Below, one piece after another: positions 1-64,000 of a DNA stretch of 64,000 nt. Position 1 is the stretch's first letter. The number at the start of each line of letters is the position of its first letter. The stretch covers positions 79,834 through 143,833 of the forward strand of contig JAHDWP010000005.1 of assembly GCA_023382715.1 (NCBI GenBank), given 5' to 3'. The notes beneath the pieces are model-generated. The model saw only the letters and a list, made by a program, of their open reading frames with translations, had not been told where the DNA came from and did not search any database. The position numbers and the translations under genes were made by a program. This stretch comes from Anaerolineae bacterium (GTDB taxonomy: Bacteria; Chloroflexota; Anaerolineae; Aggregatilineales; Aggregatilineaceae).

Positions 1-2094
1 ACGCCGACCGAGACGCTGACGCCGACCGAGACGCTGACGCCGACCGAGACGCTGACGCCAACTGAGACACCGACGCCGTCGGACACGCCCACGCCGTCGG
101 ATACACCCACAGACACGCCGACGTTCACACCGACGTTCACGCCGACGGACACGCCAACGCCGACCAACACGCCCATCCCGCCGTCGCTGTTGAGCTTCAC
201 GCCCAGCGGCGATGCGCGCGTGCTGTCGCGCAACCCGGACAGCAACTACGGCTCCGCAGCAGAGCTTCGCCTGCGGCTGCACAGCACGGAAATCTATCGC
301 AGCTACCTCAAGTTCACGGTGAGCGGGGTGTCGGGCACGGTGACGCGGGCCACGCTGCGCCTGTTCACCTATGACGGCGGCCCCGACGGGGGGACCGTCT
401 ACGCCGTGTCGAACGATTACGCGGCGGGGGGCGAGTGGAGCGAGTTGGGCATCACCTGGAACAATGCCCCGGCCCTGGGCGGGACAGCCCTGGCCTCGGC
501 GGGCGCGGTGACCGATAACACGTGGGTCGAGCTGGACGTGACGGCGGCCATCGCTGGCAACGGCACCTACAGCTTCGGGCTGGAGAGCGCCTCGTCCAAC
601 AGCGTCTACTACAACAGCAAAGAAGCGGGCATCAACCCGCCGGAGCTGGTGATCGAGGTGGATACCGGTGCGCCTCTGGCGCCAGCGAGCGCACCAGTAT
701 TCCCGGCCACGATTGACCCGACCAATGGCCGCATCACGGGCGACACGCTCAACGTGGAGCCGAGCGCGACGTCGGTCGTCGCGCCGACGCCGCTGCCCAC
801 GCCCACGCCAACCCTCGCAGCCACGCCTACCGTCACGCTCGCCCCGCCGCCAACGGCGCTCCCCGCGCTGGTTCTGGTGGAGGCGGAGAGCAGCCACGTT
901 CAGCAGGCCGGCAGTTGGACGGCCTATGCGAGCACTGCGGCCAGCGGCGGAGCCTACGTCTTCAGCAGCGGCAGCCCTGCCGACGGGCTGACCCTGACCT
1001 TCAGCGGGCCGCGCCTGGACGTGATCTACGTCGGGCATCCCGCGCTGGGCGTGCTGGGCATCGAGGTGGACGGCGTGCTGCTGGAGACGCGCGATACGGC
1101 GACGGCGGACAGCGCCTTTGGGCTGATGACCTCGCTGAGCGGCCTGGGCGAAGGCCTGCATACGGCGCACCTCTTCGCCGTGAGCGGCACGGTGGCGGTG
1201 GACGCCTTCGCCGTCCTGGAGGTTGCCGCGCCGCCGGCGGCGACGCCGCTCCCGCCGACCGAAGCCGTGCCGACCGATAGCGCGCCAGCCGAGAGCACGC
1301 CGACCGAGGCCGTGCCGACCGACATTGCGCCGCCCACGCCAGAGATCAGCCCGACGGCTCCGCTGGCGACGCTGCCCGCCCTCACGCCGACGGCGACTCC
1401 GCTTGCGCTGCTGCTGCCCTGGGTTGAGACGTTCGACACAGGCGCAGGCTGGGTGGTGGACGGCGCGTGGCGGCACGACGCGCAGACCGCCTACCAGGGC
1501 GCGGCGTGGTTCGCCGATAGCCAGGAGCGCGGGCAGCGCAGCACCCTGACCGCCGAAACCTGGCTCGACCTGCGCTGGGCGGCGCAGCCCGTCCTGACCT
1601 TCTGGGCGCGCGAGATGCTCAGCAGCGGCGATACGCTGGCCGTTGATCTGACCATCGCCGGCAGCGGGACCTGGATCGCGCTGGCTGAGCGCACGGGGGC
1701 GGTGCGCGACTGGACGCAGCACACGCTTGACCTGACGCCCTACCGAGGGCTGGTCATCGGGCTGCGCTTCCGCCTGGAGACGGCCGGCTCCCTGACCAAC
1801 AGCGAGACGACACTGGGAGTCTGGATTGACGAGCTGCGCGTCGAAGACCTGGCGCTGGCGCTGCCGCCGACGGCGACGCTGCCGCCCCCTGCTCCGGCCC
1901 CGACCAGCACGCCGCCGCCAACGGTGACGCCAACGCCGATCCCGGCGCCAACGGTGACGCCTTCGCCCAGCGCGACGCCGCTGCCGGAGCCGACCGCAGT
2001 GCCCAGCCCGGTGCCGACCGCGACGGAGGAGCCGCCGTCGCCCGTTCCGCCCGATCCCACCGAACAGGAACCGGCCCCTACGCCGGGGCCTTAG
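1..2094 (+). CDS. Secreted multidomain carbohydrate-binding-type protein (5' end outside window)
   Basis: The reading frame is open from the first base, so the gene starts upstream and only its last 697 codons are here. Bases 1-54 are three copies of an 18-bp unit encoding TPTETL, followed by more Thr/Pro repeats to about 180. Bases 190-660 encode a DNRLRE-type beta-sandwich (SYLKFTV, ATLRLFTY, ITWNNAP, WVELDVT), a module common in surface polysaccharide-binding proteins. Bases 865-1230 encode a second beta-rich module beginning LVEAESSHV. Bases 1420-1850 encode a third, jelly-roll or MAM-like module (WVETFDTGAGW, VWIDELRVEDL). PT-rich linkers separate the modules and form the C-terminus. No catalytic motif, sorting signal or membrane anchor is visible. 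It is probably secreted, and binding of extracellular glycans is an inference from the modules. It lies just upstream of the polysaccharide cluster. Confidence 0.75.
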   Translation, partial: TPTETLTPTETLTPTETLTPTETPTPSDTPTPSDTPTDTPTFTPTFTPTDTPTPTNTPIPPSLLSFTPSGDARVLSRNPDSNYGSAAELRLRLHSTEIYRSYLKFTVSGVSGTVTRATLRLFTYDGGPDGGTVYAVSNDYAAGGEWSELGITWNNAPALGGTALASAGAVTDNTWVELDVTAAIAGNGTYSFGLESASSNSVYYNSKEAGINPPELVIEVDTGAPLAPASAPVFPATIDPTNGRITGDTLNVEPSATSVVAPTPLPTPTPTLAATPTVTLAPPPTALPALVLVEAESSHVQQAGSWTAYASTAASGGAYVFSSGSPADGLTLTFSGPRLDVIYVGHPALGVLGIEVDGVLLETRDTATADSAFGLMTSLSGLGEGLHTAHLFAVSGTVAVDAFAVLEVAAPPAATPLPPTEAVPTDSAPAESTPTEAVPTDIAPPTPEISPTAPLATLPALTPTATPLALLLPWVETFDTGAGWVVDGAWRHDAQTAYQGAAWFADSQERGQRSTLTAETWLDLRWAAQPVLTFWAREMLSSGDTLAVDLTIAGSGTWIALAERTGAVRDWTQHTLDLTPYRGLVIGLRFRLETAGSLTNSETTLGVWIDELRVEDLALALPPTATLPPPAPAPTSTPPPTVTPTPIPAPTVTPSPSATPLPEPTAVPSPVPTATEEPPSPVPPDPTEQEPAPTPGP

Positions 2095-2217
2095 CCTCCC
2101 ACCCCAACTCCCTTCCCCACAGGGAGGGGCTTAGCTGGCGCGCTTCTCCCTTCCCCCCTCGTGGGGGAAGGGCCGGGGATGGGGGCAAAGGCGGGCGCGC
2201 GACTTCTCGAATGGCCT
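2095..2217 (+). repeat. Partial copy of the GC-rich MITE-like repeat
   Basis: It starts right after the stop codon of the preceding gene. It shares with the copies at 20748-20899 and 47841-47996 the C-run/G-run hairpins and the right terminal sequence CGACTTCTCGAATGGCCTCT. The left terminal repeat is missing. Confidence 0.75.
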
Positions 2218-3013
2218 CTTAACTCGACTTTGCACATCTTAAGAATCGCATCTTCGGGCGTTCTTCGGTGAGCGGAAACTGACCCAGTGACTTTTCAAAT
2301 GTCATAAGCTGACCTCGATGTTAGAAAAGTCTGATGGGTTTTGACGGCCTTCTCTAGCCGAAGGGCCATAAGCAAGGATTGGCATGTGCAAAGTCGAGCT
2401 TAATTCTAGTCTGGCTGTTCTTTTGAGGGATGTCCACGCGAGCGATCTCCGGCTGGTCGGGCCAACGCCCGGCCAGTCTTTTACTAATTTCATGATGCCT
2501 CAAGAATCCCGATAACTCTATACTCTTTCTACTATTATCAAAACACCAAAACCGTGTTATGATGAATGTGAAGATAAGCGCAATCCTGAGAGCCAGAGTT
2601 GCCGGGTCTTCGCACAGACAGGTACCGTGAGCTTTTTCGTCCGTCAAGCCAAGCCCATGCCGGACGGAGCCGACAGCGCCTGAGCGCCTCACACGACGTA
2701 CCAAAGGGATCATGACGGCCCGCCAGCGGGTGCTGTGCCGCCTCCCCGCGGTTCGTCGCATCGCAGCCCACATCGCAGCCCAGTGCCATGTCACAGCGCG
2801 TCGTTGATTGACCGCTCCGCCTGCAAGGTGTGTTTCGCAGCGGGTCATCCGGTCTGACACGCGCCAGCTTGCTTCACCACTTATCGAAAAGCTCATAGGG
2901 GAAGGGTGTGCTGCGCAGCGGGCGCGCAGCATCGTTTGCAGTATCTCATCCCCCTGATCTCAGAGTGCTCAACATCGGCTCCGGGCATCAGGTTAGTGTG
3001 GGGAGGTTGAGAG
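2218..3013 (+). other. Long AT-richer gap upstream of the polysaccharide cluster
   Basis: About 800 bases with no convincing gene. The open frames here, such as a 192-codon minus-strand frame at 2354-2932, have no family motif and unlike codon use. The section 2220-2580 is clearly AT-richer than the rest of the window. It contains a promoter-like sequence at 2535-2563 and would give a leader of about 440 nt before the first gene. I recognise no known riboswitch in that leader. Confidence 0.6.
2535..2563 (+). promoter_or_regulatory. Candidate extended -10 promoter for the polysaccharide cluster
   Basis: TTATCA (2535-2540), a 17-bp spacer, then TATGAT (2558-2563), with TG one base before the -10 (extended -10). 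It points at the sugar transferase gene at 3014. Confidence 0.5.
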
Positions 3014-3724
3014 ATGATGCAAGCGCAGGTAGTGGTCTCTGCCGTCCAGGCAGACCGGCGGCTTTATTTTCTGTGCAAGCGGACGGTGGACATTGCCCTG
3101 GCCTGTTTCCTCTTGCTGAGCCTCTCCCCCCTGCTGGTCCTCATCGCTGTCCTGATCAGGCTGGATACTCCCGGCTCAGTCTTCTTCGTGCAGGAGCGAG
3201 TCGGCAGCCGCCGGCGCACGGTCGGCGGGCGGACGGTCTGGGAGATCGGCAGCTTCCGCATGATCAAGTTCCGCTCGATGATCTGCGGTGCTGATCCGAC
3301 GCTGCACGAGCAGTACATCCACGCCTATACATCGGGCGTGGCGGACACCACAGAAGTGAGCGGAGCGGCAGTCTACAAGCTGGTGAACGATCCGCGCGTG
3401 ACGCGCGTGGGCCGCGTCCTGCGCCGCGCCAGCCTGGACGAGCTGCCGCAGTTGTTCAACGTCCTGCGCGGCGAGATGAGCATCGTCGGGCCGCGTCCCA
3501 TCCCGCACTACGAGTTCAAAGACTACAAGGACTGGCATAAGGAGCGCCTGGCCGCCACGCCAGGGCTGACCGGGCTGTGGCAGGTCTCCGGGCGCTGCGA
3601 GAATTCGTTCGACGAACAGATGGAGCTGGACATCGCGTATGTCCGCCACCAATCGCCATGGCTCGATATCACGATCCTGCTGCGGACCCCGCTGGCGGTG
3701 CTGTCGGGGCGAGGTGCCGGGTGA
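3014..3724 (+). CDS. Undecaprenyl-phosphate sugar transferase (bacterial sugar transferase family)
   Basis: 236 aa. It would transfer a sugar-1-phosphate from a nucleotide sugar to undecaprenyl phosphate, starting repeat-unit assembly at the inner membrane. One N-terminal hydrophobic segment (residues 20-45) is followed by the cytoplasmic catalytic domain. Family motifs are [30 protein letters not shown] and [13 protein letters not shown]. The long N-terminal four-helix/CoA-binding region of WcaJ-type proteins is absent, so this is the short PglC/RfbP-core type. The start ATG follows GGGGAGG with 7-base spacing. It is the first gene of the polysaccharide cluster. The sugar specificity cannot be assigned. 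Confidence 0.92.
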
Positions 3725-3763
3725 GGGTGCTTAGGGCTTTGTGTAGAGTCAACGAGGTGTGTT

Positions 3764-4873
3764 ATGGCTGAGCAAATGGGACTTCTGATCGTGGGGTGCG
3801 GGTATTGGGGGGTGAACTACGTTCGCAACTTCACCGAGATGCCCGAAACGCGCGTGGTGGCTCTGTGCGACCAGCGCGTCGAGCGTCTGAACGAGCTGCG
3901 GCGGCGCTTCCCGGAGCCTGTGCTGACGACCGACCTGGAGGAGGCGCTGCGCCTCCCCGGCGTGGACGCGGTGGTGGTTTGCACCAATGCCACTGCGCAC
4001 TATGATGTGGCGCGTCACTGCCTGGAGGCCGGCAAGCACGTGCTGATTGAGAAGCCGATGGCGACCTCGACCGAGCGCGCGCAGCGGCTGGTGGACCTGG
4101 CTGCGGCCCGCCGCCTCACGCTGATGGTGGGGCACATCTTCCTCTACAACGGCGCTGTCCGCAAGATTAAATCGTACATTGACGAGGGGGCGCTGGGCGA
4201 GTTGTATTACCTGTACGCGCGCCGGACAAATCTTGGCCCCGTCCGCTTCGATGTGAACGCCCTGTGGGACCTGGCTCCGCACGATATATCCATCTTCAAC
4301 TATATGCTCGGCGCGCGCCCTGAATGGGTCAGCGCAGTGGGCACGCAGGTGCTGCACAACTGCCGCGAAGACGTGGGCTTCATCGTGCTGGGCTATCCCA
4401 ACAAGACGCTTGGCCATGTGCATGTGAGCTGGGCGGACCCCCTCAAAGTGCGCGAAGTGGTGGTGGTTGGCAGCGACAAGCGCATCGTCTTCGACGATCT
4501 CAACCCCCTGGAGCGGGTGCGCATCTTTGACAAAGGCATCGCGGCGTCGCCGGTCGGCCCAGAGCCGACCACCTTCGAGGAGTATCACTTCTCCATCCGC
4601 GATGGCGAGATCAGCAGCCCGAACATTGACTTTGGCGAGCCGCTCAAGACGCAGTGTCTGCACTTTGTGGAGTGCGTGAGCCAGGGATGCCCACCGCTCA
4701 GCGACGGCCACGAAGGTCTGAATGTCGTGCGGGTGATGGAAGCGGTAGGACGCTCGATTGCGCAGCGTGGCGCGCCGGTCGAGCTTGAGTGGGAAGAGGC
4801 CGAGGACAAGCCGGCCCGAGCCGTCATGGAGAGCAGTTATGAGCGCCGAACCAGTACGGGTGCCGTTCATTGA
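3764..4873 (+). CDS. Gfo/Idh/MocA-family nucleotide-sugar dehydrogenase
   Basis: 369 aa. An NAD(P)-dependent oxidoreductase likely to oxidise a nucleotide sugar for the next enzyme, an aminotransferase. The N-terminal Rossmann motif is GCGYWGVNYVRNF (residues 11-23). The EKPMATS motif carries the family's catalytic Lys. The C-terminal alpha/beta domain contains DLAPHDISIFNY with the usual His/Asp pair. The arrangement resembles WlbA-type UDP-sugar 3-dehydrogenases paired with DegT aminotransferases, but the substrate is inferred. It overlaps the next gene by 35 bp, indicating translational coupling. Confidence 0.9.
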   Translation: MAEQMGLLIVGCGYWGVNYVRNFTEMPETRVVALCDQRVERLNELRRRFPEPVLTTDLEEALRLPGVDAVVVCTNATAHYDVARHCLEAGKHVLIEKPMATSTERAQRLVDLAAARRLTLMVGHIFLYNGAVRKIKSYIDEGALGELYYLYARRTNLGPVRFDVNALWDLAPHDISIFNYMLGARPEWVSAVGTQVLHNCREDVGFIVLGYPNKTLGHVHVSWADPLKVREVVVVGSDKRIVFDDLNPLERVRIFDKGIAASPVGPEPTTFEEYHFSIRDGEISSPNIDFGEPLKTQCLHFVECVSQGCPPLSDGHEGLNVVRVMEAVGRSIAQRGAPVELEWEEAEDKPARAVMESSYERRTSTGAVH

Positions 4874-5981
4874 TCTGACCGCCCAGCGCCTGCCGTTCGC
4901 GCAGGAGATTGACGAGGCGCTGGCCAGGGTGATGCGCTCGAACAGCTACATCCTCGGCGAAGAGGTGGGGCTGTTCGAGCAGGAGTTCGCCGCGTACTGC
5001 GAGGTGGCGCACGCGGTGGGGGTGGATTCGGGAACTTCGGCGTTGGAGCTGATCCTGCGCGCCTATGGCATCGGCCCCGGCGACGAAGTGATCACGGCGG
5101 CCAATACCTTCGTCGCCACGACCTTCGCCATCAGCTATACGGGCGCGCGCCCGGTGCTGGTGGACGTAGACCCCTACACCTACACGCTCGACATCTTCCA
5201 GCTTCAGGAGGCGATCACGCCGCGCACACGGGCGATCATTCCGGTGCATCTTTACGGTCAGCCCGCCGACATGGAGCCGATCCTGGCCCTGGCGCAGCAG
5301 CACAACCTGATCGTCGTCGAAGACGCCTGCCAGGCGCACGGCTCGCGCTATAAGGGACGGCGCGTCGGCTCGCTGGGCCACGCCGCTGCTTTCAGCTTCT
5401 ACCCGGCCAAGAACCTGGGCGCGTTCGGCGACGGGGGCATCGTTGTGACCAATGACCCGGACATCGCCGACACGGTGAGCAAGCTGCGCAACTATGGCCA
5501 GAGCGCGAAGTACTATCACGACCTGCTGGGCTACAACCGGCGGCTGGATACGCTGCAAGCCGCCATTCTGCGCATCAAGCTGCGGCACCTGGACGAATGG
5601 AACGCCGCGCGGCGCGCTCATGCCCGGCTGTATCAGCAACTGCTGGGCGGCAATGGCATCCGCCTGCCGGTAGAGGCCAACTATGCCGAGGCGGTGTGGC
5701 ACCTGTTCGTCATCCGCACGGTCGCCCGCGACGAGCTGCAGGCCTACCTGAAGGAGCAGAACATCGGCACGGGCATCCACTACCCGGTGCCCATCCATCT
5801 GCAGGGCGCGCACCACGACCTGGGCTACGGCGTGGGCGATTTCCCGGTGACCGAGCACAGCGCCGGGGAACTGCTGTCGCTGCCGATGTACGCTGAGCTG
5901 ACGCCCGCGCAGATCGTCTATGTCGCCGACGCAATCAAGACGTTTCTGGCGGAGCATATCCGGCTGCACGCGGTCGGCTGA
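4839..5981 (+). CDS. DegT/DnrJ/EryC1/StrS-family sugar aminotransferase
   Basis: 380 aa. A PLP-dependent transaminase that would add an amino group to the keto-sugar made by the preceding dehydrogenase. Family features are VPFIDL at the N-terminus, DSGTSALELILRAYG, ANTFVATTFA, EDACQAHGS, and the PLP-lysine motif FSFYPAKNLGAFGDGG. The ATG at 4839 was chosen because the family's conserved VPFIDL lies about 8 residues after it. A longer frame from 4758 would add 27 unrelated residues translated out of frame from the previous gene. Confidence 0.92.
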   Translation: MSAEPVRVPFIDLTAQRLPFAQEIDEALARVMRSNSYILGEEVGLFEQEFAAYCEVAHAVGVDSGTSALELILRAYGIGPGDEVITAANTFVATTFAISYTGARPVLVDVDPYTYTLDIFQLQEAITPRTRAIIPVHLYGQPADMEPILALAQQHNLIVVEDACQAHGSRYKGRRVGSLGHAAAFSFYPAKNLGAFGDGGIVVTNDPDIADTVSKLRNYGQSAKYYHDLLGYNRRLDTLQAAILRIKLRHLDEWNAARRAHARLYQQLLGGNGIRLPVEANYAEAVWHLFVIRTVARDELQAYLKEQNIGTGIHYPVPIHLQGAHHDLGYGVGDFPVTEHSAGELLSLPMYAELTPAQIVYVADAIKTFLAEHIRLHAVG

Positions 5982-5988
5982 TCGTGGA

Positions 5989-6016
5989 ATTGCGGATTGC
6001 GGATTGCGGATTGCGG
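5989..6016 (+). repeat. Tandem 7-bp repeat (ATTGCGG x4)
   Basis: Four perfect copies of ATTGCGG directly after the aminotransferase stop codon. Similar GCGAATTGC words occur in the inverted repeat at 13213-13260. Confidence 0.85.
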
Positions 6017-6054
6017 ATCGGAAAGCCTCTCTTGACGCACGGCTATGCGTTACC

Positions 6055-6175
6055 CATAAACGCCCCCCGCCCGCCGGCCCCTTCCCCCGTGCTGCGCGGA
6101 GGGAAGGGGGGCGGTCCTGCCGCTTTTCTCCCTTCCCCCCCTCGTGGGAGAAGGGCCGGGGATGGGGGGAAGCAG
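6055..6175 (+). repeat. Partial GC-rich dispersed repeat
   Basis: C-run/G-run hairpins (CTTCCCCCCTCGTGGGAGAAGG and a similar second one), closely matching the inner part of the MITE-like repeat. It lacks clear terminal repeats. It separates two polysaccharide genes. Confidence 0.7.
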
Positions 6176-6255
6176 AGGCAAGCACGGAGCCGCTCACCAG
6201 TCTTTCGGGGGCGGCGATTCGCCGGGCGGCGGCAGGCTGCCACACGAGGTTGGCG

Positions 6256-7299
6256 ATGTCCATCATCACTGTAGACCCGCGCACCGACGCGCGCTGGCAG
6301 GCGCTGGTGCACCAATATCCCAGCAGCGTCTTTCACTCGGCGGAGTGGATGCGGGTGCTCACCGATACCTATGGCTTCGACATCCAGGCGCACCTGGTGG
6401 TGGACGCAGAGGGAGCGCCGCAGGCGGGCCTGCCGTTCTGCCGCATCTCCGATCTGCGCGGCGAGCGGATCGTGTCGCTGCCGTTCTGCGATTATCTCGA
6501 CCCGCTGGTGGAAAATGCAGAGCAGTGGAAGCTGCTCCTCGATCCGCTCGTCGCCGAAGGCCTGCCGGTCATCTTGCGCTGCCTGCACAACCCGGTGCCG
6601 CTGGCGAGCGGGCGTCTGCACGAGTTCAAGCGGGCCAGGTGGCACGGCATTGACCTGCGGCCCGATCTCGACGCGCTGTGGATGAGCCTGAACGGGGCCG
6701 CGCGCCGCGCGATCAAGAAAGCGGAGCAGAACCAGTTGCGGATCGTGGTGGCCGAGGACCCGTCCATGATGCGCGCGTTCTTTGAGATGCATCTGCGCGT
6801 GCGCAAGTACAAGTACCGGTTGGTCGCCCAGCCCTACCGCTTTTTCGAGAGCATCTGGCAGCATTTCATGGAGCCTCAGAAGGGGATGGTGCTGCTGGCC
6901 CTGCAGGGGGACGAAGCGGTGGCGGGCATCGTCTTTCTGCGCTGGCGGGATACGCTCTTCTACAAGTTCAACGCCTCGACCCTGGGCAATCTCAGCTATC
7001 GGCCCAACGATCTGCTCGTCTGGACGGGCATTCAGCAGGCCAAAGCCCAGGGGTTGCAGCGCTTTGACTTCGGCCTGAGCGACTGGGATCAGGCCGGGCT
7101 GCTGCAATACAAGCGCAAGTTCGCCAGCGAAGAACGCACGATCCACTTCCTGGAGTATGATCCAGACAGCAGCGCTGCGCCCTATGCCCGGCAAGCACGG
7201 ACGCTGCTGCCACAGCTTACCGACCTGTTCACGGACGAGACAGTGCCGGATGACATCACCGAAAAGGCCGGAGACGCGCTCTACCGGTTTTTCGCCTGA
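6256..7299 (+). CDS. FemAB/GNAT-fold acyltransferase-like protein
   Basis: 347 aa. It matches the FemAB-like/GNAT group often found in exopolysaccharide loci: FHSAEWMRVLTDTYG near the N-terminus, the basic motif GAARRAIKKAEQN at the substrate core, and the C-terminal DFGLSDWDQAGLLQYKRKF. Such proteins transfer an acyl or aminoacyl group to an amino sugar or peptide; the substrate here is unknown. The ATG at 6256 is taken because codons upstream run through the GC-rich repeat. It has a distant paralogue at 19633-20811. Confidence 0.8.
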   Translation: MSIITVDPRTDARWQALVHQYPSSVFHSAEWMRVLTDTYGFDIQAHLVVDAEGAPQAGLPFCRISDLRGERIVSLPFCDYLDPLVENAEQWKLLLDPLVAEGLPVILRCLHNPVPLASGRLHEFKRARWHGIDLRPDLDALWMSLNGAARRAIKKAEQNQLRIVVAEDPSMMRAFFEMHLRVRKYKYRLVAQPYRFFESIWQHFMEPQKGMVLLALQGDEAVAGIVFLRWRDTLFYKFNASTLGNLSYRPNDLLVWTGIQQAKAQGLQRFDFGLSDWDQAGLLQYKRKFASEERTIHFLEYDPDSSAAPYARQARTLLPQLTDLFTDETVPDDITEKAGDALYRFFA

Positions 7300-7356
7300 C
7301 AGCGCTGCTGCGCTTCCAAAGGGATACGCCGCCCAACGGCTGCCGGAGTGCCGCTC

Positions 7357-8277
7357 ATGATGGATACGCCACCAGTATGCGATTACGAGGGGTCGGATTA
7401 CCGCGACCGTTTCTGGGAGAGCAAACCCCGCAGCTATGAGGATCGGACGGAACACCTCGCGCTGCGCCGCCTGCTCCCACCGCGTGGGCGGAGAGTGGTT
7501 CACCTGGGCGCTGGCTTCGGGCGGATGACCCACGAGCTGGACGGCTATGACCAGGTCATCGTGCTGGACTACTCGCGCACGATGCTGCGCGATGCCCAGG
7601 CGCGCCTGGGGAGAGATGGCCGGTATGTCTATGTGGCGGCGGACATCTACCGCCTGCCCCTGGCCGACGGAAGCTGCGACGCCGCCGTGATGGAGCGCGT
7701 GATTCACCACATGGCCGACGTGTGCGCTGCATTACGGCAGGTTCGCGCTGTGCTGGCCCCTGGCGCGCCGTTCGTGCTGGAATACGCCAGCAAGCGCCAT
7801 CTCAAGTCCACCTTGCGCTACCTGGTCAGACGCCAGGACTGGAATCCCTTCGAGCGCGAGCCGGTCGCCTTTGACGCGCTCTACTTCAATTTCCACCCCG
7901 ACTACATGGCGGCCTGCCTGCGGGAATGCGGCTTTGTGACCCGGCGCAAGCTGGCCGTCTCCTATTTTCGTGTTGGTGTGCTAAAACGCCTAATCCCTCT
8001 CAGCGTGCTGGTGACCCTGGATCGGCTGATGCAACCCACCGGGCAGATCGCACTCTACTCGCCGAGCGTGTTCACGCTGAACTTTGCCACGGGGAGCACG
8101 CCCCCCGCTGCCCCGGACGGCCCGCTGTTCAAATGCCCGCTGTGCGGCGCTCATTTGTATGAAGAAGGCGACGAACTGATCTGCCCCACAGGGGACGGGC
8201 GCTGGGCAGTGCGGGATGGCATCTACGATTTCAAGGAGAACCTGGCTGCTGAAGGGGGCAAAGCGGCGGCTCAATGA
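7357..8277 (+). CDS. Class I SAM methyltransferase with C-terminal Trm112-like zinc ribbon
   Basis: 306 aa. Motif I is VVHLGAGFGRMTHEL and the adenosine-binding acidic end is VIVLDYS, with a Methyltransf_11-like core. The C-terminus (about residue 250 on) has CPLCG, a later single Cys (LICPTGDGRWAVRDGIYDF) and the look of a Trm112p-like ribbon. Start at ATG 7357; a GTG at 7348 is possible. The target could be a sugar, lipid or protein, and the cluster context favours a polysaccharide modification. Confidence 0.8.
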   Translation: MMDTPPVCDYEGSDYRDRFWESKPRSYEDRTEHLALRRLLPPRGRRVVHLGAGFGRMTHELDGYDQVIVLDYSRTMLRDAQARLGRDGRYVYVAADIYRLPLADGSCDAAVMERVIHHMADVCAALRQVRAVLAPGAPFVLEYASKRHLKSTLRYLVRRQDWNPFEREPVAFDALYFNFHPDYMAACLRECGFVTRRKLAVSYFRVGVLKRLIPLSVLVTLDRLMQPTGQIALYSPSVFTLNFATGSTPPAAPDGPLFKCPLCGAHLYEEGDELICPTGDGRWAVRDGIYDFKENLAAEGGKAAAQ

Positions 8278-8392
8278 CCAGGAGCATAAGCCCCAGACCT
8301 GTTCTGCGCTGACCGCCGGTTCCGCGGTCGGATAGCTCGCCTGGATCGGGTTGGCGGTGTGCTTCGCGGATGCACCAGGAAGGTGACACGCG

Positions 8393-10027
8393 GTGGAACT
8401 GTCAGGCTATCTGCAAATTCTGAAACGGCGCAAGCTGGTGGTCATCGTCACGCTGGTCGCTGCCCTGGTGGTGGCGGTGGCGATCAGCTCGCAGTTGCCC
8501 GCCACGTACAGGGCGACGGCGACGCTGCGCATGCTCACTTCCACGAGCGGTTCCGCGGATTACCTTCAGTACGACGTGCGCTATGCCGAACGGCTGATGA
8601 ACACCTACGCCAACCTGGCGACGAGCCAGCCCGTGCTGGACGAGCTTGCGCAGCAGCTCAACCTCGCTGAAGCGCCCAAAGCAACCGTCTCGATGATCAC
8701 CAATACCGAATTGCTTGAAATCGCCGTCGAAGATAGCGATCCGGAGCTGGCCCGTGATGCGGCCAATACGCTGAGCGCCATTCTGATCGCCGAGGCCAGG
8801 GCGCGCTATGAAGAGCTGAGCAAAGCGACCAGCGACACGCTCAGCGTAGAGCTGGCCCAGAGCCAGACCGATCTGGAGCAGACGCGCCAGGACTACGAAA
8901 CAGCCCTCGGCGCGGACTATCCAGATGCTGAGCAGATTCAGATTCTGCGCGACCTGCTCACGCTCCGAGAAGGGCGCTACACCACCTTGCTGGCGCAATA
9001 TGAGCGGATTCGCGCGCTGGTCGAGTTGCAGGCCCCGTCCATCTCGGTCGTCGAGCCGGCGCGCACGCCCCGGACTCCTTCTCAACCCCAGAAGCCGCTG
9101 ATCCTCGGGCTGGCGGGCCTGCTGGGCCTGTCTGGCGGGCTGGGCCTGGCTTTTCTGCTGGAAGCGCTCGACACGCGCATTTACTCCAAGAGCCAGATTG
9201 TATCCTTGAGCGGCTCCCCTATCCTGGGCGAGATTCCCGCGCTGTCCAGGCAGCGGCGTGCCGGTTTCTTCAGCGACTTTTCCATTCAGCAAGAGGCCGT
9301 CCACCGCCTGAGCGTCAGCCTGTTCCCGCCAGAGGCCATCCGCAATCGCCGGTCTGCGCGACAGGTGCTTCTTGTCACCAGCGCCACGCTGGGCGATGGC
9401 AAGTCCACCGTCACCGCCAACCTCGGGGTGGCTGTAGCGCGTTCGGGCTACAAGACGCTGCTGATTGACGCGGATGCGCGCCGGCCAGCCCTGCACCGGG
9501 TCTTCGGCCTGCCCAACGAGAGCGGCCTCAGCACCATTCTGGCAGGGGAGACAGAAGCCAGGCTGGGGGAGACGATCCATCCCAGCGCGTATAAGCGGCT
9601 GCACGTGCTCACCAGCGGCCCCTGGACGCCCGACTTTTTCGCGCTCCTGGGATCGGCGGCGATGGCCGATCTGCGCCGCACCCTGCTCGAACATTTCGAT
9701 GTCATCCTGATTGACAGCCCGGCATTCCTGGCGGTGGCCGACGGAGCTATCCTCGCTTCCCTGGTGGACAGCGTGCTGCTGGTCTTGCGCCTGGGCCATG
9801 TGCGCCGCGATACCCTGCTGGCCCTGCTTGAGCAGTTGGCGAACCTGGACATCGCGTCAATTGACATCGTGCTGAACTGCACCCCAGGCGGCGATGCTCA
9901 CCGCGATTATCGCCAGAAGACGAAGGCGTCGCCGCGAAGCGTCCAGCGTAAGAAGACAGGCCCTGCTGAGCGGCCCGACGCACAAGACGCAGCCCACCAG
10001 GCGGCGGATGCGCCTGCAGAGGAGTAG
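8393..10027 (+). CDS. Wzz-type chain-length determinant fused to BY-kinase-like ATPase
   Basis: 544 aa, starting at GTG. Residues 1-260 form a Wzz-like domain with TM segments at about 14-33 and 236-257, a periplasmic region with coiled coil around 130-210, and a Pro-rich stretch before TM2 (RTPRTPSQPQKP). Residues 320-510 are a BY-kinase/MinD-like ATPase: Walker A ATLGDGKST (331-339), Walker A' LLIDADARR (356-364), Walker B VILIDSPA. The C-terminal tail has a single Tyr (HRDYRQK) and no tyrosine cluster, so classical autophosphorylation control may be absent. It would set polymer length at the inner membrane with the Wzy at 23934. Confidence 0.9.
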   Translation: MELSGYLQILKRRKLVVIVTLVAALVVAVAISSQLPATYRATATLRMLTSTSGSADYLQYDVRYAERLMNTYANLATSQPVLDELAQQLNLAEAPKATVSMITNTELLEIAVEDSDPELARDAANTLSAILIAEARARYEELSKATSDTLSVELAQSQTDLEQTRQDYETALGADYPDAEQIQILRDLLTLREGRYTTLLAQYERIRALVELQAPSISVVEPARTPRTPSQPQKPLILGLAGLLGLSGGLGLAFLLEALDTRIYSKSQIVSLSGSPILGEIPALSRQRRAGFFSDFSIQQEAVHRLSVSLFPPEAIRNRRSARQVLLVTSATLGDGKSTVTANLGVAVARSGYKTLLIDADARRPALHRVFGLPNESGLSTILAGETEARLGETIHPSAYKRLHVLTSGPWTPDFFALLGSAAMADLRRTLLEHFDVILIDSPAFLAVADGAILASLVDSVLLVLRLGHVRRDTLLALLEQLANLDIASIDIVLNCTPGGDAHRDYRQKTKASPRSVQRKKTGPAERPDAQDAAHQAADAPAEE

Positions 10028-10029
10028 CA

Positions 10030-11034
10030 ATGCCCGACCTATCCGTTGTCCTGATCGCCCGGAACCAGGCGTGGAACGTGGCCCGGCTGGTCGAGTCCGT
10101 CCTCGAACAAACTGCCAGTTGCGCCTCGCGCGAGATCGTGCTGGTCGACTCGGCCTCGGACGACGGCACGGCTAGCCAGGCGGCCCGTTACCCGATCCGG
10201 GTGTATCGCCTCCGCGCGGGGCAACGGCTCACTGCGGCTGCCGGTCGCTATGTGGGGCTGAACAGGACAGCAGGCGACCTGGTCCTGTTCCTCGATGGCG
10301 ATATGGAGCTGTGCCAGGGGTGGCTGGAAAAAGCGGTGGAAGTCTGCGGGCAGCGGCCAGATGTCGCCGTGGTGACCGGGCTGGTGATTGACCGGCCTCT
10401 GCACACAGCGCGCAGCGAGGCGTTTGTGGTGGAGCAGGCCGAGACCCCTGTCCCCCTGGTGGACGTGAAGCACGGTGGCGGCGCGGCCCTTTACCGGCGC
10501 GCGGTGCTCGACGAAGTGGGGGCCTTCAACCCGCATTTCTACTCCGACGAGGAGCCGGAGCTTTGCGTGCGCATTCGCCGGCGCGGCTATCGTATCGTCG
10601 AGCTGGCCTGCCCGGCGGTGTGCCACTACACCGAGCCACACGAGGCGATCTCCACGCTGTTCGCCCGCTGGAAGCGCCGGCTGTACTTCGGCCCTGGCCA
10701 GATTCTCCGCTATCACCTGGGCAGCGGAGTCTTCTGGAGCTACCTTGCCGAGCGCGGCTTTGGCTGTCTGCCTGCCCTGGGCCTGGCGGTTGGTGTCTTG
10801 AGCCTGCTGCTGTCCCTGCTGACCGGGCAATGGGCGTGGCTTGGGTTGTGGGCGCTTGCCCTGGTCGCCGTGGTTTTGCTGATGCTGTACCGCAAGCGCA
10901 GCGTTCACCAGGCGCTTTACACGCTGGTGCGCCGCGCACTGATGATGGCGGGGATGTGGCGCGGATTCCTCATGCGACCCCTGGCCCCGGACGCCTATCC
11001 GGCCCTGGTTGATGAGATCGGGCGCGAAGAGTAG
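10030..11034 (+). CDS. Family 2 glycosyltransferase, membrane-associated
   Basis: 334 aa. GT-A fold: LSVVLIARNQAWNVARLVES at the N-terminus, EIVLVDSASDDGT, and the metal-binding DxD in LFLDGDME (residues 90-97). The acceptor loop has DEEPELCVRIRRRGYRI, equivalent to the usual ED-E-L motif. Two hydrophobic segments after residue 240 would anchor it to the membrane. It begins 2 bp after the preceding stop. Confidence 0.9.
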   Translation: MPDLSVVLIARNQAWNVARLVESVLEQTASCASREIVLVDSASDDGTASQAARYPIRVYRLRAGQRLTAAAGRYVGLNRTAGDLVLFLDGDMELCQGWLEKAVEVCGQRPDVAVVTGLVIDRPLHTARSEAFVVEQAETPVPLVDVKHGGGAALYRRAVLDEVGAFNPHFYSDEEPELCVRIRRRGYRIVELACPAVCHYTEPHEAISTLFARWKRRLYFGPGQILRYHLGSGVFWSYLAERGFGCLPALGLAVGVLSLLLSLLTGQWAWLGLWALALVAVVLLMLYRKRSVHQALYTLVRRALMMAGMWRGFLMRPLAPDAYPALVDEIGREE

Positions 11035-11044
11035 AGAGAGGGTC

Positions 11045-12205
11045 ATGGAAACTCGCCTTGCCGTCCCCCTGCGCCTTCACAAGCACCTCGCTGCCGCGCA
11101 TTGGCGGGATCACAGGCTGCTTGGGCCTGATCCAGGGCTGCGCCTGAACTCGCGCGTATTCCGCTTCGTCAAGAGCGCCCTGAGCTGGCTGCCCTGGTCG
11201 GACGATGTGTGCTTCATCCAGGCGCAGGCCTATTGGGTGCTGGACAACTGGGCCTTGCTTGAGTTGACCGGCGAGGAACGATACGGCGAGATCGCCCGCG
11301 CGTGCTCGGACTCGATCATGGCGCAGCAGCGCCCGGACGGGGGGTGGGATTACCCGGTGCGCGCCTGGAAGGGGCGCACGGCCACTGTCGAGGGCATCTG
11401 GGGGGCCACTGGCCTGCTGGCGAGCTTCCGCCACAGCGGGGAGACGAAATACCTGGATGCCGCGCTGAAGTGGCACAGCTACCTGGAAGATCAGATCGGC
11501 TACCTGGAAGAGGGCGATCAGATCGCGGTCAACTACTTTGCGAACGATCGCCGGGCGCGCGTCCCGAATAATTCTGCCCTGCTGCTGCGCTTTCTGGCGG
11601 ACCTGGCCCAGACGACCGGCGACGCGACCTATCTGGCGCGGTGTCCGGGCCTGGTGGCCTTTATGCGCGCCGTCCAGATGCCCAGCGGCGAGATTCCCTA
11701 CGCGGTCAGCGGCCTTGAGAAGGAGGAGCGCATCCACTTCCAGTGCTACCAGTACAATGCGTTCCAGGCGTTGCACATCATGCACTATTATGACTTCACG
11801 TCCGACCCTGCGGCGCTGGCGATCATCCGCTCAATTGTCGGCTTTGTCGCCAGCGGCCTCGCCGAGGACGGGCGCGCGTACTACGACTGCTCGCATTCCC
11901 GGCGCACAGTGATCTACCACACCGCTGCCCTGGCTGCCATGTTCGCCAGGGCGGGGCAGATGGGCCTGGGCGACTATGCGCCGCTGGCAGAGCGGGCGCT
12001 GGCCTATGTGCTGCGCGCGCAGCGGCCCGCTGGCAGTTTCCCCCATTCACGGGGGGATTACGGCTTCCTGCGCGACGATCGGTCCTATCCGCGCTATCTG
12101 GCGATGATCCTGTATCACCTGCTCGCGATCATGGCCCCGCCGCCAGCGGCACCCGCGCGGGCAGAGGTCGCCGGGCAGGGCGAGCGCCGGGAGGGGGAAC
12201 GCTGA
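11045..12205 (+). CDS. Alpha/alpha-toroid protein, possible polysaccharide-active enzyme
   Basis: 386 aa. It has repeated helical-hairpin signatures of (alpha/alpha)n toroids (QRPDGGWDYPVRAWKG, GATGLLASFRHSGETKYLDAA, RAQRPAGSFPHSRGDYG). Such folds occur in terpene cyclases, glucuronyl epimerases and unsaturated-glucuronyl hydrolases. No signal peptide is seen, so it should be cytoplasmic. Start at ATG 11045 follows GAGAGAGG; the upstream ATG at 11009 lies inside the previous gene. The enzymatic role is unassigned. Confidence 0.7.
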   Translation: METRLAVPLRLHKHLAAAHWRDHRLLGPDPGLRLNSRVFRFVKSALSWLPWSDDVCFIQAQAYWVLDNWALLELTGEERYGEIARACSDSIMAQQRPDGGWDYPVRAWKGRTATVEGIWGATGLLASFRHSGETKYLDAALKWHSYLEDQIGYLEEGDQIAVNYFANDRRARVPNNSALLLRFLADLAQTTGDATYLARCPGLVAFMRAVQMPSGEIPYAVSGLEKEERIHFQCYQYNAFQALHIMHYYDFTSDPAALAIIRSIVGFVASGLAEDGRAYYDCSHSRRTVIYHTAALAAMFARAGQMGLGDYAPLAERALAYVLRAQRPAGSFPHSRGDYGFLRDDRSYPRYLAMILYHLLAIMAPPPAAPARAEVAGQGERREGER

Positions 12206-13179
12206 TGCGCGTGCTGATGGTCACGCTGCCGCTGCCCACCTCGGCGGCGCCGAACTCGATGTCTCCGCTGCTGCACCAGATCAACTCTCTGCGCGCCCTG
12301 GGGATCGAGATCGGTGTGTGCGAGGTTGTGGGGACGCGCAAGCTCAAGTACGCGCTGGCCGCGCCGGGTTTCCGGGCGAAAGCGCCCGCCTACGATCTGA
12401 TCCACGCCCATTTTGGCCACTGTGGCTGGCTGGCCCGCAGCCAGTTTCGGCGGCCTGTCGTGGTGTCCTTCATGGGATCGGATCTGCTGGGAACACCGCG
12501 GGCAGGAGGGCACGTCCCCTGGCTCAGCAGGCTGGTCGTGCGGGCCAATAAGCGGCTGGCCCGCCTGGTGCAGGGGGTGATCGTCAAGTCGGAGGAGATG
12601 GCGCGAGTGGTGGCTTCTGTGCAGGCCCACGTGATCCCGAACGGCGTGGACTTGCAGCTATTCCAGCCGATGGACCCGGCAGAAGCCAGGGCGGCCCTCG
12701 GCTTTGACCCGCACAAGCGCTACGTGCTGTTCCCAGGCCACCCGCTGAACCCGCGCAAGGCGTTTCCGGTGGCCCAGGCCGCCGTTGCGATCGCCGCGCA
12801 GCGCGCAGGAGAAGACATCGAGCTGGTGACGCTTTACCCGACGCCGCCGGACAAAGTGCCGCTGGTGATGAACGCCTGCGATGTCGAGCTGCTCACCTCC
12901 TACATCGAAGGATCGCCGAACGTTGTCAAGGAGGCGATGGCCTGCAACCTCCCGGTGGTCACGGTCAACACGGGGGATGTGGCGGAGCTGCTGGCCGGCG
13001 TCGAGGGGTGTCGTATCTGCCCGCGCACACCCGAGGCGCTGGCCGAGGGCGTGCTCGCGCTGCTGGCCGAGGGCGGGCGCAGCAACGGGCGTGAAATGCT
13101 GCAACGCAAGCGGCTGGACCTGGCAAGTGTGGCCGAGCGTATTCGCGGAGTCTATGAGGGTGTGCTGAATGGGCGCTAG
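12205..13179 (+). CDS. Family 4 glycosyltransferase
   Basis: 324 aa. GT-B retaining glycosyltransferase: N-terminal acceptor half with DLIHAHFGHCGWLA and VVSFMGSD; IPNGVDLQLFQPMDP at the domain junction; C-terminal donor half with the E-x7-E type motif EGSPNVVKEAMACNLPVV. The start overlaps the previous stop by one base (TGATG), so the two are translationally coupled. Confidence 0.9.
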   Translation: MRVLMVTLPLPTSAAPNSMSPLLHQINSLRALGIEIGVCEVVGTRKLKYALAAPGFRAKAPAYDLIHAHFGHCGWLARSQFRRPVVVSFMGSDLLGTPRAGGHVPWLSRLVVRANKRLARLVQGVIVKSEEMARVVASVQAHVIPNGVDLQLFQPMDPAEARAALGFDPHKRYVLFPGHPLNPRKAFPVAQAAVAIAAQRAGEDIELVTLYPTPPDKVPLVMNACDVELLTSYIEGSPNVVKEAMACNLPVVTVNTGDVAELLAGVEGCRICPRTPEALAEGVLALLAEGGRSNGREMLQRKRLDLASVAERIRGVYEGVLNGR

Positions 13180-13212
13180 ATGAGGGAGCAAGCGCCATGC
13201 TGAATGGCGGAG

Positions 13213-13260
13213 TGCGAATTGCGACTTGTCAAAACTGCGATCCGAAGTCTGCAATTCGCA
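13213..13260 (+). repeat. Inverted repeat TGCGAATTGC / GCAATTCGCA
   Basis: Perfect 10-bp arms (13213-13222 and 13251-13260) around a 28-bp loop, in the gap after a glycosyltransferase. Confidence 0.7.
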
Positions 13261-13288
13261 ATCGCTTAGCGGGCCGAAGCCTCAGAGA

Positions 13289-13571
13289 GTGTGTGGTAAG
13301 CTCCCCCTCATCCCCCGACCCCTTCTCCCTCCAGGGGGAGAAGGGGAGCAAAGCGCGGGATTTCCCCTCCCCCGCAAGGAGGAAGGGACTTGGCGGGGAT
13401 GCTTTTCTCCCTTCCCCCGCAAGGAGGAAGGGACTTAGCGGGATGCTCTTCTCCCCTCCCCCGCAAGGAGGAAGGGACTTAGCGGGGATGCTCTTCTCCC
13501 TTCCCCCCTCGTGGGGGAAGGGCCGGGGATGGGGGGCAAAGGCAGGCGCACGACTCCTCAAACGGTCTCTT
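13289..13571 (+). repeat. Expanded GC-rich repeat with tandem 44-45 bp units
   Basis: The left part matches the dispersed repeat only loosely. From about 13353 to 13483 there are three tandem units of 44-45 bp, each containing CCCCCGCAAGGAGGAAGGGA. The right end has the MITE-like terminal sequence CGACTCCTCAAACGGTCTCT, just before the next gene. It fills most of the 400-bp gap 13180-13585; I see no gene there. Confidence 0.75.
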
Positions 13572-13585
13572 ATGGAACTGGCCTT

Positions 13586-14851
13586 ATGACGAACCCGGCT
13601 GATCTCAAAGTATGCATGATCGTCCACCAGTACTACTACTACGATGGGCGTGTCCGAGCTTATGCCGAGGCCCTGGTGAAAGCGGGCGCTAAGGTGGACG
13701 TGCTGTGCGTCAGCGCCCCCCGGCACGCTGCTGCCCCACCCCTGGAAGGCTTGCGAGTGTTCACGATCCCGGTGAGCCGGGCCTACAGCGGGCCGGGCAG
13801 CTACGTGGTGGAATATGCACTGGCCCTCCTTTTCTACACCATCCGGCTGCTGGCTCTTTACACACGCCAGCGCTACCCGATCATTCACGTGCACAACATG
13901 CCGGACTTTCTGATCTTCGCGGCGCTGATTCCCCGGCTGCTGGGCGCGAAGCTGGTGCTGGACATCCATGACCCAACGCCGGAATTCACCATGTCCAAAT
14001 ACTCAAAGCCGGCGACTTCCAGGCTGGTGCGCGCGATGTGCTGGCAGGAACGCCTGTCGGCGCGGCTGGCCCACGCCATCATTACCGCCAACCCCATTTT
14101 CAAGGAGCGCCTGGTGAGCCGGGGGCTACCCCCCAGCGCGATCACCGTGATTGGCAATGAGGTGGACACGAAGATATTCGACCGCCAGCGGTACGAGCAC
14201 GAGCGCCTCCTGCGCGATCGGCGTTTTGTGCTGATCTACGCCGGGACGATTGCGCCCCGCTACGGCCTTGATGTGGCGGTCAGCGCGCTGCCGCTCCTCG
14301 TCGAGCGGATTCCTGGGATACGGCTCCAGATCATCGGCAAGCAGACCACCTACTCCGAGGAGCTGTCTGCGCGCGCCGGACAGCTTGGGGTTTTGAGCCA
14401 TCTGGAGCTGGTGCCGGCCATCCCCCTGGACGCGGTGCCGCGCCGCCTGGCCCAGGCGGACATTGGCATCTACACGGCCATCTCGGACCCGCACATGGAC
14501 GTGGCGGTGCCCACCAAGGTGCTCGAATACGCCTTCATGGGGCTGCCGGTCGTGGCCTCCCGGCTGCGCGTGCTTGAGGAAGGCTTTTCCCCGAAGGCGC
14601 TGCTGCTCTTCGAGCCGGGCCGCGCCGAGGAGTTCGCACAGCACATTCTCGCGCTGTACGAGCACCCCGCCCGCCGCACTCAGCTCGTCCAGGAGATGGA
14701 TCGGACGTTTGTCGAGGCTCAGCGCCGGCAGCAGCAGCAGCAGAGCTACTTCGCCTTGCTGAACACCCTGCTCAGCGCACAGGAGACCCGGCTGCCCGTT
14801 GCGGTGGGGGATCGGGTAGACGATGCACACAGGAGAGCACTTGATGATTGA
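13586..14851 (+). CDS. Family 4 glycosyltransferase
   Basis: 421 aa. GT-B fold: N-terminal VCMIVHQYYYYDGRVRAYAE, IIHVHNMPDFLIFAALIPRL, LVLDIHDPTPEF. The C-terminal donor domain includes LIYAGTIAPRYGLDVAVSAL and PTKVLEYAFMGLPVVASRL. It resembles glycosyltransferases that build exopolysaccharide repeat units. ATG 13586 is used; a longer frame to 13511 would be translated from the repeat. The 3' end overlaps the next gene by 8 bp. Confidence 0.9.
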   Translation: MTNPADLKVCMIVHQYYYYDGRVRAYAEALVKAGAKVDVLCVSAPRHAAAPPLEGLRVFTIPVSRAYSGPGSYVVEYALALLFYTIRLLALYTRQRYPIIHVHNMPDFLIFAALIPRLLGAKLVLDIHDPTPEFTMSKYSKPATSRLVRAMCWQERLSARLAHAIITANPIFKERLVSRGLPPSAITVIGNEVDTKIFDRQRYEHERLLRDRRFVLIYAGTIAPRYGLDVAVSALPLLVERIPGIRLQIIGKQTTYSEELSARAGQLGVLSHLELVPAIPLDAVPRRLAQADIGIYTAISDPHMDVAVPTKVLEYAFMGLPVVASRLRVLEEGFSPKALLLFEPGRAEEFAQHILALYEHPARRTQLVQEMDRTFVEAQRRQQQQQSYFALLNTLLSAQETRLPVAVGDRVDDAHRRALDD

Positions 14852-17432
14852 GGCGCGAGTCGGCAGCAAGGCCGCTCAGCGGGTGGTGATCCTGGTTGTG
14901 GCGCTGGCCGTGATGGGCCTGGGGGTTGCAGGAGGCTCTGACCACGCTGCGGGGTCTGCCTCCTCTCCGTTTGGAGCGATCAGCGGGCACCCTCGCCTGT
15001 TCTTCACCGCTGGGGACCTCCCGGCCCTGCGAGCGCGGGCGCTCACCACCCACGAGAGCATCTGGGCACCGATTCGGGCCTTTGCAGACAAGCAGCTTGG
15101 CACCCAGCCCCCCGCCGCCAGCCCACCGGACGAAGGTCTGCGGTTCTACCGCAACTCCGGCAACGGGCTGGTCGCGCTGGCGTTCGTCTGTGCGATTACT
15201 GCGGAAGACCCGTACTGCGATCTCGCCAAGACCTATCTCCTCACCTATGCCGGCTGGGAGCAATGGGGCGAGCGGAATCAGCGAGACCTGAGTCTGGCCC
15301 ACATGCTGTATGGCAGCGCGCTGGCCTACGACTGGCTGTATGACCGCCTGTCTCCCGACGAGCAGGCCGTCGTCCGCGAAAGCCTGGCCAAATGGGCGCA
15401 GCGCATGTACGAGGCGAGCACGCAGCGCAACGAGTTTGGCTGGCGCAACTGGTGGCACAAGTCGTATCTGCAAAATCACTACTGGGTGAACAACAGCGCG
15501 CTGGGCATGGCCGGGCTGGCTTTGGTCAACGATGGTTTCCTGGTGGCCAAATGTACCATCTTCCCCGCCGGTGATACGGCGGTGAATATCCGGGCCTGGA
15601 GCAGCACGACATCTGACGTCACGGGGACGCTTGCGCCCGGACAAGCTGCAGAGGCTATCGGGCAGGTGGAGGGCGCGGATGAGCGCGTCTGGTGGCACCT
15701 GGCCGAAGGGGGGTGGGTGCGGGCGGATGTGGTTCGCGGGGCCGAAGATTGTCAGGCTGGCCCGCTGGATCCGCAATTATGGATCAGGCAGGCCCAGGAC
15801 CGGCTGGCAATAGGCCAGTTGTTTCTGGAGGGCATTGCGGACGGAAGCTGGCACGAAGGGTTCAACTACCAGGGTTACCTGCTGACCATGTCGCTGCCGT
15901 TCTGGATCGCCATGAGAGACCTGGCGGGCATTGACCTGCTGCCGCATACATACCTGCGCAACTACACCTACTGGTGGCTGTACAATTATCTCCCTGAGGC
16001 CTCAGGGGTTCTCCTGTCCTTTGGCAACCTGGACGCGGGCTGGGTCAACAATCGCCCGCTCTACAGCGTGCTGCGCTTCAACGCCCAGGAATATGGCGAC
16101 GGCCACGCCGAATGGCTGGCCGGGCAGCTCATCACCACATTGGGCCGGGACAGCAATGTCTATACCGCTCCCTGGTACGTCTTTGAGTACCTGACCTACG
16201 ACCCCACGATCGCGCCTCAGCCCCCCGCCGATCTGCCCGGTTCTCGCACATTCCCCGATCTCTCTGCTGTCATCTGGCGCACGGGCTGGGCCGCCGACGA
16301 CCTGATCTTCGGGCTGAAAACGGGCGCGCATGGCGGGCAGTTCGCTTTCAGCACGTTTATCGAGGGAGAAGATCCCTGGGAGACCCCCTGCAAGGAGACA
16401 CACTGCCAGCTCAATGTTGGGCATGATCACGATGACACCAACAGCTTCTACATCTACCAGAATGGCTGGCTGGCCCCAGAGGACTCCGAAGTAGGCCGCC
16501 ACGATACTCCTTATCACAACACGCTGCTGATTGATGGCGAGGGGCAGTATCGCCCGCCATCCGACCGTAGCTGGCGCTTCCCGGAAGATTTCGCTGACTC
16601 GGCGGGGTTCCTGGAAGCGACCGCCGACGCAACACACTTCAATTTCCTGGCCGCCGATGCGACGCAGCGTTACAGCGAAATCGAGGGGCTGCGGAACGTA
16701 ACCAGATACGTGCTGTTCATCCGCCCCGACTACCTGGTGCTGTTCGACCGCGTTGAGGCCGATGCCCCGCACCAGGTGGACTGGGTCGCGCATCTGCCGG
16801 GCGGCGCTTCGGTGGAAGAGGCGTGGATACGGGGCAACGGAGAGGACGGCCAGGTGCTCGGCATTGGGTTTGCGGCACCGCAGCCTTTCGTGGCGACCAC
16901 CGGGGCCGACGCCATCCCCTACGTCCAGGTTCGCCCTGAGTCGCCTTCAGATTCAGTTCTTTTCGCCAGTGTTCTGTACCCTACAGACAGCGAGGGGTGG
17001 GATGACCGCCCGGCGTTCACGCTGCTGGACAGAACGCCTGAGGCAGCCGTCCTGCGCCTGCTGCCCCAGGATGCCAGCCAGCGGGTCATAGACGTAGTGC
17101 TGGCTTTCGACCAGCCCCAGTCGCCCATTGAGATTGGCCCCTACCGCTTCGACGGGCGCACTGCGGTTGTCACCTGGGGGCCAGGCAATACGCTGGAGAA
17201 GCTGTTTATCTATGGCGGCACGTCCCTGATGGACACCACTGCCGGCGAGCGGACGCTGATCGAGGGCCTGGACGCGGGCACTGTCTTTGAAGCGATCTTC
17301 GGCGGCAGCGCGGTTTCAGTGTCTGGCGACCTGTCTGGAGAAGTGACGCTTTTCGCCCCCGCAGCGCAGGAAGTGACGCTGAACGGACGTCCGCATTCGT
17401 TCTCCAGATCGGGGTCTGACATTGTTTTCTGA
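14844..17432 (+). CDS. Secreted heparinase II/III-like polysaccharide lyase with embedded SH3-like domain
   Basis: 862 aa. An N-terminal signal or anchor (VVILVVALAVMGLGVAGG) precedes an (alpha/alpha) toroid (HPRLFFTAGDLPALR to about residue 480), then a heparinase II/III-like beta-sandwich with GHDHDDTNSFYIYQNGWL and HNTLLIDGEG. An insertion at about residues 237-303 looks like an SH3b module (VNIRAWSSTTSDVTGTL, WWHLAEGGWVRADVV). It may trim or release the polymer made by the cluster; activity is inferred from fold only. ATG 14844 has AGGAG 8 bases upstream; an in-frame ATG lies at 14823. Confidence 0.8.
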   Translation: MIEARVGSKAAQRVVILVVALAVMGLGVAGGSDHAAGSASSPFGAISGHPRLFFTAGDLPALRARALTTHESIWAPIRAFADKQLGTQPPAASPPDEGLRFYRNSGNGLVALAFVCAITAEDPYCDLAKTYLLTYAGWEQWGERNQRDLSLAHMLYGSALAYDWLYDRLSPDEQAVVRESLAKWAQRMYEASTQRNEFGWRNWWHKSYLQNHYWVNNSALGMAGLALVNDGFLVAKCTIFPAGDTAVNIRAWSSTTSDVTGTLAPGQAAEAIGQVEGADERVWWHLAEGGWVRADVVRGAEDCQAGPLDPQLWIRQAQDRLAIGQLFLEGIADGSWHEGFNYQGYLLTMSLPFWIAMRDLAGIDLLPHTYLRNYTYWWLYNYLPEASGVLLSFGNLDAGWVNNRPLYSVLRFNAQEYGDGHAEWLAGQLITTLGRDSNVYTAPWYVFEYLTYDPTIAPQPPADLPGSRTFPDLSAVIWRTGWAADDLIFGLKTGAHGGQFAFSTFIEGEDPWETPCKETHCQLNVGHDHDDTNSFYIYQNGWLAPEDSEVGRHDTPYHNTLLIDGEGQYRPPSDRSWRFPEDFADSAGFLEATADATHFNFLAADATQRYSEIEGLRNVTRYVLFIRPDYLVLFDRVEADAPHQVDWVAHLPGGASVEEAWIRGNGEDGQVLGIGFAAPQPFVATTGADAIPYVQVRPESPSDSVLFASVLYPTDSEGWDDRPAFTLLDRTPEAAVLRLLPQDASQRVIDVVLAFDQPQSPIEIGPYRFDGRTAVVTWGPGNTLEKLFIYGGTSLMDTTAGERTLIEGLDAGTVFEAIFGGSAVSVSGDLSGEVTLFAPAAQEVTLNGRPHSFSRSGSDIVF

Positions 17433-17507
17433 TCGGCGTGGGGCGCGCTCTTTGGGGCGGCGAGCGCTGAAACGCCGCTGGATTTGGGCGGAGGAAAGGT
17501 GGACAGC

Positions 17508-18299
17508 ATGAGAACCAGCGCGGTTGAGATCGAAGAGAGACGCCTGGCGGGCATTGAGAGCGTCGAGCAGTACCCCAGCTTTCACGAGCGACACAGAGTC
17601 TTCCCGGCCATCTTCGAGGAGCGCGCCCACCGGCGCATCATTGACCTGTCTGCGGGGGTGGGCCTGGTGGGTCAGCGGATCAAGGATGGCTATCCGGCGG
17701 AGATCATCTGCAACGACATCACCCCCACCTGCCTGAAGATTCTCCAGAAGATGGGACTCCAGACGGTCTCCTTCGACCTGGACGATGAGCAGACGCCGTA
17801 TCCGATCGAGGATGGTGCCTTCGATGCCGCCATCTCCCTGGCGACGATTGAGCATCTGCTGCACCCCGATTACTTTCTGCGCCAGGTGCAGCGCATCCTG
17901 CGCGATGACGGCTACCTGTACATCTCGACGCCCAACTATGCGTCCATCCTGTATCTGCCGCGCCTGGTGCTCAAGGGGGAGACTTTCCATAACCCGCTGT
18001 CTCGTAACGAGCGCACTCGTTATGAGTTCTACGGCCATGTCCGCTACTTCACCTACAAGACTCTGCTGGAGTTCGTCAGCTCGTTTGGCTTCTCCCCGCG
18101 CGCCGTGTACATGCCGCTGCCTGCCGAGAGCGCCCATTACAAGCAGCGTCTCGCCCGCTCCCGGCCCAAAGCGCTGGCGTACCGCTACGCCATGACGTTC
18201 ATGTACCGCTTCCTGTCGCCGCGATGGGCGCCAGAGCCTGTGCTGTGCTTCCAGAAGTCGGTGGATGGAGGCGGCAGATTTCGTAAAGTCCTGCTCTGA
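17508..18299 (+). CDS. Class I SAM methyltransferase
   Basis: 263 aa. Motif I is IIDLSAGVGLVGQRI, followed by EIICNDITPTCL. Methyltransf_23-like core with FDAAISLATIEHLLHPDYFLRQ and DDGYLYISTPNYAS. Such small enzymes in polysaccharide loci methylate sugars or lipid carriers. Start is uncertain: ATG 17508 lies 12 bases after GGAGGA, and GTG 17499 is only 3 bases from it. Confidence 0.82.
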   Translation: MRTSAVEIEERRLAGIESVEQYPSFHERHRVFPAIFEERAHRRIIDLSAGVGLVGQRIKDGYPAEIICNDITPTCLKILQKMGLQTVSFDLDDEQTPYPIEDGAFDAAISLATIEHLLHPDYFLRQVQRILRDDGYLYISTPNYASILYLPRLVLKGETFHNPLSRNERTRYEFYGHVRYFTYKTLLEFVSSFGFSPRAVYMPLPAESAHYKQRLARSRPKALAYRYAMTFMYRFLSPRWAPEPVLCFQKSVDGGGRFRKVLL

Positions 18300-18326
18300 A
18301 AGCGGCTGAAATCGCCAGAGGATACC

Positions 18327-19478
18327 ATGCAACCGGCAATCGTTGTGTCCAGTCATACGATGGGTTTGGGTGTGATCCGCGCGCTTGGGCAGATGGGCGT
18401 GCCGAGCGTCGTCTTCTATCATGAGAAGCGCGACATGGGCTACACGTCCAGGTACGTCCGGGAGCGCCACCTTGTCCCGCACCCCGTGCAGGATCAGGAA
18501 GCCTTCATCAGCGCCCTGCTGGACCTGGCCCCTCGGTTCGAGGGATGCCCGATGTTCCCCACTTCGGACGCGGCGCTATCGGCGGTGTCCCGGCATATAG
18601 ACGCCCTTAAGCCGCACTACAAGCCGGGCTTCACGGAATGGGCGATCACCGGGCTGTTCGTGGACAAGAAGCATACCTATGCCCTGGCAGATGCCAACGG
18701 CGTGCCGGCCCCCAGGACCATAATCCCGCAGTCTGTGGCCGAAGCAGAGCAGTTCGCCCGGCAGATCGAGTTCCCCTGCCTGGTGAAGCCGTGCCAGAGC
18801 CATCTCTACTATGCCGTGTTCAAGCAGAAGATGGTGCAGGCAGAGACGGCTCAGCAGATGATAGCGGTTTATCAGGAGGCGGCGCGGGCCGGGCTGGACG
18901 TGATGCTCCAGGAGATCATCCCCGGGGGCGATGACTGCGGTGTCAACTACAACGCTTATTTCTGGGACGGTGAGCCGCTGGTGGAGTTCACGGCGCAGAA
19001 AATCCGCAGCGCGCCGCCGAAATTCGGCTCTCCCCGCGTGGTGCTGAGCAAAGTGATTCCAGAAGTGCTGGAGCCTGGGCGCAAAATCCTGCGGGCGATG
19101 GGCTTTTATGGATATGCCTGCACCGAGTTCAAGAGAGACCCGCGCGATGGGGTCTATAAGCTCATGGAGGTGAACGGCCGGCACAATCTCTCCACGCTGC
19201 TGGCCGTGAAGTGCGGGATCAACTTTCCCTGGCTCCATTACCAGCACCTGGTCTCTGGCACGGCACCCCAGGCCAGTGAGTATCGGACGGGCGTGTACTG
19301 GATTGATGAGCTGCGCGACATCGGTTACAGCATCAAGAGCTATCGCCAGGAGCGTTACCGGTGGTCCCAGTACCTACGGCCCTGTGTCCAGCCGCATGTG
19401 TTCGCTATCTTGAGCCTGCGCGACCCAAAGCCGTTTGCCAAGCGCCTGCTCGATGCGGTGTGGCACAGAGGGCGCTAG
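18327..19478 (+). CDS. ATP-grasp ligase-like protein
   Basis: 383 aa. ATP-grasp fold (carbamoyl-phosphate-synthase-like): N-terminal pre-ATP domain, lid region FPCLVKPCQSHLYY, metal-binding FYGYACTEFKRDPRDG followed by KLMEVNGRHN. It would form an amide or ester bond using ATP, for example adding an amino acid to an amino sugar. It sits between a methyltransferase and a FemAB-like protein, which fits a decoration role. The substrate is unknown. Confidence 0.82.
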   Translation: MQPAIVVSSHTMGLGVIRALGQMGVPSVVFYHEKRDMGYTSRYVRERHLVPHPVQDQEAFISALLDLAPRFEGCPMFPTSDAALSAVSRHIDALKPHYKPGFTEWAITGLFVDKKHTYALADANGVPAPRTIIPQSVAEAEQFARQIEFPCLVKPCQSHLYYAVFKQKMVQAETAQQMIAVYQEAARAGLDVMLQEIIPGGDDCGVNYNAYFWDGEPLVEFTAQKIRSAPPKFGSPRVVLSKVIPEVLEPGRKILRAMGFYGYACTEFKRDPRDGVYKLMEVNGRHNLSTLLAVKCGINFPWLHYQHLVSGTAPQASEYRTGVYWIDELRDIGYSIKSYRQERYRWSQYLRPCVQPHVFAILSLRDPKPFAKRLLDAVWHRGR

Positions 19479-19493
19479 AGCGTGCCATGCGCT

Positions 19494-19560
19494 TCTCAAC
19501 CCCTGTCCCCCGGCCCCTTTCCCCGCAAGCAAGGGGAGGGAGATGCCGGGGAGGATGCTG
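19494..19560 (+). repeat. Short GC-rich dispersed repeat
   Basis: CCCCGGCCCCTTTCCCCGCAAG-type hairpin in the 154-bp gap between the ATP-grasp and FemAB-like genes. It is a fragment of the dispersed family without terminal repeats. Confidence 0.55.
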
Positions 19561-19632
19561 CGCATAGTGCCCAACCGGCGCTGAGGTCGAGCGCGGCCTG
19601 AGATAAGGCCCGCCCCTGGAGGTGAAGAGATC

Positions 19633-20811
19633 ATGACCGCACCAATACAGACGGTGCAGTGCCATAGGGGGGACAGGGACCCGGCATGGGATGCGTTTGT
19701 CGAGCGCGCGCCGGGCGGTCAGCACGTTCAGACCAGCCTGTGGGCGCAGGTCAAGCGCACCCTGGGGTGGCGGGCGGCGCGCATCATCTTGAGCGAGGGG
19801 GGCGAGATCATCGCGGGGGCGCAGGTGCTATACCGGCGTCTGACCCCTCTGCTGCACGTGGGCTATGTCACCAACGGGCCGCTGGCCAGAGACGGCGCAC
19901 GCGAACACCTGGAGCGGGTCGCGCTTGAATTGTGTCGCTTCAGTTGCCGCCAGCGCGTAGTTATGCTGGCGGTGCAGCCACCCAAGCAGGATGCAGCGTT
20001 GGTTGACCACCTGCTCGCCCTGGGGTTCCGGCCTGGGCGGGTGGCTGTTGCGCCGACGGCCAGCGTGGTGCTTGATCTGAGGGACGGCCTGGAACGCATC
20101 ATGTCCGCCATGCAGGCCACGACGCGCCAGGGCATCCGGCGCGGCATTCGCAGGGGCGTGACAGTGCGTCAGGGGACCGGCGAGGACCTCCCGCTGTTCT
20201 GGGCGCTTCATGCTGTTTCCAGCCGACGGCACGGTTTTGCGCCCTATCCGCTGGAGTATTTCACGACGCTGTGGCGCGTGCTGGGCGCACAGGGCCATGT
20301 CCGGTTATTTATTGCGCGGGTCAGGGGCGAGGATGTATCGGCGGTGCTGGTTGTGCCGTTTGCCGACACGGTGATCAGCAAGACGATTGGCTGGTCGGGC
20401 GCGCACGGTGATTGCCAGCCCAACAGAGTCCTGGACTGGGCGACCATCGAATGGGCGGCTGGCGCGGGGTACAGCTTCTTTGACATGGAAGGCATTAACC
20501 CGGACGTGGCACGCCTGATTGTGGAGGGTCATCCCCTGCCAGCGCCATATCACCAGACTCCAACCGCCTATAAGCTGGGTTTTGGCGGGAAGATTGAGCT
20601 GTACCCGGAGTCATACGACTATCTGTACAGCCCCTTGCTGCGCTGGGCCTATGACCGCACAGCAGGCCGGATGGCCCACTGGCCGCTTGTGAAACAGGTT
20701 GTTGACCGCTTCCAGGGCCGGCGGGCACTCAGCGACGATGATACTGCGAGACCATTTGAGAAGCTGTTTCCCCCCCAAAAACCCCTCCCCCACAAGGAGG
20801 GAGGGGCTTAG
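19633..20811 (+). CDS. FemAB-like aminoacyl/acyltransferase with repeat-derived C-terminus
   Basis: 392 aa. Two-GNAT-lobe FemABX-type protein: QTSLWAQVKRTLGWRAARI, MQATTRQGIRRGIRRGV (the conserved basic region after the first lobe), FFDMEGINPD near the end. FemABX enzymes use aminoacyl-tRNA to extend peptides. In exopolysaccharide clusters their substrate is usually unknown. RBS GGAGGTG precedes the ATG. The last roughly 21 residues (from ARPFEKLF to the stop) are encoded by the MITE-like element at 20748-20899, so the original stop was probably lost or replaced. Confidence 0.82.
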   Translation: MTAPIQTVQCHRGDRDPAWDAFVERAPGGQHVQTSLWAQVKRTLGWRAARIILSEGGEIIAGAQVLYRRLTPLLHVGYVTNGPLARDGAREHLERVALELCRFSCRQRVVMLAVQPPKQDAALVDHLLALGFRPGRVAVAPTASVVLDLRDGLERIMSAMQATTRQGIRRGIRRGVTVRQGTGEDLPLFWALHAVSSRRHGFAPYPLEYFTTLWRVLGAQGHVRLFIARVRGEDVSAVLVVPFADTVISKTIGWSGAHGDCQPNRVLDWATIEWAAGAGYSFFDMEGINPDVARLIVEGHPLPAPYHQTPTAYKLGFGGKIELYPESYDYLYSPLLRWAYDRTAGRMAHWPLVKQVVDRFQGRRALSDDDTARPFEKLFPPQKPLPHKEGGA

Positions 20812-20899
20812 GGCCGGCGCGCTTCTCCCTTCCCCCCTCGTGGGGGAAGAGCCGGAGATGGGGGGCAAAGGCAGGCGCACGACTTCTCGAACGGCCTCT
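20748..20899 (+). mobile_element. MITE-like element, near-complete copy
   Basis: 152 bp. The left end GAGACCATTTGAGAAG and right end CTTCTCGAACGGCCTCT are imperfect inverted repeats of each other. Between them are two GC-rich hairpins. It aligns end to end with the reverse complement of 47841-47996. The left part is inside the 3' end of the preceding coding sequence. No transposase is encoded and no clear target duplication is seen. Confidence 0.7.
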
Positions 20900-21055
20900 G
20901 AAGCAGAGTGAGGGTCGGGGCGGGATCAGTGGGGCGCTTCTGAGCCAAGATAGTTTGCATTGCGCGCGCAGGCCGGGCATTCTGCTGTATAGTGAGGGGG
21001 ATTGTTACCGGCTACGCAAGAGCGATTTGGGTATCGCGCTGAGAGGGAGATTGAC

Positions 21056-22111
21056 ATGCACCGAATGAGGCTGTTCCTGCAAACATGGCTTCTGGTGCTG
21101 CTTCTGCTGGGGGGCGTTGCAGGTTTCGGGCTGCCGGCGTCTGCGGATGTCTGCTGCCAGCAGGAAGTAAATCGTCTCGATGGGTACTCCATTTACTTCT
21201 CCCAGGACGATCGCGAAGCCCACCCTCATGATCGCTCAGACGAAGGCGCGTCGCGCTTCGCCGGCTTGCTCAGCAGCCTGGGCGCAAGAATCCTGACATT
21301 GAACTGGCGCGAAGGTATCCCCGAAGAGGCGGATCTCGTCGTGATGGCCGGGCCGATCAGGTACGTGGGGGTGGCGGAGTGGGCACGGTTGTGGCACTAC
21401 TTGGGCAATGGGGGCGCGCTGCTGATGTTCGCCGACCCCTTGCTGGTCACAGTGGATGGAAGTGGTAATCCGGTCACTGACATCAATCGTTCTATTCCCG
21501 CCGAGTTCTTTGACCTGACCTGGCAGGATTTTGGCAGCCGGGCGCGCGGTGACGTGGTGGTGGTTGAAGCGGGCACATCTGGCTTGAATGCTGACATCCT
21601 CGCCTCGGACATCAATCTCAGCCATCCGATCACCGCCGGCCTGCGCGATCCCCTGGCTTTCTTCACGGCCCGCTCCATCGCCTATGACGCTTCGATTCAG
21701 TCCTTCCGCGCAACGCCGCTGGTTTTTACGAGCGACGATTATTATGGCGAAGCGAGTTTCGCGGCCTACCTGCTGGAAGGCACCGCCGCGTTCAACATCG
21801 GGATTGACACGCCACGCGGCCCCCTGGCGCTGGCGGTCGCGTCCGAGAACCTGTTAACGGGGGCGCGCATAGTCATTGTCGGCGACCGCGACTTCGTCAC
21901 GAACGGCAAGGGGCTGCAAACCGCACCGGCCAACACAGCGGGCTTCCTGCATCCGGGCAATGCGTATTTCCTGGTGAATGCAGTCGGGTGGCTGGTCGGG
22001 GCCGATACGGCCTCGACCGAACAGCTTGCCTTCCCAACTCCTGGGCCGACAGCTACTCCTACGCCTGTGCCGACGATAACGCCGCCCCCGGCTGCTACAG
22101 CCCCCTCATGA
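21056..22111 (+). CDS. Secreted protein with GATase-like fold, unknown function
   Basis: 351 aa. Signal peptide (LFLQTWLLVLLLLGGVAGFGLPASA) followed by a Rossmann-like domain with GYSIYFSQDD, GLLSSLGARILTL, LVVMAGPIRY and GGALLMFADP. This resembles the class I glutamine-amidotransferase-like domains of GldG or DUF4350 proteins, but no catalytic Cys is evident. Near the end, ARIVIVGDRDFV is followed by a PT-rich tail with no anchor. RBS GAGGGAG precedes ATG 21056. A distant paralogue follows at 22199. The function is unknown; the position suggests an envelope role in polysaccharide export. Confidence 0.7.
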   Translation: MHRMRLFLQTWLLVLLLLGGVAGFGLPASADVCCQQEVNRLDGYSIYFSQDDREAHPHDRSDEGASRFAGLLSSLGARILTLNWREGIPEEADLVVMAGPIRYVGVAEWARLWHYLGNGGALLMFADPLLVTVDGSGNPVTDINRSIPAEFFDLTWQDFGSRARGDVVVVEAGTSGLNADILASDINLSHPITAGLRDPLAFFTARSIAYDASIQSFRATPLVFTSDDYYGEASFAAYLLEGTAAFNIGIDTPRGPLALAVASENLLTGARIVIVGDRDFVTNGKGLQTAPANTAGFLHPGNAYFLVNAVGWLVGADTASTEQLAFPTPGPTATPTPVPTITPPPAATAPS

Positions 22112-22198
22112 GAGAGAGCTGCGTCAGCCTGTGGCGTCCGGTGGCAGGGCCTTGTGGGAATTGGATAGTGAGCGCGGCGCTGCTGGCTTGATGAAAGA

Positions 22199-23902
22199 AT
22201 GATCCCAATGACCAGGTTGCTCTCTCTAGCGATAGTCCTGCTCATCACGGCGAGCCTGTTCGGCGGGACCTCCCTGAGCCACGCTCAGCCGGAGTCTCCC
22301 CCCCTGGTGGTCTTTGTGCAGGGCCTGCTGGTCGAGTCGGCGGAGATGACGGATACCGGGCCAACGGGCGTCAGCGAGCTGGCCGCTGTCTTCCGGGGCC
22401 TGGGGGCCAGGGTCGAGTACATTGATCTGGGCACTCCCATCCCCCAGCAGGCGAAAGTGGTGGTGCTCGCCGGCCCCTTTCGCAGCCCTGGCCTGGCCCA
22501 GGTGCTCTATCTCTGGCTGCATCTCGCGCGCGGCAATAACGCCCTGTTTGCCTTCGATCCCGAAGGCGCTTATGACGGCACCCGAAATGTCAGGACGCGG
22601 CTCTCTGCCAGTGGCCTGAGCGCCTTGCTGGACTGGGACTATGGGGTGTCGGTCTATGATACGTTCCTGGCTGAACCCTGGTTCTCGGTGGACACCGTTT
22701 CAGACCTGTACAAGACCGCCATGTTGGCACATCCCGACGTGGTTAGCGATCCTATCACCGCTCCACTCAAAGAATATGGAGTGCCTGTGTGGGTGTGGGG
22801 CGCGCGTCACTTGGCCATTGAGCGGTATGGGATCGGGAGCATGGGCGCGCCGCTGCTGTTCTGCGAGTCAGCGTTCGGCGAGACGGCCCCGGCCATTTTC
22901 AGGACGCAGGGAGGCAACCCCGCAGATCGCCTGGAGCCGAATATAGGCGCGGACGCTTTGGGCCGACTCACTATCGCAGCCCAGGCAGAGCGCGCCGCAA
23001 CTGGCTCGAAGGTGGTACTGCTCGGTGATTCTGAGCTGCTGAAGAATGGATTCGGCTTGGCGCGCGTCGCGTCCGCCCCGCTCTACGCCGGCAACTGGAT
23101 TCTGATCCAGCGTATGGCCGCCTGGCTGCTCGATCTGCCCGCCGAGCAGTGGCCCGCTTTGCCGCAGGGCTTCACCTGGATCGCCATTGATGGCCAGCAG
23201 GCGGACTGGCAGCAATTCGCCGGCAATGCGGTGGCCGATGACCGGGGGGACGCCCTGGACCCTGCGCTTGACATCACGCGGGCACAGGCGTTTTCTGATG
23301 ACGATTACCTGTATATCTTGGTGGAAACCGCAGAAACGTCCGTCGCCAGCGCGCGCGTTGCGCTGACTCTCAGCGCGGACACTGAGGGGGTTGCTGACGT
23401 GTTGCTTGTGGCCGGGCAGTCCGGCGTGTATCGCGTGGAGAGCGGCAGCGCAGAAACCCTGATCGCGGATGGAGACGCAGCCACCGGGAGCGCGCTCGAG
23501 CTGCGCGTGCCGCTCCGCGAGGTGGCAGGAGGGCAGCGCATTGACCGGCTTTGCGTGGGGGTGGGCGATGCGGTTCCCGGCGCTGCCGATGACTGCCTCG
23601 ATCAGGCGCTCGATCCCCTGGTCGTCGACTCGCGCGCGCCTTTCGACTTCGCGCTGGTGGGTCACCTGTTGGTCACTGTCACCAGGGATAGGGTCAACGT
23701 GCGCAGTGCTCCTGAAACAGAGTCGGAACAGGTGGGTACAGCCACCAATCGTATGGTGTTCGCCGCCGTTGGGCGCAACGACGACGCCAGTTGGGTTCGC
23801 GTGCGGAACGCGCGCTTTGAGGGGTGGATCGCGGCGCACCTGCTGATGCCGAGCGGCGATCTGAGATGGCTGCCGGTTCTTGAGACGGGCAGCCCCCGCT
23901 AA
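22199..23902 (+). CDS. Secreted GATase-like protein with C-terminal SH3b domain, unknown function
   Basis: 567 aa. Signal peptide (LLSLAIVLLITASLFGGTSLSHA). The N-terminal half parallels the previous gene (LVVFVQGLLVESAEM, FRGLGARVEYIDL, KVVVLAGPFRSPG, NNALFAFDPEG, KVVLLGDSELLKNGF). Residues 340-480 are a beta-rich module, and about 490-555 an SH3b domain (DRVNVRSAPETESEQVG, WVRVRNARFEGWIAAHLL). SH3b modules often bind cell-wall or glycan ligands. No enzymatic motif is evident. Confidence 0.7.
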   Translation: MIPMTRLLSLAIVLLITASLFGGTSLSHAQPESPPLVVFVQGLLVESAEMTDTGPTGVSELAAVFRGLGARVEYIDLGTPIPQQAKVVVLAGPFRSPGLAQVLYLWLHLARGNNALFAFDPEGAYDGTRNVRTRLSASGLSALLDWDYGVSVYDTFLAEPWFSVDTVSDLYKTAMLAHPDVVSDPITAPLKEYGVPVWVWGARHLAIERYGIGSMGAPLLFCESAFGETAPAIFRTQGGNPADRLEPNIGADALGRLTIAAQAERAATGSKVVLLGDSELLKNGFGLARVASAPLYAGNWILIQRMAAWLLDLPAEQWPALPQGFTWIAIDGQQADWQQFAGNAVADDRGDALDPALDITRAQAFSDDDYLYILVETAETSVASARVALTLSADTEGVADVLLVAGQSGVYRVESGSAETLIADGDAATGSALELRVPLREVAGGQRIDRLCVGVGDAVPGAADDCLDQALDPLVVDSRAPFDFALVGHLLVTVTRDRVNVRSAPETESEQVGTATNRMVFAAVGRNDDASWVRVRNARFEGWIAAHLLMPSGDLRWLPVLETGSPR

Positions 23903-23933
23903 CCTCACCAGGCTCGCCCTGGGATATGAGACG

Positions 23934-25493
23934 ATGGCCACGAGCAGTGTGGACCGGCACGACGTGATGCCAGGGAGGCTGTACCAGCGAGCGGATGGCT
24001 CGCTGGGCAGGCGCTTCATGGCGCTCGTCGCGCACGGGCGGCTTGACTCGCTGTGGAGTGTGCTGGCCGCCGCCGGGTTTGGCGTTCTGCTGGGCACCTA
24101 TGCGGTGGGCGTCACCTACCTTTCCAGGACGTGGGCCACGCTTTTCACCGCCGGGCTGCTGGCGCTGTTCGTCGCCATGATCGTGAGAAATGTGCGGAAG
24201 CTGCTGCTGGCCATCCTCATCCTGGACATCCCGCTGCAACTGGACATCAATCTCTACTATCGTCAGGATGCCGCTGACCAGGGTTCGCTGGGCGGGCTGA
24301 CCGTCTCATTGACGTCCCTCGCTCTGGTTGGACTTTACAGCCTGTGGCTGAGCGGCTCGGCCGCCAAGAGAGAAGAGCCGGCTGCGAAATGGTTTTCCCT
24401 GACTCTTCCCGCGGGCCTGTATGTTTTCTTTGTGGGCCTGTCGCTGCTGGCCGCGCATGATAAGACGCTGGCGCTCTTTGAGCTTGCGCTGGTGGTACAG
24501 CTTCTGCTGATCTACATTTACATCCTGGGCACCGTCCGCACTCGCGAAGACCTGCTGTACATCGTCGTCCTTCTGCTGATTGCGCTGTTCTTCGAAAGCC
24601 TGATCATCATCGCCCTGCGCTTTGCGGGGAGCACGATCAAGATCGCTGGCATTACGGGCCGGGTTGATGACGCGCGAGTGTCCGGCACGGTTGGCTCGCC
24701 CAACAATGCCGGCGCGTTCATAGTCCTTTCTCTCGGCGCGGCCATTGGCTTGCTGATGGCCCGGATCAGCAAGGTCTACAACTGGCTGGCTGTATTCGCT
24801 TTTGGGAGTGGGGCCATTGCCCTGGTCTTCACCCTGTCGCGTGGGGGGTGGCTGGCCTCTGCTGTGTTCATGAGCCTGCTCAGCGTTTTGGCCCTTCGTC
24901 GTGGCTGGCTGTCGGCGAGAGTGGTGGTAGTGGTGGTGCTGGTCGGCCTGATCCTGATCCTGGCGCTGCACGATGTGGTCATCGAGCGCCTGACGGCGGA
25001 CGACCGGGGCGCCGCAGAATCCAGGATACCGCTGATGCGGCTGGCCTTTCGGATGATCCGGGACTACCCGATTCTTGGGGTTGGCGTCAACAACAGCCCG
25101 ATCTTCATGTCATCTTACATCACGCCCGACATGGGCTACGTCTGGCTCAATGGGGTGCACAACAAGTACCTGGCTGTTTGGTCTGAGACCGGAGCGGGGG
25201 GAATCCTGGCCTACCTGCTATTCCTGGGGGCGACACTGCGGCGGGGGTGGAGCTGCTTCAGGGTGGGGGATCGGCTGCTGGCGCCTTTAGCCCTCGGCCT
25301 GGCAGCCGCTGTATTTGGCCACATGATCCACATGATGTTCGATACGTTTCGCGACCGGCCCAACACGCAATTGCTGTGGCTGTGCGCGGCATTGCTGGCC
25401 GTCATGCAGATCATGAGTCGCCAGGGTGATATGCAGCAGGGTGACGAGAGAACGCGCGGCGAAGGTCCGGCAAAAAGGGACGGCACTCTGTGA
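23934..25493 (+). CDS. O-antigen polymerase/ligase-like membrane protein (Wzy type)
   Basis: 519 aa with about 12 hydrophobic segments. Wzy_C-type signature: FTLSRGGWLASAVF, then a large loop containing IRDYPILGVGVNNSPIF and VHNKYLAVWSETG, matching the periplasmic loop of O-antigen ligases/polymerases. It would polymerise undecaprenyl-linked repeat units. ATG 23934 is inferred from the start of the conserved region; the RBS is weak. It ends overlapping the flippase start by one base. Confidence 0.87.
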   Translation: MATSSVDRHDVMPGRLYQRADGSLGRRFMALVAHGRLDSLWSVLAAAGFGVLLGTYAVGVTYLSRTWATLFTAGLLALFVAMIVRNVRKLLLAILILDIPLQLDINLYYRQDAADQGSLGGLTVSLTSLALVGLYSLWLSGSAAKREEPAAKWFSLTLPAGLYVFFVGLSLLAAHDKTLALFELALVVQLLLIYIYILGTVRTREDLLYIVVLLLIALFFESLIIIALRFAGSTIKIAGITGRVDDARVSGTVGSPNNAGAFIVLSLGAAIGLLMARISKVYNWLAVFAFGSGAIALVFTLSRGGWLASAVFMSLLSVLALRRGWLSARVVVVVVLVGLILILALHDVVIERLTADDRGAAESRIPLMRLAFRMIRDYPILGVGVNNSPIFMSSYITPDMGYVWLNGVHNKYLAVWSETGAGGILAYLLFLGATLRRGWSCFRVGDRLLAPLALGLAAAVFGHMIHMMFDTFRDRPNTQLLWLCAALLAVMQIMSRQGDMQQGDERTRGEGPAKRDGTL

Positions 25494-26833
25494 TGCGCAG
25501 CCTGCCCAGCAGAAAACTGTTCAAGCGATTCCTGAAGCAGTCCTTCTGGCTCTATGGGGGTATGGGAATCGCGCAGGTAGCCGGTGTGATAGACCTGGCC
25601 GCGCTCGCTCGCTCGCTCACGCTGGTTGAGTTCGGCCAGCTTGCGCTGATCATCAGTTATGGTTCGATGGTCAGCGCCCTGATTGATTTCCGGGTCTGGG
25701 AAGCCATTCTCAAGTTCTTCAACGAGCATTTCGCGGCCCACGATTTTGGCAGGGCGCTGGCCGTATTGCGCCTGTGCCTGGCGATTGACGTAGGGACAGG
25801 GGTGGTGGCGACCGTCGTCTTGACCCTGACGGCCAAACCTGCCGCCCGTTTTCTTCTGGATGATCCCGCTCTGGCAGACGAGATTGTGCTGTATGGCCTG
25901 ATGCTGTTTTTCACAACTTCGGAAACGACTGCCACCGGGCTGTTCCGCGTTTACCGGCGGTTTGATCTTCTGGGGCTGAAAGACGGCCTGGGGAGCGTCA
26001 TCCGGCGCTCACTCAGCATTGCGGCTGCCCTCAGTTTCGGGTCGCTCCATGCTGTGATGCTGGCCCTCGTGCTGGGCGGGCTGATCGAGGCGCTGATCTT
26101 CAACGGCCTGGCGTTCTATCTCACACGGCGTCAACTGGGCAGGGTGACCGGCCACACTCCCCTGGACTCTGGGGAGCGCCGGCGAATCCTGAGCTTCATC
26201 CTGGGCACGAACGTGCTGGGCACGCTCAAACTGCTGACAGAGCACTGGGATATGCTGCTCCTCGGTTGGTTCGGAGGCCCCAGCGTGACGGGGGTGTACA
26301 AGGTGGCTCTGAGCGCCACCCAGCTACATTACAAGCTGAAGCTACCCATCACCACCATCGCCTATCCGGAGATTGTGCGGGCGCGGCAAGCGGGGCCAGC
26401 TCACCTGCGTTCGACCATAGCCGTGCTCGTGTCTGTCAGCGCACTGGTGACTCTGCCCTCTGCTTTGGTCCTGGCTGTTTTCGCTGAGCCGCTGGTCCGT
26501 CTCGTCAGCGGCAGTGCGCAATACCTGGTTGCAGCCGACTACTTTCGGATCATGCTGCTGGGCAACATTGTAAGCGGACTGCTCTTCTGGGCAGGCTTCC
26601 TGCTTATGGCCAATGAGCGGGTCTGGCTGGTGAATCGCATCCATCTAGCGCGTTCTCTCTCTGCTGTTGTTGCGCTGGCGATTGTCATCCCCACCTGGGG
26701 GGCGCTTGGGGCAAGCTGGCTCTTTGTGTTCAATCAGAGCATCGTCAGCATTGTCGAGTTTGTCGCCTGTCTGCGGCTGGACTATCTGTTCCTCAAACAC
26801 CGTTTCCCGCTAGCACCGGCTGGGAAGAGCTGA
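25493..26833 (+). CDS. Polysaccharide flippase (Wzx/MATE-like)
   Basis: 446 aa with about 12 TM segments, MOP-superfamily type: FWLYGGMGIAQVAGVIDLAALARSLTLVEFGQ at the N-terminus is the usual Wzx opening (gene starting with a short basic tail). It would flip lipid-linked repeat units to the periplasm for the Wzy encoded just upstream. ATGA overlap with the previous gene. Last gene of the polysaccharide cluster. Confidence 0.88.
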   Translation: MRSLPSRKLFKRFLKQSFWLYGGMGIAQVAGVIDLAALARSLTLVEFGQLALIISYGSMVSALIDFRVWEAILKFFNEHFAAHDFGRALAVLRLCLAIDVGTGVVATVVLTLTAKPAARFLLDDPALADEIVLYGLMLFFTTSETTATGLFRVYRRFDLLGLKDGLGSVIRRSLSIAAALSFGSLHAVMLALVLGGLIEALIFNGLAFYLTRRQLGRVTGHTPLDSGERRRILSFILGTNVLGTLKLLTEHWDMLLLGWFGGPSVTGVYKVALSATQLHYKLKLPITTIAYPEIVRARQAGPAHLRSTIAVLVSVSALVTLPSALVLAVFAEPLVRLVSGSAQYLVAADYFRIMLLGNIVSGLLFWAGFLLMANERVWLVNRIHLARSLSAVVALAIVIPTWGALGASWLFVFNQSIVSIVEFVACLRLDYLFLKHRFPLAPAGKS

Positions 26834-26913
26834 GCGATCTGCTGCGGCCTTGCCTGGCGAACGCCCCCCGTTGCAGGAGCGCGCAGCGCATCCCTCGCGC
26901 GGGCGGAGACACA

Positions 26914-26948
26914 GCGCGGGAGCAGCCCACCCCCGACCGCTCCCGCGC
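26914..26948. terminator. GC-rich hairpin between convergent genes
   Basis: GCGCGGGAGC (26914-26923) and GCTCCCGCGC (26939-26948) form a perfect 10-bp stem with a 15-base loop. It lies between the flippase (+) and the fucose-isomerase-like gene (-). There is no U-run on either side, so bidirectional termination is only possible. Confidence 0.45.
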
Positions 26949-26965
26949 CCGATCTCTGTGGTGGC

Positions 26966-28636
26966 TCAGCCGGTCAGCGCCTGGCCGACCGGCACATCCC
27001 CGCACAGATGAACGCGCAGGCCCATCGCCTGGAGCATGGCCGCTTTGGCTGCCAGCGCCTTGTCCGCTTCCTGCGCCGATGGCGCGTAGACAACCTGAAT
27101 GTGATTGGCCTGGTGACGGGCCATCATCTGGTCGCGGCTGACGCCGTGCAGCACGGCGTGCATGATCGGCCACTGCGGGCTGGTGAGCCGCCAGCGGCGC
27201 TCGGTTTCGGCATCCGGCAGCCTGACCACGTGCGCGCGCCCGATGTCCGCATGGAGCGCGCCGCCCCGCACATAGACACGGCTCCAGACGATCTCGCCCG
27301 GCCTGCTGACCCCCTTGAGCGTGCCGCCGCCCAGCCGGAAGTACATCGGCGGCTGCCGCTCGCTGGACGCGCCCGCATAGCCGCCGATGAAGTGCGAGGC
27401 CGGGGCCGCGCCGGAAATGAGAAAGACCCACACGTAATCGTCCACGCCGTCGCCGCGGAAATGCTCACCCCACCGAAGGTCGTGCAGGGTGGTGGCCGGG
27501 TCGAAGCCCAGCGCCCGCCAGACACGGTTGGTCACCAGCGCGTCGAGGGCCGCGCCCTCGTCCACCTCGTTGAAGTGTGGCAGCGCCTGGCCGGGATACA
27601 GCTCCGCGCCCGTCTGCGCGTGGTAGACCGGCGGACGCTCGACATTGTTGAGCAGGCCCTCCACCAGGTCGGAGGCGGGGGCCATGTCCTTCAGCCCCTG
27701 CTGGTACTGGATGCCGATGGCGTCGCAGCCAAAATCGTGGGCGATGCGCACGGCGGCGATGTACATCTTGCACTGTTCGAGAATCTGGCGGTCGGTCAGG
27801 TCGGTTTCGTCGTTGGGGCCGGTGACGAAGGTCACGCCGCGCGCGTCGAGCCAGTCGCGCACTTGCTGCGCTTCGGCGTCGCTCACCAGGCGCATCGCCG
27901 CCACCAGCGCCGACTGGCTGAGCCGCTCCTTGTAGACGCCCGCCGGGTTGAGCAGCTCGTCATCAATGATGGCGTTGTACATGCCCATGCAGCCCTCGTC
28001 GAAGACGCCGAGGATGGCTTTCTCGCGCTGGAGCTGCGCCGCCAGCACCTCGCCCAATTGACGTTCGGGGGCGGGCAGGCGGGCCGGGTCGAGGGCACGC
28101 ACATGGCTGGTGTCGTGATCGATCCTGCCCTCGCGGATCCACTGGCGGATGCCACGCCGGAAGAACTCGTCGGTGAAGTCTTCGCTCCAGATCGTGCTGT
28201 AGGCGACGCCCATCTTGGTCAGCGAGCCGTTGAGGTTGAGCATCCCCACCAGGCCCGGCCACTGCCCGCTCCAGTTGGCGACAGTGAGGATCGGGCCGCG
28301 ATGAGCGCGCAGCCCGGCCAGCACGTGGTGGCTGTATTGCCACACCGCCTCGGCGACGATCAGGCGGGCGTCGGGATCGATCTGCCTGAAGACATCCATG
28401 CCCACGCGCTGGCTGGCGATGAAGCCGTGCTTCTCCACCGGGTCGTAAGGATGGCCGCGCCTGACGGTGATGCCCTCTTCGGCGAAAGCGGTGATGATCG
28501 CCTGCTCCATCGCCTCCTGGGCGGGCCAGCAGGTCTGATTGGCGGCCAGGCGCAGATCACCGCTGGCGACGAGAATCGCCTCGTTCGGACCGGCTTTGGG
28601 CGGGTGGGTCAGTTGAGGCAAGGCATATCCGCTCAT
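26966..28636 (-). CDS. L-fucose isomerase-like protein
   Basis: 556 aa. It resembles the fucose/arabinose isomerase-like superfamily: N-terminal Rossmann-like domains ([46 protein letters not shown]), metal-site-like acids in [19 protein letters not shown], and a C-terminal domain with [14 protein letters not shown]. It may interconvert an aldose and ketose taken up by the adjacent ABC system. RBS AGGAG lies 7 bases before the ATG. Exact substrate unknown. Confidence 0.75.
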
Positions 28637-29278
28637 GAACTATCTCCTTGAAACTGTTTGGGCGGGGAAGCCCCGCAAATCACCTGCGCAATGGGGGACA
28701 GGCACGCATCCCTGCCCGCCCCTATGATACTACAGACTGACGGGTCTCCGCGTATTCCCCGCATTCTGCCGGGCGGGGAGCTATCAGGCGAGGCGGCAGC
28801 CGGGGCGATGATGTGGCTCATAGCCCCTGCCAACCGGGGGTGCGGCAGAGCAGCGCCCCCCCCTTGACCTCACCCCCGCTCGGCGCCGATGCGCGGCGAT
28901 TATCCTGCCTGTTGGCGAAAACGGGCAAGCCAACTATAATGACAAGTAAGCTCAGCATACCGCGATGGGGGACGACGCTCGCGGCGTGGCTCGTGCCGCA
29001 GGTTGATGATCGAGCCTTTGGCGAGCAATAACAACGCTGGTTTGGCCCTGGCCCAAGAAAATACCTTAGACAATGAGATATCTCCCTTGTCGCTCGCTGT
29101 CCGTGCCTTCACTCTGGAGACCCCACTTCTCAGCCGGTGTGTCTGTCTACCTGCGCACGGGCAGCGGGTAATCCGCGTGGCGTTGTTGCCGGCGTGTGAG
29201 CGGCACGGCGCAAAGCCGTGTGTCTCAATAGAAAGACAGAGTATCGCTGACCGTCTTAGTTACCAAAGGAGTTGACAG
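28637..29278 (+). other. Gap between divergent genes with promoter for the sugar ABC operon
   Basis: About 640 bases. Short frames here (e.g. 28813-29031, 29003-29275) have no recognisable features. A GCGGGG-AAG-CCCCGC hairpin lies at 28662-28676, in the leader of the minus-strand isomerase gene. A strong promoter-like sequence is at 28912-28940. Confidence 0.6.
28912..28940 (+). promoter_or_regulatory. Candidate promoter of the sugar ABC operon
   Basis: TTGGCG, 17-bp spacer, TATAAT (28935-28940). It gives a leader of about 330 nt before the binding-protein gene, whose RBS is AAAGGAG. Confidence 0.6.
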
Positions 29279-30619
29279 ATGAGTGTTCGTCGCTTAATCC
29301 CCGTCTTGCTGATCGCCGCCTTGCTGCTGGCCCTGGTGCCCGCAACAGCGGCCCAGGAAACCGTGACCATCCGCGCACGTTGCCGCGCCGGGGCGACCGA
29401 AGAGTGGCGCTGCAACAACTTCGCCGAAGTCGAGGCCCAGGTCGAGGCCGCGCTGGGCATTGACATCCAGCTTGAGCTGATCCAGGACAACCTGGATTGG
29501 GGTCCGTACAAGCAGGAGTTCCAGCTTTCGTCCGAGGCCGGCGAAGCGGTGGACATCATCCTGTCGGGCCATGAGGACATCGGGGCCTGGTCGGTCGCCG
29601 GCTTCGTCATCCCGCTGGATGACCTGATCCCGAACTATCCTGAGTTCGCCGATGTGGTGCCCAGCCTGTGGGACTCAATGAAAGCCCCGGATGGCCTGAT
29701 CTACGGCATCCCGCAGGACGCCGAGGCCCGCCCGCTCTACTTCAGCAAGCCCCTGCTGAGCGATCTCGGCTGGAGCGATGAAGAGATCGCGTCCCTGTCG
29801 GACAGGATCATGGCCGGCGAGTTCACCTTCGAGGATATGCTCGACACCGCGCAGGAAGCGGTTGAGCTGGGCGTGGTCGAAGCAGGGAACGGTTACTGGC
29901 ATCGCCCCGTCAACGGCCCGGACCTGCTGTACTTCTACTACGGCATGGGCGGCAGCGTGCTCGATGACGAAGGCAACATGGTCTTCGACAAGCAGGCGGC
30001 GCTCGATGTCTACACCCAGTTCGCCGATGCCCGCGAGCGCGGCGTGATGAACGGCTCGCACCTTGGCATCGCCTGGGTGGACTGGCACACGGCGGTAGCT
30101 CCCGGCGAGAAGGTCCTCTTTGCCAGCGGTGGCACCTGGTTCTGGTTCGACTGGGCGCTGAACTACGTCGGCGACCGGGGCGGCGAGGACTACCTGTGGG
30201 AGAACATCGGCGTGGCGCTGATCCCGGCCATGAAGACCGGCAAGCCGATCACGCTGACTCACCCGCTGGCCTACATGGTCAGCAGCAGCAGCAAGAACGT
30301 GGACGTGGCCATGGCCCTGCTGGCGGCGATCACCACGCCGGAGGCCAACAACCGCCACGCCATCGGCAGCGCGCACCTGGGCATCCTCAACGCGCAGCTT
30401 GAGTCTGAGGAATACAAGGACGCCCGCTTCTTGAGCCTGGCCCACTCGATGCTCGACTACACGACCTTCATCCCCAACCATCCGAACTGGGGTGCCTGGT
30501 CGGAAGCATACTGGGCTGGCATCCAGAGCGTGGAGAGCGGCGAGTTGTCGCCTGAGGCGGCGCTGGATGTGGTGGTGAGCCGGCTGCAGAACGAGATTCC
30601 GGACATCATCATCCGCTAG
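29279..30619 (+). CDS. Sugar ABC transporter, extracellular solute-binding protein
   Basis: 446 aa. Signal peptide (residues 1-25, ending VPATAAQ) with no lipobox Cys. The mature part is a family 1 (MalE/UgpB-like) binding protein: VEAALGIDIQLELIQDN, VDIILSGHEDIGAW, DGLIYGIPQDAEARPLYF, WSEAYWAGIQSVESGELSPE near the end. First gene of the operon; two permeases and an ATPase follow. The ligand is likely a sugar, and the isomerase next door hints at an unusual monosaccharide. Confidence 0.9.
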   Translation: MSVRRLIPVLLIAALLLALVPATAAQETVTIRARCRAGATEEWRCNNFAEVEAQVEAALGIDIQLELIQDNLDWGPYKQEFQLSSEAGEAVDIILSGHEDIGAWSVAGFVIPLDDLIPNYPEFADVVPSLWDSMKAPDGLIYGIPQDAEARPLYFSKPLLSDLGWSDEEIASLSDRIMAGEFTFEDMLDTAQEAVELGVVEAGNGYWHRPVNGPDLLYFYYGMGGSVLDDEGNMVFDKQAALDVYTQFADARERGVMNGSHLGIAWVDWHTAVAPGEKVLFASGGTWFWFDWALNYVGDRGGEDYLWENIGVALIPAMKTGKPITLTHPLAYMVSSSSKNVDVAMALLAAITTPEANNRHAIGSAHLGILNAQLESEEYKDARFLSLAHSMLDYTTFIPNHPNWGAWSEAYWAGIQSVESGELSPEAALDVVVSRLQNEIPDIIIR

Positions 30620-30659
30620 CCGCAGCGGTCCGCGCAGCATGGTTTTCCGTTCGCTGTTC

Positions 30660-30698
30660 ACCAGCCGGGGGTTTGCGCGTGCGCGGCCTCCGGCTGGT
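30660..30698 (+). promoter_or_regulatory. Intercistronic hairpin after the binding-protein gene
   Basis: ACCAGCCGG (30660-30668) and CCGGCTGGT (30690-30698) form a 9-bp stem between the binding protein and first permease. No U-run follows. Such hairpins often protect the upstream message and lower downstream expression. A similar one is at 55670-55701. Confidence 0.5.
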
Positions 30699-30756
30699 TG
30701 GTTATGCCGGTGAGCGGTGTTCGCCTGGGGCGGGCAGCGCGGAGTGGAGGTTGATC

Positions 30757-31749
30757 ATGGCCTACGCGACACAGATGGCGCCAGCCGGCGCGCGCAGCCG
30801 CAGCCAGGCGGCCCGCGCCCGGCTGACCGCTTATGGGTTCCTGGCGCCGGCGGGGGTGCTCGTCCTGTTCTTTTTCTTCATCCCGATGATCCTCATTCTG
30901 TTCCTGAGCATCACCAACCTGGCCACCACCAATTTCACCACCGACGTGCTGAAGATGGCCACGTCGCAAGACCCACGCTACATCGTCTGGGGCGACAACT
31001 TCGAGCGCATGTTCGCCGACGCCTACGCGCCCAAGATTCTCTTCAACACCTTCTTCTACGTGCTGTCCACGCTGCTGTTGTTCAACGTGGGGCTGGGGCT
31101 GATCATCTCGCTGCTGACGACGCACATCAACCGCCGCGCCGGATTTTTCTTTCGCGCGCTGTGGATTCTGCCGCGCATCACTTCGCCGGCGGTGTACATC
31201 CTGATGTGGAAGCGCATCGTCGCCTCGTCGCCGTTCGGCATCCTCAACCAGTTCAACGAGCTGCTGGGCCGCCCGGAAGCCAACTATTTCCAGGGAGACC
31301 CCTGGGTGTTCATCGTCATGCTCAACGGCTTCATCGGCGCGTCGTTCGGCATGATCATCTTCACCTCGGCCATCGAGTCGATCCCCAAAGACCTGCTCAA
31401 CGCCTCGCTGGTGGATGGGTCGTCGCTGTTGCAGCGCGTGCGCCATGTGATCCTGCCCCTGCTGCGCTGGCCGCTGCTGTTTGTGATCACCTACCAGACG
31501 CTGTCGCTGCTGACCTCGTTCGAATATATCCTGCTCTTCAACCAGGGTGGGGCCGCCTCGAACAACGAGGTGTGGTCGCTGGCGGCGTACAACCGCGCGC
31601 TGAACACCTATTTCGCCAACGCGCAGTGGGGTTATGGCTCGGCCTTCGCCGTCGTGCTGGTGATCATCGGCGTGGTCATGGCGACGGTCTACATGCGCGT
31701 TTTCCGCTTTGGCGAGCTGGTCGCCGAGCCGAAGATTGAGGTGCTGTGA
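30757..31749 (+). CDS. Sugar ABC transporter permease (MalF/UgpA type)
   Basis: 330 aa with six TM segments. The N-terminal helix is AYGFLAPAGVLVLFFFFIP; the cytoplasmic EAA loop is NASLVDGSSLLQRVRHVILP. RBS GGAGG precedes ATG 30757; an in-frame extension to 30673 would run through the hairpin. It ends TGA overlapping the next ATG. Confidence 0.9.
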   Translation: MAYATQMAPAGARSRSQAARARLTAYGFLAPAGVLVLFFFFIPMILILFLSITNLATTNFTTDVLKMATSQDPRYIVWGDNFERMFADAYAPKILFNTFFYVLSTLLLFNVGLGLIISLLTTHINRRAGFFFRALWILPRITSPAVYILMWKRIVASSPFGILNQFNELLGRPEANYFQGDPWVFIVMLNGFIGASFGMIIFTSAIESIPKDLLNASLVDGSSLLQRVRHVILPLLRWPLLFVITYQTLSLLTSFEYILLFNQGGAASNNEVWSLAAYNRALNTYFANAQWGYGSAFAVVLVIIGVVMATVYMRVFRFGELVAEPKIEVL

Positions 31750-33353
31750 TGGCTGCTTCCGCGCACACTTCACAGATGAGATCGCTGAACGTCGAGGAGC
31801 TGGAATATCAGCGCGCCGCGACGGGCGAGCTGGTCGGCCAGGCGGTGTTCTCGGCGCTGCTCGTGCTGCTGTTCTTCCAGTTGGGCGTGATCCTGTTCAA
31901 GGTGCTGGAGCCGCTGATCCGTTCCGCGCCGGGCGTATTGGGTTCCGGGCTGAAAGTCGAGGAAACGCTGACCCGCGCCATCGCCAGCGCCCTGACACTG
32001 CTGGCGCCGTTCGCTGCGTATGGCGCGTGCGGCGCCAGGCTGCGCGGGCTGGCCGCCTTCGACCGGCGGCGGGCGCTGCGCGTGGCGCTGCTGGCGGGAG
32101 CCGTGGTTTACGCCATCACCGCGATGGGCCAGTGGGTGTTCCAGGTGGGGCCGTTCGCCGAAAAGCCGTCGCTGGAGATGTCCTTCGAGCAGACGGCAGA
32201 CGGCGTGCTGATCACCGGGATCGTCGCGGGCGGCACGGCGGACAAGGCTGGGCTGAAGGTCGGCGACCTGATCATCGCCATTGGCCGCGCGCCGACGGAC
32301 CTGGCCGGGCTGAAGGAGAAGATCGCTCTGTCCGCCTTCGAGAGCAAGATCGGGCTGCGCATCGCGCGCGACGGCGAAGAGGAGCTGGTGCCGGTCGAAG
32401 TCGTGCCCGTCGTGGAAATCGGCCTGGCCCCCCTGGTTGGCGGGCTGCTGTTGGCGCTGTTCATTGCGGTGGCGGCGGTCGTCTGGCCGGGCGGGCTGAC
32501 ACCCTACGTGCTGATGATCCTCATCATGGTGCCGCTGCTCATCGGCTACCTGTGGCTGGTTGTCGCTTCGTTCTCGTACCGGACGGAAGGACTGCTGCCG
32601 GTGAACGCGGCGGGCGAATTCGGCGGCTTCACCCTGGGCAACTGGGAGTTCCTCACCCGCGCGGGCACCAGCTCGAACCCCAGCATCTGGACGATCACGC
32701 TGAATACGCTCGTCATCGCCAGCCTGATGATGGTGCTGGTGCTGCTGGTGTCGTCTATGGCGGGCTATGCCCTGTCGCGCATGAACTTCCCTGGGCGCAG
32801 GTCCTTTCTCTCGCTGACGCTGATCCTGCACGGCTTCCCGGCGGTGACGCTGCTGATCGCCATCTTCTTCGTGCTGCGCAACGTGGGCAAGGTGCCCATC
32901 GTCGGCGACTACTTCGGCTTCAACACGCGCGGCGGGATCGCGCTGGTGATGGTCGCCTTCGAGCTGCCGCTGGGGGTGTGGCTGATGAAGGGCTTCTTCG
33001 ACAACATCCCCTGGGACATGGAACGCTCGGCGCTGATTGACGGGGCGTCGCGCTGGCGCACCTTCTGGCAGATTTTGCTGCCGCAGATTCGCCCCGGCAT
33101 CCTGGCTCTGGGCATCTTCGCCTTCATTTCCGGCTGGGGGGCGTACCTGATCCCGCAGACGTACAGCATCGGCACCAAGACGGCAACGCTGGCCGTGTTC
33201 ATCAGCCAGCGCACCAGCGAAACCGCTCCGACGAACTGGAACGAGCTGGCCGCCATTGGCTTGTACCAGATGCTCCCGGTCTTCATCATCTTTGTTTTCG
33301 CCCAGGAATACCTGCTCAACATTTACGCGGGCGGCACGAAGGGCAGCTCGTGA
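31749..33353 (+). CDS. Sugar ABC transporter permease (MalG type) with inserted PDZ domain
   Basis: 534 aa, about twice the usual 280. Residues 30-55, 73-94 and 110-135 are hydrophobic. Residues 144-220 look like a PDZ domain: GVLITGIVAGGTADKAGL, KVGDLIIAIGRAPT, GLRIARDGEEELVPVEVVP. Two further TM segments follow (225-265). The standard MalG-type permease domain runs from about residue 310 on, with EAA loop ERSALIDGASRWRTFWQILL. The PDZ would probably face the periplasm or cytoplasm depending on helix count. Its partner is unknown; it could gate transport or bind a periplasmic protein. Confidence 0.85.
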   Translation: MAASAHTSQMRSLNVEELEYQRAATGELVGQAVFSALLVLLFFQLGVILFKVLEPLIRSAPGVLGSGLKVEETLTRAIASALTLLAPFAAYGACGARLRGLAAFDRRRALRVALLAGAVVYAITAMGQWVFQVGPFAEKPSLEMSFEQTADGVLITGIVAGGTADKAGLKVGDLIIAIGRAPTDLAGLKEKIALSAFESKIGLRIARDGEEELVPVEVVPVVEIGLAPLVGGLLLALFIAVAAVVWPGGLTPYVLMILIMVPLLIGYLWLVVASFSYRTEGLLPVNAAGEFGGFTLGNWEFLTRAGTSSNPSIWTITLNTLVIASLMMVLVLLVSSMAGYALSRMNFPGRRSFLSLTLILHGFPAVTLLIAIFFVLRNVGKVPIVGDYFGFNTRGGIALVMVAFELPLGVWLMKGFFDNIPWDMERSALIDGASRWRTFWQILLPQIRPGILALGIFAFISGWGAYLIPQTYSIGTKTATLAVFISQRTSETAPTNWNELAAIGLYQMLPVFIIFVFAQEYLLNIYAGGTKGSS

Positions 33354-33366
33354 GGGGGATGACGCG

Positions 33367-34449
33367 ATGAGAATCATGCTTGAGAACCTGACCAAGCGAT
33401 TCGGCACCGTCGTTGGGGTGGACGACATCACCCTGGCGGTAGAGGACGGCGAATTCGTCGCTTTCCTGGGGCCGTCGGGCTGCGGCAAGACGACCACGCT
33501 GCTGATGGTCGCCGGCATCTATAAGCCGACAGCGGGCATCATCCGCTTCGGCGAGCGCGTCGTCAACCAGGTGCCGCCCAAAGACCGCAACATCGGCATG
33601 GTCTTCCAGAGCTACGCCCTTTACCCGCACATGACCGTCTTCGGCAACATGAGTTACCCGCTCAAGCTGAAGAAGGTGTCGAAGGAAGAGCAGATGCTGC
33701 GCGTGCAGGAAGTGGCCGACAAGATGGGCATCGGCGATCTGCTCGACCGGCGGCCCGGCCAGCTTTCGGGCGGGCAGCAGCAGCGCGTAGCCCTGGGCCG
33801 CGCCCTGGTCAAGCAGCCGGACGTGCTGCTCTTCGACGAGCCACTCTCCAACCTGGACGCGCGCCTGCGCCTTTCGATGCGCGGCGAGATCAAGCACCTG
33901 CAGAAGGAGCTGGGCATCACCGCCATCTACGTGACGCACGACCAGGTGGAAGCGCTGACGATGGCCGACCGCATCGCCGTGATGAACCGCGGCCGGCTGG
34001 AAGCGTTCGACGCCCCTGACGACCTCTACGACCGGCCCAAGACGCTCTTCATCGCCGGCTTCGTCGGCAACCCGCCGATGAACTTCCTGGAAGTCGAGGT
34101 TTGCCAGGAGAACGGCGCGTTCTACGCGGTCAACCAGGGGCTGCGCGCACAGGTGCCGCCGGAGCGCGGCGAGCCGGCGGCGCGGCGCGGCGGGCGCGTG
34201 ATTCTAGGCGTCCGCCCGGAGGATGTCACGCTCGCCGACGCCGGAGAGGTGCGGGGCAGCGTCTTCCTGGTGGAGCCGCTGGGCCGCGACGACCTGCTCG
34301 ATGTGCACCTGGACGCGGCCAACCGCCTGAACGTGCTGGCCGACCCGGCGGCGCATATCCGCGCAGGCGATACGGTCACCCTGAGCCTGAATATGCAGCG
34401 GGCGCAGTTCTTCGACCCGCAGACAGAGCAATCGCTGCTCTGGCGCTGA
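33367..34449 (+). CDS. Sugar ABC transporter ATPase (MalK/UgpC type)
   Basis: 360 aa. Walker A GPSGCGKTT (residues 38-46), Q-loop VFQSYALYP, signature QLSGGQQQRVALGRALV, Walker B VLLFDEPLSNLDA, H-loop YVTHDQVEA. The C-terminal TOBE-like regulatory domain includes VILGVRPEDVTL. It would energise the two permeases upstream. ATG 33367 lies 13 bp after the preceding stop; a longer frame from 33256 lies inside the permease gene. Confidence 0.93.
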   Translation: MRIMLENLTKRFGTVVGVDDITLAVEDGEFVAFLGPSGCGKTTTLLMVAGIYKPTAGIIRFGERVVNQVPPKDRNIGMVFQSYALYPHMTVFGNMSYPLKLKKVSKEEQMLRVQEVADKMGIGDLLDRRPGQLSGGQQQRVALGRALVKQPDVLLFDEPLSNLDARLRLSMRGEIKHLQKELGITAIYVTHDQVEALTMADRIAVMNRGRLEAFDAPDDLYDRPKTLFIAGFVGNPPMNFLEVEVCQENGAFYAVNQGLRAQVPPERGEPAARRGGRVILGVRPEDVTLADAGEVRGSVFLVEPLGRDDLLDVHLDAANRLNVLADPAAHIRAGDTVTLSLNMQRAQFFDPQTEQSLLWR

Positions 34450-34505
34450 CGGGCGAAAGAGCGCGAATCGCAGAGGCGCAGAGGTCGCAGAGAAGGAATG
34501 AGGGG

Positions 34506-34539
34506 AGACTTCCGAAGTCTCCGAAGACTTCGGAAGTCT
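34506..34539. repeat. Palindromic repeat AGACTTCCGAAGTCT, copy 1
   Basis: Perfect 15-bp arms (34506-34520, 34525-34539) around CCGA. On the plus strand it is followed by GTTTTCTC, so it can act as the terminator of the ABC operon. Each arm is itself nearly palindromic. Confidence 0.75.
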
Positions 34540-34632
34540 GTTTTCTCGGCTCTTTCCCTGTGTCCTCGCGCTTCTGCGATGATGTTTTTCCCTGATCCCT
34601 GCTTTCGCTGAACGAGGAGGCAATACACGCCT

Positions 34633-35916
34633 GTGACCAACTGGATGGCCGCGTTGGCGGCTCATTGCAAGCGCGCACGCCAGCAGCATCCTGGCGACCG
34701 GCTGCTGGTCGTCTTCGATGCGGACGGCGCGCTGATTGACCGGCGGCGCTCGTTTGGCGCGGCGCTGCGCCCGTACTCTGGCGCATTGGAGACGGTGCGC
34801 TGGCTGGAGACAGGATTGGACTGCGCGGTAGGGCTGGTTTCGGCACGGCCAGAGTCAGCGCGCGCGGAGGTGCTGGCCGCGCTCAACGCGCTGGGTGTGG
34901 CGCGCCGCGTCGTATTCGAAGACGCGCGGCTGCGGCTGCGACCGGATGGCGGGGCGGGCGATGAGTCAGCGGCCAGGGCAGCGGGCGTGCGCGCGTTCCA
35001 GGCGGCGGGCTGGCGCGTCGTCGCCGTGCTGGACAGCGCACCGGAGGCGCTGGCGGCGGTTGCGGCGCAGGATGAGGCGGGCGAGATGCTGCTTCTGCAC
35101 GCGGCGCTCGACGGCGCAGCGCGTGCGGGCGCGCTCCCACCGCGCGCCCTGTCCGGCGGCGCCTACCGCCTGGCCGACCTGATCGCCGAGCGCGACCTGC
35201 CGCCGGACGTGGGGCTGGTCTGGCACGGGCTGAACGACGAGCCGAACGTGCGGCAATTTCTGGCGTCGGACATTGTGTGGGGCGAGTGCGACGTTCACCT
35301 CGACCCGCGCAGCGACCGACTGGTGCTGCACCACGACCGGCTGGACGATGCGCCGACGGAGGACGTGGCCGCGCTGCTGACGCTCGATGACCTGCTGGCG
35401 CGGATGCGCGAGCGGGGCAAAGCGGTCAAGCTCGACCTGAAGGGCGGCGGGCCGCTCATTGGGCGGGCGCTGGCCCTGATCGAGCGGCACGGCTTCGACG
35501 ACGATCACCTGTGGCTCAACGGCTATCTGCGCTTTCTGGGCGAGGCGGGCGTGCGCCAACTGGCCGAAGCGCGGCCAGGGGCCATCCTGCAAGCGCCGGT
35601 GGACTTCATGGGCGCGCTGGCGGTCAGCCTGCCCGATCACACGCAAGCCATTCTCGCCACGCTGCGCGGCTGGGGCATGAATCGTTTCTCGCTCGACTTC
35701 ATGAGCGCGGAGCGTCCGCAGTTCTATGACCTGATGCTGCGCTGGGGCTTCGAGGTCAACCTGTACGGCGTGGTGGACCTGGAGACGTTCCTGGCGGCGG
35801 TGCTGCTGCATCCCCGCTCGGTGACGACCGACTTCAACTTTCCGCAGTGGCACTACTATGGGCGCGGCTCCGGGCAGGGCGGGCGCTATTACGAGTACGA
35901 GCAGCGCGCGCCGTGA
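34633..35916 (+). CDS. HAD-like domain fused to phosphodiesterase-like (GDPD/FAM151-like) domain
   Basis: 427 aa. Residues 24-160 resemble a HAD phosphatase core (VVFDADGALIDRRRSF; motif III/IV region VLDSAPEALAAVAAQD). Residues 190-427 resemble a TIM-barrel phosphodiesterase of the GDPD/FAM151 group: GLVWHGLNDEPN, WGECDVHLDP, LVLHHDRLDD, KAVKLDLKGG, VNLYGVVDLE. The HAD nucleophile pair appears as DADG rather than DxDG/T with the second Asp at its usual place, so activity is uncertain. GTG start at 34633 with GAGGAGG upstream; ATG 34645 is an alternative. It follows the sugar ABC genes and may process an imported sugar phosphate or phosphodiester. Confidence 0.65.
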   Translation: MTNWMAALAAHCKRARQQHPGDRLLVVFDADGALIDRRRSFGAALRPYSGALETVRWLETGLDCAVGLVSARPESARAEVLAALNALGVARRVVFEDARLRLRPDGGAGDESAARAAGVRAFQAAGWRVVAVLDSAPEALAAVAAQDEAGEMLLLHAALDGAARAGALPPRALSGGAYRLADLIAERDLPPDVGLVWHGLNDEPNVRQFLASDIVWGECDVHLDPRSDRLVLHHDRLDDAPTEDVAALLTLDDLLARMRERGKAVKLDLKGGGPLIGRALALIERHGFDDDHLWLNGYLRFLGEAGVRQLAEARPGAILQAPVDFMGALAVSLPDHTQAILATLRGWGMNRFSLDFMSAERPQFYDLMLRWGFEVNLYGVVDLETFLAAVLLHPRSVTTDFNFPQWHYYGRGSGQGGRYYEYEQRAP

Positions 35917-36432
35917 GAGCGGCGCTGTTCCATGTCACGCGATGTAGAGTTGTCCCAACCGGACGCGCTATAGGGTTATACCGAGCCGACGCGGGAGGCG
36001 AGCGGATTTACCTCATCCCCGGCCCCTTCCCACGCGCGGAGAGGGGGTGGGCTGCTGGGGTTCCGTCCCCTCTCTGGCCGTCCCTCGTAGGGGCGTATTG
36101 CAATGCGCCCCTACGGGAGCATTTCGCCAACAGCTTCCCTTGTGGGCGAAGAGTCGCAGATGGCGGCGGGGCAGACACGATCCGGGATATGGGTAACGAT
36201 TAGCCTGGGTGAGCGAGGGGGGTGACTGGGCGCAGGAGCGCCGAGATGGTGATCTTCTACTCTCAAGAAGGGGTACACCCGCGCATATCGCCGGATAGAT
36301 TCTCGGCTATAATCGGGATGAGATGGGCGCTTGGTAGTGCGTCAGCGTATTGCCCCTGAAAAGCACGCGACAAAGAACATATCTTCTGTATCAGCCTGGT
36401 AAATCGCTGCCGCCTCTAGGATTAAGTCCGAC
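35917..36432 (+). other. Gap upstream of the Crp/Fnr gene, with repeats
   Basis: About 515 bases with no gene I can support. It holds a partial GC-rich repeat (36010-36062) and a 30-bp near-perfect palindrome (36086-36115). TATAAT at 36308-36313 would suit the next gene, but no good -35 is present. Confidence 0.55.
36086..36115. repeat. 30-bp palindrome with CGTAGGGGCG arms
   Basis: CGTAGGGGCG (36086-36095) pairs with CGCCCCTACG (36106-36115), and the centre ATTGCAAT is itself palindromic. Similar GTAGGGGCG palindromes are known dispersed repeats in several bacterial groups; only one copy is in this window. Confidence 0.6.
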
Positions 36433-37170
36433 ATGATAAACATCGCAGCCCTCACCAAACGCATGAGCCGCTTGAAGTACTTCCGTAGTCTGTCGCTGAC
36501 AGACATAACCGGGATCGTGGCTTCTGGCTCTATCAAGACGATGAAAGCTGGGTCGGTCATCGTGATGGAGGAGTCGCCCTGCGCGGGGCTGTTTGTGCTG
36601 TTGTCTGGGCGGGTGCACCTGTTCCGGCTGGGGCCGAACGGGCAGGAAGTGCTCATTGATACCCTGGATTCCATCACCATGTTCAACGAGGTGTCCATCC
36701 TCGACGGCGGCCCCAATCCGTTCACCGTCATCGCGGCCCAGGACTGCATCATCTGGAACGCCGATTATCAGACGTTGCAGGGCCTGGCCGACCGCTATCC
36801 GCAGGTGGCGCTGGGGTTTCTGCCTGTGCTGGCGGCCCGCACTCGCGTGCTGATCGCGATGGTCGCCGATGTATGCTTTCGTTCGGTGCGCGGGCGCACG
36901 GCCAAGCTGATCCTTGACCTGTCCGATCATGGCGAGTGGCCTATCTCCCGCCAGGAACACTCGATTCACATGCTGGCTGCGCAGATCTCCACCGCCCCGG
37001 AAGCCGTCAGCCGCGCGCTGAGCTTCTTCCGCAACGAAGGATACATCAGCACGTCGCGCTCCACGATCAAGGTGTGCGATGCCAAAGGGCTGGCAGAGTT
37101 CGCTCAAATCGAAGGCATGCCATGCCCACGCCCGCCAGACCAGCCTTCTCGAATGAGTTGGTACTGCTGA
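36433..37170 (+). CDS. Crp/Fnr-family transcriptional regulator
   Basis: 245 aa. Residues 1-120 are a cyclic-nucleotide-binding-like sensor domain (GSVIVMEESPCAGLFVLLSG). A long dimer helix is followed by the HTH at about 176-205 with recognition helix PEAVSRALSFF. E190, S193 and R194 reproduce the E-x-x-S-R of FNR/DNR-type proteins, which recognise TTGAT-like half-sites. There is no N-terminal Cys cluster for an Fe-S sensor, so a DNR/NnrR-type heme or other ligand sensor is more likely than FNR. Matching boxes lie at 37219 and 44180. Confidence 0.87.
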   Translation: MINIAALTKRMSRLKYFRSLSLTDITGIVASGSIKTMKAGSVIVMEESPCAGLFVLLSGRVHLFRLGPNGQEVLIDTLDSITMFNEVSILDGGPNPFTVIAAQDCIIWNADYQTLQGLADRYPQVALGFLPVLAARTRVLIAMVADVCFRSVRGRTAKLILDLSDHGEWPISRQEHSIHMLAAQISTAPEAVSRALSFFRNEGYISTSRSTIKVCDAKGLAEFAQIEGMPCPRPPDQPSRMSWYC

Positions 37171-37218
37171 CTCTGGGGCAGCAGGCGCGGTGAGCGGCAG
37201 CCGCTTTTTCTGCTCTAC

Positions 37219-37260
37219 TTGACGAAAATCAAATACATCTCAAAGCGCTTGTGATATGAT
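37219..37260 (+). promoter_or_regulatory. Crp/Fnr-type box and promoter of the norB-like operon
   Basis: TTGACGAAAATCAA (37219-37232) is one base off TTGAT-N4-ATCAA. An extended -10 TGATATGAT ends at 37260. With +1 at about 37267 the box is centred at -41.5, the class II activator position. The leader to the norB-like ATG is about 210 nt. Confidence 0.75.
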
Positions 37261-37479
37261 GAACAAAAGGCCCGCTCTGAGAGCAGGCGGGTTTCTCGTG
37301 GCTTGGCAAAAACAGGCTGACGAAGTGTTCTGCAAGGCGCGTTCGGGGGATGGAGCGCGAGCGATGAGTGCCGAGGCGGGAAGGACAACCCCCATGCCCA
37401 GGCCTCCGGACTTCCAGGCTCGTCATCCGCAGTGGGCGCGCACCATGGTTGGGCTTCCCCGGTTAGGAGAAGAGAATTG

Positions 37480-38994
37480 ATGCAAGCCATTCGGTCTCGT
37501 TTCACGTTCCTGTTCCGCTCCACCAAGGGGCTGGTGCTGGTCGCCATCGCCGCGATCGCGCTCGTGACCGCGATCTTCGGCATGTTGTCCGGCCCGATGG
37601 TGGAGTGGGGAGTCAAGGATGTGGTCGTGCGCCTGCTGGACCTGGACCTGGTCCCGGCGGAGCGTGAAGGCCGCATCATCATGCTCTACCACGCGATAGC
37701 CATGGCTGTTGTGGCCATTGCCGTGTATCTCATCACGGCGGTCGTGCCCATGAAGCCGCACGAACAGGCCACCATCAACGCCACAGTGACCGCCGGCTAC
37801 ATCTTGTCCATGATCTGCGGCCTGGCGTTCGCCTATCTCGGCCACGAATGGATCTTTCATGGGCTGTGGCTGTTCGGCCTGTCGCTGGTGTTCTTCGCGG
37901 GCATCCTGCTGGCTGCCGCGTTGTGGCCCTGGCGACGCGACTACCAGATCAAAGACACTGCTTACGCCCATTGGGGCCGGATCGATCTGGAGCGTGCCGC
38001 CTTCTTCACGATGGCCGTCGCCACCCTCGGCTCGGCGATGTTCGGGGCGGTCACCGGCTCGTACTGGGGCAACGGGCACGAGACTTTCCTGGCCGAAGAC
38101 CTGATCCGCGAGCCGCACAAGACCAACCTGGAATATTCGATCATCGGCCATCTGCACATCATGTTGACGCTGATCGCGGTGGCTGTGGCGCTCATTGTGG
38201 GGCGGCGCTTTGACTTCAAAGGCCCGCTGCACAAGATCAGTATGCCGATCATGATTATTGGCACCATCGTGATCACCATCGGCGCGTGGACCGTTGTGCC
38301 CATACCGCCCATCGCCCACATGATCATCTACTTCGGCTCGGTGCCCGTCCTGCTGGCGGCCCTGTTCATGGTCATCTTCGGCTTCCGCAAGCTGATCCAG
38401 GAAGGGCTGGCCAAGAGCGGGGGCAGGGGTTTCGGAGCGAGCCTCAAAGCCCTGGTGCACGATCCGCTGCGCTTCGGCATGTTGTGGCAGATGGTCTTCA
38501 TGAACTTCACGGTCAGTTTCATCGGCATCTTCGTCGCCGTCAAGCTGGACGAGATCTTCCGCGTGTGGCCGGCCCGCGACGAGCGGCTGATCCTGACCGG
38601 GCACTGGCACGTCCTGTCCGGCATCGTCGCCACGATCATCCTGTTCTACTACGCGGATATGGTGGGGCTGAAGGGCAAGGTGCGCCAGTGGTTCGGCTGG
38701 CTGGTGATTGTCGGCTCGGATGTCGCCTTTGCTTCGGTGACGATCTTCGAAGTCAAGCGGCTGTTTGTCTCAGAGGCCGACCAGCAGCCGGTGGTCAACT
38801 GGACGATGGCCCTGGCCGACATCGGGCTGATCGTCGTGCTGGTGATGCTGGCCGGGCTGATGGTCTGGCGTCTGGTGGATTTGTTCAAGCGCGATGGACA
38901 GTGGCGGACGGAGCTGCGCCACGATCCTCACGTGGGCATCGCGCAGGGTGATGCTCCCGAATCGCTGGCGGCTGCGCAGGAGTTGTCGAAATGA
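37480..38994 (+). CDS. NorB/heme-copper-oxidase-like 12-TM membrane protein, divergent
   Basis: 504 aa with about 12 hydrophobic segments, as in heme-copper oxidase subunit I. H71 in the second segment (MLYHAIAM) and H375/H377 in TGHWHVLSGIVATIILFYYAD match the usual helix II and helix X (H-x-H) heme ligands. LGHEWIFHGLWLF recalls the NorB GQEYLELGRLW segment. The sixth segment has GHLHIM (H224, H226) and a later one PIAHMIIYF (H280) instead of the canonical H-x3-Y/E and HH ligands, so the second metal site looks altered. RBS TAGGAG precedes ATG 37480. It is the first gene of an operon with an FGE-like lipoprotein and heme O synthase. It might reduce NO, O2 or something else; the assignment is tentative. 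Confidence 0.6.
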   Translation: MQAIRSRFTFLFRSTKGLVLVAIAAIALVTAIFGMLSGPMVEWGVKDVVVRLLDLDLVPAEREGRIIMLYHAIAMAVVAIAVYLITAVVPMKPHEQATINATVTAGYILSMICGLAFAYLGHEWIFHGLWLFGLSLVFFAGILLAAALWPWRRDYQIKDTAYAHWGRIDLERAAFFTMAVATLGSAMFGAVTGSYWGNGHETFLAEDLIREPHKTNLEYSIIGHLHIMLTLIAVAVALIVGRRFDFKGPLHKISMPIMIIGTIVITIGAWTVVPIPPIAHMIIYFGSVPVLLAALFMVIFGFRKLIQEGLAKSGGRGFGASLKALVHDPLRFGMLWQMVFMNFTVSFIGIFVAVKLDEIFRVWPARDERLILTGHWHVLSGIVATIILFYYADMVGLKGKVRQWFGWLVIVGSDVAFASVTIFEVKRLFVSEADQQPVVNWTMALADIGLIVVLVMLAGLMVWRLVDLFKRDGQWRTELRHDPHVGIAQGDAPESLAAAQELSK

Positions 38995-39911
38995 AGCGCA
39001 TAGGCTTGATCTTTGTTCTGATAGTGGCGAGTGGGCTGCTGGCCGCCTGTGGTGGCAAGGCCACGGCAGAGCCGCCGATCATTGACACCGGCGTAGACCC
39101 GGAGTCCTGGGCGGTCGTCCCGGCGGGCGAGTTCCTGGAAGGTCAGCACGAGCACCCGACCCTGGTGGACTACGACTACGAGATCATGGTGACGGACGTG
39201 ACCAATGCCCAGTACGCGCGCTACCTGAACGAGGCGCTGGCGGCGGGGGCGGTCAAGCTGGTCGCCGAAGATCAGCAGATCGTTGGCTATTACCCTGGCG
39301 ATGAGTTTCGCGGGGCCAAGCACGAAGAACGGATTGACGAAGGCGACTGGCTGCACATTGACCTGAACGAAAAAGGCCTGCGGCTGAGCTTCGACGGCAC
39401 AACCTTCACGCCCCTGCCGGGTTATGAGAATCACCCGATGGTGGAAGTGACGTGGTTCGGCGCGCGCGCCTACTGCGAGTACTACGGCGGGCGACTGCCT
39501 AGCGAGGTGGAGTGGGAGAAAGCTGCGCGCGGCACGGACAATCGTCCCTTCCCCTGGGGCGACGCGATCGAGCGCAACAACGCCAATTTCTACAGCAGCC
39601 ACGATCTGTATCAGAAGATCACGGACAGCCGCGGGGGCACTACGCCGGTCGGCTTCTACAATGGCAAGACCTACGACGGCTACAAGACGCTCGACTCGCC
39701 CAGCCCCTACGGCCTGTACGATATGGGCGGCAATGTGTGGCAGTGGACGGGAAACGTGTACGAAGAGCAGCACTACCGCTATATGCGCGGCGGCAGCAAG
39801 ATGGAGTACGAGCAGTGGCTGCGCGTCTGGGCGCGCAACAACGCCCACCCGAAGTACTTCGGCCCCAGCGTGGGCTTCCGCTGCGCGCGTGATATCGCAA
39901 CGACTGAGTAA
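38991..39911 (+). CDS. Lipoprotein with SUMF1/FGE-sulfatase domain (NirV-like)
   Basis: 306 aa. Lipobox LLAACGG (Cys at about 20). The FGE-type domain runs from about residue 40: TDVTNAQYARYL, PMVEVTWFGARAYCEYYGGRLPSEVEWEKAARG, PYGLYDMGGNVWQWTGN, YMRGGSK, VGFRCARD. NirV-like members occur next to nitrite/nitrous-oxide reductase genes, with unknown function. Formylglycine generation is unlikely because only one C-terminal Cys is present. ATGA overlap with the norB-like gene. Confidence 0.85.
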   Translation: MKRIGLIFVLIVASGLLAACGGKATAEPPIIDTGVDPESWAVVPAGEFLEGQHEHPTLVDYDYEIMVTDVTNAQYARYLNEALAAGAVKLVAEDQQIVGYYPGDEFRGAKHEERIDEGDWLHIDLNEKGLRLSFDGTTFTPLPGYENHPMVEVTWFGARAYCEYYGGRLPSEVEWEKAARGTDNRPFPWGDAIERNNANFYSSHDLYQKITDSRGGTTPVGFYNGKTYDGYKTLDSPSPYGLYDMGGNVWQWTGNVYEEQHYRYMRGGSKMEYEQWLRVWARNNAHPKYFGPSVGFRCARDIATTE

Positions 39912-39926
39912 TACCGGAGCAGAGAA

Positions 39927-40820
39927 GTGACGGCGACATCCCTTCCCTCACAGCAACAGCCGTTGAGCCTGGGCGCGCGCGTGCACGCCTACTGGCAGCT
40001 TATCAAGAGCCTGCAAACAGGGCTGCTGCTGGTCACGGCAGTGGCCGGCTTTATGAGCGTGTGCTGCCCGATCAAAGGGTGGCAGACGCTGATAGGCCTG
40101 GTGCTGACCATGTTCTGCGCAATCAGCGGTAGTACAGTGCTCAACATGGCGTACGACCGCGACATTGACGCCAAGATGGCGCGCACGGCCCGCCGCCCGC
40201 TGCCGTCCGGCAGGATCAGCGCAGCAGAAGCGCTGTGGGTTGGGCTGGCTCTGTGCGCGGTGGGGGTAGGCGGCGCGCTGGCACTCGATCCGCTCTATGG
40301 CCTGGTTGTGTTCGCGGGCGCGTTCTTCGACGTGGTCATCTACACGGTCTGGCTCAAACGGCGCACGCCCTGGTCTATCCTGTGGGGCGGCATCTCCGGC
40401 GGCATGCCCGTGCTGGCCGGGCGCACGTTGGGCATGGGCCAGGTGGAGACGGTGGGCCTGCTGCTGGCGTTGGCCGTGTTGCTGTGGATTCCCACGCACA
40501 TCATGACCTTTAGCATCAAGTACGCGGCGGACTACAAGCGGGCGGGTGTGCCGGTCTTCGCCAACACACACGGCGAGCGGATCACGCGCCTGATCATCAG
40601 CGTGTCTACCGCCCTGGCAGTGATCGTCATGACCCTGGCTGTGTGGCAGATCGAGCTGCACGTCAAGTGTGTGTACGCGAATATCAGCCTGGGCGCGGCG
40701 CTGATGTTCTTCACGCTCATCAGCCTGGCGTTCCCATCCCCCAAGCTGAACTTCGGCCTGTTCAAGTTCGCATCGCTGTACATGCTCGCTTCGATGATGC
40801 TGATCATGTTAGGCGCTTAG
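39927..40820 (+). CDS. ctaB: Protoheme IX farnesyltransferase (heme O synthase)
   Basis: 297 aa. UbiA-superfamily membrane prenyltransferase with nine hydrophobic segments. First Asp-rich motif NMAYDRDIDAKMARTARRPL (with the COX10-type RT-x2-RPL), then YTVWLKRRTPWSI, GGISGGMPVLAG, and a second motif region WIPTHIMTFSIKY. It converts heme B to heme O, so the operon's oxidase-like protein may use heme O or A. GTG start at 39927 with a weak RBS. A hairpin at 40842-40887 follows. Confidence 0.88.
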   Translation: MTATSLPSQQQPLSLGARVHAYWQLIKSLQTGLLLVTAVAGFMSVCCPIKGWQTLIGLVLTMFCAISGSTVLNMAYDRDIDAKMARTARRPLPSGRISAAEALWVGLALCAVGVGGALALDPLYGLVVFAGAFFDVVIYTVWLKRRTPWSILWGGISGGMPVLAGRTLGMGQVETVGLLLALAVLLWIPTHIMTFSIKYAADYKRAGVPVFANTHGERITRLIISVSTALAVIVMTLAVWQIELHVKCVYANISLGAALMFFTLISLAFPSPKLNFGLFKFASLYMLASMMLIMLGA

Positions 40821-40841
40821 ACGGACTACATCCCGCGCACG

Positions 40842-40887
40842 GCAGACAGACTTTCGAGGTCCGCGCAGACTTCGGAAGTCTGTCTGC
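40842..40887. repeat. Palindromic repeat AGACTTCCGAAGTCT family, diverged copy
   Basis: Arms of 20 bp (40842-40861, 40868-40887) with two G-U mismatches. The right arm holds GACTTCGGAAGTCTG. On the plus strand it is followed by CGTTTC, so termination after ctaB is possible. Confidence 0.65.
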
Positions 40888-40980
40888 GTTTCACGCCTGT
40901 GAGCGCCCTGTCGCGGCGGCTGGCGCGCGTTATGAACTCCACACGCCCGGCGCGTAATGTGCAGGGCGCATGGGCAGCGC

Positions 40981-41076
40981 CTTGACCCCACCCTGTGGCT
41001 TCTCCTGCTGGCGAGGGGGACGGGTTTCGCCCCTTTCCCTGTGCGGGGAAAGAGGCCGGGGGAGAGGGGTTCAAGC
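40981..41076 (+). repeat. Partial GC-rich dispersed repeat
   Basis: CCTTGACCCCACCCTGTGGC followed by CCTTTCCCTGTGCGGGGAAAGAGG; a fragment of the dispersed family in the convergent gap 40821-41209, where I see no gene. Confidence 0.55.
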
Positions 41077-41142
41077 GGGCATGACGCGCTCTGGCTCTGC
41101 ATGGCGAGAGGGCAAATCTGGGGAAGGGGTGCCTACAAAGAA

Positions 41143-41176
41143 AGACTTCCGAAGTCTCCGAAGACTTCGGAAGTCT
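41143..41176. repeat. Palindromic repeat AGACTTCCGAAGTCT, copy 2
   Basis: Perfect 15-bp arms around CCGA, as at 34506. It lies 33 bp beyond the end of the minus-strand cytochrome operon and may terminate it. Confidence 0.7.
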
Positions 41177-41209
41177 CTATCCGGCACCTATGTACAGGCG
41201 GGGTGGCTG

Positions 41210-41899
41210 CTAGGGCCGTAGCTCATTGGCGAGGACAGTTGACTCCGGCTGACGGATGACGGTGGCCGCCGCCTTCAGGAAGACGCCCAGGCCGCCCGCC
41301 GCGAACGCCAGCCCGACGATGCTTAGGCCGGGCTGGAGCACACCCGTCCAGTCCGTCCCTTCGTAGGTGTGCGAAGACCCCACCCACAGCGGCATGGTCA
41401 GCATCATGACGCCGACGAGCAGGGCGGCCATGCCCCCGGCGGCGGTGGCTTCTTTCTTGCCGCGCGGCTTCGAGAACGAGATGCCGCCCCGGATAGAAGG
41501 CAGCCCCATGATCAGGAACAAGACCAGTGTGAACAGGTTGATGTAGAACTTGATATTGGCCGGGACCATCTTGCCGCGCAGCACCAGCGACGAGCGCGCG
41601 TGCAGCTCGCCCATCACCGCGCCCACGATCAGCACCAGCAAAGCGTTGCGATAAGCGTGAGAGCCGCCGCGAAACAACCCAAAAGTGGCCGACACGCCAG
41701 CGATCCCGATGGCGATGGTGATCAGCATCATGCGCTGGTAGAGCCACTGGTGATCTTTGAGGACCAGCATCGGCGGGAAGTTGTCGGTCAGAAAGGCCGC
41801 GCAGACCGTGCCGATCCCACCGAACAGATTCATCGCCGCCGTCATGCCCATCGCGACGACCGCAACGATCCACAGGATTTGGGCAGATTTGACAGTCAT
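41210..41899 (-). CDS. Six-TM membrane protein of unknown function
   Basis: 229 aa. Hydrophobic segments include AQILWIVAVVAMGMTAA, MLITIAIGIAGVSAT, NALLVLIVGAVMGELHARS, LFTLVLFLIMGLP, AALLVGVMMLTMPLW and SIVGLAFAAGGLGVF. No family recognised. Start at ATG 41899 with GGAGAAG upstream; TTG 41914 is unlikely. It is the last gene of the octaheme cytochrome operon. It could anchor or link the cytochromes to quinol; that is inference. Confidence 0.75.
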   Translation of the reverse strand: MTVKSAQILWIVAVVAMGMTAAMNLFGGIGTVCAAFLTDNFPPMLVLKDHQWLYQRMMLITIAIGIAGVSATFGLFRGGSHAYRNALLVLIVGAVMGELHARSSLVLRGKMVPANIKFYINLFTLVLFLIMGLPSIRGGISFSKPRGKKEATAAGGMAALLVGVMMLTMPLWVGSSHTYEGTDWTGVLQPGLSIVGLAFAAGGLGVFLKAAATVIRQPESTVLANELRP

Positions 41900-41955
41900 G
41901 AGACGCTTCTCCAACTACTCTCGACTCTGAAAGAAACGAGGTTGAGGCCGCCCGG

Positions 41956-42888
41956 CTATTTGAACTTCCCAGGGAGCACCTCAACGTGGCAGCCACTGCG
42001 ATTGCAACTCACCTCGCTCGTCAGCGCGTGCGAGAGATACGGGAATAGCTCCTGACCTTCGCCACCCGCGAAAGTCACCCACAGCCCGTCGCGCGCCTCG
42101 TCGGCGCCCACAGCCATCTCGCTGGAGTCATGGCAGGCGACGCAGTGGACAATCGCGTGATCGGTGTCGTGCCCAGGCGTCTCCTTAAGCGTCTCATGGC
42201 AGCCGGAGGCGCCGCAGGACGCTGTCAGGGCGTGCGAGTCGTGGCAATCAGTGCATTCCAGGCCAGCGTCGGCGTGCGCCCCGCTCACCACAACATCGGC
42301 GTGCCCCTCGGTTTCGGCCCCGCTGTGGCAGTTCTGGCAGAGCTGGCTGTTCGAAGAGACCTTCGCATACTGCTCGATGGCGGGCGCTTCAAGCCAGCGC
42401 ACATCGGCCTGGACAATGCCGTTGCGGTCTACCTGGTGGCAGACCTTGCAATCCACCGAGTGAGCGTTGGCCGGCTCGATCAGGGGCGGCGGCGGCTTGA
42501 CCTCAAATTTGCAGACCGTGCAGCTGGCCGGCATATCATCCATCGAAGGGATGTAGTTAAGCGGGTCGTGGCACTGGTTGCAGGTGCTGTTGGTGCCATC
42601 GGCGGCCACCACATAGGTATCTGCGTGCTGCCCGGCCAGCCACCTGTCGAGGGGCGCGTCGGGCAATGCCTCGCCCGTGCTCCCGGTCGTGCCGCCCTGG
42701 CCCACCATCTGCGAGGCTGCGCCGCCCGTATTCTTGACGATGCTGACCGGCTCGGTGTTGCCCGCTTCGATCTGGTAGGCCGCGACGATCGCCACGGCGG
42801 CGGCGATCAGCAGCACGGCGATGACTGTGTCGCGCACCCTGCTCAATGGAGAGGGTTGTGTATGTTTGGTATTGCTGGGCTTCATCAT
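41956..42888 (-). CDS. Octaheme cytochrome c with CxxCK heme motif, membrane-anchored
   Basis: 310 aa. One N-terminal TM segment (VIAVLLIAAAVAIVAA) places the rest outside the membrane. Eight heme motifs: CNQCH (103-107), CTVCK (123-127), CKVCH (147-151), CQNCH (184-188), CTDCH (212-216), CGASGCH (225-231, CX4CH), CVACH (249-253), CNRSGCH (295-301, CX4CH). Lys in a CxxCK motif marks the catalytic heme of NrfA/ONR-type nitrite reductases. It is paralogous to the upstream 43013-43972 gene but has two CX4CH motifs. Start chosen at the double ATG 42888/42885; a longer frame begins at 42948. Reductase activity is inferred. Confidence 0.85.
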   Translation of the reverse strand: MMKPSNTKHTQPSPLSRVRDTVIAVLLIAAAVAIVAAYQIEAGNTEPVSIVKNTGGAASQMVGQGGTTGSTGEALPDAPLDRWLAGQHADTYVVAADGTNSTCNQCHDPLNYIPSMDDMPASCTVCKFEVKPPPPLIEPANAHSVDCKVCHQVDRNGIVQADVRWLEAPAIEQYAKVSSNSQLCQNCHSGAETEGHADVVVSGAHADAGLECTDCHDSHALTASCGASGCHETLKETPGHDTDHAIVHCVACHDSSEMAVGADEARDGLWVTFAGGEGQELFPYLSHALTSEVSCNRSGCHVEVLPGKFK

Positions 42889-43012
42889 GTCCCCGCTATG
42901 TGAACAGTCTGGTTGAGAGGGGTGTTCTCGCTTTCTCACCAGACCCATTGGTTAGGGAGTGGCTCGCGGTGCGCGGAGTTGATGCGGGCGCACCGCGAGC
43001 CAGGCTATTTTA

Positions 43013-43972
43013 TTACGGGGCCGTGCCGTCTGCGTTCAGGACAGCCAGTCCCCATTCGTTGTCGGCGTAGTGGCAGCGGTCGCAAGTGACTTGCCACTGC
43101 ACGCTGTGCGACACGATAGCCGTGATGGTTGACTCACCGCCGCGGCTGACGCTCTTCTCCAGCGTCGTCCAGACGCCGCCCATCGCTTCGTCGGGGTGCG
43201 GGCCTACCGCAGCGCCAGAGGCGTCATGGCAGGCGAGGCACTGCACCTTCTCGAGGTGGATGGCGTTCATGCCCTTGATGTGCGTGTCCAGCTCGGCCAC
43301 GTTGCTGTGGCAGTCAACGCAGGCCATCGGCTGCTGGGTGTGCGGATTGTGGCAGTCGGAGCACTGGTCGGGGCGGTGTCCGCCGATGGTCGCGGCCCAG
43401 TTGCGGTGGGCGCTGCCACCCAGGATGATCTCGTGATCCACGCCACGCCCACCGGTCTCGGAGACGCCCGTCGAGTTGGTGTGGCATTTGCCGCACAGCT
43501 CGTTGGTGGTCGCCACTGGCTCGTATTCCCCGGCGATCGGGTTGAGCCACGCATTCGACGAGGCATTGATCAGGTCACCTTCGACCACGTGGCAGGTCGA
43601 GCAGGCAATGCCCACCCAGTCTTCGCGGCTAACGAAGTCCATCGTGGGAGCGATGCGCAGCTCGGGATCGAAGGGGAACTTGCACGTCACGCAGTTGGGC
43701 GGCGCAGACGGGCGCGCGGCGGGGTCCCAGTTCTGCGGTGAGTGACAGCGGGAGCAATAGGTGTTGGGGCCTTTGCCCTCATCATAGGTGTTGCCGTGCG
43801 GGCTGCCTTCCCACGCCTGAATGACGTCGGGATAGTCAGCGAGCGGCTTCATCTCGTCGGCGTCCTGAGCCTGGGCCGAGCGGATCGAGCCGACCGCCAA
43901 CGCTATCGCCAACACGACGCAGGCACAGGCGAGCAACCTGAGCCAACTGGAAAATCCTCTCAACGTTTGCAT
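43013..43972 (-). CDS. Octaheme cytochrome c with CxxCK heme motif, periplasmic
   Basis: 319 aa. Signal peptide (LLACACVVLAIALAVGSIRSAQA). Eight motifs: CSRCH (73-77), CVTCK (94-98), CSTCH (124-128), CGKCH (160-164), CSDCH (204-208), CVDCH (218-222), CLACH (245-249), CDRCH (297-301). The order matches the downstream paralogue: C-x2-CH-x-P-x-N, then CxxCKF at position 2. In NrfA the CxxCK heme is the first of five, and in ONR it is the fourth of eight, so this placement is different. RBS GAGGAG lies 6 bases before ATG 43972. First gene of the minus-strand operon, with a Crp/Fnr-type box upstream. Confidence 0.87.
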   Translation of the reverse strand: MQTLRGFSSWLRLLACACVVLAIALAVGSIRSAQAQDADEMKPLADYPDVIQAWEGSPHGNTYDEGKGPNTYCSRCHSPQNWDPAARPSAPPNCVTCKFPFDPELRIAPTMDFVSREDWVGIACSTCHVVEGDLINASSNAWLNPIAGEYEPVATTNELCGKCHTNSTGVSETGGRGVDHEIILGGSAHRNWAATIGGHRPDQCSDCHNPHTQQPMACVDCHSNVAELDTHIKGMNAIHLEKVQCLACHDASGAAVGPHPDEAMGGVWTTLEKSVSRGGESTITAIVSHSVQWQVTCDRCHYADNEWGLAVLNADGTAP

Positions 43973-44150
43973 GTGCATCTCCTCAAAGTCCTTGTGTGTT
44001 CTCCGCGCAAAATCAAGCAAACACAGCGTCGCCTGAACCAGTGAGAACGATGCCCGGCAGTGGGCCGGGAGAGCAGGGTGAGATGGCGGCCAGGAGAACG
44101 CTCAACGCAGCGGGCGAACACATTACTGATAGTTCGCCCCCCTTTTGTGT

Positions 44151-44193
44151 ATCATATCACAAAGAATGAGGGGGTGTCTTTGACTTTTGTCAA
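44151..44193 (-). promoter_or_regulatory. Crp/Fnr-type box and promoter of the octaheme cytochrome operon
   Basis: TTGACAAAAGTCAA (read on the minus strand, 44193-44180) is a perfect TTGAC-N4-GTCAA palindrome. The -10 TGATATGAT ends at 44151. Inferred +1 is about 44144, so the box is centred near -42.5. The 12 bases TTGTGATATGAT are identical to those of the norB-like promoter. Confidence 0.75.
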
Positions 44194-44361
44194 ATAGGAG
44201 CATGGTGCGATCGGCGAAGATTGAGAGGATATTGATGGGTAGCGGATAGCTTCATGCACGGAGAGAGAGCCGGTCGAACGCAGTGAGGCTAGGGGGTGAG
44301 ATCAAGGCCCCGCGCCCAGCGAACCGCTGATAACCCTGGCAGGCACCCCTTCGCGCGCTTG

Positions 44362-44390
44362 TTGTAATCGCATCCCGTTCGCGTTACGAT
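44362..44390 (+). promoter_or_regulatory. Candidate promoter of the selenoprotein gene
   Basis: TTGTAA, 17-bp spacer, TACGAT (44385-44390). Gives a leader of about 43 nt to the GTG start, with GGAGG at 44429-44433. Confidence 0.5.
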
Positions 44391-44439
44391 GATGCTCGCA
44401 ACATTCGTGGCCGCTCATTATGACTCATGGAGGATACCA

Positions 44440-45075
44440 GTGGCCGAACTGCTCTGCACCCTCATTCGTCGCGCCGGCTGGCGATGGTCTGCCGCTCGCC
44501 AGGCCGCACTCGCCCGCTCCCTGGCGCTGGCACTGCTGCTCAGTTTGCTGGGAGCGCTGCTGGCCGCGTGTGGATCGGACAAGAAGGAGAGCGCGAAGAC
44601 GGGGCTGGCGGTGGGCGACGCGGCCCCCGCCTTCGCGCTGCCCGCGTCCGACGGCAGCAACGTCTCCCTGGACGCATACCGGGGCCAGCCGGTGCTGCTC
44701 TTCTTCCACATGGCCGATGGCTGACCGCCCTGCAACCAACAGATCGTTGATCTGGAAAAGGACCCCGCCTTTCAGGCGCTGAACGTGGCGATTCTCAGCA
44801 TCGCCTTCGATACGGCAGCACAACAGGCAGCCGTCAAGCAGGAATATGGCATCGCCGCGCCGATGCTGGTGGACGCGGACAAACGGGTTTCCACGCAGTA
44901 CGATGTCTTGCAGTGGGCCGCTGCCAGCGGCGAGCCGGGCCATACGTTTGTGCTGGTGGACGGCGCAGGGAAGATCGCCTGGATTCGCGATTACGGCGCG
45001 CCGGAGAATGGCGGCACGATGTATGTGCCGGTGAACGAATTGACCCAGCAGATCGCAGCGGCACTGCCATCCTGA
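44440..45075 (+). CDS. Thioredoxin-fold/peroxiredoxin-like lipoprotein, probable selenoprotein (in-frame UGA = Sec95)
   Basis: 211 aa if UGA 44722-44724 is read as selenocysteine. GTG start with GGAGG six bases upstream. Lipoprotein signal ending LLAAC. Redoxin domain: GDAAPAFALPASDGSNVSL, then VLLFFHMADG-UGA-PPCNQQIVDL, then VAILSIAFD, GIAAPMLVDADKRVS, GHTFVLVDGAGKIAWIRDYG. Cys-containing relatives carry C-x-x-C at this point, so UGA replaces the first Cys (U95-P-P-C98) and the reading frame continues undisturbed to a normal C-terminus. A SECIS-like hairpin lies at 44740-44754. A nonsense mutation in a CPPC gene is the alternative. Likely a periplasm-facing thiol reductase or peroxidase. Confidence 0.75.
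44740..44754 (+). promoter_or_regulatory. Candidate bacterial SECIS element
   Basis: CAGATC-GTT-GATCTG: perfect 6-bp stem with a loop beginning with G. The loop G (44746) lies 22 nt after the UGA, within the 16-37 nt window and with the loop-G rule reported for bacterial SECIS hairpins. Confidence 0.6.
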
Positions 45076-45096
45076 CCCCCCGGTAAGGAGCTTTCG

Positions 45097-45330
45097 GAGG
45101 CCGTTCGAGAAGTCGCGCGTCTGCCTTTGTCTCCCCTATCCCCGACCCTTCCCCCTACGAGGGGGAAGGGAAAAAAGCGCGCTCGCTAAGCCCCTCCCTC
45201 CTTGTGGGGGAGGTGAACAGATGCCCCTGCGCCCACCTGAACCCCACCCTGTGATCCCTCCCCGCTGGCGGGGAGGGACGCTGCTCCCTTTCTCCCCACG
45301 CTGCGGGAGAAGGGGCCGGGGGTTGAGGGC
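45097..45330 (-). repeat. GC-rich dispersed repeat, composite copy
   Basis: It begins with the MITE-like terminal sequence GAGGCCGTTCGAGAAG in reverse orientation, followed by two C/G-run hairpins and extra similar hairpins to about 45330. No second terminal repeat. It fills the 275-bp gap between convergent genes; no gene seen. Confidence 0.7.
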
Positions 45331-45350
45331 GGAAAAGCGCATGATGCGCG

Positions 45351-47663
45351 CTAGGGCAGGCCGTTGAGCGTATCCACGACGCGGAACAGATCGCCGAGAG
45401 CGTAGAAATCAACGGCGATGAAATTGGGCTTGTGGCCGCGCTCCTTGGTGCAGGCAAGGGCGCGCTCCAGCAGAAAATCGTACTGGTTGACGGAAGCAGC
45501 GTCCACCCGGCCAGGGGCGCGCCGCGCGATCCAATGGTTGAGCAGGAACAACGGCTTGTCGGTGCCGCCCCGGTTCGGCGCGCAGGTGAAGTCTTCCGGG
45601 CGGCGGTAGTTGTAGGGCGTTTCCTCGGTGTAGTCCCACAGGTGCAGATACCAGTCGGGCGGCGGCCCGCCGCGCTCGGCGAAGACGACCAGCCGCGTAT
45701 TGGCCTCGATCATCTCGCGCAACGTGGGCCATTCGCCGTCGGGGTTGGGGGTGTAAACGTAGCGAATCAACCCGCTTTCTTCAAAGACGGCAGCGGTGTC
45801 CTGTGGGCTGACTTCGTCCTGCAGGATCAGCACGACCACTTCGTTCCGATTGCGGTCGAGGAAGGTGCGAATGCTGGTGAAGGTGGTTTCGAGCGGAGTT
45901 GCGCCCAGCGCGCACAGGTTGTGGCAGACGAAAAGGTTGTTGGAATCGCGGGTCTGCGGATCGGCGGCGTTGACGATTCGCTCGATGAGCGACCGGCTGG
46001 CGCTGGGGAAGGTGGCCAGGTAGCGGGCGATATCGTCCTGCGAGTCGCCATAGTGCGTGTCGAGCAGAAAAGCGCGCACGCCCGCCTTGAGCTGAATGGA
46101 CAGGCCGCCGTCGTGGTGCGGCCAGACCCAGCCGAGGTTGGAGGCTGACATGGCGTTGTGCGCCGCCGGGAACACGACTTCGTTGAAGCGGCGACCACAC
46201 AGCGCCTCGTGCCCATTGCAGACCAGCGCGCTGGAGCGCGCGGTGCGCTGCGGCGTGAGCGCCCAGTCCAGCAGGACCGGCAGCCCGACCAGCGTGATGA
46301 TCGCCAGGGCCAGGGCCAGGCGCGGGCGCGCGGCGAGCGGTCGCAGCAGACGGGTCAGCCAGCGCACGACCTTCGGCGAGGCCCACGCGCCCAGCAGGAT
46401 CGCGCCCAGCAGCAGAGCCACCGCCGCCCGCTGGCGGACCGAGTCGCCCACGCCGCTCTGCAGCGAGGTGAGCACGTCGGTCAGCATCGCGCGCAGCGAG
46501 CGGGGCAGCCCAGCGCCGTTGAGGGCGGAATCCGTGAATCGCTCGAAAGGCAGGCTCACGCGCGCCTCGATCAGCGCCCAGGCCCCGACGGCACTGGCTC
46601 CGGCCAGCACCAGCATCAGCCCCAGCAGGCCGAACGCCCGGCGCGTGCGCGTGCCTTGCAGCGCGGCCAGCCCGCTCAACGACAGCACCAGCACCAGGAT
46701 GATCGCGGGCTTCAGGTCGTTACGAAAGAAGAGAGCCAGCTCGCGCGTGTCGTTCATCTCGTGGATGATGTTGTTGGTCGTCTTGTCGGCGAGCCGGGCG
46801 AAGGCATCTATACCGCCGATGGTGCCCGTCTTCATCTCGCTTTGCAGGTTGCGCGCGGCTTCTTCGACCTGCACTGCCAGCAGCTCGCCCGACGCGATGA
46901 CGATGGCGCTGGCCAGGTCGTTATCGGCCAGGGCTACCTCCACCTGCAGGCGCGTTGCTTCCGTCACCCGCACGCCTGCCGGCGCCAGCAGAATCCGGGC
47001 GATCTCATGTTTCTGCGCTTCGGACAGGCCCCGGATGGAAAGGTTGGTGATGTCAAAAGGCAGCACCCCCAGGCGGCCTTCGGACAGGGCGCGCACGTAG
47101 TCTTCAATCTGGCTGTAGAGCGTCTCCGGTGTCAGCGCGGACACGCTCAACTCGCCCTCGCCGATCAAGCGATTCTGCCTGGCCCGCGCGATCAGCTCCG
47201 TCTGGATGGTTTGTGCCGCCGCGATAATCTTCTGCTGAAGCTCCGGGTCATTGATCGCCCTGGACAGGTGGATGTTGGAGCGCAGGCGTTCGCGCTTGCC
47301 GGAGAGGTAGGCGGTCAGCTCGATGAAAACTCGGTTGGTGGCGCTGCGCAGCACGTCCGGGGGCAGCACCAGGCGCAAAGCCGAGACCGCGTGGCTGTAG
47401 GTTTCCTGAGAATAATATCCTTCGATGCGCAGATCGCCGAGCAGGCGCACGGTGACGTCGCGCAACGCCGGGTCGGCCAGCAGATCGGTGTAGACGCGGT
47501 CGTAAATGCGGTTGCGTTCCAGGGCGCGGGTGTAAAAGCGCGCGTTGAGCAGGTCTTCGGTCACCACCTGGACGCTCAGATAGGTGAGGAAAGAGGCGAT
47601 GAAGGCGACCATCAGGAGAATGGTCAGCAGGCGTTCGAGCCAGGGGTACGATGTTCGCAGCAT
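45351..47663 (-). CDS. Membrane protein with C-terminal PI-PLC-like phosphodiesterase domain
   Basis: 770 aa. TM segment at 11-33, a large extracytoplasmic helical region (40-315), then TM segments at about 319-337, 343-365, 412-428 and 450-468. The C-terminal domain from about 480 resembles PLC-like phosphodiesterases: FNEVVFPAAHNAMS with H502, LSIQLKAGVRAFLLDTHYGD, LFVCHNLCALG with a second His, VVVLILQDE. Orientation suggests the PLC domain is outside the cytoplasm. Substrate could be a lipid or teichoic-like phosphodiester. It stands alone. Confidence 0.8.
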   Translation of the reverse strand: MLRTSYPWLERLLTILLMVAFIASFLTYLSVQVVTEDLLNARFYTRALERNRIYDRVYTDLLADPALRDVTVRLLGDLRIEGYYSQETYSHAVSALRLVLPPDVLRSATNRVFIELTAYLSGKRERLRSNIHLSRAINDPELQQKIIAAAQTIQTELIARARQNRLIGEGELSVSALTPETLYSQIEDYVRALSEGRLGVLPFDITNLSIRGLSEAQKHEIARILLAPAGVRVTEATRLQVEVALADNDLASAIVIASGELLAVQVEEAARNLQSEMKTGTIGGIDAFARLADKTTNNIIHEMNDTRELALFFRNDLKPAIILVLVLSLSGLAALQGTRTRRAFGLLGLMLVLAGASAVGAWALIEARVSLPFERFTDSALNGAGLPRSLRAMLTDVLTSLQSGVGDSVRQRAAVALLLGAILLGAWASPKVVRWLTRLLRPLAARPRLALALAIITLVGLPVLLDWALTPQRTARSSALVCNGHEALCGRRFNEVVFPAAHNAMSASNLGWVWPHHDGGLSIQLKAGVRAFLLDTHYGDSQDDIARYLATFPSASRSLIERIVNAADPQTRDSNNLFVCHNLCALGATPLETTFTSIRTFLDRNRNEVVVLILQDEVSPQDTAAVFEESGLIRYVYTPNPDGEWPTLREMIEANTRLVVFAERGGPPPDWYLHLWDYTEETPYNYRRPEDFTCAPNRGGTDKPLFLLNHWIARRAPGRVDAASVNQYDFLLERALACTKERGHKPNFIAVDFYALGDLFRVVDTLNGLP

Positions 47664-48042
47664 AGAATGGAAGGCGCTCTCTGGCGGCCTGGTGGTGTAT
47701 GATGTCTGGCGCTCATCTCAGATCATACGTCAAATGCGTTTTGTCTGCGGGTGATCATGTCGTGAATTGGGGAAGGATTGTATGATAGAAGCTGTCGCGC
47801 CGTTGCGCTCAGTGCGCGGGCGAGGTTCCCGCGCTCATTCAGAGGCCGTTCGAGAAGTCGCGCGCCTGCCTGTGCCCCCCATCCCCGGCCCTTCCCCCGC
47901 GAGGGGGGAAGGGAGCAGAGCGCCGGCCCCAAGCCCCTCCCTCTTTGTGGGGAAGGGGCTTGGGGTGGGGGGAAACAGCTTCTCAAAACGGTCTCTCAGA
48001 TTGCCGGTAGGGTGTCCTTTGCTTTTTGAGGAGAGAACAACG
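47664..48042. other. Divergent gap with MITE-like element
   Basis: About 380 bases between divergent genes. Contains the element at 47841-47996 and a TATGAT at 47781-47786 on the plus strand without a good -35. No gene supported. Confidence 0.6.
47841..47996 (-). mobile_element. MITE-like element, complete copy
   Basis: 156 bp. Left end AGAGGCCGTTCGAGAAG and right end CTTCTCAAAACGGTCTCT are imperfect terminal inverted repeats of about 17 bp. Two internal GC-rich hairpins. Aligns over its length with 20748-20899 in reverse orientation. No transposase; no clear target duplication. Confidence 0.75.
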
Positions 48043-49266
48043 ATGACCGCTTTTCCGCCAGGGACGACCGTCCGCGTCCTGCAAGAGGACTGGGCACCGT
48101 TCTACAACCTGCCCAACAGCGCCCAGCGCTTCGCTGCTCAGACCGGCGTGCGCGTCGAGGTCACGCTCAGCCACATCCCGGAATTCTGGGAGCTGATGGA
48201 TCGCGCCTTCAACGAGGACGATCCGCCCTTCGACCTGGTAGGCTGCGACGAGCTGCTGCTGCTGCAATACGCCCGCAAGGGGCGCGTCGAGCCGCTTGAC
48301 GGGTATGTGGCCGCCGACCAGTATGCCCTGGACGACTTCGAGCCGGCGGCGCTAGAAGCGGTCAGCCTGCGCGGCGCGCTCTATGGCCTGCCCTACTGCG
48401 ACGTGTCGAGCGTGCTCATCTACCGCGCCGACCTGTTCGACCGCTACGGCATCCCCGTGCCGCAGACGATGGAGCAGCTCAGCGAGGCGGCGCTGGCCGT
48501 GCAGGCCGCCGCCCGCGCCGACGGTCACGCCGATTTTTACGGGATCACCCTGCGCGGCGCGCCAAGCTGCGGCCTCAACTTCTGGCTGCTCGGCTCGACC
48601 TGGGCGCCGTCGTGGGGCGTGCGCTGGTACGACGAGGACGGGCAGCCCGCCTTCAACACGCCGCAGCATCGCGCCGCCCTGGAGCACTACGTGGGCCTGT
48701 TGCGCCGCGCCGGGCCGCCGGAGTCGGCGACAATGGGCTTCGAGGAGTGCATGGCAGCCTACCGCGCCGGGCGGGCGGCGATGGTCATCGAGCCGGCCAA
48801 CGAAGCGTCCATCGTCTACGAGACGGGCGGGCCGGTCGCCGATGGCACGCTGACCACACTGGTCCCTGCCGGGCCGCTCGGCACGCGCCACGCCGGGCTG
48901 TACTGCCCGCCCTACGCCATCCCCGCCCGGTCGAAAGCCAGGCGGGCGGCATGGGAGCTGGCCAAGTTCCTGTGCGCGCCGGAGCAGCTTGTAGAAGATG
49001 CGCAGCGCAGCGGCTTCGTGGAGGTTTCGCGGCGGTCGGTGCTGGACGATCCGCGCTTTGTCGCGCGCTTCCGCCCCGACCTGGTGGCGACGACGCGGGC
49101 GACGCGCGCTTTTGCGCGCGGCGAGCGCCCGGTGACGCGCCACTCGTTCGAGTTCGGCGACATCCTGGGCGAGGAGTCCGCCCGCGCTCTGACCGGCGAG
49201 CAGACCGTCCAGCAGGCGCTGGATCGCGCTGAGGAGCGCGTGCGGGCGCTCGGCGCGCCGGAGTAG
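48043..49266 (+). CDS. Solute-binding-protein-like protein without signal peptide
   Basis: 407 aa. Family 1 (sugar-binding) fold: FPPGTTVRVLQEDWAPF, FDLVGCDELLLLQYARKG, LRGALYGLPYCDVSSVLIYR, YAIPARSKARRAAWELAKFL. The start at ATG 48043 has GAGGAGAG upstream and fits the domain start exactly, leaving no signal peptide. A longer frame to 47767 runs through the MITE-like repeat. No permease is adjacent. It may act in the cytoplasm as a ligand sensor or be an orphan. The role is unknown. Confidence 0.72.
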   Translation: MTAFPPGTTVRVLQEDWAPFYNLPNSAQRFAAQTGVRVEVTLSHIPEFWELMDRAFNEDDPPFDLVGCDELLLLQYARKGRVEPLDGYVAADQYALDDFEPAALEAVSLRGALYGLPYCDVSSVLIYRADLFDRYGIPVPQTMEQLSEAALAVQAAARADGHADFYGITLRGAPSCGLNFWLLGSTWAPSWGVRWYDEDGQPAFNTPQHRAALEHYVGLLRRAGPPESATMGFEECMAAYRAGRAAMVIEPANEASIVYETGGPVADGTLTTLVPAGPLGTRHAGLYCPPYAIPARSKARRAAWELAKFLCAPEQLVEDAQRSGFVEVSRRSVLDDPRFVARFRPDLVATTRATRAFARGERPVTRHSFEFGDILGEESARALTGEQTVQQALDRAEERVRALGAPE

Positions 49267-49286
49267 GGGGACGCTGCGAGAAAGAG

Positions 49287-49320
49287 AGACTTCCGAAGTC
49301 TGCGCAGACTTCGGAAGTCT
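49287..49320. repeat. Palindromic repeat AGACTTCCGAAGTCT, copy 3
   Basis: Perfect 15-bp arms around GCGC. It lies 20 bp after the binding-protein-like gene and before a convergent gene. Confidence 0.7.
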
Positions 49321-49384
49321 TGGTCAGGATACCATCCTCGCGCCTGGGACGTGATTGGTGGGCAGCCCGCCAGCGGGGATACTG

Positions 49385-51001
49385 CTATTCAAGGGTGGGG
49401 AGACTTCCCACGTCTCCCGTCGTGGAGACCAGGAAGGCGGCGACCCAGCCTTCCACGCCCCCGACGGTGACGGCCAGCCAGCTGCTATCGGCGTTGCGGC
49501 CCCTGAGCGCGATCTGTGTTCCGGGAGCCGCGACAGTCACAACGTTGAAATTCGCGCCGGGGCCGCTGCGGATGTTGACGTTCGAGCTGCCCGCGATCGT
49601 GCCAGGAAGCGGGCTGCTCTCCAGAATCGCCTTCCCGCTGCCTACGCCCAGGCTGAAGTCGCCCGTTGACGCTTCATTGAAGGCATAGACAACAGCCGTG
49701 AGTTCCTGGTCGCCGGGAAGCGGGCCGCTGTGGGCGCCGAGGGTGGATGCGCTGCCATCGTCGTTGAAAGCGATCACGCTGCCCTCGCCGTCATAGACGA
49801 CGAGCACCGGGTCTAGCGCGCTACCTTCAGCCGGGATGACCTGGAGGCTGATCTGCTCCTGATCCCCTGGCACTATGGTGAACGCAACAGCGGGAGTTTC
49901 CGCGCTGATCGTCGCCGTCACCTCGTCGCCGGCGGTGACCGCCGCGATCGGCTCAGGCCGGGGCAGGCTGGCCAGCGACCCGATGGCCTGGCACGCCGGA
50001 CAGGTGTTGTCGGCGCGGATGATGGCCAGACCCCCGAAGTAGCCCTCGTCTCCGCTGGGGCGAGAGACATAGCTCACGATAAGCAGGGCTACACGGCCAT
50101 CGTCCCTGGCGACGAGGATTGCATCGCGCAGCCATTTCGCCTGCTCGGTAACGCTTGTATCCTTGCCCCAGGGTAAGTAGGCTGGCCAGGACGCTTCATA
50201 GCCTTCGGCAGAGAGATACCCCATTCCCGTGAAGCACAGCGGGATGTCCTGCCCCTCAAAAGGGGCCGCCATGCGCTCGATCATCGTCGGGAAGTAGCGG
50301 GTTGCATAATCACCTCTGGGATCGCCTCCTGTCTGAGCAGGGCTGACGGCCCCTTCGGTGTAGTGCACCCCAATGCAGTCCGCGAAGTCAGCGGCTCCGG
50401 CTTCGGCCATCTGTTGGGCGTACACGTCATCGTTGCAGCCCTGGTCGGTGCAGCTTGCCGCGCCGAAGAAGCCGGTTGGGTTCAGCGCGCCGGTGATCAC
50501 CAGCGTGCCAGGGTTGGCCGCCTTGATGGCGTTGTAGGCCTCGGCCAGCAGCCGCACGTAGCTAGCCCCGTTGACCTGGCCAGCGGGCCATACGCGGTCA
50601 ATGTTCATCTGATTCCAGACCTCAATGCCATCAGCGCCCAGCGCGGCAACCTCGCCCAGGAACGCGGCAAACGCCGCGTAATACTCGTCCCCCGAAGCGT
50701 CCATGTCTGCGGAGCTGCCGGTGATGTTCAGCAAAACCTTGAAACCGGCCTGGTGCCCTTCCTTGATGAAGTCGCTGATGGCCGCCAGATCGGCGCCGGC
50801 GTAGAAATGAAACATCTGTTTGACCCAGGTCATTCCGGCGGCGTGCATTGCGCTGACCGTGTCCGCGTCGAAAGCGAATACGTGGCCGCCCACAGGCAGC
50901 GGCAGGTCTGTGTCGCCCAGGCCGGCGTCGCCCTGCGCGGAAACAAGAGAGGCGCTCAGAAAAAGCAGGCAGAGACAGGTGAGAAGTAACCTATGTGTCA
51001 T
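49385..51001 (-). CDS. Secreted clan GH-A glycosidase-like protein with SH3b domain, catalytic residues missing
   Basis: 538 aa. Signal peptide (residues 1-23). Residues 36-340 look like a GH5/GH39-type TIM barrel: AMHAAGMTWVKQMFHF, GADGIEVWNQMNIDRVW, VITGALNP, DCIGVHYTEG. The usual acid/base in WNEPN is Gln (Q131), and the usual nucleophile in TE-x-G is Gly (FTGMGYLS, residue 259). A beta-sandwich region follows, and an SH3b domain at 470-530 (SNVNIRSGPGANFNVV, WLAVTVGGVEGWVAAFLV). Probably a glycan-binding pseudoenzyme. Confidence 0.78.
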   Translation of the reverse strand: MTHRLLLTCLCLLFLSASLVSAQGDAGLGDTDLPLPVGGHVFAFDADTVSAMHAAGMTWVKQMFHFYAGADLAAISDFIKEGHQAGFKVLLNITGSSADMDASGDEYYAAFAAFLGEVAALGADGIEVWNQMNIDRVWPAGQVNGASYVRLLAEAYNAIKAANPGTLVITGALNPTGFFGAASCTDQGCNDDVYAQQMAEAGAADFADCIGVHYTEGAVSPAQTGGDPRGDYATRYFPTMIERMAAPFEGQDIPLCFTGMGYLSAEGYEASWPAYLPWGKDTSVTEQAKWLRDAILVARDDGRVALLIVSYVSRPSGDEGYFGGLAIIRADNTCPACQAIGSLASLPRPEPIAAVTAGDEVTATISAETPAVAFTIVPGDQEQISLQVIPAEGSALDPVLVVYDGEGSVIAFNDDGSASTLGAHSGPLPGDQELTAVVYAFNEASTGDFSLGVGSGKAILESSPLPGTIAGSSNVNIRSGPGANFNVVTVAAPGTQIALRGRNADSSWLAVTVGGVEGWVAAFLVSTTGDVGSLPTLE

Positions 51002-51049
51002 TCTTCATCTCCCATACTATTGGAAAGCGATTAAGCCTATTCTATCATA

Positions 51050-51084
51050 AGAGAAACCCCCGAAGGCACGCCAGCCTCCGGGGG
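51050..51084 (-). terminator. Rho-independent terminator of the URO-D-like gene
   Basis: On the minus strand, CCCCCGGAGG pairs with CCTTCGGGGG (one G-U) around an 8-base loop, followed by TTTCTC. It lies 33 bp after the stop of the gene at 51117. Confidence 0.75.
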
Positions 51085-51116
51085 TGTATTCTGCAGGGCG
51101 GAGCGAAGCGTGCCCG

Positions 51117-52394
51117 CTACGCAATCGGGTAAGCGCGATACTCCCGGACCGCTTCGTAGAGCGCCACCAGGTTCTCCTGCGGGACGCGCGACTGCACGTT
51201 GTGGATCGGGTTGAAGACAAAGCCGCCGCCCGGCCCGAAGATGCGCATCCGCTCGTGCACCTGGGCGCGAATCTGCTCCGGCGTGCCGAAGGGCAGCGTC
51301 TTCTGCGTGTCGATCCCGCCGCCCCAGAAGACGATCCGGTCGCCGAACTCTGCCTTGAGCCGCGCCGGGTCCATCTCCGCTGCGCCGGTCTGCACGGGGT
51401 TGAGCACGTCGAAGCCGGCATCAATGAAATCGGGCAGCAACCGGTAGATCGAGCCGCACGAGTGGATCAGGGACTTCCAACTCGTGTTCTGGTGAATCCA
51501 GTCGTTGACTATTTTGTGGAAGGGCTTGAACAGGTTGCGGTAGGCGTGCGGCGAGATAAAGGGGCCGTTCTGCGCGCCGAAGTCGGTGCCGGTGACGAAC
51601 GCCGCGGCCACGCGGTCGCCGACGATAGCGTGAATCTTCGCCAGGTTCTCCAGCGCGATCTCGCACTGGCGCTCGAAGATCTGGTAGACGTAATCGCGCC
51701 GCGAGACGGTGCTGACGTACCACTCCTCGATGTCGCGGATGCCCTTGGGGTGCTTCAGCCAGGGCGCGGGCACCAGGGCGATGTCGCCGAAGCCGGTGCC
51801 GCCGAAGTTGGCCAGGATCGCCTTGTCGGTTTCCTCGTAGAGTCGTTTGGCCTCGGTCTCGTAATAGGTCAGATCCGCCTGCGTGATCGGCCCGAATTCT
51901 TCCAGGTTGTCTTCGATGTTGAGGTTGTCGTCGTCAAAGGGGGGCTGGCGCACGATGGTGTCGAAATAGTAGCCGCCTTTGGGCATATGCCCGCAGGGTG
52001 GCGCGGACTTGTCGCCCTCTGGGTATTGCAGGATGTCGCCGTTCGGCTCCGGCTCGGTGTTGAAGCCGCCGGGGACGAGCATGGGGGTGCCGTCGTGTAA
52101 CGTCCAGGGCTTCCAGTCGCGGCGGTGATAGCCGAAGAATGTTCTGGTGGATTCCAGCGGCACCACGTCGGCGCCGATCGCCTCGATCAGGTCCATGCCG
52201 ATCTCGCCGAGCATTTGGAAGGGATCAATCAGCTTGACGGGCGTATCGGGCGCGCCCAGGCCGAGCGCCCGGCGCAACAGGTATACAGAACTGACCTGCA
52301 TCCCACTGGTGACACATCCGCCCAGGTCCAGGGGTACCATGTCGGCTTCTTGGTGGTTCAGGGCGCGCATGACGCGCTCGCGTGATGTTAACAT
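51117..52394 (-). CDS. Uroporphyrinogen decarboxylase-like (URO-D/MtaA-type) protein
   Basis: 425 aa. URO-D TIM-barrel family: MLTSRERVMRALNHQEADMVPLDLG at the N-terminus, FVTGTDFGAQNGPFISP, SLIHSCGSIYRLLPDFIDAGFDVLNPVQ, IVFWGGGIDTQKTLPFGTPE, GGGFVFNPIHNVQ. This subgroup is usually related to corrinoid/methyltransfer or unknown functions rather than heme synthesis. HSCG may supply a zinc ligand. RBS GAGGG precedes the ATG. Single-gene unit with its own terminator. Confidence 0.85.
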   Translation of the reverse strand: MLTSRERVMRALNHQEADMVPLDLGGCVTSGMQVSSVYLLRRALGLGAPDTPVKLIDPFQMLGEIGMDLIEAIGADVVPLESTRTFFGYHRRDWKPWTLHDGTPMLVPGGFNTEPEPNGDILQYPEGDKSAPPCGHMPKGGYYFDTIVRQPPFDDDNLNIEDNLEEFGPITQADLTYYETEAKRLYEETDKAILANFGGTGFGDIALVPAPWLKHPKGIRDIEEWYVSTVSRRDYVYQIFERQCEIALENLAKIHAIVGDRVAAAFVTGTDFGAQNGPFISPHAYRNLFKPFHKIVNDWIHQNTSWKSLIHSCGSIYRLLPDFIDAGFDVLNPVQTGAAEMDPARLKAEFGDRIVFWGGGIDTQKTLPFGTPEQIRAQVHERMRIFGPGGGFVFNPIHNVQSRVPQENLVALYEAVREYRAYPIA

Positions 52395-52597
52395 TTTTCC
52401 CTCGCAAAGAGATGCTCATCGGTCAATACGATTGCGTGCGGGCCAGGTGTGGAGCGCTCGTGCTGATGATCCTTATCATAATCCATTGCGCCGTACATAG
52501 CCAGTCATGATCGGCGGGGCGGCGCGCGCCGGTCCTCACACGGCGCTCTCTGGCGCGGGTGGGCTTCGAAGCCCGCCCCTGCGGCTGGCTGGCGCTT

Positions 52598-53785
52598 CTA
52601 CGCCACCGCGACGGCGGGTCGCCCTGCACGACGGTTGGCGGCGAGGATGGCCCCCGTGGCCACGATGAGGAAGGCGACCACCACGCCGTAGGCGCTCTTG
52701 AGAGTCAGCGCGTCGGCCAGCGCGCCGAGAATCTGCGGCGCGATCAGGATGGCCAGCCCCGACGCCAGTGTCACCCGGCTGCTGGCGACGTCAGCCTGCT
52801 CGCGGGTGACGATGTTGCTGGCTGCGGAGAGCGTCAGCGGGAACAGGTTGGCGATGCCCAACCCGGCCACGAACAGCCCGGCAATGTTGAGCGGGGTGGC
52901 GCTCGCCAGCCAGAAAGGGAGGAATCCGGCGACGGCTATCAGCGCGGCGGTCAGCAACAGTGCCCCGACGGGCACTCGCCGTGCCAGGCGGCTGCCCGCC
53001 GCGCGCCCCAGCAGATGCGCCGCGAAGAAGACGCTCATCAGCGTGGAGGCGTCCACCTTGCGCAGCCCGACGCTCGTCTCCAGAAAGTCCGCGCCCCAGA
53101 AGATGACGCTCCACTCGATCGCTACGCAGAGGAAGACGACCAGCCAGTACGCCCAGAAGGCGGCGGGCAGGCGCGCCGCGCGCCCCGTCACAAGCGGGCG
53201 CGGTGTGTGGGGCGGGATGGGCACGGCGTGGCCTCGCCAGGCGAGCGCTCCCCAGCCCAGCACGCCCAGAATCAGCGCGCCCCGCCAGCCGATGCCGGCG
53301 CGTTCCAGGTTGCCGATCAGCAGCGGGGCCAACCCTGCGGCAAGGCTGGCCGCGACGTTGGACTCGGTGAGGGCGATGGCGCGCTGCGCGCCGTGCCGGT
53401 CGGAGAGCGTCGCCTGCACCTCGATCAGCAGCAACGTGCCGGGCGCGCCCATCAGCAGGGCGCTGGCGATGGTCAGCGCCGGGTGATGCCCGGCCACGAA
53501 CAGCAGCGATCCCAGGGCCAGGCCCGCCCCGCCGCCCCAGAACACGCGCCGCCGGCCCCAGCGCTGTACCAGCGCGTCCCCCAGCAGGCCCGCCAGGACC
53601 ATGCCCAGGGCGAAGGCGCTGAGGTGCAGCCCGCCGACGGTATAGCTGAGATGCAGCTCATCGCGCAGGAAAGGCATCAGCGGGCCGAGCGCGGCTTGCT
53701 GGTAGGCGAAGTAAGCCAGCATCAGGTAGGCGAGCCAGGTGAACCGGTCGCGCGCGAAGCGGGGGACGGGTGCGGCGTCTGTCAT
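52598..53785 (-). CDS. MFS transporter
   Basis: 395 aa with 12 TM segments. The loop 2-3 motif appears as GDALVQRWGRRRVFWGGG. No substrate indication. It overlaps no other gene; the next gene on the same strand starts 450 bp upstream with a 28-bp gap to its end. Confidence 0.87.
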   Translation of the reverse strand: MTDAAPVPRFARDRFTWLAYLMLAYFAYQQAALGPLMPFLRDELHLSYTVGGLHLSAFALGMVLAGLLGDALVQRWGRRRVFWGGGAGLALGSLLFVAGHHPALTIASALLMGAPGTLLLIEVQATLSDRHGAQRAIALTESNVAASLAAGLAPLLIGNLERAGIGWRGALILGVLGWGALAWRGHAVPIPPHTPRPLVTGRAARLPAAFWAYWLVVFLCVAIEWSVIFWGADFLETSVGLRKVDASTLMSVFFAAHLLGRAAGSRLARRVPVGALLLTAALIAVAGFLPFWLASATPLNIAGLFVAGLGIANLFPLTLSAASNIVTREQADVASSRVTLASGLAILIAPQILGALADALTLKSAYGVVVAFLIVATGAILAANRRAGRPAVAVA

Positions 53786-53813
53786 GGTGTGGCGGGACGA
53801 CCGCCGGACTGCC

Positions 53814-54236
53814 TCAGGCGAGGGGCGGCGCGTTGTCGCCGGCGGGGACGGCGGGCTTGCCGGTCGGGGCCACCAGGTAGGCCAGTCCCAGCACGACGAT
53901 CCCGATGCCGGTGAACATCATGCCCTGGCCGCTGCGTTGCTCCGCCTTGTCCCGATTGCGCCGCTGCAGGGCCAGCAGCAGCAGGTCCGTCTGGCTGGCA
54001 TCGCGCAGGTCGGGCTGCATCACGCCATCAACTTCGGCGGTGGGGAAGGCGGCGAGAATCTCGTCCTTCTTGTCGTCGGCGCGCTGAATCTCGCGCCGGG
54101 CGTCCACGTAGGTATAGGCTCCGTAGGCCACCACCAGCAGTCCAACCGCGCCCACCACCCACATGGCGGTGCGGCGCTGCTGGCGGCTGGCCCAGAAGCT
54201 TCGAAGGGCGGCGATCAGGCGTTGGATGGTCGGCAT
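53814..54236 (-). CDS. Small two-TM protein of unknown function
   Basis: 140 aa. TM segments MWVVGAVGLLVVAYGAYTYV (25-44) and GMMFTGIGIVVLGLAYLVA (105-123), with a charged helical section between (DARREIQRADDKKDEI). Not recognised. It may be co-transcribed with the MFS gene 28 bp downstream. Confidence 0.6.
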   Translation of the reverse strand: MPTIQRLIAALRSFWASRQQRRTAMWVVGAVGLLVVAYGAYTYVDARREIQRADDKKDEILAAFPTAEVDGVMQPDLRDASQTDLLLLALQRRNRDKAEQRSGQGMMFTGIGIVVLGLAYLVAPTGKPAVPAGDNAPPLA

Positions 54237-54311
54237 AGCGTCTGTGTCCGTATGGCGTGCCCTGTCCAGTTTACGCCGTTAGTATAGTGCGCGGCTCCGC
54301 CGCCCGCCACA

Positions 54312-54341
54312 TTGCCCGTATCTGTTAAGGTGGTATATAAT
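54312..54341 (+). promoter_or_regulatory. Candidate upstream promoter
   Basis: TTGCCC, 18-bp spacer, TATAAT (54336-54341). Confidence 0.45.
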
Positions 54342-54454
54342 GACGGGCGATAGGCACTGTTTTGATGGCCCCTGCTTCAGCGCTCGAATCCCTGCCGTTA
54401 GCGCCCTTATTAGAGGAGGATAGAGAGAACGTAAAGACTACACGGTTTACCCGC

Positions 54455-54484
54455 TTGACTTTTTTCGGGCACTTAGCCTAGAAT
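54455..54484 (+). promoter_or_regulatory. Candidate main promoter of the ribose-type ABC operon
   Basis: TTGACT, 18-bp spacer, TAGAAT (54479-54484). Five of six matches in each hexamer. The leader would be about 190 nt. Confidence 0.6.
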
Positions 54485-54641
54485 GTGCTTTAGTTGGTTG
54501 GTGCAACAAATAAACGGGGGCTTGGTTCCAGCGGTCCTCTGCGAGCGAAAGGAGGTTGCCGGGCGCGCGAGGAAAACAGCCCACTCCACTCTGGACTGGT
54601 GGCGCCGTCGTGAGGCGTGCGCCGCAAGGCATGGCCTAGTA

Positions 54642-54653
54642 CGTTAGCTAACG
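54642..54653. promoter_or_regulatory. 12-bp palindrome, possible operator
   Basis: CGTTAGCTAACG is self-complementary. It is in the leader about 150 bp after the inferred start, so it might bind a repressor as a roadblock. No regulator gene is adjacent. Confidence 0.3.
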
Positions 54654-54677
54654 AGTGTTTTCTAAGGAGCTGAGAAC

Positions 54678-55649
54678 ATGTCCAAGAAGCGGACGCTGGT
54701 AATTCTGATTCTGGTGGTTGGCATTCTGCTGTCGCTGGTTGGCGGCGCAGCGGCCCGCCAGGAAAAACCCAAGTTCTTCCTGATCGCGCACGGCGGCCCC
54801 GGCAATGTCTTCTGGGTGACGGTCATGAAGGGTATGGCCGACGCCGCTGCTTTCCTCGATGTGGACGCGACCTGGCTGGGCGCGGACACCGCTTCCAACG
54901 AGGCGATGGTGGGCTTCTGGGATGACGCCCTGGCTGCCGATCCCGATGGCATCGGTACGACCGAGCCGGTCCCGGCCCTGATCGAGGACGCGGTCAAGCG
55001 TGCGGCTGCGGCGGGCATCCCCGTCATCGCTTTCAACACCCAGGACACCCGTCCTGAGGGCGAGCGCCTGCCGCACTGGTTCTACATCGGCACCAGCGAG
55101 TTCATCGCTGGCCAGGCGGTGGCTCGTGGCCTGCTGGCCGCTAAGCCCGACATTGCCACTGTGCTGTGCCCGATCCAGGAAGTGGGGCACATCGGTCTTG
55201 AGGCGCGCTGCAATGGCGTCGAGAGCATCATGGCCGAGCAGGGCATCCCCGTGGTGCGCTTCACGATCACCTACAACCTGTCGGAGTCGGCGGGCCTCAT
55301 CGGGGACGCCTTCGCGGCCAACCCGGATGCCAATGCCATCGTGACGCTTGGCCCCGGCCCGGCGGAGTCGTTCTACGCCTATGCGTCTGAGAACAACGTG
55401 ACGCCCGACCAGGTGATCCATGCCACGTTCGACACCAGCCCGGCGATCTTCGCGGCTATCGCGGATGGGCGGAGCCTGCTGTGCGTTGACCAGCAGCCCT
55501 ACGTCCAGGGCTTTGAGACAGTCGTCTGGCTCTTCCTGGGCAGCCAATACCTGCTCAAGCCGGCCAACGACATCTTCACCGGTCCGAACATTGTGGACGC
55601 CAGCAATGTGGGCCGCGTGATTGAGCTGAATCAGGCGGGCTACCGCTAA
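54678..55649 (+). CDS. Ribose-type ABC transporter, periplasmic binding protein
   Basis: 323 aa. Signal peptide (TLVILILVVGILLSLVGGAAA). Type 1 periplasmic-binding fold (RbsB-like): KFFLIAHGGPGNVFWVTV, GIPVIAFNTQDTRPEGERL, IVTLGPGPAESFYAY, DQQPYVQGFETVVWLFLGSQYLLK. RBS AAGGAG precedes the ATG. The ligand is probably a pentose or similar sugar or cyclic compound. Followed by a hairpin and then permease and ATPase genes. Confidence 0.9.
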   Translation: MSKKRTLVILILVVGILLSLVGGAAARQEKPKFFLIAHGGPGNVFWVTVMKGMADAAAFLDVDATWLGADTASNEAMVGFWDDALAADPDGIGTTEPVPALIEDAVKRAAAAGIPVIAFNTQDTRPEGERLPHWFYIGTSEFIAGQAVARGLLAAKPDIATVLCPIQEVGHIGLEARCNGVESIMAEQGIPVVRFTITYNLSESAGLIGDAFAANPDANAIVTLGPGPAESFYAYASENNVTPDQVIHATFDTSPAIFAAIADGRSLLCVDQQPYVQGFETVVWLFLGSQYLLKPANDIFTGPNIVDASNVGRVIELNQAGYR

Positions 55650-55669
55650 ACGTTCAGCGTCGAACTACC

Positions 55670-55701
55670 CACATGGGAGGGGCCTGCGCTCCTCCCATGT
55701 G
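55670..55701 (+). promoter_or_regulatory. Intercistronic hairpin after the binding-protein gene
   Basis: CACATGGGAGG (55670-55680) and CCTCCCATGTG (55691-55701) form an 11-bp stem; no U-run follows. Same position as the hairpin at 30660-30698 in the other sugar operon. Confidence 0.55.
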
Positions 55702-55756
55702 CTGATCCTGCTCGTCATGGGGGCACCAAAACACTATTGCCCGCCCGCTCTGGGCC

Positions 55757-55819
55757 GTGAGTCCTGAGTCAGGAGTCAGGAGCCTGTTCCAGGCTCATGA
55801 CTCGCGACTCAAAACTCAC
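55757..55819. repeat. Imperfect 30-bp inverted repeat rich in GAGTC
   Basis: Arms 55757-55786 and 55790-55819 match with about five mismatches, loop TTC. The left arm contains tandem GAGTC words. It lies between the binding-protein and permease genes. Confidence 0.7.
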
Positions 55820-55883
55820 CCCTCTGATGAGGCGGACTGGAAGAATCTGGTTTCTTCATAAGTTCATAAGGGGACGATACGCT

Positions 55884-57245
55884 TTGGCCAGAGAAGTGAG
55901 TTTGACGCAGCGGAAAGGCGGCAGCCGGCTCCTGGCCTACTGGGAACACGGGCGCGAATCATGGAGTCGCTTCCCAGAATCGGGAGCGGTTTTCGGTTTT
56001 GTATCCGTCCTGCTTTTTTTCATCGTGGCCACCTGGGCCAACACGGGCTGGCCGCCGCAGATCATTGACGGGCGCTCCATTGCCTCTGTGGTCACCAATG
56101 CCGCGTCGCAGGGCATCATCGCCGTTGGCGTGACCATGCTCATGATCTCCGGCGAGTTCGACCTGTCAGTCGGCTCGACGCTGGGCTTGAGCGCGCTCAT
56201 GTTCATCATCGCGGCGAGCAACGGCCCAGCGGGACTGGTAGAGCTGATTCCCTTCGGCATTGGCGACCAGTTGGTGGACAACCTCGGCATCTCGCGCGCT
56301 GGCATGAGCGGCCTGGCCTCTATTGCCGTCGCTCTGCTTACGGGGGCCACTCTCGGCTTGGTCAACGGGCTGCTGCTGGTATCAACGCGCATCCCGTCCT
56401 TCATCGTCACGCTGGGCACGCTGTACATCTACCGCTCGATCATGCTCAGCATCATCCCCGGCGGCACCATCGCCCGCTACACGCGCGAGGAGATGGTGTG
56501 GAGCTTCTCCCCGCTGGTCATCATCGGGCTGGCTGTCCTGGTGGGGGTGCTGCTGTTGATCCTGCTGTGGCCGGCGCTGCGCCGCGCCTATTTCCGCGTG
56601 CAGCAGGACGGGGGGATGGGCAAGATCGGCCCCGCACTGCACCTGATCATTGTGGCAGCGGCGATGGCCGCCGTCATAGTCGTCGGCGCGCTGATCATCA
56701 GTGCCTATGGCGGCAAGGACGGCCCGGTCAAAGCGCCTTTCTTCGACATCATCAACGGTAACCTGTCGTTCGTCAAACACAATTTCCGCGCGGCTATCAT
56801 CTGGTGGGGCGTGATCGCCGTCATCTTCACCGTCGTGCTGACCAGCACGCGCTATGGCAACGCTGTTTTCGCGGCGGGCGGCAATCCCGAGGCAGCGCGC
56901 GCGCAGGGCGTCAACGTGCGGCGAGTCAAGGTGACCAACTTCGTCATCTCCGGCACGCTGGCTGCTGTGGCCGGCATCACCGAGGTGGGGCGCTTCAAGG
57001 TCGTCGAGCCGCTGCGCGGCACGGGCTACGAGCTGGACGTGATCGCCGCGACGGTCATCGGCGGCACCTTGCTGACCGGCGGCTACGGCAGCATCATCGG
57101 CACCGTGCTCGGCATCCTGATCGCCTTCATGCTCAAGACTGGCCTGGTGCTGATCGGCGTCCAGGCGGACTGGTTCCGCGGCGTGCTGGGCATCATCATG
57201 ATCGCCGCGGTGGTCCTCAATACGAATATTAGAAGGCAAAGATGA
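55884..57245 (+). CDS. Ribose-type ABC transporter permease (RbsC-like)
   Basis: 453 aa. BPD_transp_2 family with about ten TM segments: GIIAVGVTMLMISGEFDLSVGS, VNGLLLVSTRIPSFIVTLGT, FAAGGNPEAARAQGVNVRRVK, GTGYELDVIAATVIGGTLLTGG. It has a longer central region (residues 200-300, with two extra hydrophobic segments) than the usual 320 aa. TTG 55884 with AAGGGGA upstream is the preferred start; the frame to 55797 begins inside the inverted repeat. ATGA overlap with the ATPase gene. Confidence 0.82.
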   Translation: MAREVSLTQRKGGSRLLAYWEHGRESWSRFPESGAVFGFVSVLLFFIVATWANTGWPPQIIDGRSIASVVTNAASQGIIAVGVTMLMISGEFDLSVGSTLGLSALMFIIAASNGPAGLVELIPFGIGDQLVDNLGISRAGMSGLASIAVALLTGATLGLVNGLLLVSTRIPSFIVTLGTLYIYRSIMLSIIPGGTIARYTREEMVWSFSPLVIIGLAVLVGVLLLILLWPALRRAYFRVQQDGGMGKIGPALHLIIVAAAMAAVIVVGALIISAYGGKDGPVKAPFFDIINGNLSFVKHNFRAAIIWWGVIAVIFTVVLTSTRYGNAVFAAGGNPEAARAQGVNVRRVKVTNFVISGTLAAVAGITEVGRFKVVEPLRGTGYELDVIAATVIGGTLLTGGYGSIIGTVLGILIAFMLKTGLVLIGVQADWFRGVLGIIMIAAVVLNTNIRRQR

Positions 57246-58603
57246 ACATGGCTGGCAACGGGAACGGAACCCCCCTGGTCTATATGGAGCGCATCACCCG
57301 GCGCTTCGGCCTGATCGCTGCGCTGGAAAATGTTTATTTCACGGTGGATCGCGGCGAGATTGTCGGGTTGCTGGGCGACAACGGGGCCGGCAAGTCCACG
57401 CTGATCAAAGTGCTGACCGGCGTGCACCCGCCCACTGATGGGCAGATCTACTTCGACGGCCAGCCGGTGCGCATCACCTCGCCCAAAGTAGCGCGCGCCA
57501 TGGGCATCGAGACGGTTTACCAGGACCTGGCCCTGGTTAACCTGATGAGCATTGCGCGCAACTTCTTCCTGGGGCGCGAGCCAACGCGCCGCCTGGGGCC
57601 GTTCACCCTCCTCGACAAAGAGGATATGGACGAGCAGACAGTGCACGCCCTGGGCGACATCGGCATCGAGATCCGCCGCCCGGAGGAGGAAGTGCTGCGC
57701 ATGTCGGGTGGCGAGCGACAGTCGGTCGCCATTGGTCGCGCCAAGCATTTTGGCTCCAAGGTGCTCATCCTCGACGAGCCGACTTCGGCCCTCTCGGTCG
57801 GCGAGACGCGCAAGGTGCTCGGCTATACGCAGGAAGCTAAGAAGGCCGACCTGGGCGTGATCTTCATTACCCACAACATCGGCCATGTCTACCAGGTCGC
57901 TGACCGTTTCACGATCATCAGTCATGGGCACAAGGTCGGCGACTTCATGAAGGATGAGGTCTCGCAGGAAGAGATCTCCAACATGATCATGGGCGGCCCC
58001 ATCCCGGAGCGGCTGAGGGAGATCGTCGCCGAGCGCGAGGCTGCGTTGCAGCGCCTGCACGACCAGATCGCTCACCGCGCCGCGCCGCTAGCCGTTGCCC
58101 GGCAGGCGCGCGTCCGCCGCCGCAACTGGGCCATCGTCGCCGTGGCGCTGGCGGCCATCCTGGTCATCGCCGGCCTGCTGGTGAGCGGCGGCGCGTTCAG
58201 CGGCCCCGAGCCGACGCCGACGGTCACGCCCGTGCCGACGGTGGATATGGCCGCTCTGCCCCAGCCAGTCACCGACGCCATCAACCAGCTTCAGAACGAT
58301 CCCGATCCGGGCAAACGAGCGATTGCGGCCAAGATGCTGGGCGCGGATCGCTTTCGTGAGTACTCGCTGGCGGCGGTCGAGCCACTGATTGCGGCGCTGC
58401 AGGACGGAGCGTTTGAGGTGCGCGCTGCTGCGGCCTGGGCCTTGGGCAAGATCGGCGACCCGCGCGCCATTGAGCCGCTGCAAGTGCTGCTGCGCGACAA
58501 TTACTCGCCCGTGCGCGACGCGGCAGCCGAGGCGCTGATGGTCGGTTTCGATATGTATTGCTCGGACGCCGAAGGCTGCAAGCCCAAGGGCGCGCTGCAC
58601 TGA
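57242..58603 (+). CDS. Sugar ABC ATPase fused to a TM segment and HEAT repeats
   Basis: 453 aa. Residues 10-255 are a single RbsA/FrcA-type ATPase domain: Walker A GDNGAGKS (45-52), Q94, signature MSGGERQSVAIGRA (154-167), Walker B VLILDEP (174-180), H211. A charged helix (255-293) leads to a TM segment (295-315), a PT-rich linker (322-334), and HEAT-like repeats (340-436: AVEPLIAALQDGAFEVRAAAAWALGKIGDP, AIEPLQVLLRDNYSPVRDAAAEAL). The C-terminal part would be outside the membrane. This fusion is unusual; RbsA proteins normally have two ATPase halves. Confidence 0.85.
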   Translation: MNMAGNGNGTPLVYMERITRRFGLIAALENVYFTVDRGEIVGLLGDNGAGKSTLIKVLTGVHPPTDGQIYFDGQPVRITSPKVARAMGIETVYQDLALVNLMSIARNFFLGREPTRRLGPFTLLDKEDMDEQTVHALGDIGIEIRRPEEEVLRMSGGERQSVAIGRAKHFGSKVLILDEPTSALSVGETRKVLGYTQEAKKADLGVIFITHNIGHVYQVADRFTIISHGHKVGDFMKDEVSQEEISNMIMGGPIPERLREIVAEREAALQRLHDQIAHRAAPLAVARQARVRRRNWAIVAVALAAILVIAGLLVSGGAFSGPEPTPTVTPVPTVDMAALPQPVTDAINQLQNDPDPGKRAIAAKMLGADRFREYSLAAVEPLIAALQDGAFEVRAAAAWALGKIGDPRAIEPLQVLLRDNYSPVRDAAAEALMVGFDMYCSDAEGCKPKGALH

Positions 58604-58629
58604 GCGGGGTGTTGCTTACGGAGAATCGG

Positions 58630-58657
58630 AAACGGGGCTGAACGCCCCGTTTTCTTG
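58630..58657 (+). terminator. Rho-independent terminator of the ribose-type ABC operon
   Basis: AAACGGGGC-TGAAC-GCCCCGTTT followed by TCTTG: perfect 9-bp stem with U-rich tail, 26 bp after the ATPase stop codon. Confidence 0.8.
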
Positions 58658-58747
58658 TCCCGGCGTTCCCGCTCTTCGCGGGCGGGTCTTGTCTCGCCAG
58701 GGGAAAGTTTCGAAGCCTTCCCCTACGTGAAATGCGCCTCTTGAGGT

Positions 58748-59050
58748 TTAGCCCCCGCCCACTGGCGGGATGAGCATCACGCTGTCGGTCGGCTGGATGG
58801 GCGTTTCCAGCCCGCCCAGGAAGTCAATGTGCCGCCCGTTGATCAACACCTGGGTGCCCTGGCTCAGGTCCTGCTGCGAGTCGAGCAGCCGATCGGCCAG
58901 CGCCGGGTTACCCGCGCTGATGGCGTGCAGCAGCGCCCGCACCGTCGTATCCGGCGCGCAGGGCACGGCCATTTCCTTGGTCCCAGCAGCAGCTCGCAGG
59001 CTGGCCGAGAAGCGAACGGTCACTGTCGGGTGGTGTGGGGCTGTGCTCAT
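58748..59050 (-). CDS. MoaD/ThiS-like ubiquitin-fold sulfur-carrier protein
   Basis: 100 aa. Beta-grasp fold with VTVRFSASLRAAAG at the N-terminus, TQVLINGRHIDFLGGLETPI, and the C-terminal tail MLIPPVGGG. The terminal Gly-Gly is the site for adenylation and thiocarboxylation in MoaD. It may serve molybdopterin, tungstopterin or another thiolation pathway. No partner genes in the window. It lies 140 bp downstream of the Rieske-flavoprotein gene. Confidence 0.82.
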   Translation of the reverse strand: MSTAPHHPTVTVRFSASLRAAAGTKEMAVPCAPDTTVRALLHAISAGNPALADRLLDSQQDLSQGTQVLINGRHIDFLGGLETPIQPTDSVMLIPPVGGG

Positions 59051-59190
59051 CCGGGCGATCTCCGTGCGGGGCTACCGGCTCTTGTGCGATTCTAGCGCGT
59101 CGGCCAGCGTTTCGGCCATTCAGGGGGAGAGAAGGGCTGGAAGGGCCGCAGCCCCGCCGCTTCTCTCCCCGGCGCCGAACAGTGAGACGG

Positions 59191-60789
59191 TTACGAGCCG
59201 CCCTGCGCGCACTTGATCAGGTCCAGAGCCGGATCGCGCATCTGGCCGAGCGACAGCGGCACCTGGTCGCGTATAATGAACTCAACCGCGTCCAGCTCAG
59301 CATCGTAGCCACAGCCCGCGGCGGCGAGCAGTCTGCCCTCCCTGACAAAAAAGGCGATGAATTTCCTCTGTTCGGGTGTGCCGCCCCAGTAGATGATCTC
59401 ATCCCACTGCGCGGCGTGCCCTACATAGTTCAGCCTCAGCGCCCACTGCATCGTCCAGAAAAACGGCACCCGGTGCTCGATAATCTGGTTTTCGCCGAGC
59501 ATGTTGCGCGCGGCAACCATGCCCTGCTGCTGGGCGACTCGCCAGTGCTCGATGCGCACGCCCCGGTCGCTGCCATCGTCCCACGCGGCGATATCGCCCG
59601 CCGCGAAGACATCGGCGGAACTGGTCTGCAAGTGGCGATTCACCCGCACCGCGTGATCCCGCTCATGCAGCGCCAGACCCGAACCGAGCAGAAAGTCTGT
59701 CGCGGGCACAACGCCGATGCCAACGACCACAAAGTCGGCATCCAGGCTCTGGCCATTCCCAAGCTCAACCCGCTTAACCTGCCCATCCTGGCCCGCGAAG
59801 CCGACAACGCTCTCGCCCAGGCAGAAGCGAACCCCGTTTTGCTCGTGCACCTGCTGGATCATGCGGCCAATATCGTCGCCAAGCGTGTGGCCGAACGGCA
59901 CCGGGTCCGGGGCGACCACGGTCACCGCCACGCCGCGCCCGCCAGCCAGCGAAGCGGCCACTTCCATGCCAATGAAGCTGGCGCCCACGATGACGGCTCG
60001 TTTGCCGTGGGCTGCTGCCTGGACGATCTGGCCGGCATCTTGCAGAGTCCGCAGGTAGTAAATGCCGCTCAAGTCCGCGCCAGGGACGCCCTTGAGCCGT
60101 CGCGGAGTCCCACCCGTTGCCAGGAGCAGTTTGTCGTAATGGATGGGCGCTCCCTGGCCGGTGTGGACGTTGCGCGCTTCCAGGTCGATGCGGGTGACGG
60201 GCGTATCGAGGAGCAGCGCGATGTCTCGCCCGGCATACCAGTCGCGGCCTCGCAGGGGCATCCATTCCGGCTTGGCGTGCCCATCGAGGTAATCTTTCGA
60301 CAGGTTGGGTCTGTCCACCGGAACATCCGGCGCGGCGCTGAGCAGCGTGATCCGGCCCACGAAGCCCGCGCGGCGGAGTTCTTCGGCGGCGGCGCTCCCT
60401 GCCGCGCCCCCGCCGACGATGACGAAATGGCGGGGATCAGCCGGATCGGCCTTTCCCTGAGGCTGTACCTTGTTATCGTGAGGGACGGTGACGGTCACCA
60501 TGCCGTCTTCGATATGGACGGGGTAGTGGGGCAAATCGTTGAGGGCCGGCGGCTCCAGCCGCTCGCCGCTGCGAATATCGAAGCAGGCGTGATGCCAGGG
60601 GCAGATCAGCGTATGACCTTTGAGGACTCCTTTGTCAAGGGGCGCTCCGTAATGGGTGCACTTGGCACCGAAGGCGTAATACTCACCCTGCGCGCGCGCC
60701 AGGACGACCCGCGTGCCTTCTAAGTCAATCCGCAGCATTTCGCCGTCCTGCAAAAGATTCTCCGCTCGCCCGACCTGGTGTACAGCCAT
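59191..60789 (-). CDS. Rieske-type FAD/NAD(P)-linked oxidoreductase (AIFL-like)
   Basis: 532 aa. N-terminal Rieske domain with CTH (C44, H46) and CPWHH (C63, H66), then a pyridine-nucleotide disulfide oxidoreductase domain (FVIVGGGAAGSAAAEELRRAGF, RAVIVGASFIGMEVAASLA, VFAAGDIA) and a C-terminal reductase-like domain. It resembles AIFM3-type or ferredoxin-reductase fusions that move electrons from NADH to a Rieske cluster. ATG 60789 has GGAGTGGGAG upstream; ATG 60807 is an alternative. Confidence 0.88.
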   Translation of the reverse strand: MAVHQVGRAENLLQDGEMLRIDLEGTRVVLARAQGEYYAFGAKCTHYGAPLDKGVLKGHTLICPWHHACFDIRSGERLEPPALNDLPHYPVHIEDGMVTVTVPHDNKVQPQGKADPADPRHFVIVGGGAAGSAAAEELRRAGFVGRITLLSAAPDVPVDRPNLSKDYLDGHAKPEWMPLRGRDWYAGRDIALLLDTPVTRIDLEARNVHTGQGAPIHYDKLLLATGGTPRRLKGVPGADLSGIYYLRTLQDAGQIVQAAAHGKRAVIVGASFIGMEVAASLAGGRGVAVTVVAPDPVPFGHTLGDDIGRMIQQVHEQNGVRFCLGESVVGFAGQDGQVKRVELGNGQSLDADFVVVGIGVVPATDFLLGSGLALHERDHAVRVNRHLQTSSADVFAAGDIAAWDDGSDRGVRIEHWRVAQQQGMVAARNMLGENQIIEHRVPFFWTMQWALRLNYVGHAAQWDEIIYWGGTPEQRKFIAFFVREGRLLAAAGCGYDAELDAVEFIIRDQVPLSLGQMRDPALDLIKCAQGGS

Positions 60790-61180
60790 CTCTCCCACTC
60801 CGTTCATTATGATAGTAGTTGCAACAGCTATTATATGAATGTCGGACAGACTTTGGGAAATGCCCAGACTCTGCGGGGTGCGGGCAAAGGGGAGCGGCGA
60901 CTCGGTGAGTGTGGGGCATTGACCTCACCCCCGCCCCGCGACGTCCGACTTGCTCCCTCTCTGGCTTGGGGTGAGGCCACACCTGCGCCAAGCCCCACTG
61001 TGCAAATGGTGCGCGAGGGGTAGAATACTGGTCATGGGCTTTTCGCTCATGTGCCTTGTCAACGCAGAAGCAAGACCTGGCTGGAGAGGCGTTTTTCGCC
61101 CAGGAATCCCGTCGCCAGCGCCGAGCGGCGTCCGCGTCCGGGCGAATCTCAGGGGCAGACACACCAGAAAGGGGAACATC
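60790..61180. other. Divergent gap
   Basis: About 390 bases with no gene. A minus-strand TATAAT (60835-60830) may belong to the Rieske gene, but its -35 is poor. A plus-strand TAGAAT (61021-61026) could serve the larA-like gene, also without a good -35. Confidence 0.5.
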
Positions 61181-62464
61181 GTGGACATCCATCTCGATTA
61201 CGGCAAAACCGGCCTGACTGTCACCCTGCCCGGCGACGCAGACATCACCATTGTCAGCCCGCGCTTCATTAGCCCGCTGCCCGACCCGGCGACGGCGCTG
61301 CGCCGCGCGCTGGCGGAGCCAATCGCCTCGCCGCCGCTGCGCGACCTGGTGAAGCCCCGTGATACGGTGGCCATCGTCTTCAGCGACATCACCCGGCCCA
61401 CGCCCAACCACCTGATGCTGCCCGCTGTGCTGGAAGCGCTGGACCACGTGCCCGCCGAAAACATCGTGCTGTGCAACGCCCTGGGCACGCATCGCCCCAA
61501 CACGCCCGCCGAGCTGGAGCAGATGCTCGGCGCGGAGATCGCCCGGCGCTACCGCATCGAGCAGAACAACTGCTTCGACCCGTCCACGCAGGTCTACCTG
61601 GGCGAGAGCAGCAACGGCCACCCGATCTGGCTCAACCGCGCCTACCTGGAAGCCGATGTCAAAATCCTGACCGGCTTCATCGAGCCGCATTTCTTCGCGG
61701 GCTTTTCGGGCGGGGGCAAGGCGGCGATGCCGGGCATGGCCGGGCAGGTGACCGTGCTGGGCAATCACGACGCGGGCATGGTCGGCAATCCGCATGCCAC
61801 GTGGGGGGTGACAGCGGGCAACCCGATCTTTGAAGAGGCGCGCGAAGTGGCGCTGCGCACGAAGCCGACGTTCCTGCTCAATGTGACGCTCAATCGCGCC
61901 AAGCAGATCACGCAGGTCTTCGCCGGCGACCTGGTGGCGGCGCACGACGCGGGCATCGCTTTCGCCCGCCAGACGACGATGGTGCCGGTGGCGGAGCCGT
62001 TCGACATCGTGATCACGACCAATTCCGGCTACCCGCTGGACATGAATCTCTACCAGTGCGGCAAGGGCATGAGCGCTGCCGAACAGATCGTCCGATCCGG
62101 CGGGGCGATCATCATGGTCGCCGAGTGCAGCGAAGGCATCCCCGATCATGGGCTGTTCGGCGAAATGCTGCGCGCGGCGAGCAGCCCGCAGGAGATGTAC
62201 GACGCGGTGCTGAGCGCGCCAGAGACGCGCCAGGATCAGTGGGCGGCGCAGATTCAGGCGCGCATCCAGTTGAAAGCCGACGTATACCTGTATTCGGACT
62301 ACTTCGACGACGAAGCCACGCGCGAGGTCCTGCTGACTCCGTGCAACGACATCGCCGAGACGGTCGCGGCGCTGCGCGAGATCTACGGGCGCGCTGCGCG
62401 CATCTGCGTGCTGCCGGAAGGCCCACAGACGATCCCCTATGTGGCTGAGTCCGTGCTGGCCTAG
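61181..62464 (+). CDS. larA: LarA-family nickel-pincer-type racemase/epimerase
   Basis: 427 aa. LarA family: H104 (LGTHRPN), H170 (GFIEPHFFAGFSGGG), K180 and H196 (GNHDAGM) align by constant spacing with the cofactor-attachment Lys and Ni-ligand/catalytic His residues of lactate racemase (each offset by 4). The SDITRPTPNH motif is present. GTG 61181 is preferred (AAAGGGG upstream); the frame to 60950 is unlikely. No larB/C/E maturation genes are in the window. The substrate may be lactate or another 2-hydroxyacid, as the family is broad. Confidence 0.85.
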   Translation: MDIHLDYGKTGLTVTLPGDADITIVSPRFISPLPDPATALRRALAEPIASPPLRDLVKPRDTVAIVFSDITRPTPNHLMLPAVLEALDHVPAENIVLCNALGTHRPNTPAELEQMLGAEIARRYRIEQNNCFDPSTQVYLGESSNGHPIWLNRAYLEADVKILTGFIEPHFFAGFSGGGKAAMPGMAGQVTVLGNHDAGMVGNPHATWGVTAGNPIFEEAREVALRTKPTFLLNVTLNRAKQITQVFAGDLVAAHDAGIAFARQTTMVPVAEPFDIVITTNSGYPLDMNLYQCGKGMSAAEQIVRSGGAIIMVAECSEGIPDHGLFGEMLRAASSPQEMYDAVLSAPETRQDQWAAQIQARIQLKADVYLYSDYFDDEATREVLLTPCNDIAETVAALREIYGRAARICVLPEGPQTIPYVAESVLA

Positions 62465-62664
62465 AGCGTGAGGTGCATTTTCCTCTCACCCCCCGGTCCC
62501 TTCGTCCCGCTCACGCGGGAGAGGGGATTGAGGGGTGGGGGGAAGACACTGCGCAAAGCTCATAACCGCCTCTAGAGCGGGGGCGGACAGTTGCCCCCGG
62601 CCTTGCGGGCGCGCAAAATCCTGCCGGGGAGAGGCGTTGTCCTGCGGCATCCTGGCCTGACTTC

Positions 62665-62698
62665 AGACTTCCGAAGTTTTCGAAAACTTCGGAAGTTT
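62665..62698. repeat. Palindromic repeat AGACTTCCGAAGT, variant copy
   Basis: ACTTCCGAAGTTTTCGAAAACTTCGGAAGT-type perfect 30-bp palindrome at 62667-62696; arms extended with AAAA/TTTT around TTCG. Confidence 0.7.
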
Positions 62699-62712
62699 AT
62701 CGTTGGGGTTGT

Positions 62713-62741
62713 TTGTCGGGCGTCCGCTTGTCATGTACAAT
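62713..62741 (+). promoter_or_regulatory. Candidate promoter of the ABC permease gene
   Basis: TTGTCG, 17-bp spacer, TACAAT (62736-62741). Leader about 60 nt; RBS GGAAGG. Confidence 0.55.
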
Positions 62742-62808
62742 GGGCGCGCTCCCCCGGACAGTAAAGCTATTCAGAACCCGCTGAGCACAGAGTTGCTGGA
62801 AGGCAACC

Positions 62809-64000
<1,192 letters not shown>

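Follow-up and report, generated by a model that had tools for sequence, protein, structure and literature searches.

A probable selenoprotein gene with a covarying SECIS hairpin in an Anaerolineae bacterium

The gene located at 44440..45075 on the forward strand of the window (the whole stretch analysed, 64,000 nt, which corresponds to positions 79,834-143,833 of the forward strand of contig JAHDWP010000005.1 in the Anaerolineae bacterium assembly GCA_023382715.1) is very probably a true selenoprotein gene, encoding a putatively exported and lipid-anchored protein of the Prx/ResA fold that likely functions as a selenol-based thiol-disulfide reductase. As judged from the sequences of the gene and its relatives, the internal UGA at 44722-44724 is almost certainly read as selenocysteine, and computation supports the assignment through the decoding machinery, the conservation of the UGA, the covariation within the hairpin and the fold. 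Standard annotation would cut this gene in two and, since gene callers stop at UGA, its whole subfamily probably suffers the same split or is recorded as pseudogenes.

The reading frame and its internal UGA

The frame begins with GTG at 44440, where a Shine-Dalgarno sequence GGAGG (44429..44433, forward strand) can be read 6 nt upstream, and extends to a TGA stop at 45073-45075. Its sole interruption is the TGA at 44722..44724 (codon 95), such that translation with TGA as Sec yields a Prx-like/thioredoxin-fold lipoprotein of 211 aa. The frame therefore reads as the initial annotation had described it, namely as a GTG-started lipoprotein with one in-frame UGA in a U-x-x-C motif. Sec95 is the first residue of U-P-P-C (read as GUPPC), with Cys98 (44731..44733) as the second residue of the redox motif. 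A lipobox identified by eye (LLAAC, residues 40-44) places the predicted lipid anchor on Cys44 (44569..44571), and a lipobox-like LxxC, as in bacterial lipoproteins, is also seen by eye in most of the relatives whose N-terminus is complete. Residues 58-181 match Pfam AhpC-TSA (PF00578) with an E-value of 2.8e-27, and thus combine PF00578 with UxxC. The earlier label "redoxin" is better restricted to the published Prx-like UxxC type, the protein being no classical peroxiredoxin.

A search of 150 relatives within the order recovered 16 orthologues, 56-81% identical to the query and spread over 15 other genomes, with two copies in one of them. Each order relative has exactly one in-frame TGA, which in all of those read is situated at the same codon within the context G-U-(P/Q)-P-C. 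selA is present in 14 of the 15 orthologue-bearing genomes, the exception (G064) being 69% complete. A wider scan of 84,980 species genomes yielded 63 loci, belonging to Chloroflexota (Anaerolineae and others), Actinomycetota (Acidimicrobiia and others), Desulfuromonadales and a single Tectomicrobia record, with TGA at this codon in every one of the about 60 database loci where the codon was present and readable. Cys98 is invariant except in three Chloroflexota members (L112, L120 and L130) that have TGA at both motif positions (UxxU; first TGA at 0-based positions 4225, 2746 and 4141, respectively), where formation of a diselenide could be possible. The nearest homologues without TGA (L036, with 43% identity, and L133-L141) carry C-x-x-C here, as had been anticipated for Cys homologues at residue 95, and the others carry Sec. 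The in-frame UGA is thus conserved in the orthologues, with Cys or Sec in the homologues, and such an exchange at residue 95 would be the pattern expected of a catalytic selenocysteine.

Selenocysteine machinery and the downstream hairpin

The predicted selA, selB, selC and selD were all located in the genome (3.88 Mb, 98.6% complete). The selA (542 bits) and selB (347 bits) genes adjoin on contig 18 (C18) and are followed on the same strand by the tRNA-Sec gene selC (68.5 bits; anticodon UCA, with which ARAGORN agrees), and selD (370 bits) is found separately on contig 4 (C4). SelD (L012) has its own in-frame TGA within SSCAG-U-ASK, followed by a 6-bp hairpin, as does the formate dehydrogenase alpha chain FdhA (L163; contig 6, 868 bits) within HCARL-U-HSS. 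Besides the present gene, no fewer than two well-known selenoproteins of the organism thus have a UGA that is read as Sec. We propose that SelB and tRNA-Sec(UCA) would likewise decode the UGA at 44722-44724 as selenocysteine, and that the in-frame hairpin just downstream would direct the insertion.

The hairpin CAGATC-GTT-GATCTG, which had been proposed as a SECIS with a loop G 22 nt past the UGA, was found at 44740..44754 on the forward strand, with the G at 44746. Taken singly, such a hairpin carries little weight: by the same rule, one of equal quality follows about 3.5% of all TGA trinucleotides in the window. The folding energy is also ordinary (z -0.86), with shuffled sequences folding about as well; this test being not significant, the selenoprotein claim is not based on it. 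The Rfam scan of the gene (44440-45075) returned no match reaching an E-value of 5.

The hairpin is, however, conserved among relatives with compensating synonymous changes. Within 15 distinct sequences of the order, changes on both sides are observed at three of the seven stem pairs, and shifting the stem partner by 1-3 bases abolishes the pairing. Among 65 distinct Sec genes, a few of them from a second Sec group (FYRAFW-U-xxC), the facing Gln and Leu codons covary, with CAG/CTG in 48, CAA/TTG in 15 and only two discordant, and a second codon pair within the stem covaries as well (ATC/GAT in 51, GTC/GAC in 6). Neither CAG to CAA nor CTG to TTG alters the amino acid, and protein constraint therefore leaves the covariation unexplained. 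If every gene keeps its own peptide and codon usage, a perfect 6-bp stem is expected in 4.4 of the 62 genes, compared to 56 observed; the Cys homologues form 1 to 5 stem pairs, mostly 3. The loop begins with G in all Sec genes (GTN), but this G belongs to the codon of a conserved Val and is therefore no independent evidence. On the basis of these comparative sequence tests, rather than the weak single-sequence ones, the putative SECIS is maintained by selection, and it is one of the clearer examples of a bacterial SECIS evolving by compensatory synonymous changes.

These observations bear on three other ways of reading the UGA. One in-frame TGA in one genome would look identical if TGC or TGG had turned into TGA by mutation or sequencing error, leaving a gene that is dead or really intact. 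However, the same TGA recurs in a congeneric genome that was assembled independently (G004, 81% identical), so that a sequencing error is excluded and the concern that the codon might be TGC or TGT is answered. It is also found in dozens of genera from three phyla, and the protein is 56-81% conserved on either side of it, making a pseudogene or error extremely improbable. Were the UGA a real stop, the product would be a short protein with residue 94 as its last, and a separate gene would start from GTG 44785, where a GTG-started ORF of 96 aa (44785-45075) is indeed present; this is hard to reconcile with the protein-level conservation of the segment that separates the UGA from 44785 (PPCNQQIVDLEKDPAFQALNV) and with a fold that requires both halves, and we give it almost no credence. 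Other kinds of UGA-decoding tRNA are well established, such that the UGA could in principle be reassigned to Trp, or to Cys via a tRNA with a UCA anticodon other than tRNA-Sec. Yet this gene itself ends on UGA as its ordinary stop codon, the SelA/B/C/D set is complete, and a covarying hairpin would be expected only under SelB-dependent Sec insertion, so that the probability of reassignment is negligible.

Fold, predicted activity and genomic neighbourhood

In the AlphaFold (AF2) model, obtained with an alignment of 13 (pLDDT 88.6, pTM 0.72), residue 95 immediately precedes helix 96-107, which is the usual place of the active site in the thioredoxin fold. The top Foldseek matches are the peroxiredoxins AhpE, Bcp and AhpC2 as well as ResA. 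When the sequence is aligned to peroxiredoxins (PxxxTxxC), Sec95 lines up with the Thr, Cys98 with the peroxidatic Cys and Met91 with the Pro; the catalytic Pro/Thr/peroxidatic-Cys set is therefore absent from these alignments, with Met, Sec and Cys at the respective places. When aligned to thioredoxin-family CxxC proteins, Sec95 and Cys98 fall on both Cys. Sequence and fold are intermediate between the peroxiredoxins and the ResA/TlpA thioredoxins, similar to the published "Prx-like, UxxC" selenoproteins.

Published selenoproteins are split by motif into Sec peroxiredoxins with TxxU and Prx-like thiol:disulfide oxidoreductases with UxxC (PMC1088965, PMC13188914), from which, together with the alignment of Sec95 and Cys98, we infer a reductase of disulfides. 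The protein would be exported and anchored by a lipid at the outer face of the membrane, where it would adopt a peroxiredoxin/ResA-type thioredoxin fold with the U-P-P-C active site opening the first active-site helix, and would act as a selenol-based thiol-disulfide oxidoreductase (reductase) via a Sec95-Cys98 selenenylsulfide cycle. From sequence and model, the product is most likely a selenol reductase that is anchored at the cell surface and acts on disulfides or on oxidised thiols of a related kind. Lipidation, reductase activity and substrate are predictions, the reductase role resting on the motif and on a fold that is common to peroxidases.

Within the window, the gene is isolated, with a divergent multihaem cytochrome gene (43013-44020, reverse strand) on one side and a convergent, unrelated gene (45351-47663, reverse strand) on the other. 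A UbiA-family prenyltransferase (39927-40820) and two multihaem cytochrome-like genes (41956-44020) are situated nearby and possibly constitute a respiratory cluster. Elsewhere, heavy-metal P-type ATPase genes are found inside the 4-kb flanks of 12 of the about 61 Sec loci, which are related such that the counts are not independent. The ATPase is directly upstream of the Sec gene and on the same strand in L071, L073, L079, L085, L091 and L125, and CsoR-type repressors (PF02583) are present in L073, L081, L085, L107, L116 and L125. The respective ATPase/CsoR-type repressor genes by the Sec gene span 1755-3947 in L071, 540-3968 in L073, 545-3633 in L085, 934-3971 in L125 and 3425-3853 in L081. 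ATPase/CsoR neighbours likewise accompany the Cys homologue L067/L036. Two heavy-metal ATPases exceed the cut-off in the 3.9 Mb of the window's own genome, both away from the Sec gene.

The main alternative with respect to activity is a selenoprotein that functions as a peroxidase of the peroxiredoxin type rather than as a disulfide reductase. AhpC-TSA being the best Pfam match and the AhpE and Bcp-type peroxiredoxins the best fold matches would be consistent with such a function, which we nevertheless consider unlikely given that Sec95, Cys98 and Met91 occupy the Thr, peroxidatic Cys and Pro places of PxxxTxxC and that published Sec peroxiredoxins have TxxU. A surface role in copper or soft-metal stress, involving either the repair of metal-oxidised thiols or metal binding and transfer of the Sco type, is possible, if doubtful. 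From the two ATPases in this genome, we estimate that fewer than 1% of loci of this size picked at random would contain one, and CsoR-type repressors accompany several of the Sec loci, but the ATPase is not adjacent in the window's genome, the link is not seen in most relatives, and the loci share ancestry. We retain the disulfide reductase as the preferred reading of the activity, and the ATPase/CsoR association suggests a lead to a metal-stress (copper/soft-metal) role, not a proof of one.

The broader scenario, in which surface lipoproteins of Anaerolineae, Acidimicrobiia and Desulfuromonadales form a distinct, almost exclusively Sec-containing family that has spread horizontally and works with CopA-type ATPases and CsoR in copper/soft-metal homeostasis, is speculative and, in our assessment, quite unlikely. 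If true, it would imply a metal-stress role for extracytoplasmic selenocysteine, and the link to copper genes offers a testable hypothesis for why selenium is kept outside the cytoplasm. In a full-text literature search on selenoproteins and copper ATPases, no paper reported such a link in its title or the opening of its abstract.

Family placement and relation to known redox proteins

In the phylogenetic tree, 61 Sec members and ten Cys homologues split from the ResA-like and Bcp-like proteins and the second Sec group with 100/98 support. This tree nests the Cys group within the Sec group, which would suggest a change from Sec to Cys; with the long branches left out, a single Sec clade is not rejected (p-AU 0.668), and thus we claim no direction of exchange. 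These proteins probably form a new subfamily, in which all members have Sec save for the Cys sister group, some have UxxU, and copper ATPase/CsoR neighbours are found at approximately one fifth of the loci. An Anaerolineae selenoprotein subfamily with about 60 aligned examples is thereby added.

Members from Actinomycetota (L080, L082, L093, L096, L100, L102 and L128) and Desulfuromonadales (L110, L111 and L122) are placed among those of Chloroflexota in the tree, with L093 beside L031/L032 at 100/100 support. This mixing suggests horizontal transfer of selenoprotein genes between phyla or, for MAGs, misbinned assemblies. The second Prx-like group with an in-frame TGA (FYRAFW-U-xxC) is found in other Chloroflexota (L144, L156, L159, L142, L145 and L146; G160:C11:506452-509617), where several genomes have two or three tandem copies.

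The window protein and divergent members alike score below the cut-off of every NCBIfam model, the Sec-specific models among them. PrxU (TxxU) shares the fold and the Pfam family, but has its Sec at the place of the peroxidatic Cys rather than at the Thr position as observed here, and its model NF040737 scores 29 against a cut-off of 270. The SelL-related redox proteins are likewise Prx-like, with Sec/Cys-x-x-Sec/Cys, and their model NF040769 yields 40 bits against a curated cut-off of 120. ResA/TlpA proteins are also extracytoplasmic, membrane-anchored and of the same fold with a CPPC-type motif, whereas here Sec replaces Cys and no W precedes the motif; the ResA model NF002854 yields 48 bits against a curated cut-off of 170.

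The published Prx-like thiol:disulfide oxidoreductase selenoproteins contain PF00578 and UxxC, in some cases UxxU (PMC13188914 Table 1; PMC1794560, PMC2398784, PMC1088965). With this type ("Prx-like 1" in the GOS survey), the subfamily described here shares PF00578, Sec as the first residue of UxxC, occasional UxxU and a bacterial in-frame hairpin. In contrast to the published proteins, the subfamily consists of lipoproteins with GUPPC-xQQIVDL and has no non-Sec member inside the sampled clade. It includes the Desulfuromonadales members L110 (Pelovirga terrestris), L111 and L122, and is probably a new subfamily beside the one with the Geobacter Prx-like example WP_010940744.1.
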